64,000 bases of DNA from Blastocatellia bacterium (GTDB lineage Bacteria; Acidobacteriota; Blastocatellia; Pyrinomonadales; Pyrinomonadaceae). Numbering within the stretch: the stretch's first letter is position 1; every line of letters starts with the position of its first letter. A model generated the notes under the pieces. The model was not told the DNA's origin. It worked only from the letters and a program-made list of their open reading frames with translations, and ran no database searches. Where the stretch lies: positions 310,001 through 374,000 of the forward strand of contig PMSM01000003.1 of NCBI GenBank assembly GCA_003168335.1, in the 5' to 3' direction. Shown one piece after another: positions 1 to 64,000 of this stretch. A program made the translations under genes and the position numbers.

Positions 1-6
1 GCCCTT

Positions 7-26
7 GCTGACGCGCGGGCTTCTGA
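7..26. repeat. Dispersed 20-bp repeat, copy A
   Basis: GCTGACGCGCGGGCTTCTGA here is identical, in the same orientation, to positions 3528-3547, where it lies inside the penicillin-binding protein gene. The flanks (CCTT before, CACC or GACAC and GGTTT after) are also similar. The first 150 bases of the window hold nothing else I can name. Any gene cut by the window edge is not recognisable. Confidence 0.6.
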
Positions 27-150
27 CACCTGGTTTGAAAAAGCGGCATGTCCGCAGCCCAACCGTCAGGGAGGGCTTCATAGAAATTTTACCGCCGGCA
101 AGGTAGAATCCCGGGCAATCAAACACGGATGAGTTTCATCGAAAAGCGAA

Positions 151-717
151 ATGAAAACTAAACTAATACATCGAGCTTTTATGGTCGCGTTGCTGGGTTT
201 CCTGGTACCTATTCCAGCAAACTTCCGGGCAGCGTCCGCACCTGCACTGCCGCCCGATCCAAACATCGGCGTCAACGGCTACTACGCGAGCGACAAAGCA
301 CAGCGCGGACGCACCGTACAGGCGGCAATCGTGATGGACATTCCGTCCGGCTATCACGTTAATGGCAACCGGCCGCTGGGCAAGTATGCGATTCCGACAA
401 CCTTGAAGATCGAAGCGCCGCGCGGCATCACGGTTGGTGCAGTGACCTATCCGCGGGCGATCGTGCGCAAGCTCAAAGCCGGAAACAACGAGCCGCTGGC
501 GGTCTACGAAGGTCGCGCGATTCTGCGCTTCAACGTGACCGTGCCGGCTAACTATCAGGGCGGCGAGATAGTTCTGAAGGCGCGCTTACGTTATCAAAGT
601 TGTAACGATGAAGTTTGTTTTCCGCCGAAGAACCAGGACGTGGACCTGGGCATCGGCGTCGTCGGTACAAACGATCGGGTGCAGCGAGCTAACGGCTGGG
701 TCTTTGGCGGCCGTTAG
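151..717 (+). CDS. Secreted DsbD N-terminal-domain (DsbD-alpha-like) protein
   Basis: 188 aa with an N-terminal signal peptide (about residues 1-29, hydrophobic FMVALLGFLVPIPA). The rest matches the immunoglobulin-like N-terminal domain of thiol:disulfide interchange protein DsbD. The signature CNDEVCFPP (C151 and C156) corresponds to the redox cysteine pair of that domain (CxxxxxCYPP in E. coli). The membrane and thioredoxin domains of full DsbD are absent, so this is a stand-alone periplasmic domain. In the family it accepts electrons from a membrane reductase and passes them to periplasmic thiol partners; here the partner is not in the window. No clear Shine-Dalgarno precedes the ATG, but the signal peptide starts well from it. 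It ends next to a palindromic element and is convergent with pgeF. Confidence 0.8.
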   Translation: MKTKLIHRAFMVALLGFLVPIPANFRAASAPALPPDPNIGVNGYYASDKAQRGRTVQAAIVMDIPSGYHVNGNRPLGKYAIPTTLKIEAPRGITVGAVTYPRAIVRKLKAGNNEPLAVYEGRAILRFNVTVPANYQGGEIVLKARLRYQSCNDEVCFPPKNQDVDLGIGVVGTNDRVQRANGWVFGGR

Positions 718-730
718 TGGAGCGCGGGCA

Positions 731-802
731 TCCTGCCTGCTTGTTTCGCGATAGCGAGTGGGCACGACAGCCGACACGGATGTCGGCGAACCGCAGGCAG
801 GA
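731..802. repeat. Palindromic element between convergent genes
   Basis: Perfect 10-bp arms TCCTGCCTGC (731-740) and GCAGGCAGGA (793-802) enclose a smaller hairpin CCGACA-CGGA-TGTCGG (771-786). It fills the gap between the DsbD-like gene and pgeF. It could fold in both transcripts, but there is no T tract, so it looks like a repeat rather than a classical terminator. Confidence 0.6.
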
Positions 803-826
803 ACCTTCGGCTCCGTGAAGCCGCAT

Positions 827-1699
827 TCAACTGCGGCCAATGACCGACATCAATCGACCGACGCGGCCGTGAAGCTGTTTTTCGCGACGATAGGAAAAGA
901 AAAGATCGTTGCGATCCATCGTGCACAGCGGCGCAATGTGTACGCGCTCAGGTGAAACACCCACAGCGATGAGCTGATCACGATTGGCTGTTTGCAAATC
1001 AATTCGCGCGTGGCCGTCGCGTGTCGGCGTGAAAAGATGATCTGATTGTGGAAAGAGTTCTTTGAACCGGTCAATCACGTCGCGGCCGACTTCATAGCAG
1101 CAGTTGTTCGCCGCCGGCCCGATGGCGGCACGCAGATCTTCATGGCGCGAACCGTATTCTGTTTCCAGACGTTCGATTGCGCGCATGACGATCGACGTCG
1201 AAGTCCCGCGCCAGCCCGCGTGCACGGCGGCGAAGGCCCCGGTTTTGGGATCCGCAATCAGCACGGGCACGCAGTCCGCGGTCTTGACCGCCAAAAGGAT
1301 TTTCGGAGTGTTGCTGACGAGCGCGTCACAGTATTGGTCGTCGCCAAGCACGCCGGGCTTTGTTTGCGCTTCCTGCTGATTATGAACGGTGCGCACGTCG
1401 GCGCTGTGGATTTGCCAGCAGCCCGTGAGCGTCCAATCGCCGTCGAAGAGCTTGAGAAAACGACGACGGTTTTCGTGAATATTTTCCGCGGCGTCTTCGT
1501 TAAAGCCGGCCAGGTTGAGCGAACCGTTGGGCATGGGACTGACGCCGCCCAGCCGAGTGGAAAAAGCATTGGTGAACCCGGCCTGTTCCAATGGCGCGCA
1601 AACCAGAGCGCGGACGCCGTCACGTTCGCGCCAGTAGAAGCCGGCATTTTGGAGTGCGGCGACCTGTCGCCGCTTTAGTTCATCTTCTTCTATGATCAT
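827..1699 (-). CDS. pgeF: Peptidoglycan editing factor PgeF (YfiH/DUF152, multicopper-oxidase-fold)
   Basis: About 290 aa from the chosen ATG at 1699. Family signatures are FSTRLGGVS followed by GSLNLAG, VKTADCVPVLI, AAVHAGWRGT and NCCYEVG; the His and Cys residues in these motifs form the zinc/copper site of the YfiH fold. Known members hydrolyse mis-incorporated L-Ser from UDP-MurNAc-peptides or have purine nucleoside phosphorylase/laccase-like activity. An in-frame ATG exists upstream at 1783, but it would run deep into acpS and adds residues unlike the family. The start at 1699 gives MIIEEDELKRR. This ATG lies in the palindrome ATGATCAT, which also contains the acpS start on the other strand. 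No good Shine-Dalgarno is visible. Confidence 0.85.
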   Translation of the reverse strand: MIIEEDELKRRQVAALQNAGFYWRERDGVRALVCAPLEQAGFTNAFSTRLGGVSPMPNGSLNLAGFNEDAAENIHENRRRFLKLFDGDWTLTGCWQIHSADVRTVHNQQEAQTKPGVLGDDQYCDALVSNTPKILLAVKTADCVPVLIADPKTGAFAAVHAGWRGTSTSIVMRAIERLETEYGSRHEDLRAAIGPAANNCCYEVGRDVIDRFKELFPQSDHLFTPTRDGHARIDLQTANRDQLIAVGVSPERVHIAPLCTMDRNDLFFSYRREKQLHGRVGRLMSVIGRS

Positions 1700-2072
1700 C
1701 TCAATCGGCATAGACATTATCGAAGTTCGCCGCGTGCGGGAAACCATCGCGCGCACGCCGCGCTTCGCTGAACGCGTGTTCACTGAAGCGGAACGCGCCT
1801 ACTGTGAATCGCGCGGCGCGGTGGCCGCCCAACATTATGCCGCGCGCTTCGCGGCAAAAGAAGCGGCGCTGAAGGCCCTGCAAACCGGCTGGAGCGGAGG
1901 CCTCGGGTGGCAGGACGTGGAAGTGTCGGCCAAAGCATCAGGCGCGCCGGTGATTTCGTTTCACGGACGCGCGCGCGAACTCTACGAACAAACAGGCGCA
2001 ACGAGTGCGCATATTTCCATCGCCCACACGACTGAGCATGCAATTGCCGAAGTAATTTTGGAGAAGAATTGA
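1692..2072 (+). CDS. acpS: Holo-[acyl-carrier-protein] synthase
   Basis: 126 aa, the normal AcpS length. The start MIISIGIDIIEVRRV aligns with family N-termini and includes the Mg-binding Asp (D8). The second signature FAAKEAALKAL (E57) is also present. The enzyme transfers 4'-phosphopantetheine from CoA to ACP serine in the cytoplasm and is needed for fatty-acid synthesis. It is divergent from pgeF, with 8 bp of overlapping coding sequence at the start codons. A large perfect inverted repeat follows the stop codon. Confidence 0.93.
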   Translation: MIISIGIDIIEVRRVRETIARTPRFAERVFTEAERAYCESRGAVAAQHYAARFAAKEAALKALQTGWSGGLGWQDVEVSAKASGAPVISFHGRARELYEQTGATSAHISIAHTTEHAIAEVILEKN

Positions 2073-2106
2073 TTTCGTCCCAAGAGATTGCCGGCCAGGT
2101 GGGTGA

Positions 2107-2203
2107 GGTCAGTACCGGGAGCGGTAGCGACCGGGCCTTACCCTGCCGATCTCGAGCCTGGTGGAGTGTTGAGACCCGGTCGCTACCGCTCCCGGTACTG
2201 ACC
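2107..2203. repeat. Perfect 29-bp inverted repeat between convergent genes
   Basis: Positions 2107-2135 (starting GGTCAGTACCGGGAGCGGTA) and 2175-2203 are exact reverse complements over 29 bases, separated by 39 bases. The element lies between the acpS stop and the end of the oppositely oriented PBP gene. It has no T tract. The length and perfection fit a dispersed palindromic repeat, which may incidentally stop or protect both transcripts. Confidence 0.8.
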
Positions 2204-2215
2204 GTTGCCTGGACG

Positions 2216-4735
2216 CTATCGACCCGCCACTCTGATCTCATTGACCAAAACTTTTCTTCCGTGCTTATCAGTATCGACTCGCGTATCACGCAGCAGCGCA
2301 AATTCGCCCGATGAAACTTTCGGTCGATTCTTAGGCAAGCGCGGAGGTTCGGATTTGGTCATCGCGGGTACCTCGCCTGGCCCATTCGGAGCATCGTTCG
2401 GAAGCGCAAAATAAATACTGTGACGAAAACATTCGGAAGTAGGGGCCTGCGCGGTGGCGATCGCCACGAGTTCGTGTTGAGGACATTTGCCGGTGGCAAG
2501 CTCTTCCGTCTCCGGATCGATTTCGACAATCGACACCCCGTCCGGTTGCGCAAATGACTTGCCGCCCAGTTCAGGTCGCAAATCGACGACGTTCTTCATG
2601 AACTCAGTCCAAACCGGCAGCGCCGCCTCGGCTCCGGTTAAGCCAAGCTGTTTGTTGTCATCAAAGCCAATCCAAACCGCGCACACCAAATTCGGTGTGT
2701 AGCCCACGAACCAGCCATCGCGGGAAGTGCCGGTCTTTCCAGCCACTGCTGTTTTCGGTATTAGGCCGCGAGCAGCGCGCGCTGTGCCATGATCGATCAC
2801 GCCTGCCAACATGTCAGTAATCACATATGCCGACGAGGGCTGAATGATTTGATTGTCTGGCGGCGTTCGATCTGATTGGGCGATAACGTTGGGTCGAATG
2901 CTCTTTCCGCCGTTGGCAAACGCAGCGTAGGCCGCGGCTATCTGTAAAGGAGTGACTTCGGTCGTTCCCAACGCCAGGGCCGGATACGGAACCGGACGCG
3001 GCAAACCGAATTTCTGCGCCGTGTTCGCCACGCGCGCCAGCCCGGTTTGCATCGCCACATCTACCGTTACGACGTTTAGCGATTTGATCAGGCCAGTGCG
3101 CATCGTCACGTCCTGCATCGAAAACCCGCCGCCATAGTTCGTGGGTCGATACTTGATTTTGCGATCGTAAGTGAATTCCTGCGGCGCGTCCTTGAACATT
3201 CTGAGCGGCGACATGCCGCTTTCCAGCGCGGCCGCATAAACGAAGGGCTTGAAAACTGAACCGGGTTGGCGCTGCGCATCCGTGGCGCGATTCAGTTGTG
3301 ATTTGCCGTAGTCTCTGCCGCCAACCATGGCCAACACATCGCCGGTCTTCGGATCGAGCGCCACCAGCGCAGCCTGCGGCGTCAGCCCGCGCGATTTATA
3401 AACCCCATCGAGGTGATCGAGTTGGCGTTGGATCGCCTGGGCGGCCAGCCGCTGCAAATCGAGATCGATCGTGGTGATGGTGGGCGCCTCGACATCTTTC
3501 TCAGCCGGAGTCTCAGTCTGGGCCTTCGCTGACGCGCGGGCTTCTGAGACACGGTTTACATAATCAATGAAGTAAGGCGCTACCGACTCCCGGGCCGGAT
3601 CAAAATCCGCGATCGTCAAAAGCTCCTGCGCCGCCGCTCCAGCTTGATCCAAAGGAATGAACCCGTCACGCACCATTGTGCCCAGCACGGTGTTGCGCCG
3701 CGCGCGCGCCGCGTCGCTGTGACGAACCGGCGAATAGCGCGAAGGGCTCTGGATCATGCCGGCGATGGTAGCGGCCTCCGGCAGCGAAAGGTCCGGCAAC
3801 TCTTTTCCGAAAAAGATACGCGCTGCTTGATCGACGCCACGCACCGCGACCACGCCGCGCTGGCCCAGATAGATCTCGTTGCAATAAAGCGCGAAGATAT
3901 CTTCCTTCGACAGCCGCCGCTCCAGCGTGAACGCCAACATTGCTTCGGCGTACTTGCGACGCAAAGTGCGCTCAGGCGTCAGGTAAGTATTCTTGATGAG
4001 TTGCTGAGTAATTGTTGAGCCGCCCTGGCCCATGCGTTCGTCGCCGGCATTGCGCAGCAGCGCGCGGGCCACTCCGAAAATATCGAGGCCGTGATGATCA
4101 AAGAAGCGTCGATCCTCGATCGAAGTGATCGCCTGGACCAAAACCGGGGGAATGTCTTTGAAAGCAAGTTGGGCGCGCGCGCCGCTCTTCATTGACGCAT
4201 CATTCGTCAGTGATTCGGGCGCCAGGGTGAATGAATCCAGATCGATATCATCTCCCGTCAGCTCAGTGATGCGGCCCGCGGGATCAAGGGTCACTCGCAC
4301 AATTGAGGGGTAGCCGGCCATGTTGTTTGGACGGATTTCGACGGCAGCATCATTGACAGAAAAACTGCCATTCCAGACTTCGCTGGCGTCGTCGCTCTCG
4401 ATGTAACCCGCGCGGCGCAGGGCCGCGGCCAGGCCATCACGCGAAAGTTTCTGTCCCGCGCGCAGAGTTCGCGGGGCCGCGTAGATGCCGGCGCGGCTGG
4501 TGAGATACCCATGCGCCAGACGCGCGTCAACAATCTTTGCGTACGAGCGATACGAATGAATGAAGAAGGCGCTGAGTGAGATCAGCGCTAAGACCAGGGT
4601 CGCCAGCAAGACGCGAACTTTGCGTCTTTGCGCCTTTGCGAAAATATATCTCGCGCCAGGACGCAAAGGCGCAAAGGAAAACACAAATCTCAATCTTGCA
4701 GAGATTTTCATTAGAAACACGAGCCCGCCGAGCAA
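2216..4735 (-). CDS. Class A penicillin-binding protein (PBP1B-like bifunctional transglycosylase/transpeptidase)
   Basis: 839 aa as an open frame. One membrane anchor lies at about residues 42-60. Residues 75-165 (LTSRAGIYAAPRTLRAGQ and onward) resemble the UB2H domain of PBP1B. GT51 signatures follow: EDRRFFDHHG (catalytic E207), GGSTITQQLIKN and EIYLGQ. The transpeptidase has SVFK (S493, K496), SLN (552-554) and KTG (667-669). It polymerises and cross-links peptidoglycan at the outer face of the inner membrane. The start is uncertain: ATG at 4711 (MKISARLRF) is as likely as 4735, and the cytoplasmic leader up to about residue 40 is encoded by a palindromic repeat. A second repeat encodes about residues 395-406 in the linker between the two catalytic domains. 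Confidence 0.92.
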   Translation of the reverse strand: MLGGLVFLMKISARLRFVFSFAPLRPGARYIFAKAQRRKVRVLLATLVLALISLSAFFIHSYRSYAKIVDARLAHGYLTSRAGIYAAPRTLRAGQKLSRDGLAAALRRAGYIESDDASEVWNGSFSVNDAAVEIRPNNMAGYPSIVRVTLDPAGRITELTGDDIDLDSFTLAPESLTNDASMKSGARAQLAFKDIPPVLVQAITSIEDRRFFDHHGLDIFGVARALLRNAGDERMGQGGSTITQQLIKNTYLTPERTLRRKYAEAMLAFTLERRLSKEDIFALYCNEIYLGQRGVVAVRGVDQAARIFFGKELPDLSLPEAATIAGMIQSPSRYSPVRHSDAARARRNTVLGTMVRDGFIPLDQAGAAAQELLTIADFDPARESVAPYFIDYVNRVSEARASAKAQTETPAEKDVEAPTITTIDLDLQRLAAQAIQRQLDHLDGVYKSRGLTPQAALVALDPKTGDVLAMVGGRDYGKSQLNRATDAQRQPGSVFKPFVYAAALESGMSPLRMFKDAPQEFTYDRKIKYRPTNYGGGFSMQDVTMRTGLIKSLNVVTVDVAMQTGLARVANTAQKFGLPRPVPYPALALGTTEVTPLQIAAAYAAFANGGKSIRPNVIAQSDRTPPDNQIIQPSSAYVITDMLAGVIDHGTARAARGLIPKTAVAGKTGTSRDGWFVGYTPNLVCAVWIGFDDNKQLGLTGAEAALPVWTEFMKNVVDLRPELGGKSFAQPDGVSIVEIDPETEELATGKCPQHELVAIATAQAPTSECFRHSIYFALPNDAPNGPGEVPAMTKSEPPRLPKNRPKVSSGEFALLRDTRVDTDKHGRKVLVNEIRVAGR
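3528..3547. repeat. Dispersed 20-bp repeat, copy B, inside the PBP coding sequence
   Basis: Exact copy of the repeat at 7-26. On the coding strand it reads in frame as VSEARASA, in the non-conserved linker between the GT51 and transpeptidase domains. The reading frame is preserved through it. Confidence 0.6.
4626..4676. repeat. Palindromic repeat in the 5' end of the PBP gene
   Basis: Arms CTTTGCGCCTTTGCG (4626-4640) and CGCAAAGGCGCAAAG (4662-4676) are exact reverse complements, 15 bp with a 21-base spacer. Similar CGCAAAGGCGCAAAGG palindromes are familiar as dispersed repeats in several phyla (from memory). Here it encodes the basic cytoplasmic leader of the PBP, around RPGARYIFAKAQRRK. Confidence 0.65.
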
Positions 4736-4805
4736 TCGATCTATTCAATCCGTTAGCTGTATAAAACGGCGAATGGAGGCTGAATTCCGAGAGGTTGTTT
4801 GCGGT

Positions 4806-5636
4806 CTAAGCCGCACTGTTGAGCAGGAGAGTCTTCTGTTCGATCAGGTCTTTGATTTGATCGATTGATTCCAGGGCCGTCTCGTAACCGATTTTCAAAA
4901 ATTCTTCGGCCCGCCGCGTTTCGTCCCAGCGAATGTGGCCGACTTTGGGGGTGATAATGAGATCGGCTTTTTCCTTCTCCTGATCCGAGACGATGCGCTC
5001 AACCGCCACGAAGACTTGCGTCATGACTCCCAGAGCCGTGCGCGGTCGATCCATGAACCTGGCGCCGTCGGCGCCGACGTCAACTGCGATTACGATGTCT
5101 GCGCCGAGGTCCCGGGTGTAGCTAATCGGAAGGTTCGCGACCAGTCCGCCATCAACCAGCAGCCTTCCTTCGCCGTCCCGCACCGGAACATAAAAAGCGG
5201 GTAGACAATTGCTGGCGCGGATGGCAATGGTCAGGTCACCCTGGGCGCGGAAAACGACTGCCGTGCCGGTTTGCAGATCGGTAGCCAGTGCGGCAAAAGG
5301 GATCCGCAGTTCTTCGAAGCGAGTAACCGGAAGGCTGTTGCGCAGAAATTTTTCCATCGGCGCGTTGGACTGCAAGCCCAGGCGCGAGAATGAGAATCGA
5401 CTGATGTGGCGCCAACGAAACTTTCGGGCCATCGCTTCGAGCTGCGCAATCGAAAGCCCCGCGGCGTAAGCCCCGCCGATCAGAGCGCCTGCCGATGCTC
5501 CCGCTATGGCGTCGATCGGAATTGCGTTTTCTTCCAGCGCGCGCAACACGCCGACATGCGCAATGCCGCGCGCCGCTCCACCGGAGAGCGCCAGGCCGAT
5601 GCGGGGACGGTTGGATTTCGGCGGGGCGTGGTTCAT
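4806..5636 (-). CDS. Patatin-like phospholipase (RssA/NTE family)
   Basis: 276 aa from ATG 5636 (MNHAPPKSNRPRIG). The patatin elements are all present: the glycine-rich oxyanion loop LSGGAARGIAHVG, the nucleophile elbow GASAG (S48) and the catalytic-dyad motif DGGLVANLP (D162). There is no signal peptide, so it is a cytoplasmic or membrane-associated serine acyl hydrolase; its substrate cannot be read from sequence. A longer frame begins with TTG at 5657, but that part comes from a small inverted repeat, so I prefer 5636. The gene sits just downstream of the SurA-like gene on the same strand. Confidence 0.88.
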   Translation of the reverse strand: MNHAPPKSNRPRIGLALSGGAARGIAHVGVLRALEENAIPIDAIAGASAGALIGGAYAAGLSIAQLEAMARKFRWRHISRFSFSRLGLQSNAPMEKFLRNSLPVTRFEELRIPFAALATDLQTGTAVVFRAQGDLTIAIRASNCLPAFYVPVRDGEGRLLVDGGLVANLPISYTRDLGADIVIAVDVGADGARFMDRPRTALGVMTQVFVAVERIVSDQEKEKADLIITPKVGHIRWDETRRAEEFLKIGYETALESIDQIKDLIEQKTLLLNSAA

Positions 5637-5647
5637 GTAGGTCGGAG

Positions 5648-5678
5648 AATAGGTCAAACAGGTCCCATAGGACCTATT
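5648..5678. repeat. Short inverted repeat upstream of the patatin gene
   Basis: AATAGGTC (5648-5655) pairs with GACCTATT (5671-5678) around GGTCCCATAG. It fills the gap between the SurA-like gene and the patatin gene. Confidence 0.45.
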
Positions 5679-5698
5679 TCAGCAACTGACGACTGATA

Positions 5699-6445
5699 CT
5701 AGACAGGATTGATGATCACAATCTCCGTCCCCGGTTGTTCTCGCAGGCTGTCGACGAAGGTATCAATTTCTGACGCGATTTTTTCATCGATCAGTTCCTG
5801 TTCGATCTGGCTGTGGGCCTGGTCGAGAGTGGGAACGATACGGCCGCTGTTGCGCAGCCGCGCATACTCCTGATTATACCGGTCGGTGATTTCCTTCGAG
5901 CTAATCAGCACGAAAGCGCGAAAGCGAAAATCGAGATATTTCTCCTCCGTTACCCGGTCACGCAGAATCGCGTCCAATTGATCGCTGGTGAGGCCCACGC
6001 GAATCATGCGCTCCTCCAACCTGGTCCGAGATCCAAACGCCTGTGCCAGTTCGTCGCGCTTTTTCTTCACCGCGTCTTCGAACTCCTGTCGCGCTTGATC
6101 AGTGTCGGCAATCGGCAGCTTTCGTGCTTCCTGGAGGATCAGGAGCTGATCTTCCAAGAGGCGCAGCGCATGATTGAGGTCTGCTGAACCCGGTCTTTCA
6201 CTAAACAGGCGGTTCGGTTCCAGCGCCAGTTGCCACGCGAGATCTGAATAAGTGATCAAGTCAGGAGTCGCGCGCGAGCCATTGGTAACGCTGGCGACCA
6301 TCTTGTCGGCCACTGTCTGGGCGCGCGCGCTGGAAGGCAGAAGGCAGAACGCAGTAAGCAGGAGGCAGACGGCAGGAGGCAGACGGCAGAAGGCGGACTG
6401 CAGGAAACTTCGACCGAATGTGTGTTCGTTCGTGATCTTGTTCAT
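5699..6445 (-). CDS. Secreted SurA-like periplasmic protein (chaperone domain without PPIase)
   Basis: 248 aa. A signal peptide ends at about residue 42 (SSARAQ). The mature part is mostly charged helix with the pattern of SurA/PpiD N-terminal chaperone domains: an early segment on a helix that selects oxidation of 'LITYSDL', then LRLLEDQLLILQEARKLPI, RLEERMIRVGLTSDQLDAILRDRV and EITDRYNQEY. No parvulin PPIase domain follows. It is directly downstream of the Omp85 gene on the same strand, which fits a role in outer-membrane protein transit. A GAGGGG Shine-Dalgarno precedes ATG 6445. The signal peptide (RLPPAVCLLLTAFCLLPSS) is encoded by a GGCAGNA heptanucleotide repeat array. Family assignment rests on pattern only. 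Confidence 0.7.
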   Translation of the reverse strand: MNKITNEHTFGRSFLQSAFCRLPPAVCLLLTAFCLLPSSARAQTVADKMVASVTNGSRATPDLITYSDLAWQLALEPNRLFSERPGSADLNHALRLLEDQLLILQEARKLPIADTDQARQEFEDAVKKKRDELAQAFGSRTRLEERMIRVGLTSDQLDAILRDRVTEEKYLDFRFRAFVLISSKEITDRYNQEYARLRNSGRIVPTLDQAHSQIEQELIDEKIASEIDTFVDSLREQPGTEIVIINPV

Positions 6446-6493
6446 CTTGCGCCCCTCTTCTGCTGCCGACTGCCTTCTGCCTCCTGCTTACTG
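6332..6493. repeat. Inverted heptanucleotide repeat arrays (GGCAGNA type)
   Basis: Positions 6332-6402 carry about ten imperfect 7-base units (GGCAGAA, GGCAGAC, GGAGGCAG). Positions 6460-6493 carry the complementary array (CTGCCTT, CTGCCTC, CTGCTTA). Together they form a long hairpin-capable element around the 5' end of the SurA-like gene. The first arm lies in its signal-peptide codons and the second in the gap after the Omp85 gene. Confidence 0.75.
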
Positions 6494-6497
6494 TTCT

Positions 6498-9400
6498 CTA
6501 GAATGTTTGCGTGAAACGAAACTGAATTTGCCCCTGGTGCAGCCGGTAGATCGCGGTTGATGGCGAATTCGTATTCAGGTTCTGCGGAATCAAAAACTGC
6601 GAAGGGTTCATCAGAAACCCGTAGTCAACAGCCAGCGCGCCGCCCAGTGGCGTCTTGACGCGAAAACCGAGGCCTACGGTGTGACTCCAACGCACGCGCA
6701 GATTCTGGGCGTTAACATCATCCACGAAATTCCCGGTGCGAGTGATTGGCTTGGGATGAAAAACATCGCTGAGGCTGCGAAAGACGTTGCCGCCATCGTA
6801 AAACGGCACGACCTGCAAGTCTCTGGTAACCGGTACCCGAGCTTCCAGGTTCATCACCACCATCGCATTGCCGCCAATCGGCACCGTGAAAGGATTCAGA
6901 CCAATCAGATTTCCCTTGCGGTCGCGAAACTGTCCCTGCGGGACGACGACCTGGCGCGGACCTGCTTCTTCATATCCAAACCCGCGCAGAGTGGTCGAGC
7001 CGCCTGAGAAGAAACGTTCGCTAATCGGCAGCAGAAGATCAAAATCGTCGATCTGATGATTGCCGTTAAGGTCGCGGGGATTGAACAAACTCGCCACCCC
7101 CACAGTCAGATTGCCGGCGAACACCGTGTCTCGAGCCCGGTGGACCTTGTAGTAAGTGTGATACGTCGACTCAAACCGCATCAGCGACGTGTTGCCCCCC
7201 AGCGCGCGCGCCGCCACGCGGAAATCCGCCGACAAAAACTGTCCGCGAGTCGCATCGGTCTGGTTGTAGCGACATACTTCGCCGGAGCGAATCGTTTCTT
7301 CATCTCCCGCCACGCTACCGGGAAGTCGCCGCTCACAACGCTGGCGCGTGTCAAAGACGAACGAGGCGCCGGGGCCCGAAAGCCGGACCACCTGATCAGG
7401 TTGCAAGATGGGCTGAAGCAAAAGACTCTCAATATTGCGCAAGCGCACGTCCTCGTAGTTGTAACGCAGGAAGAGCAGGCTGTGCGATTTCTGACTCAGA
7501 ACTCTCTGGGTCTCGATGCTGAACGTAAGCCGGTCGATCGTGGGCTGTCCTACTCGATTTCCCAACACGTCGATCGGATTTCCTTTGGCATCAAGCCGCT
7601 GCACGACGCCAAAGGTGCCGCGGTCAATCGTCGAGCGGAAGAAGCGCGTAATGGTGGAGTCCCGCAGGTACTGGGCTGAAAGTGCGAGCGGCGAAAACTG
7701 CTTCTTGCCATAGTGAAAATAGCGCGGGTCGAGAAATTCGAAGCGGATCAGTTGCCGACGTTGGCTGGCGCGTATCCGAATCGCGCCCTGGCGCAGCTTG
7801 TTCATGTAGTCGACGTTGGTCAACTCCACCAGACCACCGGCTCCGGTGTCGGTTGAATAACCGCCGCCGTACTCGACTACCCGGGGGCGCTTTTCCTCGA
7901 CGTCGATGATCACATCGTACTTTTTGGCGCCGCCCGGCGCGTCGCCGGCGGGTTGCTGGCTTATCAACACCTGGCGAAACGCATCGGTGACGTAAAGCGC
8001 GCGTTCGGCCTCAGTGATGCGATCCGCGCGCAGGATGTCACCCGGAGACAAGGGAATCGCGCGAATGATTGCGTCGCGTTTCGATTGTTGCACCGCAGCG
8101 CTGCCGGTCACGCCGTTGATGATGAGCTCGTTGACTATCGCCTTGGCGCCTTCTTTGGTTACGGTAAAGACGACTCGCACCTGCCCATCATCGCCCTGCT
8201 GCGGCAGATCATCGACTGAAGGCTGCACTTCCGCTTCGATATAACCTTCGCGCGCGTAAAGATTGAGCAGTTGGTCATTGTCAGCACGCACCTGGGCGGG
8301 CGAGTAAGGCGCGCCCTTAATCGTGGTGATCTCTTTCCGGAGCTGATCTTCTGAAAATGCTTTTTCGCCGCGTATTTCAATTTTGGCCACGCGCGTCAGC
8401 GCCCCTTCTTCGACATTGAAAGTAATGATCACGCCTTCCTGATTGACAGTGACAGCCTGACGCACGGTCGCCTGCGCGTTACGATAGCCGAGTTCCTGCA
8501 TGTGGGCTTTGATCGTCCGGCGATCTTCTTCGAGCATTGCGTTGCTGGTTAACCCACGCCCGTAGCCGCCGAGAAAAGGAATGAATCCGACGGGGCTGGC
8601 CTGCTGCGACTTCAATTCGGGCTGCACGTCAGCGAACGTCAGTTTGTTGGTGCCGGTAATCCGTATCTCGGTCAGTGGCAAACGGCGTTTTAGATCGACG
8701 TCATAGACGATCTTGACCGTGTGATCGTTGAGCTCCGCCAAATTCAGATTTTGGCAGGTTTCTTCAGTGCCGTTTTCGACGGTGCCCGCCGTCGGGGGTA
8801 TGACGGTGCAGAGCGGAGTAACCACCGAGAAGAAATAACCCTGCTCCTGAAGTTTGTTGCGCACGCGGCGCGCGCCTTCCTGGAGTGCTGAATAATCAAT
8901 GTTTCCTTCGCGCTTGATAGGCAGCAACTGTTGTTGCTTCTTTTCGCTCAGATTGTAATTGGTAACTGACACTTCTACTTTCGGACCGAGCTTGCCCGTC
9001 AACGTAATGTTGATTTCGTTCTTTTGTGAATTGAATTCAAAGCGAGGCTCGTCGAACTGCGGAGCCATATAACCTTTGGCGATCAACGCCTGCTTAATTC
9101 GATTCAGATCATCAGCCAGCGTTTCCCGCGTGAACAGCGCGCCCGGCTGAAGCTTCAAAGTAGGACGGATCGCCTGCAAGTCAAAAGCCGGCGTGATCTC
9201 GGGGTTGAAGGTGCCCACGCGGGCAGGCTCGCCCGGCGTGATGTTGTAGACCACTCGGCGGCGGGTGCCCGTCGTGTCGGACGGATCGGGCTCCTCGGAG
9301 TGCTCGACCGTGGCGTTGTAGTAACCACGGTCGCGCAGGTAGGCTTGAATCTCGTCGGCGTTACGCTCGATTGCCTGCACTGAGAAGCGGCGCCCGGGTT

Positions 9401-9887
9401 CGAGCAGATTCAAACGCGCGCGGATTTCGTCTCTGGCGATCGGCGTTCCGGTGGGCGGCCCGATTTTCAAGGTCACACCCGCGATTACGATTTGTCGCTG
9501 GACAATGACGCGGACGCGAATCGGACTGTTATGTCCGCCGCCGGGTTGAACTTCCACAATTTCAATTCGCGCCGCTGCCACTCGGCCCGAAGCGAAAAGA
9601 TCGTGCAGCGATTGGCGGGCACTTACGGTTGAGTACTCGCCGCCTGAAACAATCTTCAAAAGTGATTGGAACTCTGCCTGAGCAGAAGAGTCAGGCGGTG
9701 ATCCTTCCAGGACCATTTCGACGGTCGATACGGGTCGCCCTTCATAGTCGCCGACCTGGGCGAAGGTCGGGACGACCGTCACGAGAAAGAGTAGGCAGCA
9801 GGCAGTAGGCAGCAGGCAGAAAAATCGGACGTAGCTTCTGCTTGCTGCCTTTTGCTTACTGCCTGCTGCCTGCTGCCTTTTTCTCAC
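6498..9887 (-). CDS. bamA: Outer membrane assembly protein, Omp85/BamA family with multiple POTRA domains
   Basis: About 1129 aa from GTG 9887. The frame stays open to 10058, but that would overlap the end of tamB; the GTG lies 20 bases after the tamB stop and gives a basic n-region followed by a signal peptide ending VVPTFAQ. The N-terminal half holds at least five POTRA-like repeats, each with the G-Y/F signature (RDRGYYNATV, AKGYMAPQF, EQGYFFSVV, ELGYRNAQATV, REGYIEAEV). The C-terminal half is a 16-strand beta barrel with the lid-loop motif TTLRGFGYEEAG and a final aromatic residue (RFTQTF). It folds and inserts outer-membrane proteins. POTRA number favours BamA over TamA, but the neighbour tamB leaves room for a TamA-like role. 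The signal peptide is encoded by heptanucleotide repeats. Confidence 0.88.
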   Translation of the reverse strand: MRKRQQAAGSKQKAASRSYVRFFCLLPTACCLLFLVTVVPTFAQVGDYEGRPVSTVEMVLEGSPPDSSAQAEFQSLLKIVSGGEYSTVSARQSLHDLFASGRVAAARIEIVEVQPGGGHNSPIRVRVIVQRQIVIAGVTLKIGPPTGTPIARDEIRARLNLLEPGRRFSVQAIERNADEIQAYLRDRGYYNATVEHSEEPDPSDTTGTRRRVVYNITPGEPARVGTFNPEITPAFDLQAIRPTLKLQPGALFTRETLADDLNRIKQALIAKGYMAPQFDEPRFEFNSQKNEINITLTGKLGPKVEVSVTNYNLSEKKQQQLLPIKREGNIDYSALQEGARRVRNKLQEQGYFFSVVTPLCTVIPPTAGTVENGTEETCQNLNLAELNDHTVKIVYDVDLKRRLPLTEIRITGTNKLTFADVQPELKSQQASPVGFIPFLGGYGRGLTSNAMLEEDRRTIKAHMQELGYRNAQATVRQAVTVNQEGVIITFNVEEGALTRVAKIEIRGEKAFSEDQLRKEITTIKGAPYSPAQVRADNDQLLNLYAREGYIEAEVQPSVDDLPQQGDDGQVRVVFTVTKEGAKAIVNELIINGVTGSAAVQQSKRDAIIRAIPLSPGDILRADRITEAERALYVTDAFRQVLISQQPAGDAPGGAKKYDVIIDVEEKRPRVVEYGGGYSTDTGAGGLVELTNVDYMNKLRQGAIRIRASQRRQLIRFEFLDPRYFHYGKKQFSPLALSAQYLRDSTITRFFRSTIDRGTFGVVQRLDAKGNPIDVLGNRVGQPTIDRLTFSIETQRVLSQKSHSLLFLRYNYEDVRLRNIESLLLQPILQPDQVVRLSGPGASFVFDTRQRCERRLPGSVAGDEETIRSGEVCRYNQTDATRGQFLSADFRVAARALGGNTSLMRFESTYHTYYKVHRARDTVFAGNLTVGVASLFNPRDLNGNHQIDDFDLLLPISERFFSGGSTTLRGFGYEEAGPRQVVVPQGQFRDRKGNLIGLNPFTVPIGGNAMVVMNLEARVPVTRDLQVVPFYDGGNVFRSLSDVFHPKPITRTGNFVDDVNAQNLRVRWSHTVGLGFRVKTPLGGALAVDYGFLMNPSQFLIPQNLNTNSPSTAIYRLHQGQIQFRFTQTF
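9791..9877. repeat. Inverted GGCAGNA heptanucleotide arrays in the Omp85 signal-peptide region
   Basis: 9791-9819 reads GTAGGCAGCAGGCAGTAGGC and continues in 7-base steps. 9838-9877 carries the complementary units (CTGCTTG, CTGCCTT, CTGCTTA, CTGCCTG). The pair can fold into a hairpin of about 87 bases that spans the first codons and signal peptide of the Omp85 gene. Confidence 0.75.
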
Positions 9888-9906
9888 TCTTTTGAACCCG
9901 CCATTG

Positions 9907-12900
9907 TCAGAACCGTTTCTGGAATCTGATCTCAAAACTATAGTTGTTGCTTCGCGTGCTGAGATTTCTGGTTGAACCCTGTTCGTATTCGGCCACGAAT
10001 GAAAGCCGGTTGGACACCCGGTACTCAACCGCCAGCACCTGGTTTGGATCCGACGCAATGTTCGTCGAATACGTAATGACCAGATCCTTACTAATGCGTC
10101 GCGCCACCGTCAGCCGTGCCGTCGGTGTCGAGCCGGTGCCCCCGAGTACCGGATTGATTTCCAGCCGGCTAAGACCGAAGAGTTTGTTCGTGGCTTTGGA
10201 AACCGGCGCATTAATCAGCGCGTCGGTCAGCAGGCTCGCCGCTGTTCCCAATCCCGATTGGGCCAGGACCGACGTGCTGGTGTCGGTCGAACTCAACGTG
10301 CCGGTCAGAATCAATGACACGACATCAGCCTGTGGCAGCGAGGGCTCTGAACTGACATTCGTCTGCGGATGCGAGAGCGGTCCTGCCAGCAGGGCCGTTA
10401 CGCGATAGCCGCGAATCACCGCCTGCCCTTCAATATTCAAAATCGGATCGGCGCCCAGACGCGGAGGTAAGTAGATCAGACCGCGCGTGATCTCGTAGGG
10501 ATTATTCCGAAAATTCAGGGTCCCGCGAGTGGCCGTGATACGACCTTCGATAATTGGATCCTTAATTTGACCATTGAGCTCCAACGATACTGAGGCGACC
10601 AGATCGCCCAGGTTGTTACGCATTATCAAAGCATTGCGACCCTCGACGCGGAGCTTGTCGAACTGGGCGGTCTCGGCAAACTTGAACTCGCCACCTTCTT
10701 CGATCGAAGTTTGTGGATGCTGGTTGATTAACTCGGCGAGTTCGATGTCCTTGGTGTATTCGGTGCGATGAACTTGCACGTCGCCGCGGACGAATTGCCT
10801 CCGCGGGTCGCCGCGTAGTTCCAAGTTAGCATCAACGGTCGAACGAAAATACTGAGGATAATTGACCGTCACGTTGTTGCCATGAACGTTGAAGAGAAAT
10901 TGCGTGACAGAAAAGCCTGACAGTTGAGCGCCGCCGGTCGCGTCTATATGTCCACCGCCCAGCGTCCCGGTCAGCTTTTCAATTTGCGCCTGGCTGGAAG
11001 TGAAAAGAACTACGCCCTCGAGGTTTGCCAATTGGAGGCGCTGGTCGCCGAGCAAAACGGAAATCGAAGCGCCATTAACGGAAGCGCGGCCGGTCACGCG
11101 TTGGTTTTCGTAAGTGCCCCCGACATTAATATCGAGCTTGGCAATACCCGAAGAGAAAACATCGGGCGAGAACAGGCCGAGGATGCGCAGATTGATCTGG
11201 CCATTCACGGCCAGAGTGTTATGGCCGCCGCTGGCTATGGCTACGGCCCCGCCCAGGGTCACGTTGGTATCTTGACCGGTGAATCGCGTCTCGTGAAAGT
11301 TCACTTCGTTAGGCGCGAGATCAACTACCAGCGGACCGGCAACCGAGAGGGATAACTCAGGGAGACTTATCGACAAGGTTTTTAGCGTCGCCGTGCCCGT
11401 CAGGCCTCGCCACGAAAGCTCTTCTTCACCCTGATCGTTCTCGGTCATCAGATTGCCGCTAAGCCTGAGTATTCCATCAGTGTGGCCGGTGACCACGACG
11501 TCCGGCAGCAGGATTTTGAAAACCTGAGTTAAGTCGGCGCCGGTGATGTTTGATTCGATCACCGCAGGGAGTTTTTCATTCGAAAGATCTATGCGGCCAG
11601 TGACAAGCTGGGATTGCTGGCCCAGCAATCCGGTGGTGGTGAACGCTACCGTGAGCTGCTTGTTCTCAGTGCGGCCAACCAGCGCCACCGTGCCGGCAGA
11701 ATGGCCGTCGATCGTAACGTCGCTGCTGGCTGCGTCGAAACTGATTAGGTAAGTCGAAATATCCGTGAACACGCCGGTGGCTTTTAGCTCTTTGATTACC
11801 GCGGTCCCGGACATCTTCGGCAAGTTAGGACGATCCGCCAGGGCCTCGAGTCTATCAAGTTGGATCCGGTCGCCGTTCGCGCGGACTTCAAAAGACTGGC
11901 TTTCGGTATCGAGCTTTCCATTCGCCACGATGTGACCGGCGTCGAAGTTTGCATCCACTTTATCCACGTTCACGGTGGAGCCGCTGAACGTTGCGTGCGC
12001 TGTCAAATTTTGGAGTGGCTCGCCGGCCAGGCGCCCCTTGCCAAGACGCAGATCGGCGACACCGCTCATGGCCTTTGGCATTCCGCTGATTTTCAGAGTG
12101 CCTGAGATATCCGTCTGCGTGTCGCGTAATCGCTCGCGCCAGTCTTTTCTTGGCAGCGCGGCAATCAGATTGCCGGCGTCCATTCGATTCAGGGTGGCAT
12201 CAATCGAGGCATTGTCTTTGCCGGTGCGCGGGACGATCAGGGCGAACTGGGCGCCGCCGCCGCCGGCCTGGACCAGCCGGCCATCACTAACACGCGTCTC
12301 GGTCGCGGTCGACGAAATGTTCGTAGCCAGGGACCCCAGGTCGCGCCCATTCATGATCAGGGAACCAAGCTCAGCATGGCCGCTAACGATCGGATCTTTG
12401 AGCGCGCCATTAAGTGTGCCATTGAAAGCCAGCTTGCCGCCGAGGTCGATTCCGTAAGTCCTGAATTGCTCTTCAATCTCCGGAATTGCGCCGGAAGAGA
12501 TCAGCAGGCGCTGAAGTTCGGCGGCATCAGTCGAAGCCAGATCAATGCGAAGGTTCGAGGTTGGTTGTTCGATCGACAACTGACCGGACGCGGTCAGCCT
12601 GGTTGCCGCAGTTTGCAGATTGGCCCGCTGAATTTGAAATTGACCATGATCGGCTGTGACCGCCAGGTCGCCGGAAAGCGGAGCGAGGTCTGTCCCCGCA
12701 GGCGTCTGGCCCTGCAGCTGCGCGTTGACCTTTCCCGTGGCCGTGGCGAGATCGGTTCCAGCGAAAGCCAGCTCGGCGGTGCCGGTTGCCTTACTGGCAA
12801 TTGGCACCGCACGTCCCGACAGGACAGTGATCAGACCGCCGATCTCGAAATTTTCGAAACCGGCACTGACGCGCGAAGCGTCATTCTTCTTGAGGGCGAT

Positions 12901-14787
12901 CGTGGCGTTGCCGTGGGCGTGGCCATCCAGCGCTTCGACAACGAAATTGTTCAGTTGAATCTGATCGCTGGTCGCAACGACCGCGGCATGCGCGGGCCCG
13001 AGCTTCATTTGGCCCAGAACACCGCCGCCCAGGCTCAGGTCCGCACTGGCGCGATATCGACCCGACGGTTCGACAGTAAAGACCGGACGTGCGAGCTTCA
13101 CATTTTCGACGTGGCCATCTTTTAAAGTGACATTGCCGGCATTGATGTCGCCGGTTGAGCCTTCGACGCGCCCGTTGCGAATCGTCAAGCGCACACCCGC
13201 GATGTTGATGGTGCCGGTTTGGGCGCCAAAAGCGCTCGCCTCGCCTACCTGAACTTCTGTCACGGTGACATTCGTTACGGCGCCGTTGCTTTTAATATCA
13301 ATCGTTTTAGCCGTCACGCCGTTGACTGTCGTGTTCGCAGCCTCGATCTTGCCGGCTTTGGCCGTGGCGACGGTCGCCGTCGTCGTCCCGTTGGCAACTT
13401 TCACGCGCAAATCGCTAGCCTGAATTCCATCTTTCACCTTTGCCGCAGACGAAGTGAGACTGCCGCCTGAGAGTTGCGGCGCTGAGGCAGTTAGAACCCC
13501 GTCGCGATACTCAGCGCGCGCATCGCGCAGGATCAGGCCCGTAATCGTGGTGCCGTAACTCTTCTCGGCCGCAGCGCGCAGTTCGCCAACCCAACGGAAG
13601 TCCGATCCCGTCCCCATTACACCGCCGGTGATCTGGACCGCGTTGAGTTGAAAATCACCGGCGGTCAAAAGCTCAGCGACGGCACGAGCGTTTAGGTCGT
13701 AAGACTTGCCCTGACCCGAGCCTTTGGCCGTCAGGTTCAGTCCCTGCAAACGCACGCCATCTGCCGCGAGCGCGTCTGACTTAATGCCGCCGTCGACCCG
13801 CCAGCGATCGCCCTCGCCCGTAATCGTCCCGACAAAATTGCCCGCGCCACGCATTGTCGTGCCCGTTTGCAGGATGTCCGAAGCCTGTGTGAGGTCCACC
13901 GTCGAAGTCACCCTGAACTGATATTTGAGAGCGCGCCAGTCATCCATTACGCCTTGCAGGTGCGCCTCGCCGATTGGCGAACGCAGGGTCAAATCCTGAA
14001 TGTCAGCCCGCGTTTCGTTGATCCGTCCGCGCGCTTCGATGTCGATGTTGTTGACCGGCCGGCCGTCGTACACGAAGGTGGAGTTCGACGCGGTGAACGC
14101 GACCACGCCGGCCCGGCTGCCCATCGGCGCAGTCGGATCTTCGGGTTGCATGGTGGCGTGGATGTTGCGGGCGTCGCCTGACATCCGGTGCAACGCGTCG
14201 CCATAGTGGATGAGCGCGCTCTTCAGTTCGAAATGCGCGGCCGAATACGCGAACAGAATGCGGGAGTTCGGCTCCGGCGGCGGAATGTGCAGGCTGCGAA
14301 AATTGGACTGGCCCTGCGCGTCAAACTTAACCCACAGTTCCAGGCCTTCTATCTGCATATTTGTCAGGGTGACATTGCGTTTCAGGTTCAGCGAGTAGAG
14401 ATCTTCGATCCTCACCGTGGCCAACATGCGGTCAATCTTCCCGAGCTGCTCGCCAGTCTTGGCATCGTAGAGATCAAATCCAACCAACTCGACTGTCAGT
14501 GGCGAAAGTGAAGTGTGAAACTCTTTGACCTCTGCGCGGATGCCATATTGGGCCAGCGTGTCCTTGATTTGTCCGGCCACGTAACGATCGACAAAGCCGA
14601 GCCGGTAAACCAGTAGTCCAATCAGGACGAGGGCCATCACCCCCACCGCGATCACGAGTCCGGAAATCACTGCGTGGCGACGCGTGAAGCGTCTTATGCC
14701 TCTACGCGGCGAGCCCGAGCCTGGAGTTGGCCGCTGGATGCCGCTCGTTGGTTCGGCCGGATTATCGTTATGGTTATCCACAGGCAT
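9907..14787 (-). CDS. tamB: TamB-like translocation and assembly module protein (AsmA-like, DUF490 C-terminus)
   Basis: 1626 aa. A proline-rich cytoplasmic N-terminus precedes one transmembrane anchor (about residues 40-61, ISGLVIAVGVMALVLIGLL), followed by a very long beta-rich periplasmic region with repetitive G/N-D-A-x-L patterns typical of the AsmA/TamB bridge-like fold. The C-terminus has TamB (DUF490) features such as LNIEGQAVIRGYRVTALLAGPL, QADVVSLILTGTL and a final FEIRFQKRF. Such proteins span the periplasm and are tied to phospholipid transport and outer-membrane protein assembly. The downstream Omp85 gene begins 20 bases after its stop, which implies co-transcription. No strong Shine-Dalgarno precedes ATG 14787. 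Confidence 0.9.
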   Translation of the reverse strand: MPVDNHNDNPAEPTSGIQRPTPGSGSPRRGIRRFTRRHAVISGLVIAVGVMALVLIGLLVYRLGFVDRYVAGQIKDTLAQYGIRAEVKEFHTSLSPLTVELVGFDLYDAKTGEQLGKIDRMLATVRIEDLYSLNLKRNVTLTNMQIEGLELWVKFDAQGQSNFRSLHIPPPEPNSRILFAYSAAHFELKSALIHYGDALHRMSGDARNIHATMQPEDPTAPMGSRAGVVAFTASNSTFVYDGRPVNNIDIEARGRINETRADIQDLTLRSPIGEAHLQGVMDDWRALKYQFRVTSTVDLTQASDILQTGTTMRGAGNFVGTITGEGDRWRVDGGIKSDALAADGVRLQGLNLTAKGSGQGKSYDLNARAVAELLTAGDFQLNAVQITGGVMGTGSDFRWVGELRAAAEKSYGTTITGLILRDARAEYRDGVLTASAPQLSGGSLTSSAAKVKDGIQASDLRVKVANGTTTATVATAKAGKIEAANTTVNGVTAKTIDIKSNGAVTNVTVTEVQVGEASAFGAQTGTINIAGVRLTIRNGRVEGSTGDINAGNVTLKDGHVENVKLARPVFTVEPSGRYRASADLSLGGGVLGQMKLGPAHAAVVATSDQIQLNNFVVEALDGHAHGNATIALKKNDASRVSAGFENFEIGGLITVLSGRAVPIASKATGTAELAFAGTDLATATGKVNAQLQGQTPAGTDLAPLSGDLAVTADHGQFQIQRANLQTAATRLTASGQLSIEQPTSNLRIDLASTDAAELQRLLISSGAIPEIEEQFRTYGIDLGGKLAFNGTLNGALKDPIVSGHAELGSLIMNGRDLGSLATNISSTATETRVSDGRLVQAGGGGAQFALIVPRTGKDNASIDATLNRMDAGNLIAALPRKDWRERLRDTQTDISGTLKISGMPKAMSGVADLRLGKGRLAGEPLQNLTAHATFSGSTVNVDKVDANFDAGHIVANGKLDTESQSFEVRANGDRIQLDRLEALADRPNLPKMSGTAVIKELKATGVFTDISTYLISFDAASSDVTIDGHSAGTVALVGRTENKQLTVAFTTTGLLGQQSQLVTGRIDLSNEKLPAVIESNITGADLTQVFKILLPDVVVTGHTDGILRLSGNLMTENDQGEEELSWRGLTGTATLKTLSISLPELSLSVAGPLVVDLAPNEVNFHETRFTGQDTNVTLGGAVAIASGGHNTLAVNGQINLRILGLFSPDVFSSGIAKLDINVGGTYENQRVTGRASVNGASISVLLGDQRLQLANLEGVVLFTSSQAQIEKLTGTLGGGHIDATGGAQLSGFSVTQFLFNVHGNNVTVNYPQYFRSTVDANLELRGDPRRQFVRGDVQVHRTEYTKDIELAELINQHPQTSIEEGGEFKFAETAQFDKLRVEGRNALIMRNNLGDLVASVSLELNGQIKDPIIEGRITATRGTLNFRNNPYEITRGLIYLPPRLGADPILNIEGQAVIRGYRVTALLAGPLSHPQTNVSSEPSLPQADVVSLILTGTLSSTDTSTSVLAQSGLGTAASLLTDALINAPVSKATNKLFGLSRLEINPVLGGTGSTPTARLTVARRISKDLVITYSTNIASDPNQVLAVEYRVSNRLSFVAEYEQGSTRNLSTRSNNYSFEIRFQKRF

Positions 14788-14886
14788 TGGTACAAGCCGC
14801 GCGTCTGAGATCTGAAATTGATTTCAGGTCGATGGGCGGCCCCCATCATAGCTTCAAAGTGTTTTGAGGGAGAGCCAGAAACCGCA

Positions 14887-14971
14887 GGTCGGAAAACCGA
14901 GGGACAGAGGTCAGTCGTCATCGCTAGTTGACCCTTTGACCTCTGACATCCGATCTCTGACCTCCGATCTG
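14887..14971. repeat. Heptanucleotide-periodic inverted repeat in the tamB-ribBA gap
   Basis: The right half (14937-14971) runs in 7-base units TCTGACA, TCCGATC, TCTGACC, TCCGATC. The left half carries a degenerate complement (GGTCGGAAAACC, AGAGGTCAG). Nothing else is visible in the 14788-15007 gap. Confidence 0.5.
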
Positions 14972-15007
14972 TTTGTAAACTGAAAGCGGGGGAAATTCAA
15001 GGCTCGG

Positions 15008-15067
15008 GTGGCACGGACTTCAGTCTGTGATCAGTTGCTCTGGATCACAGACTAAAGTCTGTGCCAC
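15008..15067. repeat. Palindromic repeat overlapping the 3' end of ribBA
   Basis: Arms 15008-15032 and 15043-15067 are 25 bases each and match as reverse complements at 23 of 25 positions (core CAGACTTTAGTCTGTG with two changes). The right arm and loop encode the last residues of RibBA, and the left arm supplies its stop codon. Confidence 0.75.
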
Positions 15068-16210
15068 TTCTTCAGATGCCGGAGAACCCAGCGGCACGTT
15101 GCCTACGACCTCTAACTCAAAACCTTCGAGGGCCGTAACTTTGGGGGGGTGATTAGTAAGCAGTTGAATGCGGCGCAGTCCCAGCTCGTGCAGGATTTGC
15201 GCGCCCACACCGTAATCGCGATTAAGTCCATAGCCGGTTTCGGCGCTGGCCTCGGCTTTGGTCGCGCCACGTTCCTGCATCAACGCATAGGTGAGCAACT
15301 GATGAATCAGATCGAGTCCGTGCTCGCTCTGGCGCAGATAAAGGACCACGCCCTGTCCGGCTTCCGCTATCTTCTCCAGCGCGCGCCGCAGTTGATAGCC
15401 CGTATCATCGATCGTCGATCCGAACATGTCGCAGGTAACGTTTTCGCTGTGTACGCGCACCAGCACCGGATCGTCCGTGCGGACGTCGCCCATGACCATC
15501 GCCAAATGCACGTCGCCATTGACTGTATTCTCGAAAGCGATGGCCCGAAATTTTCCGTAGACTGTGGGCAAATCTGTTTCGACTGCGCGCCGCACCAGGA
15601 CTTCTTTGGTGATGCGGTAACGAACGAGATCGGCGACGGTAATGATCTTCAAACCATGCACGACGGCAAAGTCTCGCAGTTGCGGCAGACGTGCCATCGT
15701 TCCATCTTCGTTCATGATTTCGCAAATCACGCCGGCGGGATAAAGCCCGGCAATGCGCGCCATGTCCACGGCCGCTTCCGTCTGTCCGGGACGAACCAGC
15801 ACGCCGCCTTTCTTTGCCCGCAGCGGAAAGATGTGTCCCGGTCGAGCCAGGTCCCGCGGCTTCGTCCGTTGATCGACGGCGGTTTGGATCGTGGTCGCGC
15901 GATCCGCGGCTGAGATTCCGGTGGTCACCCCGCGGCGCGCTTCAATCGAAATTGTGAAAGCAGTTCCCAGATGAGACGTGTTGTCGGCGACCTGCGGCGA
16001 TAGATTCAATTCGTCGCAGCGCTCTTCCGTTAGCGGCAGACAGATTAGACCGCGCGCGTGCCGGGCCATGAAGTTGATCATTTCGGGAGTGATTTTTTCG
16101 GCCGCGCAAACCAGATCGCCTTCATTCTCGCGGTCTTCGTCGTCCACGATGATGATCATGCGCCCTTCGCGAATGTCGGCGGCGGCGTCAGGAATGGAAG
16201 CAAATGCCAT
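15020..16210 (-). CDS. ribBA: RibBA: active-looking DHBP synthase fused to a degenerate GTP cyclohydrolase II domain
   Basis: 396 aa. Residues 1-202 are 3,4-dihydroxy-2-butanone 4-phosphate synthase, with [11 protein letters not shown] (metal-binding acidic loop) and RPGHIFPL; they make the four-carbon precursor of riboflavin from ribulose 5-phosphate. Residues 203-375 align with GTP cyclohydrolase II, but the zinc site HSECLTGD...SLRCDCG reads [18 protein letters not shown], so the three ligands are replaced (N257, D268, T270). The EGRGIGL motif reads SEHGLDL. This half is therefore probably not a cyclohydrolase. An intact stand-alone RibA is at 53304-53966. The last 17 residues or so come from a palindromic repeat. 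It lies downstream of ribE, probably in one transcript. Confidence 0.9.
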
Positions 16211-16282
16211 TGAAATCTGCGGTCTCAGATTTGAAATTCGGGGTTGAACCTATGTTACCGCGTCGGGCTGGGATTTGGCGAC

Positions 16283-16885
16283 TCAGGAGGCAGGATTTCG
16301 AAAAGCCAGAATTCGCTCAACGTACTTCGCGATCACATCTACTTCCAAATTCACTTCGTCGCCGGGCTTTAGCTGCGAGAAGTTGGTGACCTCCCAGGTC
16401 TTGGGAATCACGGCAATCTCGAAATAATCATCAGTCAAAGCAGAGATCGTGAGGCTGATGCCTTCGACTGCGACCGAGCCTTTGAAGACCAGATAGCGCG
16501 CCACCTCTTTTGGGTAAGCAATCCGAAACGTCCAGGACTCGCCGTGGCTTTCCGATCCGAGAAATCTCCCCCGTGCATCGACGTGACCTTGCACAATGTG
16601 GCCACCGAGACGAGTTGCGGGCGTGACCGCGCGCTCTAAATTTACGGCCGAACCCGCTGCCAAACCTCCGAGTGTCGAACGCAGCAGCGTCTCTTTTGAG
16701 ACATCCGCAGCGAAGGAATCCGGTCGCACATCAAGCGCAGTCAGACAGACGCCATTGACTGAGATCGAGTCACCATTGCCAGAGCCTTCGGTGACCGTGC
16801 GCGCTTCGATCACGATGCGGGCGTCCTCGCCGCGCCGTTCAACCTCGCGCACGCGACCAAGTTCTTCGATGATTCCAGTAAACAT
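16283..16885 (-). CDS. ribE: Riboflavin synthase, alpha chain
   Basis: 200 aa, the standard length. The N-terminus MFTGIIEELGRV is invariant in the family. Two tandem lumazine-binding barrels are seen, with SISVNGVCLTA in the first and GHIVQGHVDARG plus AVEGISLTI in the second. It dismutates two 6,7-dimethyl-8-ribityllumazine molecules to riboflavin in the cytoplasm. ribBA follows 72 bases downstream on the same strand. No FMN-riboswitch core was found upstream. The 25-base gap to the preceding small ORF is made of ATTGCCG-type heptamers, so there is no usual Shine-Dalgarno. Confidence 0.95.
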   Translation of the reverse strand: MFTGIIEELGRVREVERRGEDARIVIEARTVTEGSGNGDSISVNGVCLTALDVRPDSFAADVSKETLLRSTLGGLAAGSAVNLERAVTPATRLGGHIVQGHVDARGRFLGSESHGESWTFRIAYPKEVARYLVFKGSVAVEGISLTISALTDDYFEIAVIPKTWEVTNFSQLKPGDEVNLEVDVIAKYVERILAFRNPAS

Positions 16886-16910
16886 GTTGCCGATTTTCGA
16901 TTGCCGATTT

Positions 16911-17033
16911 TCAAAGCACGGAACGTACTAAGTAAACCACCAGAAGGATGAAGACCGCAGCCACGATCGGTCCGAAAGCGAAAACCATCGTCCACATCGC
17001 TTCGTTCTTAAATGAAAAGCTAAGATACTTCAT
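16911..17033 (-). CDS. Small membrane peptide, 40 aa
   Basis: The ORF runs from ATG 17033 to TGA at 16911 and starts MKYLSFSFKNEAMW. Its hydrophobic stretch of about 22 residues (MVFAFGPIVAAVFILLVVYL) is flanked by a C-terminal Arg, which fits one transmembrane helix. A GGGAG Shine-Dalgarno stands 8 bases before the ATG. It lies 25 bases upstream of ribE on the same strand and could share its transcript. I recognise no family. The good ribosome-binding site and the clean membrane helix favour a real small protein over chance. Confidence 0.6.
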   Translation of the reverse strand: MKYLSFSFKNEAMWTMVFAFGPIVAAVFILLVVYLVRSVL

Positions 17034-17093
17034 GGCACAACTCCCTGGGGTCCAATCATACCTTGGGACAATCTATTGCCAGGCCCGAAGGAT

Positions 17094-17248
17094 CGGTAGT
17101 TAATAGCCACGACCCTAAGGTCGTGGATCACGGCAAGAATTGATAAGAGAGGCCCGAAGGGCCGACACTCATTCTGCCGCACCTGCGGCGCTCAAGCTGA
17201 TTTGGCTGTCCTTTACCACGCCCTTACGGGCGCGGCTATTAACTGCCG
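17094..17248. repeat. Multi-hairpin palindromic element with terminal inverted repeats
   Basis: Imperfect terminal inverted repeats of 21 bases (17094-17114 and 17228-17248, 18 of 21 matched, both carrying GTTAATAGCC) enclose four perfect internal hairpins: CACGACC-CTAA-GGTCGTG (17108-17125), GGCCC-GAA-GGGCC (17151-17163), GCCGCA-CC-TGCGGC (17176-17189) and CGCCC-TTAC-GGGCG (17219-17232). The element fills the cmk to small-peptide gap. It has no coding sequence, so it is a MITE-like or structured-repeat candidate. Confidence 0.7.
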
Positions 17249-17266
17249 GCCCTTTCGGGGCCCCCT

Positions 17267-17935
17267 TCAACTCCGCTTTTCAACTTCGCTCATCATTCGT
17301 TGAAAGACTTCCGCAATAGCCTGGCCGGTTGAATCGATCATGATCGCGTCCGCGGCAGCCGCCAGCGGCGAGTCCGCCCGCGTCGTGTCGCGCCGGTCGC
17401 GCTCGGTGATATCCACCAGGGTCTGATCATACGTAGCCGCTGGATTGTGTTCGCGTTCTTCGGCCAGGCGTCGCTCAGCGCGCTCTTCCGGTACCGCGGT
17501 CAAGAAGAATTTTACATCCGCATCGGGGAAAACCACCGTACCGATATCGCGTCCGTTCATCACTGCCCCGCGCTTACCCAATTCACGCTGCCGTTGTACC
17601 ATCGCCCGGCGCACCGCGGGAATCGTCGAGATAATCGAAGACATATTCGTCACATCATCGTCGCGGACGCGATCAGAGACGTCTCGACCATCAAGTGTTA
17701 CTCGCAACGAATCCGGATCACCCGCCAGACCGATGTCGACCTTTTCCGCGAGCACGCTGACTGCTACATCGTCGGTCTCATTGGTGCTTGACTCGATCAC
17801 TGCCAACGCCACCGCGCGATACATCGAGCCGGTGTCAATGTAGAGCAATCCCAACGAGCGCGCGAGCATCCGCCCCAGCGTGGATTTGCCCGCGCCGGAC
17901 GGACCATCGATCGCAATGATTAAGGGCGGCGGCAT
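17267..17935 (-). CDS. cmk: Cytidylate kinase
   Basis: 222 aa. The start MPPPLIIAIDGPSGAGKSTLGR holds the P-loop (GPSGAGKS). The NMP-binding region follows with YIDTGSMYRAVAL, and then NGRDIGTVVFPDADVKFFLTA and the lid ERDRRDTTRADSPL. It phosphorylates CMP and dCMP with ATP in the cytoplasm. Length and motifs are complete. The multi-hairpin repeat begins shortly after its stop codon. Confidence 0.95.
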   Translation of the reverse strand: MPPPLIIAIDGPSGAGKSTLGRMLARSLGLLYIDTGSMYRAVALAVIESSTNETDDVAVSVLAEKVDIGLAGDPDSLRVTLDGRDVSDRVRDDDVTNMSSIISTIPAVRRAMVQRQRELGKRGAVMNGRDIGTVVFPDADVKFFLTAVPEERAERRLAEEREHNPAATYDQTLVDITERDRRDTTRADSPLAAAADAIMIDSTGQAIAEVFQRMMSEVEKRS

Positions 17936-18050
17936 TCGCTTTCGGGTGATGAGGATATTAGCCCTGTTCCTAAGTGCGGGGTCAAGGAGGTGAAGCCCTC
18001 TTCAGGCGGCCACTGGTAGATAGCAGAGAGAAACTCGGGCCCGGGTCAGC

Positions 18051-18398
18051 TTACTCGATTCGCTGGTAATCATCTTCGAGGCGCACGATGTCATCCTCGC
18101 CGAGATAGTCGCCAAGCTGAACTTCAATGATTGCCAGTTTGACGTCGCCGCTGTTTCCTAAACGATGATTGGTTTCGGGAGGGATGTGGATGTGCTCGCC
18201 CTTTTGCAGTTGCAGCTTGCGGTCGCCGCAGACCACGTCGGCCACGCCTTCGACTACGACCCAATGTTCGCCGCGGCGTGCGTGTCGCTGCAAGCTCAGG
18301 CGCGCACCGGGTTTTACCTCCAGGACTTTGACCTTAAAGCCGGGCCTTTCTTCCAGGACTTCGTAGCTGCCCCATGGTCTCTCGTCAAACTCTCGCAC
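18051..18398 (-). CDS. Cupin, mannose-6-phosphate isomerase type II C-terminal-like
   Basis: 115 aa. The start MREFDERPWGSYEVLEERPGF matches the cupin half of bifunctional mannose-1-phosphate guanylyltransferase/phosphomannose isomerase. The metal-ligand motifs are LQRHARRGEHWVVVEG (two His and a Glu) and HIHIPPETNHRLGN. The nucleotidyltransferase half is missing, so this is a stand-alone cupin. It probably isomerises mannose/fructose 6-phosphate or a related sugar phosphate. No sugar-nucleotide gene is adjacent. Confidence 0.85.
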   Translation of the reverse strand: MREFDERPWGSYEVLEERPGFKVKVLEVKPGARLSLQRHARRGEHWVVVEGVADVVCGDRKLQLQKGEHIHIPPETNHRLGNSGDVKLAIIEVQLGDYLGEDDIVRLEDDYQRIE

Positions 18399-18509
18399 TC
18401 GTCTTCCTTCCTTTGTCGACAGGGGTTCCTCAACGATCCGTCAACGAGAATATGTTGAGAGTCGCCGGCGCTGCAACTCTGCACCTGCATCCGCGGCTGA
18501 CAAAATAAT

Positions 18510-18543
18510 AGGAACGGCGCGCTTAAAAGCATTCGCCGTTCCT
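18510..18543 (-). terminator. Bidirectional-looking intrinsic terminator
   Basis: AGGAACGGCG (18510-18519) and CGCCGTTCCT (18534-18543) form a perfect 10-bp stem with a 14-base loop. Read on the minus strand the stem is followed by TATTATTTTG, about 75 bases after the stop of the lysine-rich small gene. A TTTT also follows on the plus strand. Confidence 0.75.
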
Positions 18544-18618
18544 TTTGAAAGGGCCTTCAAGGCCTCAGAGGATGTGCGCCACTTGAACGTGGTCGTTAGT
18601 GTTGACTGCGTGAACGAG

Positions 18619-18693
18619 CTATCTCTTCTTAGCGGATTTCTTGGCCGCTTTTTTCTTGGTGGCCTTTTTCGCGGCCTTTTTCTTAGTTGCCAT
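18619..18693 (-). CDS. Tiny lysine/alanine-rich protein, histone H1-tail-like (24 aa)
   Basis: ATG 18693 to TAG 18619. The 24 residues are almost only Lys, Ala and Thr (MATKKKAAKKATKK and similar), ending SAKKR. The composition matches lysine-rich bacterial H1-like proteins that bind nucleic acids, but this one is far shorter. An AAGGAG Shine-Dalgarno lies upstream, and the gene has its own near-consensus promoter, a leader hairpin and a terminator, all in the right order on this strand. That makes it a real and probably well-expressed gene. A role in nucleoid or RNA binding is inference from charge alone. Confidence 0.7.
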   Translation of the reverse strand: MATKKKAAKKATKKKAAKKSAKKR

Positions 18694-18727
18694 AGTGTCG
18701 TTTCTCCTTCTTTAGCTTTCTGGTTGT

Positions 18728-18764
18728 GACCACAAGATAGTGTGTTGCAGTAACTCTTGTGGTC
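18728..18764 (-). promoter_or_regulatory. Hairpin in the leader of the lysine-rich small gene
   Basis: GACCACAAGA (18728-18737) and TCTTGTGGTC (18755-18764) are exact complements, a 10-bp stem with a 17-base loop. It lies between the predicted transcription start and the start codon, so it may act in RNA stability or translation control. Confidence 0.55.
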
Positions 18765-18791
18765 TAGAGAAAACGGCGCACAACATCTTGC

Positions 18792-18820
18792 TATATAAAC
18801 TTAAATTCAAGGCTTGTCAA
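18792..18820 (-). promoter_or_regulatory. Near-consensus sigma70 promoter of the lysine-rich small gene
   Basis: On the minus strand TTGACA (18820-18815) and TATATA (18797-18792) are spaced by exactly 17 bases. Transcription would begin near 18785 and give a leader of about 90 bases. Confidence 0.75.
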
Positions 18821-19051
18821 CAATTTATTACTCATCGGATGAAAAATCTTTAGCGCCCGGACATCGATCGAGAGCACTCAACGCGCGCCGAGAGAGAGCA
18901 AGTTGGTCGCGATTGATCGTCATGCGCCCATCCGCGGATGAGTGTATTCGTCTCTGAGTTTGAAACTGAAATGCGTGGATCGCGATGAGCGAATTGCGAT
19001 CCAGGACAACCGCGAAAGTGATCGTGACAATGATGAAAACTCAATGATAGG

Positions 19052-19756
19052 TCATCGAAAGATCGGCGTGAAGATCCATTCATCGTGCCGATTGATACCG
19101 TAATAAGTGATCACCGAGTTGCGCTGACTGCGACTGACGACTCCCAGGAACGGGCCGGAGGAACTTGCAGAGTTATCTTCGCCGCCCGGGGCGGTGTTCT
19201 CGGAATTAGTATCGAGCACGTTCATCATTTGCGGGATCAGACTAGCCAGAGAGGTGAAGTCTCTGCGCGGGGTGGGCGGCACGCCTCCGCTGTAAACGGT
19301 CAGGTTGCGAACTAGTCCGCCAAAGTCCTGCGACGTAGGTGAGATCAGCTTCCATTCGCCGGTACTGGAGAGCGGATCCCGCGTTGCCTCCACTCGCAGA
19401 ATTTGTAGTTTCTGCGTGCCCCGCGGGATACCCTCCAGCAATTGATCCATGTTCGTCGGCAGGGAATTGACCCCTTGTCCGCCCCGGAAGCGGTAGTAAG
19501 AGCGAATGGCGTCGGCCACTTGTTCGCCCCTGAATATGGCCTCTTTCTCACGTTCTCGCTGAGCTTGCTGCTTAACGTTGGACGCCGCGGCCATCGCGAA
19601 CAGTGCCATCAGACTCATCACCACGAGCAGCGCGACCAGCGCATAGCCCCCCTCGTCATTCAGATTCGGATTGGGAACTGCGCATTGCGAATCTCTCACC
19701 GCGGAGTGCCGGCGGCTACCGTAAAGAATCTGACTTGAGAAAGCAGGTTGAGTCAT
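19052..19756 (-). CDS. Pseudopilin-like protein with prepilin-type N-terminus
   Basis: 234 aa. After a leader of about 35 residues comes a prepilin-like helix EGGYALVALLVVMSLMALFAM, then KQQAQREREKEAIFRGEQVADAIRSYYR, as in GspG/PilE-type pseudopilins. The consensus G-F/M-T-L-x-E cleavage site is degenerate (DEGGYALVALL, lacking the usual +5 Glu). The C-terminal region is globular and serine-rich. It is the last gene of the PilN-PilO-PilP-like set on this strand and probably part of a type IV pilus or type II secretion-like machine. The leader peptide is partly encoded by a heptanucleotide repeat, so the true start may lie downstream of ATG 19756 (for example a GTG near residue 19). Confidence 0.7.
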   Translation of the reverse strand: MTQPAFSSQILYGSRRHSAVRDSQCAVPNPNLNDEGGYALVALLVVMSLMALFAMAAASNVKQQAQREREKEAIFRGEQVADAIRSYYRFRGGQGVNSLPTNMDQLLEGIPRGTQKLQILRVEATRDPLSSTGEWKLISPTSQDFGGLVRNLTVYSGGVPPTPRRDFTSLASLIPQMMNVLDTNSENTAPGGEDNSASSSGPFLGVVSRSQRNSVITYYGINRHDEWIFTPIFR

Positions 19757-19800
19757 ACCAATCTTTCAAATTCGGAATTCCGCAATCCCCAATTCGCGAT
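19659..19800. repeat. Heptanucleotide-periodic inverted repeats around the pseudopilin start
   Basis: 19659-19700 (ATTCAGATTCGGATTGGGAA and onward) and 19760-19800 (AAATTCG, GAATTCC, GCAATCC, CCAATTC) run in 7-base steps and are roughly complementary. They flank the start codon; the first arm encodes the pseudopilin leader peptide. Confidence 0.5.
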
Positions 19801-20691
19801 TCACTGTGGTTCATCGTCAGTGGCCCGCACGGGTGGTCGGAACTGTGGGTTCGTAGCCGAATCAACGGTGAAGGTAATCGTGTGCCTGATTTTCAGAGTC
19901 GCATCAACCACAACGATTTCCTTCTCAGAGATGCTGCTAACGCGAAAGCGGCCACCCAGCAGGTCGCCGCGTTGCACGTTCACGAGTTCTTTGCTGCCCC
20001 TGTCTTGCAGCACTGCCGTGTCGTTGAAACGTGGCTTGCCGAAGAGGCCGATGTAGTTGTAGTTCGGCGTGGGTGGCGGCGTGACATTCAGACCTAGTGT
20101 GTTCGTGTAAAGCGCAACATCATTGCTTCGCACCATCACCTGCCGTACGCCCGGGTTCGCGATCAGCGTTGCCGGAACGGTCGTCAAGAGCTGTTGCGCA
20201 TTAACGAAGCGAGTGGGCAGGTCGCGGCCGTCGATCGTGATGCGAAAAGCCGGCGTGAACTTGTCTCCCGTAACCTGGAGACTGAAATCGGCCGGCGTGC
20301 GCGCATAAACGTTTGCAGGCGTCAACGAAGTGATCGTTAGCGGCGGAGTCGGTGCGGGTGTCGGTGTTGGAATATACACTGGAGGCAACGGCCTTGGCGT
20401 CGGTTCGTAGTAAGCAAAGATGTTTCGGTCTGCTTCGGATCCCGCGGCGACAGCGGGGTTGTAAACAACCCGCTGATAGATCGACGGATCATCGGCCACA
20501 GTGTCGGGATTATCCTTGGTAATCTTAGCGGGTGTCGGTTGCGCTTTGGCGATCGTATTGTTTGTCGTCGGCTTTGTTGAGCTGCCGCCAAAGAACACAT
20601 AGCCCAGCACTGCGATTGCGGCCACGCCGAGCACCGCGGCGGCAATCATCTTCTTTTTTTCGTTCGGATTGTTTGGATCAAAAAGTTGCAT
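19801..20691 (-). CDS. PilP/GspC-like inner-membrane protein with IPT/TIG domain
   Basis: 296 aa. It has a short cytoplasmic N-terminus and one transmembrane helix (about residues 15-34, MIAAAVLGVAAIAVLGYVFF). A Pro/Thr linker (PTPRPLPPVYIPTPTPAPTPP) and an IPT/TIG-like fold (ITSLTPANVYARTPADFSLQVTG) follow. The C-terminal domain (YIGLFGKPRFNDTAVLQDRG and RGDLLGGRFRVSSISEKEIVV) resembles the small beta domain of PilP/GspC that contacts the secretin. It lies downstream of PilO-like on the same strand. The IPT/TIG insert is unusual for PilP. Family calls are by pattern. Confidence 0.65.
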   Translation of the reverse strand: MQLFDPNNPNEKKKMIAAAVLGVAAIAVLGYVFFGGSSTKPTTNNTIAKAQPTPAKITKDNPDTVADDPSIYQRVVYNPAVAAGSEADRNIFAYYEPTPRPLPPVYIPTPTPAPTPPLTITSLTPANVYARTPADFSLQVTGDKFTPAFRITIDGRDLPTRFVNAQQLLTTVPATLIANPGVRQVMVRSNDVALYTNTLGLNVTPPPTPNYNYIGLFGKPRFNDTAVLQDRGSKELVNVQRGDLLGGRFRVSSISEKEIVVVDATLKIRHTITFTVDSATNPQFRPPVRATDDEPQ

Positions 20692-20789
20692 TGCTGTAAT
20701 TCCGATCTAAAACTGTTGGCGGTCATTCGGATTAAACGGCGCCAGGACAAATTAGTTCGACTAACTCGCGTCCCGAAAAAAAGCACTTG

Positions 20790-21650
20790 CTATTTTGGTG
20801 GCTCCGGTGCGCCCTTTACTTCAGGCCGCTGAAAATACGTCGCCAGGTCGAGTCGCAGGCTCACCAGCGAGCCGCGCCCACCAGCCGGCCCCGTGATCAT
20901 CGGCGTTGTGATTGCGCCCGGGCGAGTCGCGCCCGCGCGAGGCGGCACGCCCAGGGGCCTCGTTACAGGTACCGTTGTCGGCAAATCCTGGACTGCGCCC
21001 GACTGGGTCACGCCCTCTAGCTCGACGGCATTGATAATTAAGAAGTGACGACTCATCTCAATGTCGCGCACAAAATGACGGACACTCTGATAGGCTCCCT
21101 CGACCGTCACACTCACCGCGATGCCCGGGTAGGTGCTTTGCCACTTTGCGATTCCCTGCTTCTCGGCGCCGGTCGCCGGTTGACCTTGAGCTTTAGGGCC
21201 GACAGGCTCCAACTGCGTGTAGCTCGGGCCAGCCGTGTTGCGCAGTCCGTTGCTTCGGATCAGATTGTTCAGTTCGGTATAAAGCGACAACCGGCCGGGC
21301 CCCGGCACGGCGAGCCAGTTACTCTCAAAGTCCTTCACGCTGGCGGTCATTTGATCGACAGCCTCGCTGGTGCTCGTCGTGTCGCTAAACAACTTTTGTG
21401 ACGTGCGCCATTGAGCTTGTAGCAGCTCGGCTTCCTTTTGAGTTGATCTCAAACGAGATTGTGCAGGGAGATAAAAATAAAAGTAAGCAAACAAAGTGAC
21501 GAACGCGAGCAGGGCCGCACCGGCGAGACCGATAAGCTCTGGAAGCCCAATCAAACTCAAGCCCGACGCGCGCTTTAACCGATCGAAGCGAATCGGAATC
21601 TGCCGGCGCTGAGCGACCGCAGGCCCTTGCATTGGTTGCTCCTGGCTCAT
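20790..21650 (-). CDS. PilO/GspM-like pilus assembly protein
   Basis: 286 aa. A proline/arginine-rich cytoplasmic N-terminus precedes one transmembrane helix (about residues 38-60, IGLAGAALLAFVTLFAYFYFYL), a coiled coil (RLRSTQKEAELLQAQW) and a ferredoxin-like domain (YPGIAVSVTVEGAYQSVRHFVRDIEMSRHFLIINAVEL), the PilO order. It forms the inner-membrane alignment complex with PilN. Its start ATG overlaps the pilN stop by 4 bases (ATGA, 21647-21650), which suggests translational coupling. Confidence 0.8.
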   Translation of the reverse strand: MSQEQPMQGPAVAQRRQIPIRFDRLKRASGLSLIGLPELIGLAGAALLAFVTLFAYFYFYLPAQSRLRSTQKEAELLQAQWRTSQKLFSDTTSTSEAVDQMTASVKDFESNWLAVPGPGRLSLYTELNNLIRSNGLRNTAGPSYTQLEPVGPKAQGQPATGAEKQGIAKWQSTYPGIAVSVTVEGAYQSVRHFVRDIEMSRHFLIINAVELEGVTQSGAVQDLPTTVPVTRPLGVPPRAGATRPGAITTPMITGPAGGRGSLVSLRLDLATYFQRPEVKGAPEPPK

Positions 21651-22285
21651 TGCGTTTTGCCTCTTTCGCCCGCGGTGTCCACCGGCCGGTTGTTTCTCTC
21701 ACCCGATGTCATAGGCACGCCGGCGCGGGGCACGTAGCGCACGTCCATTTCATACTCGGCGCCACTCTCGCCGCGGCCGCGTTGCAGAGTCTGCGCCCGC
21801 AGTTCCGCATGAAAGACTCCGTCGCGCTCCATGTCTTCGATCATTTGCGTAATCGTCGTGGGGTTCTTGCTGGAAACGGTAAGATCAAGATTTGCGACTG
21901 TGCGATCATCCTGGGTCCGCACTTCCTGGACGACGATACGCGCGACGCGCACGCCACCTGGTAAGGCAGATTCCAGATCGGCAAACAACTGGGACCAGGA
22001 GAACCTCTTGCGATTGACGAGACCGTGCGCGGACTTAAGGGCGCTCTGTTGCTCAGGGGTTAGCGCTATCTTGATAGCCTCGGCCTGCTTATGCAGGTCA
22101 TTGGTTTGCTTCTGTAACTTCGCTACCTCGCTTTGGGTAGTTGCGACCTTCGCATTGGTCTGGATGGTCGACTGGGCGATTAGAATCAAGCCAATGAGCG
22201 ACGCCAGGGCGACGATCGCCGCGACCGTCCACGGCAGAGCGCGGTTCCGAAAAGGATTACTCGCGAGATTAAGCTTCGTTGTCAT
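21647..22285 (-). CDS. PilN/GspL-like pilus assembly protein
   Basis: 212 aa. The N-terminus MTTKLNLASNPFRNRALPW is the PilN cytoplasmic motif (INLLP-type in the family) that normally binds PilM. A transmembrane helix (about 20-41), a coiled coil (VATTQSEVAKLQKQTNDLHKQ) and a ferredoxin-like domain with YEMDVRY follow. PilM itself is not encoded here; the next gene upstream is the sigma54-type regulator. No convincing -24/-12 promoter was seen in the 159-base gap before this gene. Confidence 0.8.
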   Translation of the reverse strand: MTTKLNLASNPFRNRALPWTVAAIVALASLIGLILIAQSTIQTNAKVATTQSEVAKLQKQTNDLHKQAEAIKIALTPEQQSALKSAHGLVNRKRFSWSQLFADLESALPGGVRVARIVVQEVRTQDDRTVANLDLTVSSKNPTTITQMIEDMERDGVFHAELRAQTLQRGRGESGAEYEMDVRYVPRAGVPMTSGERNNRPVDTAGERGKTQ

Positions 22286-22444
22286 TACTTCTACTTCACC
22301 ACTTCACGTTCAAAAGCCAAACATTATCAAAAAGGATACACGCCTGCCGCGAAGCGGCGCAAACCAAAGGAGTGGCAGCGGGGACAACTACACTATCTTA
22401 CACGTTGATAGCTGAGATTGGTTTCGGAAACCGCCGGGGTGAGG

Positions 22445-25400
22445 TTAAGCGCTGGCGGTCATTTCAAGACGATCAAGCTTGAGATAGAGGCCCCGTCGGG
22501 TCAGGCCAAGTTCGCGCGCCGCCCGCGAGATATTGCCGTTGTGCTTACGTAAAGCCTCGGCAATCATGCGGCGTTCGACTTCGGCCAGGGCGTCGGCCAG
22601 GGTGATGTTCTGCAGCGGGACGGTAACCGACGGGCCCATGCCGCCGGCGCCAATCGGCGTTACCGTGCCCGGAGGAGTGACCGGCGCGCCCATGTGGCGT
22701 AACTCAGGTGAGAGTTGTTCCGGCGTGATGATCGTGCCGTCTTCACTGCGGGCGATCACTCGTTGGACTTCATTGCACAGTTGGCGCACGTTGCCCGGCC
22801 ACTCGGCGACCATTAACAGATCGATTGCCTGTGGCGTGATCTGAATATCACTCCGGCCAAACTTTGCCGAGTAGTGATTGACATAGTAATTAACAATCGT
22901 GGGAATTTCCGAACGGCGCTCACGCAGTGGCGGCACTCGCAGCCGGATCACATTCAATCGATAGTAGAGGTCTTCGCGGAACCTGCCCTGCGCCACCATC
23001 TCTTCGAGGTCGCTGTTGGTCGCGGCGATGATCCGGACATCAACTTTCACCGGCCGTTGCTCGCCGAGGGGTTGAATCTCGCCTTCCTGCAGGAAGCGCA
23101 GAATCTTTGGCTGCACGTCGATCGGCAGATCGCCTATTTCATCCAGAAAGAGTGTGCCGCCCACCGCCGTGCGAATCACGCCGGCTGAATCCTTGACGGC
23201 CCCGGTGAACGCGCCGCGGCGATAGCCGAACAAGTAGCCTTCTGAAAGCTCCTTCGGCACCGCGGTGCAGTTGAACGGGACGAAAACCTTGTCTCGGCGT
23301 GATGAGAGCGCATGAATCGCCCGGGCGACGAGTTCTTTTCCGGTGCCTGATTCCCCGGTGACCAGGACGGTCACATTTGACGATCGAATCTTGTGGACCT
23401 CTTCGACCAAACGCGTCATTGCCGGACTGGAGTGGATAAACCCGGGCATCAGACTCGCCCCGGCCAACGCACTCTCTTCTTCGGTTCCCTGACCCGCGCG
23501 ACCGCGCACCCGCAAAGCGCAGACATCCATTCCCAACTCGACCACCCGTAGCAAGGGATCCATCGAAAGCCCGCCGGGAAGGGTTGCGCGGTCTCGCGGC
23601 GAAATCAGAAGCGTGGCGGGCGGCGCGTTGCTCGGCTTCAAAGTAATGACGGCCACGTCTTGCTTTTTGCCGAATGATTCGATTTGAGATTCCTTTTTAA
23701 GCGTCGCAAACTCATCCGCCCACGCGGTGCTTTCATTCTTTACACAACCGTGCGCAATAACCACGCGTTGCAGACCGTCTTCAGCGGGCTCGATCACAAC
23801 CACCTTGCTACAGTTAGTTTCCTGACGCATCACGGCGGCCAACTCGCGCAGCAGCAACTCGCGCGAGGCAACAGCTTCCGCCAGACGCAGGGTTAGCAGT
23901 TGCACAACTGTGTCGCGCTGCAGCAACTGCTGTGGTCTGGTCTGATCAAGCTCGGCGGCGGCGGCTTCGGCGCGCTCGAGATCAACCCGCGCGCCCAAAT
24001 CCCGGAAGATGTTTACCGCGCGCGACAGATGCTCGGCCGCGCGTTCAGGCTGAGCCATGGCATTAGCACGTCCCAGTTCGTAGTGCGCGCGCGCGCTCCG
24101 GTAACGATCGCCCAGCATGTCGAAGATCGAAACACTGCGGCCGAAGTGCTGGGCCGCGGTGGCGGCATCGCCACGGGCCATCTCCAAAAGGCCGTGCAAG
24201 CGCTGTGCTTCCCCTGCCAGCAGCATGTCCGTAGGTGAGTCCGTAATCAGTTGGGCCAGGCTATGAAGATTAGCCGCGGATTCGTCAGTTTCGCCACATT
24301 CCAGAGACGCCTCGGCAAACAACAAACGCGATTCGCAAATTGCCTGCCGATCACCGATCCGTTCGGCGAGTGCCAAAGCTTTCTTCGCGGTAGCCAGCGC
24401 CTCGGCGCTGCGCTTCATCGCCAGATAGCAGCGACCCAGCGTGCGCTGGGTCTGTCCCTGGTACCACTTGTTCCCTTTTTCATTGGCCAGGGCTACCGCA
24501 CGTTGCAGATAGCTGTGGGCCTCTTCGAGATCACCACGTAGCGTCTGCAACTCGCCCAGCGAGTCCAGAATCATCGGCACTTCCGCGCCGCGATCGTCAG
24601 CTTCAGTAGCCAGGGCGAGCGCCCTCTCCAGCGCTTCCTGCGCGCGATCCCACTGGCCGGTCAGGACCAGATTTATGCCGAGATTGTTGTATCCGTCCGC
24701 CGCGCTCTTCTTGTGATCGGTCCTTTCGTAATAGCCGATCGCTTTTTCGAGATAGCGAATTCCTTCCTGAGGGCGTTTCAAGAACCAACAGGAGCCCGCC
24801 ATGTTGGAATAGATCCGGCCGAGCAGATAATTGGCTGGGTGATCGCCCGCCAGTTTCAATGCCTGGCCAAAGTTTTCCAAAGACTGTTCTTGTAATCCTG
24901 CCTGCAAATCCGCAGCCCCCAATCCAAAATAGCTTTCGGCCAGGCCGCGCCAATCGCCGGTCTGGCGATAGCTCTCCAGCGCGCGATGCGAATAATCACG
25001 GGCGATCGGAAACTCACTGATGCTGCGATAGACGCGCGCCAACGCGGCATAAACCGCGCCGGCTTCGGCGCCCTCTTCCGGCAAGTCCCGCAGGGTGGCT
25101 TTCAGGAGGGCAACAGCTTTGGGATGATCTCGATTGTAGTTATAGGCCAGAGCGATTTGCACCCGCAGCCTGGCGCTCAAAGTTAAGTCCAGCTTGGCGC
25201 GCGACTCAGCGTCTTCATACATCGCGACTGCATCGAGCGACTCGCGATATTGACCCTGCATCTCGAGTGCTATTGACAGGGAACAACGTGCCTGGGCGAG
25301 CAGCGCGGGGTGCGTCCGAGCTTGGGCGAGCAGCGAGTTGAGACGCGAACGCGCCTCGGTAGTCAATCCTTGATCGAGCAAGCCGCGAACTGCTTCCAGA

Positions 25401-25510
25401 TCGCCGGCCAGGGATTCTGGAGAAGACTTGCCGGCACGCGTACGCAGCCGCGCCCGGGCGTGCTCCAGATCGACAACCGCGTTGTCAGTGCTATGTTTCT
25501 CTTTGCTCAA
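22445..25510 (-). CDS. Sigma54-dependent transcriptional activator with N-terminal TPR array
   Basis: 1021 aa. About residues 30-500 are TPR-like helical repeats (for example AESYFGLGAADLQAGLQEQ and ADGYNNLGINLVLTG). A linker or degenerate GAF-like region follows, then the AAA+ domain with Walker A GESGTGKE, the sigma54-contact loop GAFTGA (about 766-771) and Walker B TLFLDEIGDLP. The C-terminus (ERRMIAEALRKHNGNISRAA and onward) is a Fis-type helix-turn-helix. It should bind upstream activator sites and drive RNA polymerase-sigma54 open complexes. There is no receiver domain, so the TPR array probably senses a protein or peptide. The adjacent pilus-like genes are possible targets. Confidence 0.9.
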   Translation of the reverse strand: MSKEKHSTDNAVVDLEHARARLRTRAGKSSPESLAGDLEAVRGLLDQGLTTEARSRLNSLLAQARTHPALLAQARCSLSIALEMQGQYRESLDAVAMYEDAESRAKLDLTLSARLRVQIALAYNYNRDHPKAVALLKATLRDLPEEGAEAGAVYAALARVYRSISEFPIARDYSHRALESYRQTGDWRGLAESYFGLGAADLQAGLQEQSLENFGQALKLAGDHPANYLLGRIYSNMAGSCWFLKRPQEGIRYLEKAIGYYERTDHKKSAADGYNNLGINLVLTGQWDRAQEALERALALATEADDRGAEVPMILDSLGELQTLRGDLEEAHSYLQRAVALANEKGNKWYQGQTQRTLGRCYLAMKRSAEALATAKKALALAERIGDRQAICESRLLFAEASLECGETDESAANLHSLAQLITDSPTDMLLAGEAQRLHGLLEMARGDAATAAQHFGRSVSIFDMLGDRYRSARAHYELGRANAMAQPERAAEHLSRAVNIFRDLGARVDLERAEAAAAELDQTRPQQLLQRDTVVQLLTLRLAEAVASRELLLRELAAVMRQETNCSKVVVIEPAEDGLQRVVIAHGCVKNESTAWADEFATLKKESQIESFGKKQDVAVITLKPSNAPPATLLISPRDRATLPGGLSMDPLLRVVELGMDVCALRVRGRAGQGTEEESALAGASLMPGFIHSSPAMTRLVEEVHKIRSSNVTVLVTGESGTGKELVARAIHALSSRRDKVFVPFNCTAVPKELSEGYLFGYRRGAFTGAVKDSAGVIRTAVGGTLFLDEIGDLPIDVQPKILRFLQEGEIQPLGEQRPVKVDVRIIAATNSDLEEMVAQGRFREDLYYRLNVIRLRVPPLRERRSEIPTIVNYYVNHYSAKFGRSDIQITPQAIDLLMVAEWPGNVRQLCNEVQRVIARSEDGTIITPEQLSPELRHMGAPVTPPGTVTPIGAGGMGPSVTVPLQNITLADALAEVERRMIAEALRKHNGNISRAARELGLTRRGLYLKLDRLEMTASA

Positions 25511-25725
25511 GCGGGCAGTTCCCGTGAAGGGTGACCGACAAATGCCGCAACTTTCGTGACAAGTCTGAAACCCTTATAAAAGCTCAATGAGTTGCGCTTT
25601 TCACCTCTGAAGTCCAGGGGCAGGACTGACGGGCTCGAAAGTAGCGCGCTTGATCGCGTTCAAACGACCTGAAAATAGCACAGTCCGCCAACGAGCGTCA
25701 CGCACTTCCTGACCGGAAATCATTG

Positions 25726-25784
25726 GTTCAGAGTTCAATCTTACTTTGCCTCGGAATTGGCGACCCGAAGGTTGAACTCTGAAC
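25726..25784. repeat. Inverted repeat downstream of the phosphodiester glycosidase gene
   Basis: GTTCAGAGTTCAA (25726-25738) and TTGAACTCTGAAC (25772-25784) are exact 13-base complements 33 bases apart. They lie just past the stop of the gene ending at 25796. The rest of the 25511-25795 gap holds nothing I can identify beyond the unmarked upstream region of the sigma54-type activator. Confidence 0.6.
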
Positions 25785-25795
25785 TAAGCCGGCAC

Positions 25796-27007
25796 CTAAC
25801 GTGGATAGACAAGAATGGCGTCGCTGACGGGCCGTTCGCCGGTCGGGTCCGAAGGCTTATTCACTAACTTATTCCTGATGACCATCGTGGTCGAACCGCC
25901 GCCGTCGAGATTAATTGCATCCACTGCGCCGAATTCGAGTAACAAGTCTGCCAGCATTGTCAGCGACATGCCGATGCTTTCGCCCGGCTGACGCCCGTCG
26001 ACGGTGAGCAGCAGGATCTGCCCTGATTTCAACCGGGCAATCGCAGTTCGCGGGTGGCCGTCACTGACAAAGCTCGGCAGGATTTTTTCCGCGGCATTGG
26101 TGATCTCAACCCGGCCGTTTTTGATTAACTGGGGACCGCCGCCGATGATGCTGGTTGCCTGCGTCCACGAATCCGCCTGCTCGGTTTCAACCGGAGACAG
26201 CTTTAGATTCAATTGTACGCGCACGCCGCGACGCAGATTCTTGAGCCCCCATTCACGGGCTGCGCCTGACGCTGAAATCACGAAACCGTTCGCGGGAATC
26301 GCGCTGCTGCCTTTCAGATCGCGTGACTCAACAACTTGCCCACGGCGCACGATCACCTCGAGTCCGTTCGGTTCAGTGAGCGTCGTGCGATGAAACTCCG
26401 GAGTGAAAATTACCAGTTCGTTATCAGCCCGGGGGCGGTTCAGCCCGGCAATGGCATGCTTCACACGAGGGCCCGAACTAATCTGTCCGTCGAACTTTAA
26501 GTGCCCGAAGATTAATTCCTGCTTTCCGGTTTTTTCAATCAGCCCGGCGGCGGCGCGAATGTTATTTGGTTCGCTCAAAAGTTTTCCATCAAGTACTTCG
26601 ATCCCGACCGCGTCGCCGCGATACGTCCCCGTCGTGCGGAAATAGCCGCTGTTAACCGCCGCCAGCGCTCCGTGCCGGGCCGCCATCGAACTCACTGTTT
26701 CCAAACCGACGGCTTCGTCCAGCGCATGAACCAGCCGCAGGCGCGCCTGGTCAAGATCGATGCGCAGCATATTAATGAACCAGGGCCCCGTCGCATCCTT
26801 CTCGGATTTGTAACCGCGAACGATTTGGAGATGTTCGACGCCGGGAGCAATGACTTCGGATCTCTGATTAGCGGTGCTGGTTAGCGTTTGAGTCGCGGTT
26901 GGAATCGCGGTGTCAAAAGACATGCCCGCAAAGAGTCCGATCAGAAGGCAAAATCTGAGAACGTGATTGCGCGCGCTCCGAAGGAGCGAAATGTTTATAG
27001 TCCGCAT
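25796..27007 (-). CDS. Secreted phosphodiester glycosidase (NAGPA/DUF2233 family)
   Basis: 403 aa. N-terminal signal region, then the family blocks ALAAVNSGYFRTTGTYRGDAVG, IIGGGPQLIKNGRVEI, HPRTAIARLKSGQILLLTVDGRQPGES (shortened here to its parts HPRTAIA and LLTVDGRQ) and NLDGGGSTTMVI. NAGPA proteins cleave sugar-phosphodiester bonds and are often tied to exopolysaccharide or cell-wall modification. There is no neighbour with an obvious shared pathway. The first residues, RTINISLLRSA, are encoded by one arm of a palindromic repeat (26975-27000), so the original start or signal peptide may have been rewritten. No other ATG stands close before the hydrophobic core. Confidence 0.85.
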   Translation of the reverse strand: MRTINISLLRSARNHVLRFCLLIGLFAGMSFDTAIPTATQTLTSTANQRSEVIAPGVEHLQIVRGYKSEKDATGPWFINMLRIDLDQARLRLVHALDEAVGLETVSSMAARHGALAAVNSGYFRTTGTYRGDAVGIEVLDGKLLSEPNNIRAAAGLIEKTGKQELIFGHLKFDGQISSGPRVKHAIAGLNRPRADNELVIFTPEFHRTTLTEPNGLEVIVRRGQVVESRDLKGSSAIPANGFVISASGAAREWGLKNLRRGVRVQLNLKLSPVETEQADSWTQATSIIGGGPQLIKNGRVEITNAAEKILPSFVSDGHPRTAIARLKSGQILLLTVDGRQPGESIGMSLTMLADLLLEFGAVDAINLDGGGSTTMVIRNKLVNKPSDPTGERPVSDAILVYPR

Positions 27008-27117
27008 GACGATTCATCCCGTTTCTCCGGCGAGAGCGCGATGACTGTGATGGCGCTCTCGCCGGAAGAGATAATCAAATGACTTCTCTTCTATAAACAT
27101 TTTGCTCCTAACGGAGC
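26975..27117. repeat. Nested palindromic element at the 5' end of the glycosidase gene
   Basis: The outer arms GCTCCGAAGGAGCGAAATG...TTTATAG (26975-27000) and 27091-27117 are complementary, with one extra base and a few changes. The inner arms CCGGCGAGAGCGC (27027-27039) and GCGCTCTCGCCGG (27053-27065) are perfect 13-base complements with nearly the same centre. The left outer arm is coding. Confidence 0.7.
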
Positions 27118-27245
27118 AAGCCCGGATAGCTGCCCGGCACTTGAAATCACAATCTGTGATCTCAAGATTACCGTTGGCAACCGAACCCACGTTCTTGCAT
27201 TGCTGGGAGACAGGGCGCGATAATTAAGTCTCGTCGGGAGTTCAA

Positions 27246-27332
27246 ATGTCATTTACAAAGAGATTGCTAGTCGAAGACGAACGCAAGCGGCAGGCCAGTA
27301 ACACAACTTTCAGACATTACCCCATTCCTTGA
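27246..27332 (+). CDS. Possible small ORF (28 aa) upstream of ffh
   Basis: ATG 27246 follows a GGGAG Shine-Dalgarno by 5 bases, and the ORF encodes a charged peptide (MSFTKRLLVEDERKRQ). Its TGA overlaps the -35 box of the ffh promoter. A weak promoter (TTGCAT, 18 bases, GATAAT) stands upstream. I recognise no family, and it may be chance. The rest of the 27118-27397 region holds only the ffh promoter; no SRP RNA gene was seen. Confidence 0.3.
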   Translation: MSFTKRLLVEDERKRQASNTTFRHYPIP

Positions 27333-27357
27333 CACCCCTCAGACCCGCCCTTATCAT
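27329..27357 (+). promoter_or_regulatory. Sigma70-type promoter of the ffh-rplS cluster
   Basis: TTGACA (27329-27334) and TATCAT (27352-27357) are spaced by 17 bases. Transcription would start near 27364, about 34 bases before the ffh ATG. Confidence 0.7.
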
Positions 27358-27397
27358 GCTTGTTTCCGCGTAGACCGGAAATCTTCGTCTAGCACGT

Positions 27398-28861
27398 ATG
27401 TTCGAGTCTCTTTCCGACAAACTGAAGCGGACGCTGAAGAATCTGCGCGGCGAAGGCGTCCTGACCAAAGAGCATGTGGACGCGGCCCTGCGCGAGATTC
27501 GGCTGGCGCTGCTTGAAGCCGACGTCAATTATAAGGTCGCCAAAGACTTTATCGCGTCGGTCAAGGAGAAAGCCGAAGGCCAGCAGGTCTGGCTGGAACT
27601 TAAGCCGTCCGAACAAGTTGTCAAGATAGTTTTTGATGAGCTGGTCGAACTGCTGGGCGGGCAGTCTTCGCGGCTGGTCTTTACGAGGACGATCCCGAAC
27701 GTCGTGATGATTGTCGGACTGCAAGGTTCAGGCAAGACGACCTCGACAGGAAAGATCGCGCGTTGGCTGGCGCAGAATCAGGATCGAAAGCCCCTGTTGC
27801 TTTCCACTGATGTTTACCGACCGGCGGCGCGGGAACAACTAAAGGTCATAGCCCGTGCGACTGGCCAATCGATCTTTGAAAAGCCTGAGACGAACGATCC
27901 GCTGGAGTTGACGCGGGCGGCGTTGCAGCACGCGAAGGACGTTGGCTATGACACGTTGCTGATCGACACCGCCGGTCGCCTGCACATCGACGATGAGTTG
28001 ATGGAAGAGCTGGTCAGCATCAAGAGCGAGACCCATCCGGTCGAAATTCTTTTCGTCGCTGACGCGATGACTGGACAGGACGCGGTGCGATCGGCGGAAG
28101 AATTCCATAAGCGCATCGGCATCACCGGTGTGGTGCTGACCAAGATGGATGGCGATGCGCGCGGCGGCGCGGCGTTGTCGATCAAACAAGTCATCGGTCA
28201 GCCGGTGAAATTCGTTGGCGTGGGCGAGAAGTACGACGCGCTCGAACCGTTCTATCCTGATCGCGTGGCCCAGCGCATCCTCGGCATGGGCGACGTGCTT
28301 TCGCTGATCGAAGAAGTTCAGTCGAAAGTTGATCAGGACGAAGCTGAGTCGCAGCTCAAGAAGCTGCAGCGCAATCAGTTCACGCTCGACGATTTTCGTT
28401 CGCAGCTCAGGCAGGTAAAGAAACTCGGTTCTTTCTCAAAGATTCTCAAGTTGTTGCCCGATCAACTTCTGGGCGGCGTGGGCATGCCGGATTTGACCGA
28501 CGAGCAAACTGAGTTGATGGAGAAAGAACTCCGGCGCACCGAAGCGATCATTGATTCGATGACCGGCGAAGAGCGGGTCAACCATCTGATCCTCAACGCA
28601 AACCGGCGCCGGCGCATTGCGCGGGGTTCGGGCACGACCGTGGCACAGGTGAACTCGCTCATCAAGCAGTACACCGAAATGCGGCGCATGATGCAGGGAA
28701 TGTTCAGCGGTGGCGGTTTGCGCGGCAAGATGATGCGCCGCATGGCTGGCATGCCGGGTTTGGAAGGCGATGGCGGCGACGCAATGATGGGCGGGATGGC
28801 GGGCTCACCGGCTGGGCTGCCGGGATCGTCGCGCAAGAAGAAAAAGAAGCGGCGACGTTAA
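27398..28861 (+). CDS. ffh: Signal recognition particle protein Ffh (SRP54)
   Basis: 487 aa. The N domain (MFESLSDKLKRTLKNLRGEG) is followed by the GTPase G domain with G1 GLQGSGKTT (about 107), DVYRPAAREQL, DTAGR and TKMDGDARGG. The C-terminal M domain is methionine-rich (MRRMMQGMFSGGGLRGKMMRRMAGMPG is such a stretch in part), binding signal peptides and 4.5S RNA. A basic KKKKKRRR tail closes the protein. It delivers nascent membrane proteins to FtsY. It heads the conserved ffh-rpsP-khpA-rimM-trmD-rplS cluster. No Shine-Dalgarno is obvious before ATG 27398. Confidence 0.96.
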   Translation: MFESLSDKLKRTLKNLRGEGVLTKEHVDAALREIRLALLEADVNYKVAKDFIASVKEKAEGQQVWLELKPSEQVVKIVFDELVELLGGQSSRLVFTRTIPNVVMIVGLQGSGKTTSTGKIARWLAQNQDRKPLLLSTDVYRPAAREQLKVIARATGQSIFEKPETNDPLELTRAALQHAKDVGYDTLLIDTAGRLHIDDELMEELVSIKSETHPVEILFVADAMTGQDAVRSAEEFHKRIGITGVVLTKMDGDARGGAALSIKQVIGQPVKFVGVGEKYDALEPFYPDRVAQRILGMGDVLSLIEEVQSKVDQDEAESQLKKLQRNQFTLDDFRSQLRQVKKLGSFSKILKLLPDQLLGGVGMPDLTDEQTELMEKELRRTEAIIDSMTGEERVNHLILNANRRRRIARGSGTTVAQVNSLIKQYTEMRRMMQGMFSGGGLRGKMMRRMAGMPGLEGDGGDAMMGGMAGSPAGLPGSSRKKKKKRRR

Positions 28862-28910
28862 GAGCCGTGACCAGGTGGGTTGAGTTTTGCAGCGGGACGT
28901 AAATTGTTTA

Positions 28911-28932
28911 GCGGCGGGCTACTGCCCGCCGC
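28911..28932. repeat. Hairpin in the ffh-rpsP gap
   Basis: GCGGCGGGC (28911-28919) pairs exactly with GCCCGCCGC (28924-28932) around TACT. It sits directly before the rpsP ribosome-binding site and has no T tract. It could stabilise or partly attenuate the transcript between ffh and the ribosomal genes. Confidence 0.6.
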
Positions 28933-28951
28933 GTAGCTGGAGGGAAAGAAA

Positions 28952-29233
28952 TTGTTAGCCATTAGATTAATGCGCATGGGCTCGAAGAAAAGACCCTCGT
29001 ACCGGATCGTGGTCAAGGAAAAGCTGTCCAAGCGCGACGGCGCGTGCCTGGAGAATGTCGGGACCTACGATCCCACGCGCCAACCGGCAGAGATTAAGCT
29101 CAAGGCCGAACGCGTTCGTTACTGGATTGGGAAGGGCGCTCAGCCGACCGATACCGTGCGCCAGTTGATCAAGCAGGCCGCGAAAGCGGAAAGTGCTGCA
29201 GCCGCGGAACCACAGGCCGAGGCGGCGGCCTAA
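28952..29233 (+). CDS. rpsP: 30S ribosomal protein S16
   Basis: 93 aa. LAIRLMRMGSKKRPSYRIVV is the S16 N-terminus. The start codon is TTG at 28952; a GGAGGG Shine-Dalgarno (ctggagggaaagaaa) lies at proper distance, and the family N-terminus (MVKIRL-type) begins here. The C-terminal Ala/Glu-rich tail (ESAAAAEPQAEAAA) is an ordinary extension. The protein is part of the 30S body. Confidence 0.95.
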   Translation: MLAIRLMRMGSKKRPSYRIVVKEKLSKRDGACLENVGTYDPTRQPAEIKLKAERVRYWIGKGAQPTDTVRQLIKQAAKAESAAAAEPQAEAAA

Positions 29234-29237
29234 GTTT

Positions 29238-29281
29238 AGAAGGCGGACTCGTCCGCCTCAGTAATTCGCGGCACAAGTGCC
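29238..29281. repeat. Twin hairpins in the rpsP-khpA gap
   Basis: AGGCGGAC-TC-GTCCGCCT (29238-29255) and CGCGGCAC-AA-GTGCCGCG (29264-29281) are two perfect 8-base stems in a row. They fill the space between rpsP and khpA. Confidence 0.6.
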
Positions 29282-29294
29282 GCGTCTAATGATT

Positions 29295-29525
29295 ATGCGC
29301 GACACCGTTGAAATGATCGTCAAAGCTCTCGTCGATGACGCTGACGCTGTTGACGTGCGCGAGATTGAGCGCGACGGAACCGCGCGCATCGAGGTGCGCG
29401 TGGCCCAGCCCGATATGGGCAAGGTGATCGGGAAACAGGGCCGCACTGTGCGGGCCCTGCGCTCGTTGGTTTACGCCGCGGGTCTGAAGAAACATCGCCG
29501 GTTCGTGCTCGATGTCGTTGAGTGA
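29295..29525 (+). CDS. khpA: KH-domain RNA-binding protein KhpA
   Basis: 76 aa from ATG 29295 (MRDTVEMIVKALVDDADAV), the usual KhpA length. The KH signature GKVIGKQGRTVRALRSLV (GxxG loop GKQG) is complete. Family members bind RNA as dimers or with KhpB and affect cell division and envelope growth in Gram-positives. An upstream in-frame GTG (29277) and ATG (29289) would add only repeat-derived residues. The 3' end overlaps rimM by 14 bases, so translation is probably coupled. Confidence 0.9.
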   Translation: MRDTVEMIVKALVDDADAVDVREIERDGTARIEVRVAQPDMGKVIGKQGRTVRALRSLVYAAGLKKHRRFVLDVVE

Positions 29526-30045
29526 AGTGGCCGATGATTTAATAGTCATCGCGCGCGTGGCCAGGACGAGGGGGCTGCGCGGAGAAGTGGTGGCCGATCT
29601 TTATACGGATTTTCCCGGACGTTTCGAAGACCTCGATCAGGTGATTGCGATCGCGCCGGATGGAAGCAGCAGATCTTTGCAAATTGAAGAGCATTGGTTC
29701 CACGGAAATCGAATCATCTTCAAGTTCGCTTCCTACGATTCGATCGATGAGGCTAAGGAATTAGCGGGTTATCAACTGGCCGTGCCGGCCAGCGAGCGAA
29801 TCGAGCTGCCCGCGGATCATTTCTACGAGTGGGAGCTGGCTGGTTGTCGCGTCGAGGCGATGGACGGAACGCTCATCGGTCTGGTAAGCGAAGTATTGCA
29901 CACGGGTGGAGTCGAGGTTTTGGTTGTTGCGGGGGCCGCAGGCCGCGAATACATGGTCCCGATGGCGCACGACATCTGCGTTGAGATTGATGTCACGCAG
30001 AAGTTGATTCGAATCGATCCACCAGAGGGGCTCTTGGAATTGTAG
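29512..30045 (+). CDS. rimM: Ribosome maturation factor RimM
   Basis: 177 aa. The N-terminal RimM domain begins IVIARVARTRGLRGEVVADLYTDFP (motif RTRGLRGEV). The C-terminal PRC-barrel has HFYEWELAGCRVEAMDGTLIG and ends EGLLEL. It binds S19 and helps mature the 30S head. It overlaps khpA and is followed by trmD after a 61-base repeat-filled gap. Confidence 0.93.
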   Translation: MSLSEVADDLIVIARVARTRGLRGEVVADLYTDFPGRFEDLDQVIAIAPDGSSRSLQIEEHWFHGNRIIFKFASYDSIDEAKELAGYQLAVPASERIELPADHFYEWELAGCRVEAMDGTLIGLVSEVLHTGGVEVLVVAGAAGREYMVPMAHDICVEIDVTQKLIRIDPPEGLLEL

Positions 30046-30109
30046 ATTTCGAATTTCGAATTTAGCAAAATGAGATCAGTTCGAAATCCGAAATCCGAAA
30101 TTCGCAATG
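30037..30109. repeat. Heptanucleotide repeat filling the rimM-trmD gap
   Basis: The right half runs in 7-base units (AATCCGA, AATCCGA, AATTCGC), and the left half carries the complement (TTTCGAATTTCGAATTT). The trmD start codon is formed at its edge (AATTCGCAATG), so trmD lacks a normal Shine-Dalgarno. Confidence 0.65.
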
Positions 30110-30799
30110 CAGATCGATATCATTACGATCTTCCCCGATTACTTTCGCGAAGCGTTTGATTATGGAATTGTCCGTAGGGCCTGTGCAGCGGGTTTGGTCA
30201 GTATTCGGGCGCACGATTTGCGCGCCTGGACAAATGACAAACATCACGTCGTTGACGATCGGCCCTTTGGCGGCGGCGACGGCATGGTGCTAAAGCCCGA
30301 CCCGATCTTTGCAGCAGTTGAATCGTTGACCGGTGCCCGCCGGCGCGAAACCGTGGCCGCCGGAAAGCGCGTCGTGTTGCTTTCGCCGCAGGGACGACCT
30401 TTCACGCAGGCGACCGCCGCGGAGTTAGCGCAGAGCGCGCAACTCGTTTTGATTTGCGGCCGTTATGAAGGCGTTGACGAGCGCGTAGCCGAGGCGCTGG
30501 TGACGGATGAAATTTCGATCGGCGATTACGTCCTTTCGGGGGGAGAGCCCGCCGCACTGGTGGTAATTGACGCGACCGTCCGTTTGTTACCCGGAGCGCT
30601 GGGCAGCGCCACGTCGGCGACGAACGAATCTTTCTCAGACGGAAAGCTTGATTGTCCGCAGTATACGCGGCCGCCGGAGTTCGAAGGGATGCGCGCCCCG
30701 GAAGTTTTATTGAACGGGAATCATGCCGAGATCGCGCGCTGGCGTCGGGATGCCGGCCTGGATAAGACGAAGCGCAATCGGCCGGATCTTTTAAAGTAA
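30107..30799 (+). CDS. trmD: tRNA (guanine-37-N1)-methyltransferase
   Basis: 230 aa. [22 protein letters not shown] is the family start. [19 protein letters not shown] and [15 protein letters not shown] with [17 protein letters not shown] form the SPOUT trefoil-knot SAM site. It methylates G37 of tRNAs with GG at 36-37 and prevents frameshifting. Its ATG lies inside a heptanucleotide repeat (see that entry), so translation may depend on coupling with rimM. Confidence 0.95.
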
Positions 30800-30899
30800 T
30801 TGCTGATTTTCAATTGCCAATTGCCGATTGAAAAGGCGCGGGTTTGAGAGAGTCGAAGTGCGGTCAAATCGGAAATTGACAATCGGAAATTGGAAATGG
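30800..30899. repeat. Heptanucleotide inverted arrays filling the trmD-rplS gap
   Basis: 30800-30830 carries CAATTGC, CAATTGC, CGATTG units. 30866-30899 carries the complementary AATCGGA, AATTGAC, AATCGGA, AATTGGA units. The end of the right arm supplies the GGAG Shine-Dalgarno of rplS (aatggagtagtcgcc). Confidence 0.7.
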
Positions 30900-30909
30900 A
30901 GTAGTCGCC

Positions 30910-31323
30910 ATGAATCGCTTAGACAGCGTCGACCAGGCGCAATTAAAAACTAACGTTCCGGATTTTCAGCCGGGCGATACCGTACGCGTGCACGTGCGCA
31001 TTAAGGAATCCGAAACCAAAGAGCGCTTGCAGGCTTTCGAAGGCGTCGTCATCGCCCGCAAGCATGGTGGCGTACGCGAAACGATTACTGTGCGCAAGAC
31101 CAGTTTCGGTGTGGGCGTGGAACGAATCTTTCCGCTGCACGCGACGATCGTCGACCACATTGATGTGGTGAAAAGGGGCCACGTCCGCCGCGCGAAGCTT
31201 TATTACCTGCGTGGCCTGCGCGGCAAAGCGGCGCGCATCCGCGAGCGTGATACGCGTAAGACCGCAGCCGTCGTCGCAGCCGAAGCCACGGCGGCTCGGC
31301 AATCCTCGGCCGACGAAGAATAA
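30910..31323 (+). CDS. rplS: 50S ribosomal protein L19
   Basis: 137 aa. The core [21 protein letters not shown] and [30 protein letters not shown] is the L19 fold. The tail is longer than usual, Ala/Thr-rich after [11 protein letters not shown]19 lies at the 30S-50S interface. It ends the translation cluster; the next gene is a glycosyltransferase. Confidence 0.95.
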
Positions 31324-31405
31324 CTTTGATCGCGCCGGCTTTCCACGATTATTCCTCGCCACTACTCGCCGGCTGGCGCTCAGGTTAAATTGGAGCAACG
31401 CGATT

Positions 31406-32530
31406 TTGCACATCGCAATCGATGCGCACTCTGTCGGAGCTGAACTCGGCGGCAATGAAAGTTACGCTACCAACCTGATCGAGGCCCTCGCCGAGATCGA
31501 TCAGACCAATCTCTACACGCTGTACGTTACCAAATCGGTCGCTCTCGATCGGTTTGCCAATCGCTGGCCGAATTTCAAGGTCAAGCAGACGCTGCCGCAC
31601 ACGCCGCTCGTGCGTATTCCGCTAACGCTGTCCAGAGAGCTGCGGCGCAATCCTGTCGATGTGTTGCACGTGCAATACACTGCTCCGCCATTTGCCCCCT
31701 GTCCGGTCGTTGCCACTATTCACGACCTGGCTTTCGAGCACCTGCCAGAAACTTTCAACCGGCGCAGTTGGATGCAGCTGCGACTGACGGTGCGCCGGAC
31801 CGCGCGGCGCGCGGCGCAGATCGTCACCGTCTCGGAATATTCGCGCAGCGATATCAGCCGCACCTACGGAATTTCGCCGGACCGCATAACGGTTACGCCC
31901 GAAGCCGCACCGCCGCATCTTTTGCCCGTCACGAATGAAACAGAACTGAGAAGGATTCGCGAGAATTACGGAATCCGGGAAAATTACATTCTCTCGCTTG
32001 GTTCCATTCAACCGCGGAAGAATCTGGTGCGACTCATCGAAGCATATTCATGCTTGCGCGGAGTTCATCCAAAGGTTAAGCTTCCTCAGCTCGTCCTGGC
32101 AGGAAAACGCGGTTGGCTAGATAGCGAAACCTTTCGGGCTGCTGAGCAAAACGCTCTCGGCAAGGACATTTTGTTCACGGGTTATGTTCCAGAACGCGAC
32201 TTGGCGGGACTATACAGCGGCGCTGTCTGTTTCGTTTATCCATCTTATTTCGAAGGCTTTGGTTTGCCGGTGGTCGAAGCCATGCAATGCGGCGTACCGG
32301 TAATTGCAGGAAATCGAACCAGCCTCCCGGAAGTTGTCGGCGAAGCGGGTTTGCTGTTCGACCCTTTCGACACGCAAGCCCTCATTAATGCCCTCACCCA
32401 GGTGATAGAGGATTCGGAATTTCGCGCGGCGTTGCGCGCAAAGGGTCTGGAGCGAGCAAAACAATTCAGTTGGAGAACGACTGCCAAGCTGACTTTAGAT
32501 GCTTACCAGAGGGCGGCGAAAAGGAACTAG
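31406..32530 (+). CDS. Glycosyltransferase family 4 (GT-B fold)
   Basis: 374 aa from TTG 31406 (LHIAIDAHSVGAELGGNESY). GGAG (31392-31395) stands 10 bases before this TTG, whereas the open frame to 31211 overlaps rplS and is not protein-like. The GT4 features are GGNESYATNLIEAL, LHVQYTAPPF, TIHDLAFEHLPETF, SLGSIQPRKNL, and the E-x7-E donor motif FEGFGLPVVEAM. It transfers a sugar from an activated donor, probably for cell-surface polysaccharide. It pairs with the next glycosyltransferase on the same strand. Confidence 0.9.
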   Translation: MHIAIDAHSVGAELGGNESYATNLIEALAEIDQTNLYTLYVTKSVALDRFANRWPNFKVKQTLPHTPLVRIPLTLSRELRRNPVDVLHVQYTAPPFAPCPVVATIHDLAFEHLPETFNRRSWMQLRLTVRRTARRAAQIVTVSEYSRSDISRTYGISPDRITVTPEAAPPHLLPVTNETELRRIRENYGIRENYILSLGSIQPRKNLVRLIEAYSCLRGVHPKVKLPQLVLAGKRGWLDSETFRAAEQNALGKDILFTGYVPERDLAGLYSGAVCFVYPSYFEGFGLPVVEAMQCGVPVIAGNRTSLPEVVGEAGLLFDPFDTQALINALTQVIEDSEFRAALRAKGLERAKQFSWRTTAKLTLDAYQRAAKRN

Positions 32531-32579
32531 GACAGGAATGATCTGAGAGACCCCACCTCAATCATCCTTCTATTTGATC

Positions 32580-33752
32580 ATGCGTATTGCGATTCTCGGC
32601 ACCCGGGGGATTCCCGCCAACTATGGTGGCTTCGAAACCTTTGCCGAACATCTTTCGACCAGGCTGGTCGCCCGCGGGCACGATGTTACCGTGTACTGCC
32701 GGGCACATTACGTCAGCCCGCGCGAGCTTGAGTTCCAGGGTGTAAAGTTAAAAGTCCTGCCCACTATCCGAACTAAATACTTTGACACCATCGTGCATAC
32801 TTTTCTTTCGGCGTTGCATGCGGTGCCCAGGCGTTACGATGCCGCGCTGATCTGCAACGCGGCCAACGCGCCTTTTGCTTCCATCCTCCGGCTCGCCGGC
32901 ACACCTGTCGCGCTGAACGTCGACGGGCTGGAACACAAACGCAAGAAATGGAACTGGATTGCTCGCAGCTACTATTTGCTGGCCGAGAAACTGGCGACCA
33001 TTCTGCCGACTGAAACCGTTACTGATGCGCGCGTGATTCAGGAATACTACCTGGCCCGGCACAAGGCTGTGTCTACGATGATCGCTTACGGCGCCGAGGT
33101 CGAGCGGCGTCCCGACCCTTCAGTGAGACGCTGGCGGGTCGAGCCGAACCGCTACGTGCTTTATGTGTCGCGTCTGGAACCCGAGAACAACGCGCACCTG
33201 GTGATTGAAGCATTCAAGCGCGTCCGCACTGCTCATAAATTGTTGATTGTCGGCGATGCCCCCTACGCGCGCGACTACATCAAAGACCTCAAGGCCCGCG
33301 CCCGCCGCGATCGGCGAATTGTCTTCACCGGCTTTGTTTTTGGCCGCGACTACCGCGCCCTGCAACAGAACGCTTATTGCTATGTCCACGCCACGGAAGT
33401 CGGCGGCACGCATCCGGCGCTGCTGGAAGCGATGGGCTTTGGTAATTGCGTGCTGACACTGGCCGCGCCGGAAAACATCGAGGCCATCGGCGATGCGGGA
33501 ATTGCTTACGCCGACGAAAAAGATTTGACTGAGAAGCTACAGCGGGTTTTGCGCGACGGCTCCCTCGTCCACTCGTATCGCAATCGCGCCCAGGCGCGCG
33601 CGTTGGAGTTTTACGATTGGGACTATGTCGTCGATCAGTACGAACGCCTGTTTGCGAAGATGGCCGGCCAGCCTTTGCCGGAAACTGATCCGCCCACGGG
33701 CACCGAGCCTGCCCCTCACGAAAAATCATTGAGCCGATCGGCTTCGGTGTGA
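32580..33752 (+). CDS. Glycosyltransferase with DUF1972 N-terminus (rhamnosyltransferase-like)
   Basis: 390 aa from ATG 32580 (MRIAILGTRGIPANYGGFET, the DUF1972 signature). The N-terminal domain includes VNVDGLEHKRKKWN-type sequence (LNVDGLEHKRKKWN). The C-terminal GT4 domain has YVSRLEPENNAHLVIEAF and TEVGGTHPALLEAMGFGNCV. Members act in O-antigen or exopolysaccharide assembly. It follows the previous glycosyltransferase by about 50 bases. The 90-base gap after it holds nothing visible. Confidence 0.88.
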   Translation: MRIAILGTRGIPANYGGFETFAEHLSTRLVARGHDVTVYCRAHYVSPRELEFQGVKLKVLPTIRTKYFDTIVHTFLSALHAVPRRYDAALICNAANAPFASILRLAGTPVALNVDGLEHKRKKWNWIARSYYLLAEKLATILPTETVTDARVIQEYYLARHKAVSTMIAYGAEVERRPDPSVRRWRVEPNRYVLYVSRLEPENNAHLVIEAFKRVRTAHKLLIVGDAPYARDYIKDLKARARRDRRIVFTGFVFGRDYRALQQNAYCYVHATEVGGTHPALLEAMGFGNCVLTLAAPENIEAIGDAGIAYADEKDLTEKLQRVLRDGSLVHSYRNRAQARALEFYDWDYVVDQYERLFAKMAGQPLPETDPPTGTEPAPHEKSLSRSASV

Positions 33753-33842
33753 ATCTCAACCTCGCTGAGTTGATCCTGCTTGCCTGACAGAACATTGGCC
33801 TCCGCCAAAGCTTCAGTGTGACCTGTCGCGAGAATAACAAAT

Positions 33843-34658
33843 CTACTTTACGGCTTTGATATTCGCCGGCTTGGCGAAGAGCGAGTCAGGCACCGTCTTG
33901 TTGAATTCGACTGACTCATAATTGGTGCGGCTGGTCTGGACGCCGTTGCGGAAATGATCGATGACATAGGCGGCCACAACGCCGTCGATGGTGATCGGTT
34001 TATACAGCCGATCTTCTTCCGCTATTTCGTCCATTTCGTCGGTGTCAGGCCTTTTGTTTTTGCGCTGGTAAAGAACTTTCGCGGGTAAGCCATCGTCGGC
34101 AGCGAACTCATATTCAATCCAGAAACCGTCCGGATAAGTAAGTCGCACGGTTTCGTTCCGCCGCGCCAGGCCCGCTTCCCGCCGGCCAATGTAACTCAAC
34201 TTGGCGCCTTGCGTGCGCCAGGCCCCGCGGAGCAGATTCTCGACACCCGTGCGGGTCGCCAGGCGAAAGTCTTCCAACTGCGCGGCAGTTTGGTCCTTGA
34301 GAGTTATGGCCGCGCTGTCGAATACCCAGCCTTTGTCGTGATCGTTTGTTTGAATCTGGCGCGCACCTCCGCCGCTGAATTCGGTTCGCTCTTTGTCGGG
34401 ATAAACTATGTAATCGGCGAAACGAAGCGGAATCCCCGACACGCCGTCCTTATAATCGGTGAAGAAGCCGCGACCAATTACTGTCTTCACGTTCAGGTAA
34501 CGATCGCCCCCCATCGCCTGCAGTCCGCGCTGGACGATCTTGGCAGCCTTTTCGTCAGGGTTGGGGCTCGGCTTTTCAGTCTGGGCCGCGCCGGCGAACG
34601 CCGCTAGTAGCAACAAGAGGCTGGCCGAGGCGAGTTTGCTGAAAAGGGACCTGATCAT
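33843..34658 (-). CDS. Secreted LolA-like / outer-membrane lipoprotein-sorting-type protein
   Basis: 271 aa from ATG 34658 (MIRSLFSKLASASLLLLLAAFAGAAQ, a signal peptide ending at AGAAQ). The mature part starts with KIVQRGLQAMGGDRYLNVKT and has a repeated beta pattern with GWVFDSAA, WIEYEF and AYVIDHFRNGVQTSRTNYESVEFN, as in LolA-fold acidobacterial proteins. It may carry lipid or lipoprotein in the periplasm. A longer frame to 34700 includes terminator sequence and is less likely. It lies downstream of the divergent Hsp100 gene across a terminator. Confidence 0.7.
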   Translation of the reverse strand: MIRSLFSKLASASLLLLLAAFAGAAQTEKPSPNPDEKAAKIVQRGLQAMGGDRYLNVKTVIGRGFFTDYKDGVSGIPLRFADYIVYPDKERTEFSGGGARQIQTNDHDKGWVFDSAAITLKDQTAAQLEDFRLATRTGVENLLRGAWRTQGAKLSYIGRREAGLARRNETVRLTYPDGFWIEYEFAADDGLPAKVLYQRKNKRPDTDEMDEIAEEDRLYKPITIDGVVAAYVIDHFRNGVQTSRTNYESVEFNKTVPDSLFAKPANIKAVK

Positions 34659-34690
34659 TGTGGATCCGGAGACAAAAGGAGCAAGAAGAA

Positions 34691-34718
34691 AGAGCCTCAA
34701 TCAGAAATTTGAGGCTCT
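34691..34718 (-). terminator. Intrinsic terminator after the ClpA/C-like gene
   Basis: On the minus strand AGAGCCTCAA and TTGAGGCTCT form a perfect 10-bp stem with an 8-base loop, followed by TTCTTCTTGCT. It lies 26 bases past the stop codon of the Hsp100 gene. Confidence 0.75.
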
Positions 34719-34743
34719 AAATCAACACATCCTGAAATCGGAT

Positions 34744-37026
34744 TCAACCGGCATTGACATCCGTGACATCGGCAAGCCTGGTAACTACTTCTCCGTCTTC
34801 GACGTCGACGATGAAATGCGAGCCGCTTTTCCACATCGTCGTAATCGGCAGCTTCACTCTCTCGTCGATGAAACGCTTCAGGAAACGCGCGCCGTATTGC
34901 ATGCTAAAGCCTTTTTCAGTTATCAGGGAGAGCGCCTGATCGGTAGTCTCGAACGACTTGCCCTGGCTCTTCATCTGGCGCCCGGTCTTATCGAGATAGA
35001 TTTGCGCGATCTGCTTCACTTCGTCCAGGGTGAGCGGCGCGAACACTACGATCTCGTCGATGCGATTGCGGAACTCGGGTGAAAAGCGCGCCTCGGCGGC
35101 TTTCATTACCTCGTTCTTGATCGCCCGAAAGTCGCCAGCTGTTTTCGTGCCAAAGCCCAACGGCTTTTCATACTTCTTAAAGCTTTCCGAACCGAGGTTC
35201 GACGTCATGATCACGATCGCGTCCGAAAGATAGACGCGTCGGCCGCGGCCATCGGTCAACCAGCCTTCATCGAAAGCCTGCAGGAAAATATTCATCAGGT
35301 ACGGTGAAGCTTTTTCAACTTCGTCGAGCAGCAAAACCGTGTATGGGTTCTCTCTTAGCTGCTCAGTTAAGATTCCGCCACGTTCGGATCCGACAATACC
35401 CCGCGGCATTCCGATTAGCTTTTCAATACCCACGGTGCCGTCGCCGTACTCGGACATGTCCAGGCGGACCATCTTGTGATCGTCACCGAACATGAACTCG
35501 GCCACCGCTTTCGCCAGCTCAGTCTTGCCCACACCTGTGGGACCCAGGAACAGCAACACGCCGTCAGGTTTATAATGTGATTCCTTCAGTGGGCCTTTGT
35601 TAAGTCGCAGCCGTTGGGCCACGGCCTTAATAGCCTCCTTCTGGCCGACGACGCGCTCGGAAAGTTGGACTTCGGTCAAGGCAAAGCGATCACTTGTGTC
35701 GCGAAAGATCATGTCGCGGGGAATTCGCGACTCTTGCGAGATCACGTCAATCACGTGCTCAGGCCTGACGATCATCGTGTGGGGCTCGTTGATCTCTACT
35801 TTGACTGAGGCAGTGTCGAGCCAGCCGATCGCCTTATCCGGCAAGTGCAGATTCCGAATGTACTTTGGCGCCATTTCCAGCGCGGTGTTAATTGCTTCGT
35901 CAGAGATTTGCACGGAGTAGTTACGTTCCAGGCGCGGCCGCACGCCCAGAAGAATCTCACGAGTTTCAAGGATTGTCGGCTCTTCAACTTTCACCAGCCG
36001 GAAACGGCGCGCCAGTGCTTCGTCCTCGGCAATGTATTCTTTGTACTCGGTCAGCGTCGTCGCGCCGAGGATCCGCAGCTCGCCTTTTGAGAGCGCCGAC
36101 TTAAACATGTTCGCTGCGTCTGAAGATGTTCCCATCGCCGCGCCCGCGCCAATGATCGTGTGCGCCTCGTCGATAAAGAGAATCAGGTTATCGCGTTCTT
36201 TAACTTCATCAATGATGCCCTTGATGCGTTCTTCGAACATGCCGCGCAACATGGTGCCGGCCACAATGCCGCCCATTTGCAGTTGCACCACGTGCGAGTT
36301 CCGCAGACGCGCCGGGACTTTATGCGGCTCGAGCTCGATCATCCGCGCCAGTCCCTCGACCACCGCCGTTTTGCCAACGCCCGGCTCGCCCACCAGCATT
36401 GGTGAATTGGCGCGCTCGCGGTGACAAAGAATCTCGATGATCTGCTGGATTTCCTTCTCGCGTCCGATGGTGGGCGGAATCTTGTCGGCCCGGGCCATGC
36501 GGTTCAACGAGACACCAAAGTGCTTCAGGTAAGGAGGCAACTCGAACTTCTTGCGATATTGCTCTTCCTGTTGCTCGCGCTCGTCAACGTTGGTACGGAC
36601 CTTTTCGACAACCGCTTCCGGAGTCGCGCCCAGGTTGAGCAGCACTTCGACAAAAAGACTGTCGTAGTTCGAAAGCACGTCGAAGATGTCGGTGGCCTCG
36701 ATCGTCTTTCGTCCGCGCGAGCGAGCCCGCTCCATTGCTCGTTTGAACAAGTCGGTCGTGTCGGGAGCTATCCTGAATCCCTTGCCGACATGCTGACGCG
36801 TGTTGTCCAAACGCTTATCGATAGCTCTGGTCACCATCGCGGGATCAAGAGCAAGGCTGCGCATGGTCGAGTTAAAGAGATCGGGTTCTTCTTTTGCCAG
36901 GCCACTGATGATGTGTTCGACCGCGATGTAATTTTGATCGCGGCGCCTTGATTCGCCCAAAGCGTTCTGCAGGACCCGCTGTCCGCTTTCGCCAAACTTA
37001 TCTTTGTATGCTTCCAAGTCGGCCAT
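34744..37026 (-). CDS. Divergent two-ring Hsp100 ATPase (ClpA/ClpC-like) lacking pore-loop tyrosines
   Basis: About 760 aa. It has a Clp-N domain, then D1 with Walker A GEPGVGKT (215-222, numbered from ATG 37032) and ILFIDEAH, and D2 with GPTGVGKT (497-504) and VLLLDEVEK. There is no coiled-coil M-domain, so the layout is ClpA-like. The D1 pore loop KYRG reads MLRG (261-264), and the D2 loop GYVGY reads GIVGS (545-549), so both lack the substrate-gripping aromatic residue. The sensor region [10 protein letters not shown] reads DKAIGWLDTA. A PLGFG at 624-628 sits where ClpP-binding IGF/IGL loops occur. ATG 37026 has AAGG 8 bases upstream. Upstream is clpB, downstream a terminator. Function is open: adaptor-dependent unfoldase, or remodeller without threading. 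Confidence 0.85.
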   Translation of the reverse strand: MADLEAYKDKFGESGQRVLQNALGESRRRDQNYIAVEHIISGLAKEEPDLFNSTMRSLALDPAMVTRAIDKRLDNTRQHVGKGFRIAPDTTDLFKRAMERARSRGRKTIEATDIFDVLSNYDSLFVEVLLNLGATPEAVVEKVRTNVDEREQQEEQYRKKFELPPYLKHFGVSLNRMARADKIPPTIGREKEIQQIIEILCHRERANSPMLVGEPGVGKTAVVEGLARMIELEPHKVPARLRNSHVVQLQMGGIVAGTMLRGMFEERIKGIIDEVKERDNLILFIDEAHTIIGAGAAMGTSSDAANMFKSALSKGELRILGATTLTEYKEYIAEDEALARRFRLVKVEEPTILETREILLGVRPRLERNYSVQISDEAINTALEMAPKYIRNLHLPDKAIGWLDTASVKVEINEPHTMIVRPEHVIDVISQESRIPRDMIFRDTSDRFALTEVQLSERVVGQKEAIKAVAQRLRLNKGPLKESHYKPDGVLLFLGPTGVGKTELAKAVAEFMFGDDHKMVRLDMSEYGDGTVGIEKLIGMPRGIVGSERGGILTEQLRENPYTVLLLDEVEKASPYLMNIFLQAFDEGWLTDGRGRRVYLSDAIVIMTSNLGSESFKKYEKPLGFGTKTAGDFRAIKNEVMKAAEARFSPEFRNRIDEIVVFAPLTLDEVKQIAQIYLDKTGRQMKSQGKSFETTDQALSLITEKGFSMQYGARFLKRFIDERVKLPITTMWKSGSHFIVDVEDGEVVTRLADVTDVNAG

Positions 37027-37088
37027 TCTCATTGCCTTGTTTTGTTTCTTCCTGAGGCGCCGTCCGTTTCAGATTGCCCGAAATCCAA

Positions 37089-37224
37089 TCAGGCGCGCAC
37101 CGCTTTGATGTGCAGAGCATATTCATCGTTGCGTTTCAGTGCAACAAGAATCTCTCCGCGTTCTGCTACGCAAATACCTTGCCAGCAAAGGGCCTCTCCC
37201 AAACCAGCCCTATTCTCGTACAGT
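37089..37224 (-). other. Possible short coding remnant between clpB and the Hsp100 gene
   Basis: The frame on this strand reads to a stop at 37089 and ends ILVALKRNDEYALHIKAVRA, a protein-like sequence with reasonable codon use. A start codon exists only inside the clpB 3' end (37274), and the early part there looks like a shadow of clpB. I do not recognise it. It may be a small gene with a non-ATG start or a decayed fragment. Confidence 0.25.
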
Positions 37225-39819
37225 TCACGCGGCCGCGACCGCAACCTCGGTCGCGAATTCCATCTCACCGTCACGAGTCGATACGATCACGGTCTGTCCC
37301 GGTAAGATTTCTCCGCGAAGGAGCTTCATTGCCAGCGGATTCTGAATCAGGGTTTGGATTGCTCGTTTTAGCGGCCGGGCGCCGAAATTCGGGTCGTAAC
37401 CTTCGCGGGCCAGCAATTCCCTGGCGGAGTCTTTCAACTCTAAAGAGACGTTCCGTTCATGCAGCATGGTGCGCAGACGCTCGAGCTGCACATCGATGAT
37501 CAAGGTGATTTGTTCCCGTGACAATCGATGGAAAATGACGATGTCGTCGATGCGATTTAGAAATTCCGGCTTGAAGTGTTCGCGGAGGACCTGGGTCACT
37601 GCTTCGCGCACTTGCTTTTCATCCTCACTGACATCCTGCATCTCGCGCGAGCCGAGGTTGGAAGTCATGATCAGGACCGTATTCTTGAAGTCTACGGTGC
37701 GGCCCTTCGAATCCGTCAGCCGGCCATCATCAAGAATTTGCAGCAGCACATTGAAAACGTCCGGGTGCGCTTTTTCGATCTCGTCGAAAAGGACAACGCT
37801 GTAGGGACGGCGCCGCACTGCTTCGGTTAGCTGTCCGCCTTCCTCGTAACCAACGTAGCCCGGCGGCGCGCCGATCATGCGCGCTACGGCGTGCTTCTCC
37901 ATGTACTCAGACATGTCGAGTCGAATCATCGCGCGTTCATCGTCAAATAGAAACTCGGCGAGCGCGCGGGCAGTTTCAGTCTTGCCGACACCCGTGGGGC
38001 CTAAGAAGATGAACGATCCCACCGGACGATTCGGATCCTGCAGGCCGGCGCGCGCTCTGCGCACGGCGTTGGCAACGGCCTCGAGTGCTTCATCCTGGCC
38101 AATAACGCGTTGGTGTAGTTGGTCCTCCATAGTGAGAAGCTTGTGCATCTCGCCTTCGAGCATCTTTGTAACGGGCACGCCGGTCCATTTGGCGACAACT
38201 TCAGCCACGTCTTCCTCGTCAACTTCTTCCTTGAGGGTGACGCCGTCGGTCTGGATTTGAGCCAGCTTGGCCTGTTCGACCTCAAACTTTCTCTCCAGCT
38301 CGGGAATCTGCCCGTACTGAATCTCAGAAGCTCGGCCGAGGTCGCCGGCATTCCGCGCTTGATCCAGTTGCAGTCGCAGTTGTTCCAGTTCGGCCTTCGC
38401 CTTGCGCATGCGCTCGATCGCTTCTTTTTCCGACTGCCACTTGGCCTTCATCCCTGAAGACTTTTCTTTCAAGTCCGCAATCTTTTTTTCGATCTCGCGG
38501 AGGCGGCTCTTCGAGCGCTCATCTTCTTCCCGTTGCAGGGCCTGGTGCTCGATTTCGAGCTGCATGGTTTCCCGCTGGACCTGATCGATTTCCTGCGGCA
38601 GCGAGTCGATTTCAATTCGTAGCTTCGAGGCAGCTTCGTCAATCAGATCGATGGCCTTGTCAGGTAGGAAGCGATCGGTGATGTAGCGATTTGAGAGCGT
38701 CGCCGCAGCGACGATTGCCGAGTCCTTGATGCGAACGCCGTGGTGAACTTCGTAGCGTTCCTTCAGCCCACGCAGGATTGCGATCGTGTCTTCGACGGTC
38801 GGTTCGCCAACATAGATCTGTTGGAAACGACGTTCGAGCGCAGCATCCTTTTCTATGTACTTCTTGTATTCGTTCAGCGTAGTCGCGCCCACGCAGCGCA
38901 GCTCACCGCGGGCGAGCGCGGGCTTTAACATGTTCGAAGCGTCGATCGCTCCTTCGGCCGCGCCGGCGCCGACCAGCGTGTGCAATTCATCGATAAACAG
39001 AATGATCTGGCCCTGCGCTGTTTCGATCTCTTTCAGCACGGCTTTCAATCGATCCTCAAACTCGCCGCGATATTTAGCGCCGGCCAACATCGAGCCGAGG
39101 TCCAACCCGACCAGGCGCTTGTTGCGCAAGGTCTCGGGAACATCACCGGAAACGATGCGTTGAGCCAGCCCTTCGACGATCGCGGTTTTACCGACGCCCG
39201 GCTCGCCGATCAGCACGGGATTATTTTTTGTGCGGCGGGACAACACTTGAATCGTGCGGCGAATTTCGCCGTCGCGGCCGATGACCGGATCAAGCTTGCC
39301 CTTGCGCGCCAAATCGGTAAGGTCGCGGGCGTATTTTGCCAGCGCCTGATAATTTGCTTCGGCATTTTGATCGGTGATGCGAGCGCCACCGCGCGTCTGC
39401 TCGATCGCTTTCAGCAGATCATCGCGATTCACTCCGTGCTGGCGCATGAGCTTTCCGCCCGCTCCGTCCTTCTCGTCGGAAATCGCCAGCAGTAGATGCT
39501 CAGTCGAGATGTACTCGTCCTGCATCTTCTCCGCTTGTTTTTCCGCCGCGGTAAATATCTGCGTCAAGCGAGGACTGAAATATTGTTGACCACCCTGAAC
39601 CCGCGGAAAACGCGCGACCGCAGCCTGGCAATCGTTGAGCACAACCTGAACGTTAGCGCCGAGCTTGCCGAGCAGCGGGCGGACAATTCCTTCCGGCTGT
39701 TCGAGCATCGCGCTGAGCACATGCTCGGGCTCGACCTGCTGATTCTGATTCCGCTCAGCGAGTTCGATTCCCGCCTGGATGGCTTCTTGTCCTCGAAGTG
39801 TGAATCTGTCTAAACGCAT
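37225..39819 (-). CDS. clpB: ATP-dependent disaggregase ClpB
   Basis: 864 aa, full length. Clp-N domain ([20 protein letters not shown]), D1 with Walker A GEPGVGKT and pore loop [11 protein letters not shown], and a long coiled-coil M-domain (about residues 405-530, rich in EREEDERSK-type heptads). D2 has GPTGVGKT, the pore loop GYVGYEEGG and TSNLGSREM. It has no ClpP loop, as expected. It extracts proteins from aggregates with DnaK. Hsp20 lies upstream and the divergent Hsp100 downstream, all on one strand, forming a proteostasis block. Confidence 0.96.
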
Positions 39820-39916
39820 AAGAAAAGTTAACTACGTGATCGCTTCAGTTGAAAACAGGCAGAGGCCTGGTTAATTGCGCCAGTAGTCCCGCTGCACGTA
39901 CTCCGACTCAAATCGA

Positions 39917-40417
39917 TCACTTGGCTGTGGCCTTCGAAGTTTCTGCTTTGGCCTCAATTGTCTTGGCAGGCTCGCCGTCTTTAACCTCGATGCGGCGGGC
40001 TTTCGTCTCCGCGCGCTTCGGCAGCGCTACTCGCAAAACACCATTACGGTAATCAGCGGTAGCACCTTCGGCCGAAACCGTATTCGGCAGAGTGAACGAG
40101 CGCAGGAAACTGCCGTAGGCCCGCTCTACCCTATGATAGTTGTCGGTCTCGTCCCTCTTTTCGAAGTGACGCTCGCCGCGAAGCGTGATTACGTTGTTTT
40201 CAACCGATAGATCAAAGTCCTCACGTTTCATACCGGGCAACTCAGCCTCGAGCACGATCTGGTCCTTGTTCTCATAGATGTCCACGTTGGGACTCCACGA
40301 ACCGCGGGCAATACCTTCGTCGTCGAAGGCGCGGGTCACATTCCCCGTGAAAAGACGGTTGACTTCCTCCTGGAGAGTTCGCAGATCGCGAAACGGGTCG
40401 TAACGAACGAAACTCAT
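39917..40417 (-). CDS. Small heat-shock protein, Hsp20/alpha-crystallin family
   Basis: 166 aa from ATG 40417 (MSFVRYDPFRDLRTLQEEVN), preceded by an AGGAGG Shine-Dalgarno. The longer frame to 40498 has no such site. The alpha-crystallin domain spans about residues 45-135 (NVDIYENKDQIVLEAELPGM) with the closing motif YRNGVLRVALPKR. It is an ATP-independent holdase that hands clients to ClpB/DnaK; clpB is the next gene. The promoter at 40505-40533 is of sigma70 type. No CIRCE element or clear sigma32 box was seen. Confidence 0.93.
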   Translation of the reverse strand: MSFVRYDPFRDLRTLQEEVNRLFTGNVTRAFDDEGIARGSWSPNVDIYENKDQIVLEAELPGMKREDFDLSVENNVITLRGERHFEKRDETDNYHRVERAYGSFLRSFTLPNTVSAEGATADYRNGVLRVALPKRAETKARRIEVKDGEPAKTIEAKAETSKATAK

Positions 40418-40504
40418 GACCAAAAACCTCCTGAATTCTTGATGGCTTTCTTGCCCAGGGAGTTGGCGCAATTTCCACCGCCATTCAGCCCTGAGCATGA
40501 GGCG

Positions 40505-40533
40505 ATAATAAAGGCTGAGTCTCTTCTTGTCAA
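40505..40533 (-). promoter_or_regulatory. Sigma70-type promoter of hsp20
   Basis: On the minus strand TTGACA (40533-40528) and TATTAT (40510-40505) are spaced by 17 bases. The leader to ATG 40417 would be about 80 bases. Confidence 0.7.
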
Positions 40534-40649
40534 GTCTGGGACGGCACAGCGCAGAGGCCGATTTTTAACGAGCTAGAATTGAATCGTTGTTTTAGCCAGG
40601 GTCGGCCGGGGTCATCGGTGTGGTGGCTCGCGGCAGGTTTTGGGGTTGG

Positions 40650-42080
40650 TTAGCGCAAGCCAAAAAAGCGCTTGATCGAAGCGAGCACACCAGCCGATTC
40701 GTGGACGCTGTCTTGAGAGGCTTGCAGAGAGCCCGCTGCCAGATCAGCCTGGCGCTCGGCGATGGTCCAACTGATGGATTCGGCGAGGCTGGGGTTTGTC
40801 TCGAAGATGTGTTTCATTGCAGCATGGCCGATCTCAAGCACTTCTGTTTCTTCCAGAGCAACAACGTTGGCGGTGCGCGGCTCTCCGGTGAACAGCGCCA
40901 TCTCACCAAAGAAGTTCCCTTCGCTTAAGACTGCAACTGTCCGGGGGCCGCCTTTGTCGGCTACCTGGACGGCTACCCGGCCGTTGTGCACGACGAACAT
41001 TGAAGAGCCTTCGTCACCGGCGCGAATCAGCGTCTCGCTGGGAGCGAAGACGTGACCCACGGTTGCCGTCGCGAGTTGCTTCAACTCTTCTGGTGACAGT
41101 GGTGAGAAAACATCGACGGCGGACAAGCGGTCCGCGATCTGTTCTTCGGCGGTGGTCGGCCTGATTACGGCCTTGCGTTGGGTGTGAAGAGTGAGTGTAG
41201 GAGTCGAGAAGGTGAGGCCACTGCGGCGCAATGCGTACCACACTCGTTGACGCACCAAAGCGTCGGTGTCGTTGTACTTGGCATAATCCTCGAGCCAGTA
41301 CTTGATTTCCCATTCAATTGCAGAGTCGCCGAGGTTCCGGATACGCACGATCGGCGTAATCTTCTCTGAAACGTTATCGGCGTCACGCACTGATTCGCGG
41401 ACGACGTGAATTGTTTTAGCGGGCGAATCAGTGTAGAGCGTCCCGAAGAAGACTAAGCGCGCATTCAAGTTGTCGCGCGGGCAAACTTCAATCGCTTCTT
41501 TTGCAGCGTTGCTATTGCTGACCAGGACGATGTGATTCTGGAAGGTCCGAATCTTGATGGCGCGCCAGTTAATGCTCTCCACTACGCCGGTGTGCTTCTG
41601 TTGACCTACGACTATGACGTCACCGACCTGGAAGGGACGGTCTGCGTGAAGGGAAATACCAGCGAAGAAATTTCCCAGCGTGTCCTGCAAAGCAAGGCCT
41701 ATGATTACGCCGAAGATCGCGGACGTGGTGAAAATTGCACCGAGCTGTACGTCGGTGTAGAGCGATTTGAAGATGAGGACGAAAAGAATAGTGAATGCTA
41801 CGAGCGTAAAGATGTTGCGAACCAGGGAGGGTGCTTCGTAGCCGCGGCGAACGCGAAACGCAAAGTCAAAGACGGCCGCGTTAATAACCCGCACCCCGAG
41901 GTAAGCAAATAAAGCCCAGAGTACGAGCGCGGGGATCCTAAACCAGGTCGGTTCTGGATAACCGAGCGCCAGACCGTAACCGAAGAACTTATTGAATAGA
42001 TAGAGCCCCAACGCCACGACTGCGGTCGTGAAAATCAAGACCAAAAATCTATTCTTTTGACTTGAGCGACTAACTGCCAT
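40650..42080 (-). CDS. MscS-type mechanosensitive channel with C-terminal cyclic-nucleotide-binding domain
   Basis: 476 aa from ATG 42080 (MAVSRSSQKNR); a second ATG at 42092 is possible. Four to five N-terminal helices include the pore helix TTSAIFGVIIGLALQDTLGN (Gly/Ala-rich TM3). The MscS beta domain (DRPFQVGDVIVVGQQKHTGV and FQNHIVLVSNSNA) follows. Residues about 335-450 are a cNMP-binding fold with FFGEMALFTGEPRTANVVA, the phosphate-binding cassette. It should open under membrane tension and may be gated by cAMP or cGMP (inference). It is upstream of hsp20 on the same strand but has its own gap. Confidence 0.92.
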   Translation of the reverse strand: MAVSRSSQKNRFLVLIFTTAVVALGLYLFNKFFGYGLALGYPEPTWFRIPALVLWALFAYLGVRVINAAVFDFAFRVRRGYEAPSLVRNIFTLVAFTILFVLIFKSLYTDVQLGAIFTTSAIFGVIIGLALQDTLGNFFAGISLHADRPFQVGDVIVVGQQKHTGVVESINWRAIKIRTFQNHIVLVSNSNAAKEAIEVCPRDNLNARLVFFGTLYTDSPAKTIHVVRESVRDADNVSEKITPIVRIRNLGDSAIEWEIKYWLEDYAKYNDTDALVRQRVWYALRRSGLTFSTPTLTLHTQRKAVIRPTTAEEQIADRLSAVDVFSPLSPEELKQLATATVGHVFAPSETLIRAGDEGSSMFVVHNGRVAVQVADKGGPRTVAVLSEGNFFGEMALFTGEPRTANVVALEETEVLEIGHAAMKHIFETNPSLAESISWTIAERQADLAAGSLQASQDSVHESAGVLASIKRFFGLR

Positions 42081-42234
42081 GCAGCGACTCAATTCTTTAG
42101 ATCAGGTTGGCTTAGCGAGCGAACGTACTTTTACCACCAAATTCCTCGCTTGGCGAGAGTGAAAATCTCACCGGCCACGAGTCTGGAGAGATTTCGCGTG
42201 AGATCCGCGACCCGGAAAGAGGCCGCGGCGGAGA

Positions 42235-43560
42235 TTATCTTGCGCGAGATAGAATGTTGGGAAACATCGTCACGACTATTAGCAGTATTGAGAGCGCGGA
42301 AACGATGATCGTGGTCAGCCAGGCCGCCAGGTTATATAGCCGTCCATTCACGTGTGCGCCCATCAATTCGCGATTGTTAACTAGTTTTAAAATCGCGATC
42401 AGAATGACCGGCAGGAGCATTCCATTAATAACCTGCGTCACGATCAATACGCGAATCAGAGGCAGCCCGGGCATCATGGCGATAAACGCGCCCACCGCCA
42501 CCAGGAAGGTGAAGACACCCAGAAAAATCGGCGCCTCGCGAAAGCTGCTCGAGACGCCTTTCTCGAATCCGAACGCTTCGCTGATCGAATAGGCTGTGGC
42601 CAGGGGCAAGACGCCCGCGGCCAGCATTGAAGCTCCGAAAAGTCCGATTGCGAATAGCGTTTCCGCGTAAGCCCCGGCCAGCGGCCGCAGGGCGCGCGCG
42701 GCCTGCTCGGCCGAGTCAACGTGTTCGCCGTGAATGTTCAGAGTTGCGGCGGTCGAAACCACAATGAAGAAGACTATCAAGATTGCGAACACTGTTCCCG
42801 CCCAAACATCGATGCGCGTGTTACGGTAGTTCTCCGGACGAACCCCTTTTTCGACGACCGAGGACTGAATGAAGACTTGCATGTAAGGCGAGATCGTCGT
42901 TCCCACCACCGCCACAAAAGTAAAAAGGTAGGTCGGCGTAAAATCAAAATGTGGGTGAACCAACTCGCGCGCGACGGTCGACCAGGGAGGATGGGCGAGG
43001 AAGGCCGAAACCACGTAAGCGAGAAAGACCAGAGACATGGCCAGGAACACGCGCTCAACTCTCTGATAGGTTCCTTTGACCACGAGCCACCAGATCGCGA
43101 TCGCCGCGATTGGCACTGAGATATAACGCGCGACTCCCAGCAGCTCCATCGCGGCCGCGATTCCCACAAACTCTGAAACGGTAACGCCGCCGTTGGCGAT
43201 CAGCAATGCCAGCATGACGAACGCAGTCCAGCGCACGCCAAAACGCTCGCGGATTAAGTCAGAGAGGCCCTTCCCGGTTACCGCGCCCATGCGGGCACAC
43301 ATCTCCTGAACGATTCCCAGACTGACCGTAAGGGGAATTAAGAGCCAGAGGAGTCTGTAGCCGTAATCGGCGCCAACCGAAGCAAACGTGGCGATTCCGC
43401 CGGCGTCATTTCCGGCGCAAGCGGTGATCACGCCCGGGCCGAGGATGGCGAAGTAAGCAAACATGCGCGGGCGCCGGGCTACAGTGCGACGCACACCCTG
43501 GGCGCTCCGGCGCAAGAGCCGGCGTCCCGCGTTGCGCACGTCTTTTGGTTGCTCTGCCAC
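42235..43560 (-). CDS. Nramp-family divalent metal transporter with altered metal-site motifs
   Basis: 441 aa with about eleven transmembrane helices. The TM1 motif DPGN reads NDAGG (GNDAGGIATFASVGADYGY), keeping the Asp but losing the Asn. The TM6 motif MPH reads SPY (TTISPYMQVFIQSS), losing the metal-selecting Met. Canonical MntH/Nramp use these residues to prefer Mn2+ and Fe2+; loss of the Met is known in Nramp-related Mg2+ transporters (NRMT, from memory). The gene just upstream encodes an MgtE-N/CBS protein, so Mg2+ or another hard cation is a fair inference. A 99-base gap with heptanucleotide repeats separates the two. Confidence 0.85.
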   Translation of the reverse strand: MAEQPKDVRNAGRRLLRRSAQGVRRTVARRPRMFAYFAILGPGVITACAGNDAGGIATFASVGADYGYRLLWLLIPLTVSLGIVQEMCARMGAVTGKGLSDLIRERFGVRWTAFVMLALLIANGGVTVSEFVGIAAAMELLGVARYISVPIAAIAIWWLVVKGTYQRVERVFLAMSLVFLAYVVSAFLAHPPWSTVARELVHPHFDFTPTYLFTFVAVVGTTISPYMQVFIQSSVVEKGVRPENYRNTRIDVWAGTVFAILIVFFIVVSTAATLNIHGEHVDSAEQAARALRPLAGAYAETLFAIGLFGASMLAAGVLPLATAYSISEAFGFEKGVSSSFREAPIFLGVFTFLVAVGAFIAMMPGLPLIRVLIVTQVINGMLLPVILIAILKLVNNRELMGAHVNGRLYNLAAWLTTIIVSALSILLIVVTMFPNILSRAR

Positions 43561-43575
43561 TTGGAGGGTCCTCAG

Positions 43576-43649
43576 TCATTTCCAATTTCTAATTGCCGAT
43601 TGCCGATTGCCGATTTTGAGAACCATTCGGCAATTGTAAATTGGCAATG
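43576..43649. repeat. Heptanucleotide repeat (ATTGCCG type) in the MgtE-like/Nramp gap
   Basis: ATTGCCG is repeated three times in direct tandem (43596-43616 region), flanked by TTCCAATTTCTA. The complementary arm TTCGGCAATTGTAAATTGGC follows (43627-43646). Confidence 0.7.
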
Positions 43650-43659
43650 GGCATTGCTC

Positions 43660-44898
43660 TCATCCCAATAGCTTCGGCAGTCTTTGCCGCCAGCCTTTCG
43701 GGAGCAGAATTTCAATCGCATCGTCAACGGTTACGATTCCGAGAATCTCGCCGGCCTCGTCGACCACCGGCAGAGCCAGCAGGTTATACTCGGCGATCTT
43801 CTGCGCCACTTCGGCCGCACCGTCGTCGGGGTGCGCAACTTGCAGAACGCGGCGCATGACGCGCTCAAGCGGAGCAGACGAATCAGCCAGGATCAAACTG
43901 CGCAACGCAATTACTCCGACCAGTTTCCACGAATCTTCGGCGGCCACGACGTACAGGTAGTAGATCATGTTCGGCGTTTCGGCCATCTCGCGCAAACGCG
44001 CCAGGGCTTCGCCGACCGTCAAATCACGCGGCAGGGTGACAAACTCAGTTGTCATCAATCCGCCGGCACTGTCATCCGCATAAGTCAGGAGTTCGGCGAC
44101 TTCGAGTTGCTCATCCTCCTCCATGAGGTTGAGCAAATCTTCCGCCTTCTCTTCCGGCAGATCGCCCAGCACGTCCGCCGCTTCGTCCGGCGCCATCCGT
44201 TCGAGGATGTCTGCCGCGCGCTCTTCATCCATGTCGCCGATAATCTGCGCTTGCCGTTCGGCGGCCATCTCTTCCAGGGTTTCGGCGGCCGTTTCATCGT
44301 CGAGCGACTCGACAATTTCGGCGCCGTGCTGGTAGGACAGGGCCTCAGCGAGTCGCGCAATTTCCACCGGATGCAGGCGCAAAAGCTTCCCGCGCGAGGA
44401 TTTCAACTGCACGGTCGCGGCGTCAGTGGCGAGATAGCCGACGTCGGCCCAGTCGATCACTTCGACGGGTCGATTGCTGCGCAGGAACGCGGGCGCGAGC
44501 CGCCGCCACAATCCCATCAGGCCGACATCCGCTCCCGTTACGCGCCATTCATTTGCGGCTTCAATGATCTGTACATCGTTCACCCGCACCACGCGCTTGC
44601 CGTCAACGTCGACCAATTGTTTGTCGAGCACGTCGCGCGCCAGCAGGACCTCGCCGTCGCGTCGCATGAATGGACGCAGGTCGAGAATGTCTGACTTCAA
44701 ACGCACGCCGTCCTCGCCGAAATGTGAGATTCGCCAGCGCGACATAAAGAAATCGCGCCGCCGATAGCGGGCCACAAAACCGGCTACCGGAGGATGTTCG
44801 TCTTCGCCCAAACGCACGATGACGTCTCTGAGCGTTGCCACACGCTCACCGTCGAGGTCGAGGATAGGCCGACCAAGCACTTGCGAAAGATAAAGCAT
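43660..44898 (-). CDS. MgtE N-terminal + CBS pair + PRC-barrel protein without channel
   Basis: 412 aa. N-terminal PRC-barrel-like repeats (MLYLSQVLGRPILDLDGERVA and LLARDVLDKQLVDVDGKRV) precede an MgtE-N superhelix (LEEMAAERQAQIIGDMDEERAADILERM, read as consecutive EMxxxxxxxIxxxMD-type repeats) and a CBS pair (LMTTEFVTLPRDLTVGEAL and VMRRVLQVAHPDDGAAEV). MgtE-N and CBS form the cytosolic Mg2+ sensor of MgtE channels; the membrane domain is missing and the protein ends at LLPKGWRQRLPKLLG. It is probably the sensor partner of the Nramp-like protein encoded next on the same strand. Confidence 0.87.
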   Translation of the reverse strand: MLYLSQVLGRPILDLDGERVATLRDVIVRLGEDEHPPVAGFVARYRRRDFFMSRWRISHFGEDGVRLKSDILDLRPFMRRDGEVLLARDVLDKQLVDVDGKRVVRVNDVQIIEAANEWRVTGADVGLMGLWRRLAPAFLRSNRPVEVIDWADVGYLATDAATVQLKSSRGKLLRLHPVEIARLAEALSYQHGAEIVESLDDETAAETLEEMAAERQAQIIGDMDEERAADILERMAPDEAADVLGDLPEEKAEDLLNLMEEDEQLEVAELLTYADDSAGGLMTTEFVTLPRDLTVGEALARLREMAETPNMIYYLYVVAAEDSWKLVGVIALRSLILADSSAPLERVMRRVLQVAHPDDGAAEVAQKIAEYNLLALPVVDEAGEILGIVTVDDAIEILLPKGWRQRLPKLLG

Positions 44899-45029
44899 GG
44901 TTTCGGATTCACGCTCTCTGCGCGATCGAACGGGATGATAACACGAGGTAAAGTGTGGGAAAGAACGGGTGAGAGTACGCCGACCAGCTCGCGCGAATAC
45001 TCTCTTTCAAGAACTATCCGCGCGGCAGT

Positions 45030-45980
45030 CTATTGAGCGGTCTTATCCGGTGGCGGCTTGCGGAAGTTATAGCGGAGCAACACGCGCATCGGAATTGCTA
45101 TGCCGTCGCGCATGGCGGGGAAGAAGTGCATCTGTCTCACCGTGTCAATGACTGACTGATCCAAACCATAGCCGGCCCAGCGAGCTAGTTCGACGTGTCC
45201 GACTTCACCGCGAGCGTCGATATCGACCAGCACGTCGACGGTAGCTTCTACTTCGGCCGCGGCTGCGGTTTCCGGATAATGCGGTTTCCATCGGCGATAG
45301 GGACGAGGCGCACGAACTTCCTGGTTTGTGTCGCTGTTTTCATCGGACATTACTTCGATGATCTGAGGACCACTCTCGACTGCGTTCACTCGTTCGGCCC
45401 GTTCGCCTTCCTGTGCGCGGCGCATCGTCAGAATGTAACGTTGACGAGTTTCGCCGGAAGACAAAATTGCCAGCAGCGCTTTCTCGGATTCCGCCGGAGA
45501 ATCGCGCTGCACGGTTGGCCTTTCCCAGAAGATCAGCCTGCCCGTGCGGGCGCTCACCAGAAAGATCGTCGCAAAGGATTCGTAGTAGAGCGGTTTGGTC
45601 GATGGAGATCTTCCAAGCGTTTGCGCTTCACCGATAAAGTAGAAGTCGCAGCCCATTGCGGCGCCGAGATCTCGCGCTTGCTGGATCGTCAGGTTCAACG
45701 ATCCTTCGAAGCCGGCGCCGAGTGCGGCAGCGCGCGTTTGATCTCGATCGATAACCGCGAACTCGCGGCTGGTCGGCGGCTCAACTTCTTGCGGGTGCAG
45801 TGTTTTCCGGATTGCTTCGGCGGCGTGTAAACCACTCGGCGCATTCCCGAGATCGATGACTGCCAGACGGGTTGGCCGGGATTGAGACATACCCAACGAC
45901 GCGAGCAGCAGCAGGCAAAGCGTCGCGAATAAAAGCCCCGCACACGCTCGTTGGCAAAACTGTGAAACTGAGTGAATCAA
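45030..45980 (-). CDS. Secreted TonB C-terminal-domain protein
   Basis: 316 aa. A signal peptide or N-terminal anchor (LLFATLCLLLLASLGMSQ) precedes a middle domain that begins RLAVIDLGNAPSGLHAAEAI and resembles CsgG/TolB-N-type sensor domains. The C-terminal 80 residues are a TonB-box-binding domain (VEATVDVLVDIDARGEVGHV, IDTVRQMHFFPAMRDG, VLLRYNF). Such proteins pass ion-gradient energy to outer-membrane receptors or act as periplasmic adaptors. A TonB-dependent receptor lies 1.8 kb away. No ExbB/ExbD is present. Confidence 0.75.
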   Translation of the reverse strand: MIHSVSQFCQRACAGLLFATLCLLLLASLGMSQSRPTRLAVIDLGNAPSGLHAAEAIRKTLHPQEVEPPTSREFAVIDRDQTRAAALGAGFEGSLNLTIQQARDLGAAMGCDFYFIGEAQTLGRSPSTKPLYYESFATIFLVSARTGRLIFWERPTVQRDSPAESEKALLAILSSGETRQRYILTMRRAQEGERAERVNAVESGPQIIEVMSDENSDTNQEVRAPRPYRRWKPHYPETAAAAEVEATVDVLVDIDARGEVGHVELARWAGYGLDQSVIDTVRQMHFFPAMRDGIAIPMRVLLRYNFRKPPPDKTAQ

Positions 45981-45999
45981 CGATCTTGTTGCCCGCGTT

Positions 46000-47340
46000 C
46001 TAATTGCCGGGAGTCGCCGCGGCGCGAGGAGCGGGAGTCGCGCTGTGGTAAAGACGGTAAACCTCGTCCTTTACTTCCGCGGGAAAACAGATTCGATGCA
46101 GTTCATAACCACGCCCCAGGCCGCGCACCGCTTCACTGACTTCACTGATTTCGCGCAGCCGCGGTCGCGCATAGCCATCCTCAACATAAATCCGCGTGCG
46201 TGGTTCGACGCCTTCTGGCGTGTAATAACCATAGTAGGGCACGTCGCTCGCGCGATCTTCGATGAAATAGTACTCGGGCATGAAACCGCCACGGACGACT
46301 ACGGCGCGCGCAGCGTCCAGGAACTCTTTTCGTTCGGCCTCAGGCATGTCGAGATCGATAGCCTTAAAAAGCCGGCGGCCTACGAACCGTTGGCTTAGAT
46401 CCTTTAGCACCGGATCATTTGAACGTTGCCACTGTTTCATGTGAAAGATGACGTCCGAGTCATCCATCTCAAGATGTTCGGCGATGCTCAGTGGCTGTCG
46501 ACGCAGGATCTTCTCAAACGACGTGCCGGGGGCGCACCAGACCGGCTCGCCTTTCTCAACTAAATCGAGCGCTCGACGCATTGCGGATCGGAGCACTGCC
46601 TCAGCCGATCGCAGGGTCCGATGAAAGTAGACCTGTCGAAACATGTAGTAGCGCGCCTGAAGATATTCTTCAACTGCAAAGACGCCACGCGCGGCCACGT
46701 AGATTCGATCGCCTTCCTGGTCGATCTGAAGCGCGTTGATGATCCACTCGAGATCGTACAGACCATACTTGGCTCCGGTCATCAGTGAATCGCGCAAGAG
46801 ATAATCCATTCGATCTACGTCAAGCTGCGAGGAAACCAGTTGGGCCAACGCCGCGGGCTTGAACGTGCCTTCGATTATTGATGCCACGCGCCCCGGCAGT
46901 TCTGCGGAATGTGATTGGAGTGCCTTACAAAGAGAAGTCTCTTCCGACGTCACGGCCAGCATTGTCAATTGCTCGTGATGGACGCCCAGAACCTTCTCCA
47001 TCGCATGCGAGAACGGACCATGTCCCACGTCATGTAAGAGTGCTGCCGCGCGCGCCGCGGCGTAATCAGCCAACCCAATCTCGTAACGATCGCTTAGCTG
47101 GTCAAGAATGCGAGTCATCAGATGCAGGGCACCCAAACTGTGGGTGAACCGCGAGTGCTCCGCGCCCTGATAGGTGTACAGACCCAGGCCAAGTTGCTTG
47201 ATGCGACGCAGCCTTTGAAATTCAGGTGTGTCGATCAAACGAATCATCAACCGGCCTTCGGCGGTGTCATCGCGCAAAGGAATGATGTTGTGAACCGGAT
47301 CGCGATAAATTCGCTGAGACAAGCTGTCGGACCTATTCAA
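46000..47340 (-). CDS. HD-domain phosphohydrolase (dGTPase/SAMHD1-like)
   Basis: About 446 aa from TTG 47340 ([21 protein letters not shown]); an ATG at 47433 would add a non-conserved Arg/Ala-rich stretch, so I judge the shorter form more likely, though no good Shine-Dalgarno supports either. HD motifs are [44 protein letters not shown] and [17 protein letters not shown]. They match bacterial dNTP triphosphohydrolase-like proteins such as YwfO. It should cleave triphosphate from dNTPs. It starts the minus-strand run. Confidence 0.85.
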
Positions 47341-47433
47341 TGAATTGGGTTTCGGCAGTCTACCACATGGCGCCCTTTGAGCCGCGGCAAAGGCAGCCAC
47401 CGGGTGGTCCCTGCGAAAACGGGCGCGGACCAT

Positions 47434-47760
47434 TTTACGGAATTTTGGAGTAAAACCGAATTTTCGGATCTGCCGATTGCCCGAAACCGCCCTAAATCAA
47501 AGGTTTTCCCGCTAGCCGACAGGGAGCCCTCTATGGCACCGCCATTGCTTAAGAACGAGTGGAATCGAATCTCTGGCGGAATTTATAGGGACGAACCAAT
47601 TTGGGCGAGCGAAGCAAAGGCCCGATAACCGCCAACGAAATCGGAATAATGAAGGCCAGCAATGCCAGAGTGTCAGAGGTTTTTGGTTTGTTGGCTGTTG
47701 ACTTAATTAAGACCAATTAGAGGCCCTTCACGGGGCGCTCTTCACGAAAGGACAGAGAAG
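47434..47760. other. 327-base divergent intergenic region before the TonB-dependent receptor
   Basis: It carries the leader of the receptor gene, with AAAGGACAGAGAAG as the Shine-Dalgarno region, and one 31-codon ORF (47533-47628) with AGGGAG before its ATG. I see no clear -35/-10 pair and no riboswitch-like fold. Confidence 0.4.
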
Positions 47761-50700
47761 ATGAAAAAAGTTTTTATGTTCGTTGCGGCCCTGAGCCTGG
47801 CGCTTTTCGCGACCAGTGCAATGGCCCAGTCGAGCACGACAGGTTCTGTTGAAGGAACCGTCACCGACCCGAACGGGCAGGTGGTCAAAGGTGCCACGAT
47901 AACGGCGACCAGTCCTAATCTGATCTCGCCGCAAACGGCGACCACCAACGATGAGGGCAGGTACCTGATCAGCGCGCTGCCGCCGGGCAAGTACAAAATC
48001 ACGATCGACTCCCCAGGGTTCAGCAAGTATCAGCAAGACGACGTGTCGGTCAACTTGTCAAGAACTTCCAGCGTTGACGCGAAGCTCGCCCTTGCCACCA
48101 CGACCGCGACCGTAACGGTCACCGGCGGCGCGGCGGTGGATGTGGCAGCGAACACAACCGGCAACAATGTTTCGACCGAGCAGTTCTCGAACTTCCCGAC
48201 CCAACGTACGGTCCAGGGGCTCTATACGATCGCCCCAACCATTACCCGGTCTGGATTACGTGACGCGACGGGTCGTGATCGCGATCCGGCGGTGTCGGGA
48301 TCGTCAGGTCCCGAGAACAACTACATTCTGGATGGCGTTAACACGACCGACCCGGCTTTCGGTGGATCGGGCGCCAACCTTCCGTTTGAGTTTGTTCAGG
48401 AAGTTGAAATCAAGACCGGCGCGTTTGGCGCCGAGTACGGCAAGTCCACTGGCGGTATCTTCAACGTCATCACCAAGAGTGGTGGCAATGAATTTCACGG
48501 CGACCTGTTTGGCTATGGAACTACCAAGGGCCTGGTTCGCGCCGTGAAGAATTTTCCATTCACTGGATCTACCGCGAATGGATTCTCAGAGACTGATATC
48601 GGCGGCGACATCGGCGGGCCAATCATCAAGGATAAGGTTTGGTTCTTTGGCGCCTTCAATCCGCAGCGCCGGACGAACTACTATCTGACGCAGACGTTCT
48701 TTGCGCCCGCGCAGAACAAGGTGACCATTCCTTTCTATGCCGGCAAAGTAACCTGGGCGGTCAATAATAAGAACACCCTGACCTTCTCGACTTTTGGCGA
48801 TTTCACCACGATTAAGGGATTTCTGGCCACGGGCGCGCTAAACAACGTTTCCGGATATGGCTCCGACATCAACGCCTTCAATGGCACGCAACAGACAGGC
48901 GGCCATAACTACGCAGTCCGTCTGAACTCGACGCTCAAGAATAACTTCATCGCCGAGATCTCAGGCGGTCTGCACTTTCAGCGGGCCAACACCATTCCGC
49001 TTGCGACCACTGCGCCGCTAATCACCGACAGCTTTTCCGTTCTGAGGGGCGGAGCGGTACTTCCCGTGGTGCAGACTGGCGTCGATTCCGGTAGCACGGC
49101 CACCGGTAACATTGACTTTGTCGATGGGCGCGGCGGATCGTTGCAGCGCGGTTATTCTCAAGGTCCGGGCTTCGGTCTTTTCGGACCCCAAAAGCGCAAT
49201 CGCTACGAAATCAATGCGCACATGCAGAATATCTTTGGCAAGCACACCGTCAAGTGGGGCTTTGAGTGGAACCGCAACATTTATGACATCTCGACACTTT
49301 CGAGCGGGCCGGCTGTTACCTACGCAAACCCGCTTGCAGTCGCGACTGTAAACCTGCCTCAGGGATCAGTAGCAACGAATGGCAGTCGCATCACAAACAA
49401 TTTCAGCGTTTGCACGACACGCGGCGCCCAGGTTGTCTGCCCGAGCGCGACGGCTTCAGCTCGCCTGGCAAACGCCACCGCGGCTCTGGCGGCGATTGGC
49501 CTTACGTCAGTAGCAACTGGTTCAATCACGGCGGCCGAGGCCTTTAACAACCCCTTCCTGGTCAGAACCACTACCCGCGTGCGTGACTTCGAGCTCAGCG
49601 CAAACTCATATACGAGTGCGGAAGCCTTTTATGTCCAGGACGACTACAAGTTCGCCCCCAACTGGCAGCTCAATGTCGGGGCACGCTGGGATTACCAGCA
49701 AGCTTACGCGGCGGGCGGAGGAACGTACGTTAAGTTCAACAACTTCTGGGACAACCTGGCGCCACGGCTCGGCTTGGTCTGGGATTTCACTGGCAAGGGC
49801 AAGGGCAAGATATTCGCGAATTATGCGACCTACATCGAGACCCCAATCCCGCTGGATGTCAACGTCCGTGCTGCCGGCGGAGGCAGTCAGACCGACATTA
49901 ACTTTAACGTTAGTCGGTACAGTGCTCCTTCCAACGCCACCATAGCTACCGGATTTACGCCAGTTAATCTTGGCAATTCGGCGACACCAATCGATCCGGG
50001 TCTAAAGCCCCAAAGTATTGGTGAGTATACTGGCGGTGTTGAGTACGAGGTGGTTAAGGATTTGGCCCTCGGAGTTCGAGGCATCTATCGTCACATGCGA
50101 AACGTGGTCGAAGATGGCTCGTTTGATGATGGCAATAACTACTTCCTCTTCAATCCGGGACGGAACGAGCCCGGTACAACTGAACAAGCAGCTTGTCAGG
50201 GTAGCCTTGATCCGGCAGACCCCCACGCTCCGCGTTGCTTCGGCCGCGCTCAGCGTTTTTACCGCGCACTTGAGCTTACGGCGACGAAGCGATTTACGAA
50301 CAACTATCAGTTCATCGCTTCCTACGTATTCTCGAGCCTGACCGGTAATTACGAAGGCTTGTTCCGTAACGACAACGGGCAGTCTGACCCGAACATCACT
50401 TCGTTGTTCGACTTGCAGAGTCTGCTCGATAACACCTATGGACGGTTGCCGAATGATCGTCCGCACCAGTTCAAGTTCAACGGCAGCTATCGGACTCCGT
50501 TCAAGCTGATGATTAGCGGGAACTTCTACATGCAGTCCGGCACGCCGTTCAACCAACTGATACCGCACCCGGTGTATGGAAATAATGAAGGGTTTGCAGT
50601 GCAGCGCGGAACCGCGATTGTTCCGGCCGTCTCCGCTACCCAAGCTGGATTCCCGAACATTGTCCAGAGCATCGGTTCAAACCGTACGCCGATGACTACG

Positions 50701-50934
50701 AACCTGGATTTGGGTGTCTATTACCCGATCAAGCTTGGTGAGAAGCGTGAACTTCGTCTCTCAGGAGATTGGTTCAACGTCTTCAATAGCCAGCGGGCCG
50801 TTACTCTGGACCAGACCTATTCGCTTAACAGCGGCGTGACGGGAGTCGCACCGGTACTCAATCCGTTCTACGGAGCGGCGTTGCTGGTGCAGCCTCCTTC
50901 ATCGTTCAGGTTTGGTGCCAAGTTCACCTTCTAA
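47761..50934 (+). CDS. TonB-dependent receptor, Oar-like, with carboxypeptidase regulatory-like N-domain
   Basis: 1057 aa. A signal peptide (MKKVFMFVAALSLALFATSAMAQ) precedes a CarboxypepD_reg beta-sandwich (GSVEGTVTDPNGQVVKGATI, about residues 27-110), a plug domain (GPENNYILDGVNTTDPAF and EYGKSTGGIFNVITKSGGNEFHG) and a 22-strand beta barrel ending RFGAKFTF. It is a large acidobacterial-type receptor for big ligands such as oligosaccharides or peptides (inference). The closely following terminator ends its transcript. The two TPR proteins downstream carry a similar regulatory-like domain. Confidence 0.92.
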   Translation: MKKVFMFVAALSLALFATSAMAQSSTTGSVEGTVTDPNGQVVKGATITATSPNLISPQTATTNDEGRYLISALPPGKYKITIDSPGFSKYQQDDVSVNLSRTSSVDAKLALATTTATVTVTGGAAVDVAANTTGNNVSTEQFSNFPTQRTVQGLYTIAPTITRSGLRDATGRDRDPAVSGSSGPENNYILDGVNTTDPAFGGSGANLPFEFVQEVEIKTGAFGAEYGKSTGGIFNVITKSGGNEFHGDLFGYGTTKGLVRAVKNFPFTGSTANGFSETDIGGDIGGPIIKDKVWFFGAFNPQRRTNYYLTQTFFAPAQNKVTIPFYAGKVTWAVNNKNTLTFSTFGDFTTIKGFLATGALNNVSGYGSDINAFNGTQQTGGHNYAVRLNSTLKNNFIAEISGGLHFQRANTIPLATTAPLITDSFSVLRGGAVLPVVQTGVDSGSTATGNIDFVDGRGGSLQRGYSQGPGFGLFGPQKRNRYEINAHMQNIFGKHTVKWGFEWNRNIYDISTLSSGPAVTYANPLAVATVNLPQGSVATNGSRITNNFSVCTTRGAQVVCPSATASARLANATAALAAIGLTSVATGSITAAEAFNNPFLVRTTTRVRDFELSANSYTSAEAFYVQDDYKFAPNWQLNVGARWDYQQAYAAGGGTYVKFNNFWDNLAPRLGLVWDFTGKGKGKIFANYATYIETPIPLDVNVRAAGGGSQTDINFNVSRYSAPSNATIATGFTPVNLGNSATPIDPGLKPQSIGEYTGGVEYEVVKDLALGVRGIYRHMRNVVEDGSFDDGNNYFLFNPGRNEPGTTEQAACQGSLDPADPHAPRCFGRAQRFYRALELTATKRFTNNYQFIASYVFSSLTGNYEGLFRNDNGQSDPNITSLFDLQSLLDNTYGRLPNDRPHQFKFNGSYRTPFKLMISGNFYMQSGTPFNQLIPHPVYGNNEGFAVQRGTAIVPAVSATQAGFPNIVQSIGSNRTPMTTNLDLGVYYPIKLGEKRELRLSGDWFNVFNSQRAVTLDQTYSLNSGVTGVAPVLNPFYGAALLVQPPSSFRFGAKFTF

Positions 50935-50977
50935 CCAATAGTCTTCGCCCCTTGGGCGATGTCGATTGACCCTGAAC

Positions 50978-51020
50978 GGGGAGAGGCGCCGAGAAGTTGC
51001 GCCTCTCCCCAATTTTTTTT
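50978..51020 (+). terminator. Strong intrinsic terminator after the TonB-dependent receptor
   Basis: GGGGAGAGGCGC (50978-50989) and GCGCCTCTCCCC (50999-51010) form a perfect 12-bp stem with a 9-base loop, followed by AATTTTTTTT. Confidence 0.92.
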
Positions 51021-51099
51021 GGGATTGACCGGAACTTGACGTTTGGCCCTCACGGCGTTTCAATGTGCACACCCAATGAGTCTTGAAGGGGGTTTCCAA

Positions 51100-52167
51100 A
51101 TGGCGGCTCTTCCCGTCTCGCGTGCCGACCGCAGGTCATCATTCACTTACACGTGCGTAGTGCCTGTCGTTTTGTTAGTTGCGTGCGCTTTTTCTGCTTT
51201 CGGTCAGGGTGGCGGCTCAGCCTCGACCGGCACCGGCGGCAGTCACGTAATTCAGGGTCATATATATTTTCCTTCCGGTCGGAGGGCCGAGAATTCCATT
51301 CAAGTTAAGCTGCAAAGTTACAGCGCCGGCGAGATTTCGGCGATGACAGATTCAAGCGGCTCATTCACGTTCGGATCGCTGTCACCCGGCAGCTATACGG
51401 TGGTGGTCAATGCAGGTGCGGAGTACGAAACTGCTCGAGAAGGCGTCTTCATCGACACCGATGTGAGCACATCGAATATTCCCGTTATTGCCACGTCGCG
51501 CAGGTACACGGTAATGATCACCCTGCAACTCAAACGGGACTCCGCGATTCACGCGAAAGCGTCCGTAGTGAATGCCGCCCTGGCAGAAGTGCCGGAAAAC
51601 GCCCGCACGCTATATGAAAAGGGTTTGGAACAGGCTCGGATCGGCGAATCGCTGAAAGCGATTGACAACTTGAAAGCCGCCATCTCGCTTTATCCGAAAT
51701 TTCCGCTGGCCCTAAATGAACTAGGCGTGCAATATCTTAAGATCAACCAGCCAAACAAGGCAGTCGAACCACTCAGGTCGGCGTCAAAACTCAGCCCCGA
51801 CGCTTTTCTCCCGAAACTCAATTTAGGGATTGCGCTGTTAGAAACACGACAGTTCGCGGAGGCGGAAGCGCAGTTGCGCGATGCGGTAAAGCGCAACGAC
51901 TCGGCGCCGACGGCCCATATGTACCTGGGGATTGTGCTCACCAAGTTACGCAACTATGCGGACGCTGAAAAGGAATTGCGAAGAGCGATAGACTTAGGGG
52001 GAACTCAATTGGGATTGGCGCACAAATATCTGGGCGGAATTTACTGGGGAAGGGGCGAGTATCGCCACGCTGCCGATGAGCTGGAGACTTATCTTCGCCT
52101 TACGCCACGCGCTCAGGACGCCGAACGTGTGCGGGAAACAATCAAAGAACTTCGCAGCAAGGCTTAG
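51100..52167 (+). CDS. Secreted TPR protein with carboxypeptidase regulatory-like domain (copy 1)
   Basis: 355 aa from ATG 51100 (MAALPVSRADRRSSF), which follows GAAGGGGG at good distance; earlier ATGs at 51043 and 51076 lack this. After a signal peptide (VVLLVACAFSAFGQ) comes a beta-sandwich (HVIQGHIYFPSGRRAENSIQ, DSSGSFTFGSLSPGSYTVVV), then four to five TPRs (LYEKGLEQARIGESLKAIDN, LALNELGVQYLKINQPNKAV, KYLGGIYWGRGEYRHAADEL). It lies outside the cytoplasm and probably scaffolds other proteins. Copy 2 follows at 52230, and the receptor precedes it. Confidence 0.83.
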   Translation: MAALPVSRADRRSSFTYTCVVPVVLLVACAFSAFGQGGGSASTGTGGSHVIQGHIYFPSGRRAENSIQVKLQSYSAGEISAMTDSSGSFTFGSLSPGSYTVVVNAGAEYETAREGVFIDTDVSTSNIPVIATSRRYTVMITLQLKRDSAIHAKASVVNAALAEVPENARTLYEKGLEQARIGESLKAIDNLKAAISLYPKFPLALNELGVQYLKINQPNKAVEPLRSASKLSPDAFLPKLNLGIALLETRQFAEAEAQLRDAVKRNDSAPTAHMYLGIVLTKLRNYADAEKELRRAIDLGGTQLGLAHKYLGGIYWGRGEYRHAADELETYLRLTPRAQDAERVRETIKELRSKA

Positions 52168-52229
52168 TCCAGGATCCATTCCGAAATTGATCCGCGTTTG
52201 CCTGAATTCTTTGCCGGAGAGTGAATTCA

Positions 52230-53285
52230 ATGAACAATCCAGTTGACGGTATTTTCATCCTGAAAGTCCTCCGCGGTTTTACGCTCGTCGTCGCTGTTTT
52301 TGCTTTCTCGCTTTCCGCCCGAGCTCAGGGTGTGGGGAGTTCCCGTGGGCTGTCGAGCGGCGATGGCAATCACACGATCCAGGGCCGCGTTCATATGCCG
52401 TCTGGCCAATCGGTCACCGGCAAGACCATAAAGGTCATTTTGGAAACCACTAGCTCAATGGGCGGATCATCCACAGTGGCGGATCCAGATGGTTCGTTCA
52501 GATTCAACAACCTGCGCCCCGGGCGTTATACGGTCGTCGTCGATGTTGGTAAGGAATACGAAGCTCCACGCGAAACGGTAGACATCGATCCAGGTCAAAT
52601 GGGGGACAAGCAGGTAAATATTCAACTTAGGTTCAAAGCCGGCGCGGATCCGGCTCTGGCAAACGTTCCGAAGGACGCTTTGGATCTGTATGAGAAAGGC
52701 ACTGCGGCGGCGCAGAAGGGTAACCCAAAAAGCGCCGCCGAATTTTTTGGCAAGGCGGTTGCGGCTTATCCCCAATTTTCTTTAGCGCTCAGCGACTTGG
52801 GAGTCCAGTACCTCAAGCTGCTGCAAATGGACAAAGCCGCTGAGACTTTCGAGGCACTACTGAAGTTGAAGCCGGATGATGTTGCCGGTCAGCTAAATCT
52901 GGGCATCGCGCTTTACAATCAGAGCGTCGCGCTCTTCGGTGAGAAGAAGCTGGACGAATCAAGTCAAAAGGCAGGCCAGGCTGAAACACATCTGCGGGCG
53001 GCGATCAAACTGAATAGCCCTGGCCCCTCAGCGCATTATTACCTGGGGGTGACGCTCATCAGGCTGAGGCAGTATGACGAGGCCCAAAAAGAGTTGGAAC
53101 TGGCGATCAGTAACGGCGGAGACAATCTCCCCCAGGCCCATAGATATTTGGGTGGCCTCTATCAAAGCGTGCGCCGGAACAAAGAGGCGGCCGACGAGTT
53201 GGAAAAGTATTTGAAATTGGATCCAAAGGCCGCGGACGCTGAACGCATCCGGGGTATCATCAAAGATCTTCGCAGTAAGCAGTAG
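52230..53285 (+). CDS. Secreted TPR protein with carboxypeptidase regulatory-like domain (copy 2)
   Basis: 351 aa from ATG 52230 (MNNPVDGIFILKVLRG), with GGAG 11 bases upstream. A GTG at 52221 is too close to that site. The order is the same as copy 1: signal peptide ending SLSARAQ, a beta-sandwich (HTIQGRVHMPSGQSVTGKTI, DPDGSFRFNNLRPGRYTVVV), then TPRs (LYEKGTAAAQKGNPKSAAEF, LALSDLGVQYLKLLQMDKAA, RYLGGLYQSVRRNKEAADEL). The two copies share domain order and many residues, so they come from a tandem duplication that has diverged. Its end converges with ribA. Confidence 0.83.
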   Translation: MNNPVDGIFILKVLRGFTLVVAVFAFSLSARAQGVGSSRGLSSGDGNHTIQGRVHMPSGQSVTGKTIKVILETTSSMGGSSTVADPDGSFRFNNLRPGRYTVVVDVGKEYEAPRETVDIDPGQMGDKQVNIQLRFKAGADPALANVPKDALDLYEKGTAAAQKGNPKSAAEFFGKAVAAYPQFSLALSDLGVQYLKLLQMDKAAETFEALLKLKPDDVAGQLNLGIALYNQSVALFGEKKLDESSQKAGQAETHLRAAIKLNSPGPSAHYYLGVTLIRLRQYDEAQKELELAISNGGDNLPQAHRYLGGLYQSVRRNKEAADELEKYLKLDPKAADAERIRGIIKDLRSKQ

Positions 53286-53303
53286 ATCTCAGGCGATTTT
53301 CGA

Positions 53304-53966
53304 TCAGCGCGCTCTGAGGTCGAGCAGGTGCCCCATTTTTTCTTTCTTGGTTTTCAGGTACTTCGCAGCCGGTTCGGACGACGCGACCTCAATCGAAATG
53401 CGTTCAGTAATCTCGAGTCCCGCTTCTTCCAGCGCTCGCAGTTTCCCGGGGTTGTTTGAGATCACCTTCACCTTGCATAGGCCGAGGTGAAAAAGCACTT
53501 CGGCGCACTGCCGGTATTCCCGCGAATCAACTGCCAGACCCAGACGCTCGTTCGCTTCGACTGTGTCTGCCCCCTCGTCCTGCAAGGCATAGGCCCGAAT
53601 CTTGTTGAGGATACCGATGCCGCGGCCTTCCTGTTGCTGGTAGACGATGGCCCCACGCCCCTCTGCTTCAATCATCTGCATCGTGCGGTGAAGTTGCTCG
53701 CCGCAATCGCACTTCGTCGATCCGAAGACATCGCCCGTCAGGCACTGAGAATGTATTCGTACCAACGCAGGCACATCCGGTCGCAACTCGCCCTTGAACA
53801 GCACCACAAACTCTTCGCTGCTGGTCAGCGAGCGATAACCCGCGATTTGGAAGTCGCCCCATTCGGTCGGCAACTTTGCCTCAGCCACGCGTTCGACGGA
53901 TAACTTCTGTGGAGAGTTCGGACAAATAAAAGGTTCAACCGGCGCCTTGTTCACGTTACATGCCAT
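53304..53966 (-). CDS. ribA: GTP cyclohydrolase II, stand-alone and intact
   Basis: 220 aa. The zinc site is complete: [19 protein letters not shown] with C75, C86 and C88. [28 protein letters not shown] holds the catalytic region. It opens the imidazole ring of GTP as the first step of riboflavin synthesis. This restores the activity that the RibBA fusion appears to have lost. AAGGAG stands 7 bases before ATG 53966. Its leader carries small hairpins but no FMN-riboswitch core, and a TATAAT promoter lies at 54069. Downstream it converges with the TPR gene. Confidence 0.95.
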
Positions 53967-53986
53967 TTAAGGCTCCTTAAGAAAGA

Positions 53987-54021
53987 TGAGTTAGCTCATT
54001 AACTCAGGCGGACAGGTCCGC
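53987..54021 (-). promoter_or_regulatory. Structured leader of ribA
   Basis: GAGTTA-GCTCAT-TAACTC (53988-54005) and GCGGAC-AG-GTCCGC (54008-54021) are two perfect hairpins, and ATGAG-TTAG-CTCAT overlaps the first one, so alternative folds are possible. They lie just 5' of the AAGGAG site. No RFN consensus is present. Confidence 0.35.
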
Positions 54022-54068
54022 GCATCAGAGCGACAAGTAGCTTTGGGGGTTAAAAGGAATCAAGAGAA

Positions 54069-54097
54069 ATTATAGAGGCAGGCTTGCGCATCGACAA
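54069..54097 (-). promoter_or_regulatory. Putative promoter of ribA
   Basis: On the minus strand a perfect TATAAT (54074-54069) is preceded after 17 bases by TTGTCG (54097-54092). Transcription would start near 54062, giving a leader of about 95 bases to the ribA ATG. Confidence 0.65.
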
Positions 54098-54290
54098 GTT
54101 ACGGCCTTTCCGCAGCGGGTCGGCGAAGGCTTCTCCCCGGCCAGAGGGTGGCAGCGCCACGGATTTACCACATGATTATTCGCTCACAACTGTTGCTGTG
54201 GGCTGCAAGCCCGCGATAAGATACGCCCTTTGGATTCAAGTCCATGTGCCGGCAATGTTTCTCGGTCAAGCGCGACAGCTGAAAAAACGA

Positions 54291-55286
54291 ATGCCGAACG
54301 ATTCTGAAGAGATTTCGGTGATCAAAGAGCCGGTTGAAATCGATACTTACTCCGGCCAGTATCAGCGGCCCGGTGAGCGCCGGCCCGCGTTGGTCTTCCT
54401 GCGCGGCGAATTACTGGCCGTGCCGATTCCGCTGGATCGCGCAGAAGTAACTCTGGGCCGCGCGCTCGACGCAGATATACGCATCAACGACTCGCGCGCC
54501 TCGCGCTTGCACGCTCGCATTAGTACCGAGCCCGACGCTGAGACCGGCGCGGTTCGTTATCGTTTGACCGATCTCGACTCGACCAATGGCACCATGCTGA
54601 ACGGCAAGGCCATCGATCAGGCTTTTCTGGAAGACGGTGACAAATTCGAAGTAGGCGATCAATTGATCCGCTTCGAAATGCTGGACGAGATTGATCGCGA
54701 GTTTCAGCAACAAATTCATCGCCTGCTGGTCCATGATGAGCTGACCGGACTGCTTACCAGCAAATCATTCTTTTCCGAGTTGCGTCGCGAGGCCGCGCGG
54801 GCTGAGGCCGAGTCGATGCCTTTCTGCGTGCTGATGATGGACATTGATTATTTCAAGGAAGTGAACGACACCTACGGCCATCTGGTGGGCAGCGAAACGT
54901 TGGAAGAGATCGGATCTGTGATCAAGCAGACGCTGCGCGCCGGCGACGTGGGGGCCCGGTTCGGCGGCGAGGAGTTTGCCGCGTTTTTGCTCGCCGCGGA
55001 TTACGCGCAGGGCATGGTCGCGGCCGAGCGCGTGCGATCGGCAATCGAGAAGCACGAATTTTCCGCGGTCCGGCGGGGGAGCACTGAACAACCACGCAAT
55101 CATCAGATTACGATTAGCATAGGCGTGGCCTCGTTTCCTGAAGATGGGCGCGATCCAATTCAGCTGGTGGAGTTGGCCGACTCGGCGCTGTACCGGGCCA
55201 AGCGCAGTGGCCGCAATTGCGTCTGCGCTTACCGACCGGCGGGTACAACTGAGGTACTGCGTTTGCGGCCGCGGCTTGAAACCTGA
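54291..55286 (+). CDS. Diguanylate cyclase with FHA domain
   Basis: 331 aa from ATG 54291 (MPNDSEEISVIKEPVEID). The frame is open from 54084, but that part overlaps the ribA promoter and looks non-coding. FHA domain at about residues 40-130 (VTLGRALDADIRINDSRASR, DLDSTNGTMLNGKAI) should bind phosphothreonine. The GGDEF domain has MDIDYFKEVNDTYGH, an active GGEEF, and an inhibitory I-site RAGD five residues before it. It makes cyclic di-GMP under product inhibition and a kinase input; it is soluble, with no membrane helix. No neighbour shows its output. Confidence 0.92.
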   Translation: MPNDSEEISVIKEPVEIDTYSGQYQRPGERRPALVFLRGELLAVPIPLDRAEVTLGRALDADIRINDSRASRLHARISTEPDAETGAVRYRLTDLDSTNGTMLNGKAIDQAFLEDGDKFEVGDQLIRFEMLDEIDREFQQQIHRLLVHDELTGLLTSKSFFSELRREAARAEAESMPFCVLMMDIDYFKEVNDTYGHLVGSETLEEIGSVIKQTLRAGDVGARFGGEEFAAFLLAADYAQGMVAAERVRSAIEKHEFSAVRRGSTEQPRNHQITISIGVASFPEDGRDPIQLVELADSALYRAKRSGRNCVCAYRPAGTTEVLRLRPRLET

Positions 55287-55379
55287 CGAGAAATAAACTT
55301 AAGAAGTCGAAGACTCTGGCGCAGCAAGTCTTGAAGCGAATCTGAATATCAGCGGGGCAGTAGCCCGACCAACCGGGGT

Positions 55380-55404
55380 CCCCAGGCGGGCAGCCCGCCT
55401 GGGG
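55380..55404. repeat. Strong palindrome upstream of the secreted orphan gene
   Basis: CCCCAGGCGGGC (55380-55391) and GCCCGCCTGGGG (55393-55404) are exact complements around one base. No T tract follows, so it is probably a dispersed repeat rather than the terminator of the cyclase gene. Confidence 0.65.
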
Positions 55405-55448
55405 TGGTCGATAGGGAGGGCTCCGATTGAACAGCCAAAGGAGATCTT

Positions 55449-56048
55449 ATGGTGAGATGCTTAACAGTAATTTTCGGATTGATCTTGATCGCGGCGTGCG
55501 CAATTTCCGTCGCAGCACAGCAACCTGCCGAACAACGCGCGGCCTTGAACGAAGCCGCCGCTGGTTTCGATGCTAAGGGCGTGGCGGCGGTCGAAGGACG
55601 ACTGTTGACGACAGTGCTCAATGGATCAGACGACTCGCCGGTTACCAATGTGCGCCTGGTGGTAAAGAACATCAGCGCTAACTCTTACACTTATGTGACC
55701 GGATTGGCGACATTCTATGATGCCGGCGCAGTGCGTTGCGGTGAAGGACTGTTCAAAGTCGAGGCGCTGGCACCTGGTGAATCAGCGGAAACCGATACGC
55801 CGGGCTTGCGTCTGAAATGCACGCCGGCGAGTTGGCGGATTGTGCCGACCAATTTGTTAATCCGATCACCCGACACACCGAAAGCAGCCGTCACGGCGCC
55901 GGCGGTCGAAACGGTCGCTGAAAAACCCGCGCCGGTTAACTTCATCATCAGCATCGACGGCGAGGAGCATCCGATCCAGGTTAATAATCCGATCGTGCTA
56001 AAGCTGGGGACCAGAAAAAGAAAAATCGTTTTGAAGTCTGCGCCGTAA
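55449..56048 (+). CDS. Secreted protein of unknown function
   Basis: 199 aa. AAAGGAG precedes ATG 55449 by 5-6 bases. A signal peptide (LTVIFGLILIAACAISVAAQ) is followed by an immunoglobulin-like beta domain (NVRLVVKNISANSYTYVTGLATFYDAG, in which VRLVVKN and a conserved CGEGLF are seen), with two cysteines (near residues 97 and 123). A Pro/Ala linker joins it to a small C-terminal domain (VNFIISIDGEEHPIQVNNPI) and a basic tail. I recognise no family. The domain looks like those used for protein-protein contact in the envelope. Confidence 0.6.
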   Translation: MVRCLTVIFGLILIAACAISVAAQQPAEQRAALNEAAAGFDAKGVAAVEGRLLTTVLNGSDDSPVTNVRLVVKNISANSYTYVTGLATFYDAGAVRCGEGLFKVEALAPGESAETDTPGLRLKCTPASWRIVPTNLLIRSPDTPKAAVTAPAVETVAEKPAPVNFIISIDGEEHPIQVNNPIVLKLGTRKRKIVLKSAP

Positions 56049-56055
56049 GATAAAA

Positions 56056-56123
56056 AGTGTCCGACAAATTTCAGTTTGTCGCATGTGCAATTAACAGCGA
56101 CAACCTAGAGCTTGTCGGACACT
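56056..56123. repeat. Nested palindromic element between the orphan gene and larA
   Basis: The outer arms AGTGTCCGACAA (56056-56067) and TTGTCGGACACT (56112-56123) are perfect 12-base complements. The inner arms TTGTCGC (56076-56082) and GCGACAA (56097-56103) are perfect too. The right outer arm encodes the last residues of the LarA-like protein (VSDKL), and its stop lies within the element. Confidence 0.75.
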
Positions 56124-57379
56124 AAGACCGGCAGGAGCGCCGCGCCGCGCGGCAGAATGTAACCCCGTGCGTCTGGTGAGACAGTAGCCAGAACTTCCTC
56201 CAGTGAGCGGGCCGGAATCATCCGCATGCGTCGTACTTCTTCGTCCGGCAACTCGGTAACGAGGTGAACGCGAAAGCGCTCGGTCTTAGTTAAAAGCGCC
56301 CAGGCTGTCTGGCCATTTACTTCGTAGGTTCGGCGCAGGCGAGTTTCCAACCCGTTCGCATCCGCGGACTCGAACCACTTCAGAAAATCGGCGCGGCCAA
56401 GACCGTCGCGGCATTCCGCTAAGAAAATTATCGACCCGCCATCGAGACAGGCCGCCGCGGCCATGTCCAGAGCTTTGTGCGCCTGGATCAGGTTGATGTC
56501 ATACGGCGAGCCGCCGCAGCTAACAATGACGAGATCGCGTCTTTCCTGTATTAGCGACGAGTGTCCGGCGATGTAGTGTTCACAACCGCGGGCGTGTGCA
56601 GAGCGCCAGTGACCCGCGAAGATGTTTTCGGAGCGCCCCCGCTCGTCCACGATTGCGTTGATCGAGAAAGGAGGATCGATCAGCGCCGCGACGCGTTCGC
56701 ATGCCTCGCTCACCGCATTGCCATTCAATAGCCCGGAAGCGACTCCGCTGCGCCGACCGCCCCGTTCGAAATCAAGCGCCAGCATGTGTGTGGCTTTGAC
56801 GGTCTCGCTTCCAGCCAGTCCCGGGCAGATTGATTTGCGCCCGCCGGTAAAGCCCGCGAAATAATGGAAGCCAACTGCGCCGGTGAGAATTACCTTCGCG
56901 AATTCTTTTAGCGCGCGGTTAATCTCGATAGGCGTGCCATCGTCCATCACTCCGAGTTGAATCAACTGCGAAGCGTCGTAAGCATCGTGATCGATCGTGC
57001 GGATGCGTTGGGCAATGAATGGCGTCAGCAGTTCGGCCTTTTCCTCCGGCCGCACTGCTCGATGGATTCCGGTGGCAAAGATGATGGCAATGTCGCCGGG
57101 CGCGGTACCGTTTTGAATCAGGCGGCGCACCAGCAGGTTGATTACCTGTGCGCTGCCGGTAGCACGCGTGGCGTCCGAGGCAACGATCAAAACGCTGTCG
57201 CCCGGCGTAATCAAGCCATCGAGCGGTGGCGAATCAATGGGGGCATCGAGTGCCGCGCCGATTTCCACGTCGGATAATGGATGCGAAGGGGCGTCGTTTG
57301 CGGCCAGCACGTCAAAGCGTGTGGCGTCGTAGTCAAAGTTGATCCCGCCGCGACCGTAGCCGAGTTGTATGGTTGGCAT
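56105..57379 (-). CDS. LarA-like nickel-dependent racemase/epimerase
   Basis: 424 aa, the usual LarA length. GYGRGGINFDYD starts the fold. ATGIHR (His), HYFAGFTGGRKSICPGLAG (His and the Lys that carries the nickel pincer cofactor) and SCGGSPYDINLIQAHKALDMA are the LarA signatures. LarA proteins racemise lactate or other 2-hydroxy acids. The cofactor genes larB, larC and larE are not in the window, so activity here depends on genes elsewhere. The last five residues come from a palindromic repeat. It lies upstream of nothing obviously linked; the CDF exporter follows on the same strand. Confidence 0.87.
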   Translation of the reverse strand: MPTIQLGYGRGGINFDYDATRFDVLAANDAPSHPLSDVEIGAALDAPIDSPPLDGLITPGDSVLIVASDATRATGSAQVINLLVRRLIQNGTAPGDIAIIFATGIHRAVRPEEKAELLTPFIAQRIRTIDHDAYDASQLIQLGVMDDGTPIEINRALKEFAKVILTGAVGFHYFAGFTGGRKSICPGLAGSETVKATHMLALDFERGGRRSGVASGLLNGNAVSEACERVAALIDPPFSINAIVDERGRSENIFAGHWRSAHARGCEHYIAGHSSLIQERRDLVIVSCGGSPYDINLIQAHKALDMAAAACLDGGSIIFLAECRDGLGRADFLKWFESADANGLETRLRRTYEVNGQTAWALLTKTERFRVHLVTELPDEEVRRMRMIPARSLEEVLATVSPDARGYILPRGAALLPVLVSDKL

Positions 57380-57386
57380 TTGATGT

Positions 57387-57426
57387 GCGCGCAGGGATGC
57401 GCGCGGTCCGCCCGCAAGATGCGGGC
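57387..57426. repeat. Twin hairpins between larA-like and the CDF gene
   Basis: GCGCGC-AGGGAT-GCGCGC (57387-57404) and GCCCGC-AAGAT-GCGGGC (57410-57426) lie in a row in the 51-base gap. Confidence 0.5.
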
Positions 57427-57430
57427 GCTC

Positions 57431-58411
57431 CTATTCCCGACTGGATTGAAAACACGCGGTGCCTGCGTGACAGAAGTGAATTGCTTCATCTTCAAAGTCG
57501 ACTGTTTCCATTTGAATGGTCAGATGGTCGACGCCGAAACGGTCGAGTAGTTTGGCCCGCAATTCCTTCAGCAGGGCTGACTGTGAAATCGAGTAAGCGT
57601 GGATGACATGCGCGCTCAACGCCTCGCGCCCCGAAGTAATCGTCCAGACGTGCAGATCGTGAACATCTGAAACTCCTTCTGTCTCCATGATTGCCGCTTC
57701 GACGGCGGCGAGATTGATGTGCGCCGGTGTTCCTTCCAACAGGACATTCGTCGCATCTCGAATCAGGTGCCATGAACTCCAGACGATCAGTAAACCGATG
57801 AAGACGCTGATCGCCGAATCGGCTGCCGTCCAGCCAAACAGCATAATCAGTACGCCCGCGATAATCGCTCCGGTAGAACCGAGTGCGTCACCGATGACGT
57901 GTAGCCAGGCGCCGCGCACATTCAGATCTTCTTCCCGATCGCGATGCAGCAACAGCGCGCAGATCAGATTTACGACCAGGCCTCCCGCGGCCACTACCGT
58001 CATGGGTACACCGCGAATCACCGGTCGCGCAAACCAGCGCTGATACGCTTCGTAGAAAATGAAGAAAGAAATCAGCACCAAACCGACGCCGTTAATCAGC
58101 GCGGCGAGAATTTCGAGGCGGTAATAACCGAAAGTCTTGCGCGGCGTTGCCGGTCGCGCGCCGAACCACACGGCCATCAAAGCCAGGATCAGCACCGCCA
58201 CGTCCGCCAGCATGTGACCGGCATCGGCCAGCAACGCCAGCGAACCGGTCCACAAACTCCCGAGCAACTCGGCGATCATAACGACCGCCGTCAGCAGCAG
58301 AACGATCGATAAGCGGTTCCGGTTGCCGCGCGCATGGCCATGGCGGTGAGTATGTCTCGGCACCTCGGGCGCAACCGCCGGCAACCCTATCTCAACTTCA
58401 ACTTCTGACAT
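57431..58411 (-). CDS. Cation diffusion facilitator exporter (CzcD/ZitB-like)
   Basis: 326 aa. The N-terminus is His-rich (RHTHRHGHARGNR). Six transmembrane helices include the zinc-site motifs LLADAGHMLADVAVL and the matching DSAISVFIGLLIV (in TM5). A ferredoxin-like cytoplasmic domain (IMETEGVSDVHDLHVWTITSG) closes the protein. It exports Zn2+ or related ions in exchange for protons. The His-rich tail fits metal capture. No metalloregulator is adjacent. Confidence 0.93.
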   Translation of the reverse strand: MSEVEVEIGLPAVAPEVPRHTHRHGHARGNRNRLSIVLLLTAVVMIAELLGSLWTGSLALLADAGHMLADVAVLILALMAVWFGARPATPRKTFGYYRLEILAALINGVGLVLISFFIFYEAYQRWFARPVIRGVPMTVVAAGGLVVNLICALLLHRDREEDLNVRGAWLHVIGDALGSTGAIIAGVLIMLFGWTAADSAISVFIGLLIVWSSWHLIRDATNVLLEGTPAHINLAAVEAAIMETEGVSDVHDLHVWTITSGREALSAHVIHAYSISQSALLKELRAKLLDRFGVDHLTIQMETVDFEDEAIHFCHAGTACFQSSRE

Positions 58412-58719
58412 TACATTCCCAGCCGATCTAATCCTGGATCAAGACAGCCGTACTCGGTAAAGCTCAGCCAAGGTTAGCAGATTAGATAGTTCGAGCAAAC
58501 GGCAACGCACCTTAGGAACTTGATCGGTCGTCGCGACGGGGTAAGTACGGCCGGCGGGTGGGTGGAAGTGAGCGGGTGTTGAGCTTTGTGGCTTTGCCAC
58601 CGCACAGTGCTGCGGCAAAGCCGCAACTCCTTTAACGTGACTCGTGCGTCGGTGCTAGAATCGTGCACTGTGCAGTGCTCGATGCTCGTTAAGCCCTGAA
58701 GCCCTGGGAAGGAATCTGA
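58412..58719. other. Intergenic region with palindrome before the S9 peptidase gene
   Basis: TTGTGGCTTTGCC (58586-58598) pairs with GGCAAAGCCGCAA (58614-58626) at 12 of 13 positions, around CACAGTG. CACTGTGCAGTGC follows near 58665-58677. I see no clear promoter pair in this 308-base stretch. Confidence 0.5.
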
Positions 58720-60795
58720 ATGTCTCATCTCAAACGACAACTGGTTGCCTTTGGCATTGCGACACTTTTCGCAGTCATCGCACCCTTTGCTCGCGCGCAA
58801 ACCTTCAGCCTCGAACAAGTGATGAGCTCGCCTTTTCCTTCCGAGCTAACGATTTCAAAACGCGGAGACAAGATCGCGTGGGCCTTCGACGCGGACGGAA
58901 AACGCAATATCTGGATCGCTGAAGCCCCGACGTTTGCCGCGCGACAGTTGACCCACTACAACAACGACGATGGTCAGGAGTTGACTGATCTGCTTTTTTC
59001 TTCTAACGGGAACACAGTCGCCTACGTTCGCGGTGGGGACGCGAACCAGGCCGGCGAAGTTCCGAACCCCGCGAGCGACCCGGCGGGCATGAAGCAGGAG
59101 GTCTGGATCGTCGATGTTCGCACCGGGCGCGTGATGCGCCTGGGCCAGGGCAGCACTCCCGTCTTTTCTCCGGCCGGTGACCAGGTCGAATATCTCCGCG
59201 GAGGTAATTTATGGACTGTGCCGGTTGTGGGCGGTAAGGAAAGCAAGATGTTCGAGCTTCGCGGCGCCACAAATAGCGCGCCGCAGTGGTCGCCCGATGG
59301 CTCGCTTTTGGCCTTCTCGTCGTCGCGCGGCGATCACAGCTTTATTGTTGTCTATGACAAGCGAGCTAATAGTTTCAGGTTCCTGTCGCCGAGTGTCGAT
59401 CGAGACATTGCACCGCGCTGGTCTCCCGATGGTCGCCGCATCGCTTTCATTCGGTTGTTCAATGTCACGGACACGTTTTCCAACGATCGCGAACGTCTGC
59501 AGCCGTGGGCCATTGAAGTTGCCGACGCGCAGACTGGCAATGCGAAGGAGATCTGGCACGCCGGCAGCGCCGATAACGATTCGTACACAGGCTTTGGCGG
59601 CGACTTCTGGCAATGGGTGGCCGGCGACCGGATTCTCTTCTCGTCAGAGAAAGACGGCTGGGCCCATCTTTATTCCATTGCCGCGAACGGTAGCGCGCTA
59701 AAGTTGCTGACGCCCGGCAACTACGAAGTTGAAAACGCCGCGCTGTCACCAGACAAGTCCTTTGTCGTCTTCTCGTCGAACAAAGACGACGTCGATCGCC
59801 GGCATCTGTGGCGAGTCAACGTAAACAGCGACACGCCCGAGCGAATCACGAAAGGCGAAGGGATCGAAGTGGCTCCCGTGCTGTTTGACAACGGTCGCCA
59901 GATCGCTTTCTTTCACTCAACCGCGCGCGATCCTTATTTGCCTTTTACAGCTTCGATTGATGGTTCAAATATGAAGCCGCTGGCGCCGCAAGCTCTGCCG
60001 CGCGACTTTCCTTCCGCGCAGCTCGTCGTTCCTGAGCAGGTGATTTTCAAAGCAGCCGATGGCACTGAGGTCCATGGACAGTTGTTCAAGCCGGCGAACG
60101 CCGCGGGCAAATTGCCGGCGCTGGTGTTCATGCATGGAGGGCCTAGCAGGCAGATGCTGCTGGGCTGGCATTATCTTTATTATTATCACAACTCGTATGC
60201 GATGAATCAGTACCTGGCCAGCCGTGGTTACCTGGTGCTGTCGGTGAACTATCGCAGCGGGATCGGATATGGCCGGGCGTTCCGTCTGGCGCAGCATCGC
60301 GGCGCGCGCGGCGCCTCGGAGTATCAGGATGTGGTCGCGGGCGCGAAGTATTTGCGCGAGCGCGATGACGTAGACAAAAAGCGCGTCGGTCTGTGGGGTG
60401 GATCATACGGCGGCTATCTGACAGCGCTGGGATTGGCGCGCAACTCGGATATCTTCGCCGCCGGGGTAGACTTTCACGGCGTGCACGATTGGAGCGTAAG
60501 CGTTGCCGGCCTGCGGGTGCCGACCGACACTTCCGACCGCGTGCGGATTGCGCGCGAATCTTCGCCGATCTCCGCGGTGGACAAATGGAAATCGCCGGTG
60601 CTCCTGATTCATGGCGACGACGATCGCAATGTTGAGTTTGCCCAGACGGTGAATCTGGTGCGCCGGCTGCGAAGTAACGGAGTGCAATTTGAAGAACTAA
60701 TCTTTCCTGATGAGATTCACGACTTTCTGCGTCATCAGGATTGGCTGCGCGCATATCATGCCGGTGCTGAATTTTTTGATAAACATTTGAAGTGA
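58720..60795 (+). CDS. Secreted S9-family prolyl oligopeptidase-like peptidase
   Basis: 691 aa. AAGGA precedes ATG 58720. After a signal peptide (LFAVIAPFARAQ) come WD40-like/TolB beta-propeller repeats (SPDGSLLAFSSSRGDHS, SPDGRRIAFIR, SPDKSFVVFSSNKDD). The alpha/beta hydrolase domain has the nucleophile elbow GGSYGG (VGLWGGSYGGYLTALGLA), the acid in LLIHGDDDRNV and the His in PDEIHDF. It cleaves peptides in the periplasm or outside the cell. The GT9 gene starts inside its stop codon (GTGA, 60792-60795). Confidence 0.93.
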   Translation: MSHLKRQLVAFGIATLFAVIAPFARAQTFSLEQVMSSPFPSELTISKRGDKIAWAFDADGKRNIWIAEAPTFAARQLTHYNNDDGQELTDLLFSSNGNTVAYVRGGDANQAGEVPNPASDPAGMKQEVWIVDVRTGRVMRLGQGSTPVFSPAGDQVEYLRGGNLWTVPVVGGKESKMFELRGATNSAPQWSPDGSLLAFSSSRGDHSFIVVYDKRANSFRFLSPSVDRDIAPRWSPDGRRIAFIRLFNVTDTFSNDRERLQPWAIEVADAQTGNAKEIWHAGSADNDSYTGFGGDFWQWVAGDRILFSSEKDGWAHLYSIAANGSALKLLTPGNYEVENAALSPDKSFVVFSSNKDDVDRRHLWRVNVNSDTPERITKGEGIEVAPVLFDNGRQIAFFHSTARDPYLPFTASIDGSNMKPLAPQALPRDFPSAQLVVPEQVIFKAADGTEVHGQLFKPANAAGKLPALVFMHGGPSRQMLLGWHYLYYYHNSYAMNQYLASRGYLVLSVNYRSGIGYGRAFRLAQHRGARGASEYQDVVAGAKYLRERDDVDKKRVGLWGGSYGGYLTALGLARNSDIFAAGVDFHGVHDWSVSVAGLRVPTDTSDRVRIARESSPISAVDKWKSPVLLIHGDDDRNVEFAQTVNLVRRLRSNGVQFEELIFPDEIHDFLRHQDWLRAYHAGAEFFDKHLK

Positions 60796-61823
60796 CGTTT
60801 AATCCTCGCAACATTCTGGTCATCGATTTTGGCCAGCTCGGCGACGTGGTCATGAGTCTGCCGGCCCTGCGTGCAATTCGCGAGCGCTTTCCGCCCGCGC
60901 GGATTACCGTGGTCGTGGGACGACCCGGCGGGGAGATCATCGAGATGTCCGGCTATGCCGATGCGACTATCGAGGTCGACCGGGTCGGGTTACGAGACGG
61001 ATCCAAACCGCTTTCAGTTTTGCGAATCTTTCGGGTCGTCAAAGACGTGCGCCAAAGGAAGTTTGATTTCGTAATCGACCTGCACAGTTTTTCCGAGACC
61101 AATTTGTTGGGCTTTTTTTCCGGCGCGCCGAAGCGATTGTTTTCTCGCCGGCCGGGACGTTCGCTCGACTTTCTTGCCAACTTCACTCCAAAGCCGGCGG
61201 TCGATAAAAATGATCCCGACCAACATTTGATCGATCGTTATCTGGAAGTGCTAGTGCCGTTGGGAATCAAAGATTCGCCGCGTGTGCCCCGGCTCATGAC
61301 CGCGGTTGAGGATGACCATGCGATTGATGCGATGCTACGAAAAGCAAAGGCTGAAATGGGCGCTCCTTTGGTGGGCCTGTTTCCCGGCGCGGGCCATCCT
61401 GGACGATGCTGGCCGCTGGAGCAGTTTGCGCACTTGGCCGACTTCCTGATTCGCAACGATGGAGTGCGACCGATCATTTTTGTTGGCCCGGAAGAGCGCC
61501 ACCTGGTTTCGCACATGCGTGCGCTTTTCCCGACCTCCTGCGTCATTCTGGAGAAACTCTCGATACCACAGCTCGCGGCTGCCCAGGCCAGGCTGGCCGT
61601 TTTTGTTTCCAACGACACCGGGCCGGTGCACATTGCCGCTGCCGTGGGAACGCCCATCGTCGTGCTGATCGATCTGCCGCGGCCCCACGCTTATGTGCCG
61701 ACCGGCGCTTCGCAGCGCCTGATCTTTAGTGAGAGCGTAACCGCGATCGATGTCGAGCAGGTGTATGCCGCTACGCGCGAGTTGCTGAGTGCGGGACGCA
61801 CGACGACCTTGTTCGCGAGGTGA
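60792..61823 (+). CDS. Glycosyltransferase family 9 (heptosyltransferase-like)
   Basis: 343 aa from GTG 60792, which overlaps the S9 stop by 4 bases (GTGA), so translation is coupled. The N-terminus NILVIDFGQLGDVVMSLPALRAI is the GT9 pattern. The donor side has GLFPGAGHPGRCWPLEQFA and FVSNDTGPVHIAAAVGTP. It adds a heptose or similar sugar to the LPS core from ADP-heptose on the cytoplasmic side (inference). It is followed by the PBP4-like gene after 13 bases. Confidence 0.9.
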   Translation: MTFNPRNILVIDFGQLGDVVMSLPALRAIRERFPPARITVVVGRPGGEIIEMSGYADATIEVDRVGLRDGSKPLSVLRIFRVVKDVRQRKFDFVIDLHSFSETNLLGFFSGAPKRLFSRRPGRSLDFLANFTPKPAVDKNDPDQHLIDRYLEVLVPLGIKDSPRVPRLMTAVEDDHAIDAMLRKAKAEMGAPLVGLFPGAGHPGRCWPLEQFAHLADFLIRNDGVRPIIFVGPEERHLVSHMRALFPTSCVILEKLSIPQLAAAQARLAVFVSNDTGPVHIAAAVGTPIVVLIDLPRPHAYVPTGASQRLIFSESVTAIDVEQVYAATRELLSAGRTTTLFAR

Positions 61824-61836
61824 CGGATTGAAATAA

Positions 61837-63453
61837 ATGTCTAAGCGAAAAACCACGCTCTTTTTATTCCTGGTCGCTCTCGCGACGTGTTTCCTGGTCC
61901 CTTTACTGATCGGACGGGCTAACTTTGTGTCGCAGGGCAAGACGTCCCCTGGCACCACACCAGCGCCTCCTGCGAGTAAAGTGTCCGCCTCACCAGATTC
62001 GTTTTCGAAGCAACCCGCGGACGTGGCGCTGGCCCGGGAGATTGATCGGGTAATCGATTCGAGCGATCTGACCCGGGCGCGTTGGGGCGTCTTCGTGATC
62101 TCGATGAAAGACGGCCGCGTACTTTACTCGCGCAACGGCGACAAGCTGTTTACTCCGGCTTCGAATATGAAGATCTATACAACCTCCGCGGCGCTCGATC
62201 TGCTGGGCGCGGACTATCGCTGGCGCACTTCGGTCTATACAGACGCGCAGCCGGATGCCGGTGGAGTCATCGATGGAAACGTGACGCTGTTCGGGCGGGG
62301 AGCTCCGGATCTTGAGTCATCCGGCAAGAGGGGACTGGCCTCACTTGCGGAACAACTTTACCAGCACGGCGTGCGCCATGTGCGTGGCAACATCATCGGC
62401 GACGAAAGTTATTTTCGCGGCGAGCTATACGGGATGGGTTGGCAGTGGAACGATCTCCAGTGGTATTTTGGCGCCGAACCCAGCGCACTCTCGGTTGACG
62501 AGAACAGTCTTGAGCTAACGATTGCGCCGGCTAAGAGGGTTGGCAGCAGTGCGACGCTCACTCTGAATCGCGAAACGGATTATCTTCATCTGACCAACCA
62601 CACCACGACGGCCGCGCGAGATGCGACTACCACGGTCGGCATCAACCGCGGCTTGTCTGACAATGAACTGTTGGTGTGGGGTGACTTTCCCGTCGGCGGT
62701 CGTTCCTTTAGCGCATCTCTCTCAGTGCCCAAACCCGCGCTGTGGGCGGCGACGCTGTTCAAAGAAGCTCTGATCGCGCGCGGCATCAAGGTCGACGGCG
62801 AAGCGCGCAGCCGGGACTTTCGCGTGGCGGAAAGTGAGAAGTTCGATCCGCAGAAAGCGTTCGAAATTGCACAGGAGAATAGTGCGGCGCTCAGCGAGAT
62901 CGTTCGTCACACAAACAAAGAGAGCGACAACCTTTATGCTGAACTTATTCTGCGTACTCTCGGGAAAGAGCGCGGATCGTCCGCGCCAGATCCCGATCTG
63001 CGTAAGAATCGTGAACGCGGCGACGACGAAGCCGGGGCAGCAGTCGTGGTGTCCTGGCTTGATCACAGCGGCGTCCCGTCCGCTGGTTTAGAGATTCGGG
63101 ATGGCTCGGGTCTTTCGCGACTGGATTTAGTGACACCAGAGGCGACCGCGCGCCTGCTCGTGGCCATCGCCAGGACGAACTCGGACTCAGCTTTCCACGA
63201 TTCCCTCCCCATTGCCGGTCGCGACGGTACACTTAAGGCGCGACTGGTTCGCGAAACCGGTCGCGTTTTTGCCAAGACCGGAACACTCACCTATGACCAC
63301 TCGCTTTCCGGCTATGCGACAACCCCCGGCAACGAGATTCTGGCCTTCTCGATCTTCTGCAACGACGCGACCGGTCACAGTAATCCAGTCGGCGTAATCG
63401 ACCAGATTGCGGGCCTGCTGGTCCAGTCCAGACCTGCTCCTACTACGAAATAG
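61837..63453 (+). CDS. dacB: D-alanyl-D-alanine carboxypeptidase/endopeptidase (PBP4/DacB)
   Basis: 538 aa. An N-terminal membrane or signal segment (LFLFLVALATCFLVPLLIG) is followed by the S13 motifs SNMK (SxxK, in TPASNMKIYTTSAALDLL), SDN (SxN, in NKESDNLYAELILRTLG) and KTGT (AKTGTLTYDHSLSGYA). The long insert between SxxK and SxN is normal for PBP4. It trims or cuts cross-linked peptidoglycan in the periplasm. It ends the S9-GT9-DacB run on this strand. Confidence 0.93.
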   Translation: MSKRKTTLFLFLVALATCFLVPLLIGRANFVSQGKTSPGTTPAPPASKVSASPDSFSKQPADVALAREIDRVIDSSDLTRARWGVFVISMKDGRVLYSRNGDKLFTPASNMKIYTTSAALDLLGADYRWRTSVYTDAQPDAGGVIDGNVTLFGRGAPDLESSGKRGLASLAEQLYQHGVRHVRGNIIGDESYFRGELYGMGWQWNDLQWYFGAEPSALSVDENSLELTIAPAKRVGSSATLTLNRETDYLHLTNHTTTAARDATTTVGINRGLSDNELLVWGDFPVGGRSFSASLSVPKPALWAATLFKEALIARGIKVDGEARSRDFRVAESEKFDPQKAFEIAQENSAALSEIVRHTNKESDNLYAELILRTLGKERGSSAPDPDLRKNRERGDDEAGAAVVVSWLDHSGVPSAGLEIRDGSGLSRLDLVTPEATARLLVAIARTNSDSAFHDSLPIAGRDGTLKARLVRETGRVFAKTGTLTYDHSLSGYATTPGNEILAFSIFCNDATGHSNPVGVIDQIAGLLVQSRPAPTTK

Positions 63454-63498
63454 CCATTAAACAGGGACTTTTTCGCCCGTTTTCATCTGAGTTTGCTC

Positions 63499-63527
63499 TA
63501 GACAAACATATTTGAACCGCGTAATAT
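63499..63527 (+). promoter_or_regulatory. Putative promoter of the last gene
   Basis: TAGACA (63499-63504) and TAATAT (63522-63527) are spaced by 17 bases. Transcription would start near 63534, about 75 bases before ATG 63609. Confidence 0.55.
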
Positions 63528-63608
63528 GGTAAGCGGCTGCTCACGCTTGCCCGTTGAAAAACGAAGCCGACGCCCCTCATCTTTTCAGTCACAGATCAGG
63601 AGATCAAA

Positions 63609-64000
63609 ATGTCACAGGTCAGCCGAATACTCTGCGCAGGTTTTCTTCTGTCATTGATAGCTACGATAGCGTCCGGGCAAAGTACCTTAACGGCGAAGGC
63701 AAATGGGTTTCAGCCACAGCCTGCGGCTGTGGATGGGCCGGCGAGCGCAAGCGATCGTGCGCGCGACGGGTTATTTGGTCCGGTGCGGCGTGTCCGCACT
63801 GAAGTAGTCAAGCTCTCGGCCGCAGGTGGAAAAACAGTGGAAGACAGCAAACATGTTCTGTTGGAAACCGCTGAGTACGATCTCAAGGGCGTGAAGACCC
63901 AGAACCAATACTTTCCGATCGCGGGAGCCACTCTGACTGGCCGCGAGGTCTACAAGTACGACGACAAAGGCAACATCAGCGAAATGACTTTGGTCAATGC
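63609..64000 (+). CDS. Partial secreted YD/RHS-type protein (cut by the window end)
   Basis: ATG 63609 follows AGGAG by about 6 bases. The frame is open to the window end, giving about 130 residues with a signal peptide (LCAGFLLSLIATIASGQS). After it come DGLFGPVRRVRTEVVKLS and then TGREVYKYDDKGNISEMTLV, a YD-like motif that suggests a repeat protein of the kind common in Acidobacteria (from memory). The length and remaining domains lie outside the window, so the function is unknown. Confidence 0.65.
   Translation, partial: MSQVSRILCAGFLLSLIATIASGQSTLTAKANGFQPQPAAVDGPASASDRARDGLFGPVRRVRTEVVKLSAAGGKTVEDSKHVLLETAEYDLKGVKTQNQYFPIAGATLTGREVYKYDDKGNISEMTLVN

Follow-up and report, generated by a model that had tools for sequence, protein, structure and literature searches.

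The closest described systems are the double-ring Clp/Hsp100 ATPases. ClpC of Bacillus, Staphylococcus and Mycobacterium combines two AAA+ rings with a Clp_N-type N domain, an M domain, the pore loops KYRG and GYVGY, and a VGF-type ClpP loop, while ClpA of E. coli carries the pore loops KYRG and GYVGF and the ClpP loop IGL. More generally, unfoldases that partner ClpP have a tripeptide of the [LIVM]G[FL]-type consensus in the D2 loop after sensor-1. ClpB and Hsp104 share the D1/D2 fold and have an M domain, through which ClpB is reported to be recruited to Hsp70 (PMC8129007). Additional Hsp100s linked to stress include ClpG/ClpK and ClpL, and ClpG is described as having both an M domain and an extra N-terminal domain (PMC8129007). 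Further afield, in another AAA family, the double-ring Cdc48/p97 has naturally lost the pore-1 aromatic of its D1 ring (Met in yeast, Leu in p97) and can meet a protease (PMC5511170, PMC9098461); its D2 ring keeps a Trp-Phe pair.

Here we describe an Hsp100 ATPase encoded on the minus strand of a Blastocatellia contig, within a 64,000-nucleotide stretch that we refer to as the window (Table 1). Its reading frame starts at ATG 37032 (762 aa) or at ATG 37026 (760 aa), and residue numbers are counted from the latter. Pfam recognizes AAA, AAA_lid_9, AAA_2 and ClpB_D2-small, with a weak match to Clp_N, and the protein has the make-up of a class I Clp/Hsp100: two AAA+ modules, the Walker, sensor and Arg-finger residues, and ClpB_D2-small. 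At 760 residues it is close in length to E. coli ClpA (758 aa), and 99 residues link PDK to its D2 Walker A, compared with 100 in ClpA, 133 in the ClpC-like protein of the same genome and 218–221 in ClpB. A linker of ClpA length indicates that the ATPase has no M domain, unlike ClpC, ClpB and ClpG.

Alignment confirms that each ring has an intact Walker A and Walker B, in agreement with an earlier note on this DNA. Across 129 distinct orthologue rows (from 167), the Walker A Lys, the Walker B Asp-Glu and the sensor-1 Thr and Asn are invariant, as are the Arg fingers of D1 and, in D2, the Arg finger and the sensor-2 Arg, each counted over the 124–127 rows that have a letter there (for example, the D1 Walker A Lys219 in 125/125). 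Because these ATPase residues are constant in every row, the family is not a decayed copy. An AlphaFold2 model made from a 35-row alignment (mean pLDDT 82.7; pTM 0.67) has ClpC, ClpB, Hsp104 and ClpA as its best fold matches among those listed (Z about 30–34), and the nearest solved structures by sequence are ClpC proteins (best E 2.5e-148). The lowest-confidence stretches of the model include residues 541–549, around the D2 loop, and 621–624, at the ClpP loop, both of which lie between helices, as expected for mobile loops. Judged by the fold of the model and the ATP sites, the family protein is a predicted double-ring, ATP-driven unfoldase, and it presumably assembles as a hexamer.

Table 1. 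Features of the ATPase locus, with positions numbered within the window.
Feature	Position	Strand	Basis
Hsp100 (class I Clp) ATPase, RGIVGS family	34744..37032	-	ORF list, Pfam
N-terminal Clp_N-like domain, about residues 1-145	36592..37026	-	Weak Clp_N match; helical in AlphaFold2 model; aligns with ClpC N domain
D1 Walker A GEPGVGKT, residues 213-220	36367..36390	-	Alignment
D1 pore-1 loop MLRG, residues 259-262 (canonical KYRG/RYRG)	36241..36252	-	Alignment
DKAIGWLDTA box, residues 397-406 (canonical DKAIDxIDEA)	35809..35838	-	Family form PDK-x-I-x-W-[LIV]-[DN]-[TS]
D2 Walker A GPTGVGKT, residues 495-502	35521..35544	-	Alignment
D2 pore-2 loop region, residues 528-533	35428..35445	-	Alignment; ClpA pore-2 position as reported in PMC9663308
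D2 pore-1 loop RGIVGS, residues 542-547 (canonical PGYVG[FYH])	35386..35403	-	122/122 distinct complete cores
PLGF at the ClpP-docking-loop position, residues 622-625	35152..35163	-	Aligns with ClpC VGF and ClpA IGL
ClpB, directly upstream of the ATPase, 192-nt spacer	37225..39819	-	TIGR03346, 1387 bits (cut-off 1232); canonical pore loops
Hsp20 small heat-shock protein, upstream of ClpB	39917..40498	-	PF00011
Downstream gene, 285 aa, no assigned family	33843..34700	-	In 36/71 loci compared, window included

The pore-1 loops of the ATPase depart from those of the described systems at exactly the positions that the earlier note had given, MLRG at 36252–36241 in D1 and GIVGS (residues 543–547) at 35400–35386 in D2, and the contrast that it drew with the neighbouring ClpB holds, since that protein has canonical pore loops at the aligned places. 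After removal of 7 incomplete rows from the 129, 122 distinct cores complete over residues 195–660 were compared, and the D2 loop is RGIVGS in every one of them; it is equally constant after clustering at 90% identity (52/52 clusters) and at 80% (19/19). Conservation of the loop change in orthologues had been set beforehand as the point on which the claim would stand or fall, and the change is kept. By comparison, canonical ClpA, ClpB and ClpC rows have GYVG[FYH] in 24/24 cases, with one further canonical-type row (L123) reading GYVGS. Both loops are fixed in the alignment by conserved flanks, AGT..RG.FE.R in D1 and KLIG.P.G.VG...GG.LT in D2, which together with the 122/122 count rule out a local oddity or a misalignment of the loops. 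Within the family, entropy is zero at residues 536–547, a stretch that includes the D2 loop, against a median of 0.98 bits.

The D1 loop varies among the same cores (MLRG in 69, IFRG in 22, VFRG in 18, MFRG in 12 and VLRG in 1), so that 70 cores have Leu and 52 have Phe at the aromatic position; of the 90% clusters, 29 have Phe and 23 have Leu, and the Phe/Leu switch takes 2 changes on the tree. The idea that both aromatics are lost is accordingly right for the window's lineage, which has no aromatic in the pore-1 loop of either ring, and right for D2 across the family, but it does not extend to D1 family-wide. As judged from the aligned cores, loss of the D2 aromatic is the defining mark of the family, and D1 loss is limited to some lineages. 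Cdc48/p97 differs in this respect, having lost the aromatic in D1 and kept it in D2, whereas the RGIVGS family has always lost it in D2 and sometimes in D1.

The D2 pore-2 segment is also recoded, from the canonical SEYMEKH to SEYxDgTV (MEKH-sV versus xDgTVx), and is one residue longer than in ClpA, where the pore-2 loop is reported to be residues 526–531 (PMC9663308). Compared with ClpC, the family is thus marked by [MIV][LF]RG, RGIVGS, the recoded D2 pore-2 loop and the missing M domain. A changed PDKAIGWLDTA box and an EKPLGFGTK stretch, both pointed out earlier, are present as described. One protein, L067, has the canonical GYVGY in D2; it matches an orthologue at 95% identity over its N half and ClpB at 58% over its C half. 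It is a probable chimera of a family N half and a ClpB-like C half, and was left out of the residue, core-loop and neighbourhood counts, being included in two other tallies of aligned rows.

The proposal that PLGF stands where ClpP docks is borne out by alignment of the loop after sensor-1 with the VGF of ClpC and the IGL of ClpA; unlike the family, ClpB is without such a loop. This loop reads P[LM]GF in 118 of the 122 cores, PLGY in 3 and PFGF in 1, and a single SVGF row in the 129-row set is absent from the complete cores. Entropy is 0–0.7 bits at the positions of the docking tripeptide versus up to 3.3 bits at flanking positions, with Pro622, Gly624 and Phe625 nearly invariant. Of 29 entries examined for carrier genomes, which correspond to 28 genomes (G074 and G436 being one and the same), 28 have a strong ClpP match, whereas the match in G430 is weak and partial; ClpP being near universal, this co-occurrence is permissive and not positive evidence. 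Conservation of the loop makes ClpP a probable partner of the family ATPase.

Phylogenetic analysis also places the family on a branch apart from ClpA, ClpB and ClpC. In a tree of 86 rows, obtained by a quick search without bootstraps after the columns of both pore-1 loops, the ClpP loop and PDKAI had been removed, all 61 family rows lie on one side of a branch of length 0.74 (SH-aLRT 100). The 25 comparators were E. coli ClpA and ClpB, the ClpB and ClpC-like protein of the same genome, and 21 canonical-type paralogues; ClpE, ClpL, ClpV and plastid ClpC/D were left out. Despite its similar length and linker, E. coli ClpA falls in the other clade of this quick tree and not with the RGIVGS family. 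The sister group of the family is not settled, because the canonical rows L123 and L168 join near the base on long branches. Scores against NCBIfam models tell of the same separation: the ATPase is below the cut-off for both ClpA models (TIGR02639, 600 versus 993 bits; NF008263, 439 versus 1350) and for ClpB (TIGR03346, 610 versus 1232), reaches 477 bits for ClpG and 503 bits for ClpK against cut-offs of 1900, and is far under the cut-off for ClpV. The ATPase almost certainly belongs to a distinct functional Clp/Hsp100 subfamily. Titles and abstract openings of the papers listed from the open-access literature, a scope outside which most subscription papers fall, gave no description of an RGIVGS subfamily or loop, and of 97 papers matching the motif, none of the 10 listed dealt with Hsp100s. 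The subfamily is apparently new to the literature, an Hsp100 branch set apart by its pore-loop signature and by its genomic setting.

Within the class of the window's organism, Blastocatellia, 145 of 162 genomes, including 94 of the 101 high-quality ones, have a match with an E value no higher than 1e-200. Outside the class, six of the phylum sample of 297 genomes (G269, G293, G026, G074, G028 and G131) have orthologues at 53–62% identity; weaker phylum matches among those listed lie at about 34–42% identity, and GYVG loops of the canonical kind are present in the 21 of these that were retrieved. Among named genomes, a scan yielded 63 loci with 49% to 90% identity to the window's ATPase, among them Pyrinomonas methylaliphatogenes K22 (L095), which is cultured and lies in the same family as the window's organism, Chloracidobacterium metagenome-assembled genomes (MAGs) and MAGs titled as Deltaproteobacteria. 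Three further phylum-level groups also have orthologues: that of L077 in 37 of the 247 genomes sampled (the same count resulted with L076 as query), that of L101 in 28 of 30 genomes and that of L091 in 8 of 9. Several records of these groups carry the title Deltaproteobacteria or simply 'bacterium'. On sequence evidence, the RGIVGS family spans Acidobacteriota and three further phylum-level groups.

The gene is frequently found among those of heat-shock chaperones. In the window the order is Hsp20, ClpB, ATPase and the 285-aa gene, which is often the neighbour of the ATPase gene in related genomes and whose product matches neither Pfam nor NCBIfam at E 0.001. A common order in the class is ClpB, Hsp20, GrpE, GroEL, ATPase and the 285-aa gene, with GroEL missing at some loci and none of the chaperones present at others. 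Most loci of the L077 group have DnaK, (Hsp20), DnaJ and ATPase followed by Usp or ClpB, and the L101 group has (Hsp20), ATPase and ClpB, with clpB adjoining the ATPase gene in 13/13 loci examined. Three distinct gene orders thus agree in linking the ATPase to chaperones.

For a quantitative survey, 117 loci were reduced to 84 distinct ones with at least 5 kb of upstream sequence, the other 33 having short upstream sequence, no ATPase match, or being a copy (L109 of L089). A same-strand ClpB, Hsp20, GrpE, GroEL, DnaK or DnaJ lies within 5 kb of the ATPase in 64 of the 84 (27/40 in Acidobacteriota, 25/27 in Deltaproteobacteria-titled genomes, 12/12 in the L101 group and 0/5 in the L091 group). 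The 20 loci without a chaperone neighbour in the span searched include the distant Acidobacteriota L089, L106 and L110, and a smaller locus set gave 53/70. As a control, canonical ClpA paralogues from 20 genomes, all of the window's class, were linked to none of the six chaperones within about 6 kb (0/20), and the resulting Fisher p of 1e-10 overstates the linkage because the genomes are related. No exact match to the CIRCE heat-shock operator was found within the window, and the ClpB/ATPase junction (36900–37330) contains no site of the sigma-70-type promoter or terminator-like consensus types.

A stand-alone N-domain protein (L122, 3778–4203) was considered as a conserved partner or decoy and found not to be supported. 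A search of 98 class genomes gave N-domain matches in 86, nearly all of those listed lying within ATPase frames, and among the matches listed a separate short N-domain protein is clear in the window's genome only. The same search returned two more short frames, G324 (300 aa) and G359 (346 aa).

Taken as a whole, these features are best explained by a threading, ClpP-docked Hsp100 of the heat-shock cluster whose low-grip loops serve pre-opened clients, a composite reading that we regard as evenly poised between right and wrong. We hold with good confidence that ATP-driven threading is retained: the ATPase would thread polypeptide through aliphatic D2 loops, always with Ile, and through D1 loops with Leu or Phe. 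It would dock on ClpP via the conserved [LMF]G[FY] loop and work alongside DnaK/DnaJ/GrpE, ClpB and small Hsps as part of the heat-shock programme, a cooperation to which the gene linkage points; since the family has no M domain, a link to Hsp70 would need another contact. The smaller loop residues may lower grip, such that the chain slips on stable folds, in which case the clients would be proteins already unfolded by Hsp70/ClpB and folded proteins would be spared. Bulkier pore loops are reported, on the authority of another study, to give more grip and less speed (PMC7018516), and the Leu278-Ala279 pore loop of the p97 D1 ring is described as holding substrate in shallower notches and with weaker density (PMC9098461), an example of a pore loop that works in another machine with no aromatic. 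Low grip coupled to Hsp70/ClpB-prepared clients is an attractive possibility, if one falling slightly short of even likelihood. More speculative, and on present evidence rather doubtful, is that a D2 ring permanently stripped of aromatic grip, and so unable to force folded proteins into ClpP, acts as a triage valve between Hsp70/ClpB refolding and ClpP proteolysis, letting only opened clients pass.

The earlier note had instead proposed remodelling without normal threading, or the use of an adaptor. The former does not follow from the loops, because [MIV][LF]RG and GIVG are still hydrophobic and because hydrophobicity of loop 3, rather than Tyr itself, is reported as needed in Hsp104 (PMC5741831), although the change behind that report is Val663 to Gly and not Tyr to Ile. 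On the other hand, HslU Y91I is reported to be defective for SulA degradation (PMC10743992), and Ile in the family's D2 may therefore block threading, not just weaken it. Yeast Cdc48 has a bearing on both readings: restoring the missing D1 aromatic is reported as lethal, and the same source describes evidence for forced threading and degradation by the 20S proteasome (PMC5511170). A remodeller that lacks processive threading, with loops that nudge or hold clients and perhaps an adaptor for recognition, could thus appeal to HslU, to Cdc48 and to the recoded D2 pore-2 loop of the family. We consider it unlikely, as the D1 position is still Phe in 52/122 cores, all examined ATPase residues are kept, and a ClpP-docking loop makes little sense if no chain is delivered to ClpP. 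Nothing was found in support of an adaptor; a stronger clue is the clustering of the gene with those of Hsp70, ClpB and sHsps, from which the earlier note had picked out the neighbouring ClpB only.

That same cluster could also suit a stand-alone or Hsp70-assisted disaggregase that works independently of ClpP, in the manner of ClpG or ClpL, and releases protein to refold. ClpG, too, is described as sitting among quality-control genes (PMC8129007), and the family gene often clusters with those of ClpB, DnaK, DnaJ, GrpE and Hsp20. Such an activity is hard to reconcile with a [LMF]G[FY] tripeptide at the ClpP loop in all 122 cores, which ClpB does not have, with a linker less than half the length of ClpB's and no M domain, or with the low ClpG and ClpK scores, and we judge it to have a small chance of being correct, much as for the non-threading remodeller. 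Adjacency of clpB in the window and at all 13 L101-group loci examined would also fit a subunit that is incorporated into hexamers of ClpB or ClpC, where it would tune the pore. This seems improbable in view of the identity to the neighbouring ClpB, just 35% and 40% over the two halves, the complete catalytic sets in both rings, as expected of a homohexamer, and the many loci with no clpB neighbour. As for a degenerate or misread paralogue with no special function, the odd loops alone speak for it, and it is refuted almost beyond doubt by conservation of the loop, by the motor kept in four phylum-level groups and by the presence of the gene in 145/162 class genomes.

The RGIVGS family offers an Hsp100 without the D2 aromatic, with its motor otherwise complete and its gene close to universal in the class. 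Nature thus provides a case in which to ask whether threading requires aromaticity at all, or whether aromatics merely add power when folds are stable, and the gene is carried by a named strain, P. methylaliphatogenes K22. The gene linkage points to an unrecognised heat-shock branch between Hsp70/ClpB and ClpP. If the triage valve were true, the family would be a bacterial counterpart of the Cdc48 solution, and RGIVGS would represent a second, independent pore-loop code for translocation, fixed in at least four phylum-level groups.

The gene lying directly 3' of the RGIVGS-family Clp/Hsp100 ATPase encodes a product of 285 aa with a signal-like N terminus, as judged by eye, for which Pfam and NCBIfam searches returned no match. 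This gene recurs in the same position in many related loci. Many related loci also share the order grpE, GroEL gene and ATPase, as in L045 and its counterparts; the window's own chaperone cluster contains no GroEL gene. Among the loci of the Deltaproteobacteria-titled group, many carry genes for Usp and an MgtE-type magnesium transporter 3' of the ATPase (L077, L079, L084, L088 and others). An MgtE_N/CBS protein is also encoded near the chaperone cluster in the window.

Features near the ATPase and at other loci
Feature	Locus	Position	Strand
285-aa gene, directly 3' of ATPase	window	33843-34700	-
MscS-type mechanosensitive channel with fused C-terminal cyclic-nucleotide-binding domain	window	40650-42092	-
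MgtE_N/CBS protein	window	43660-44898	
GroEL gene	L045	889-2520	
Clp_N-domain protein, 534 aa	L121	1951-3555 (around G000:C7:190108-190470)	-
Stand-alone Clp_N protein, 141 aa	L122	3778-4203 (G000:C14:574780-575202)	-

One related locus, L067, holds an ORF in which an RGIVGS-family N half, 95% identical to the Pyrinomonas orthologue, is joined to a ClpB/ClpC-like D2 carrying GYVGY. This ORF is probably an assembly chimera, or it may be a real hybrid gene.

Clp_N domains also occur apart from the ATPase in the window's genome (G000). The 534-aa protein, whose neighbour matches TPR weakly, has the same kind of Clp_N domain; after it, as judged by eye, come a hydrophobic segment and an unassigned C-terminal part. 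Across the 98 genomes searched, a separate short Clp_N protein is clear in this genome only. With 42% identity to the N domain of the RGIVGS-family ATPase, this 141-aa protein looks, from its sequence, as if it were a loose copy of that domain.
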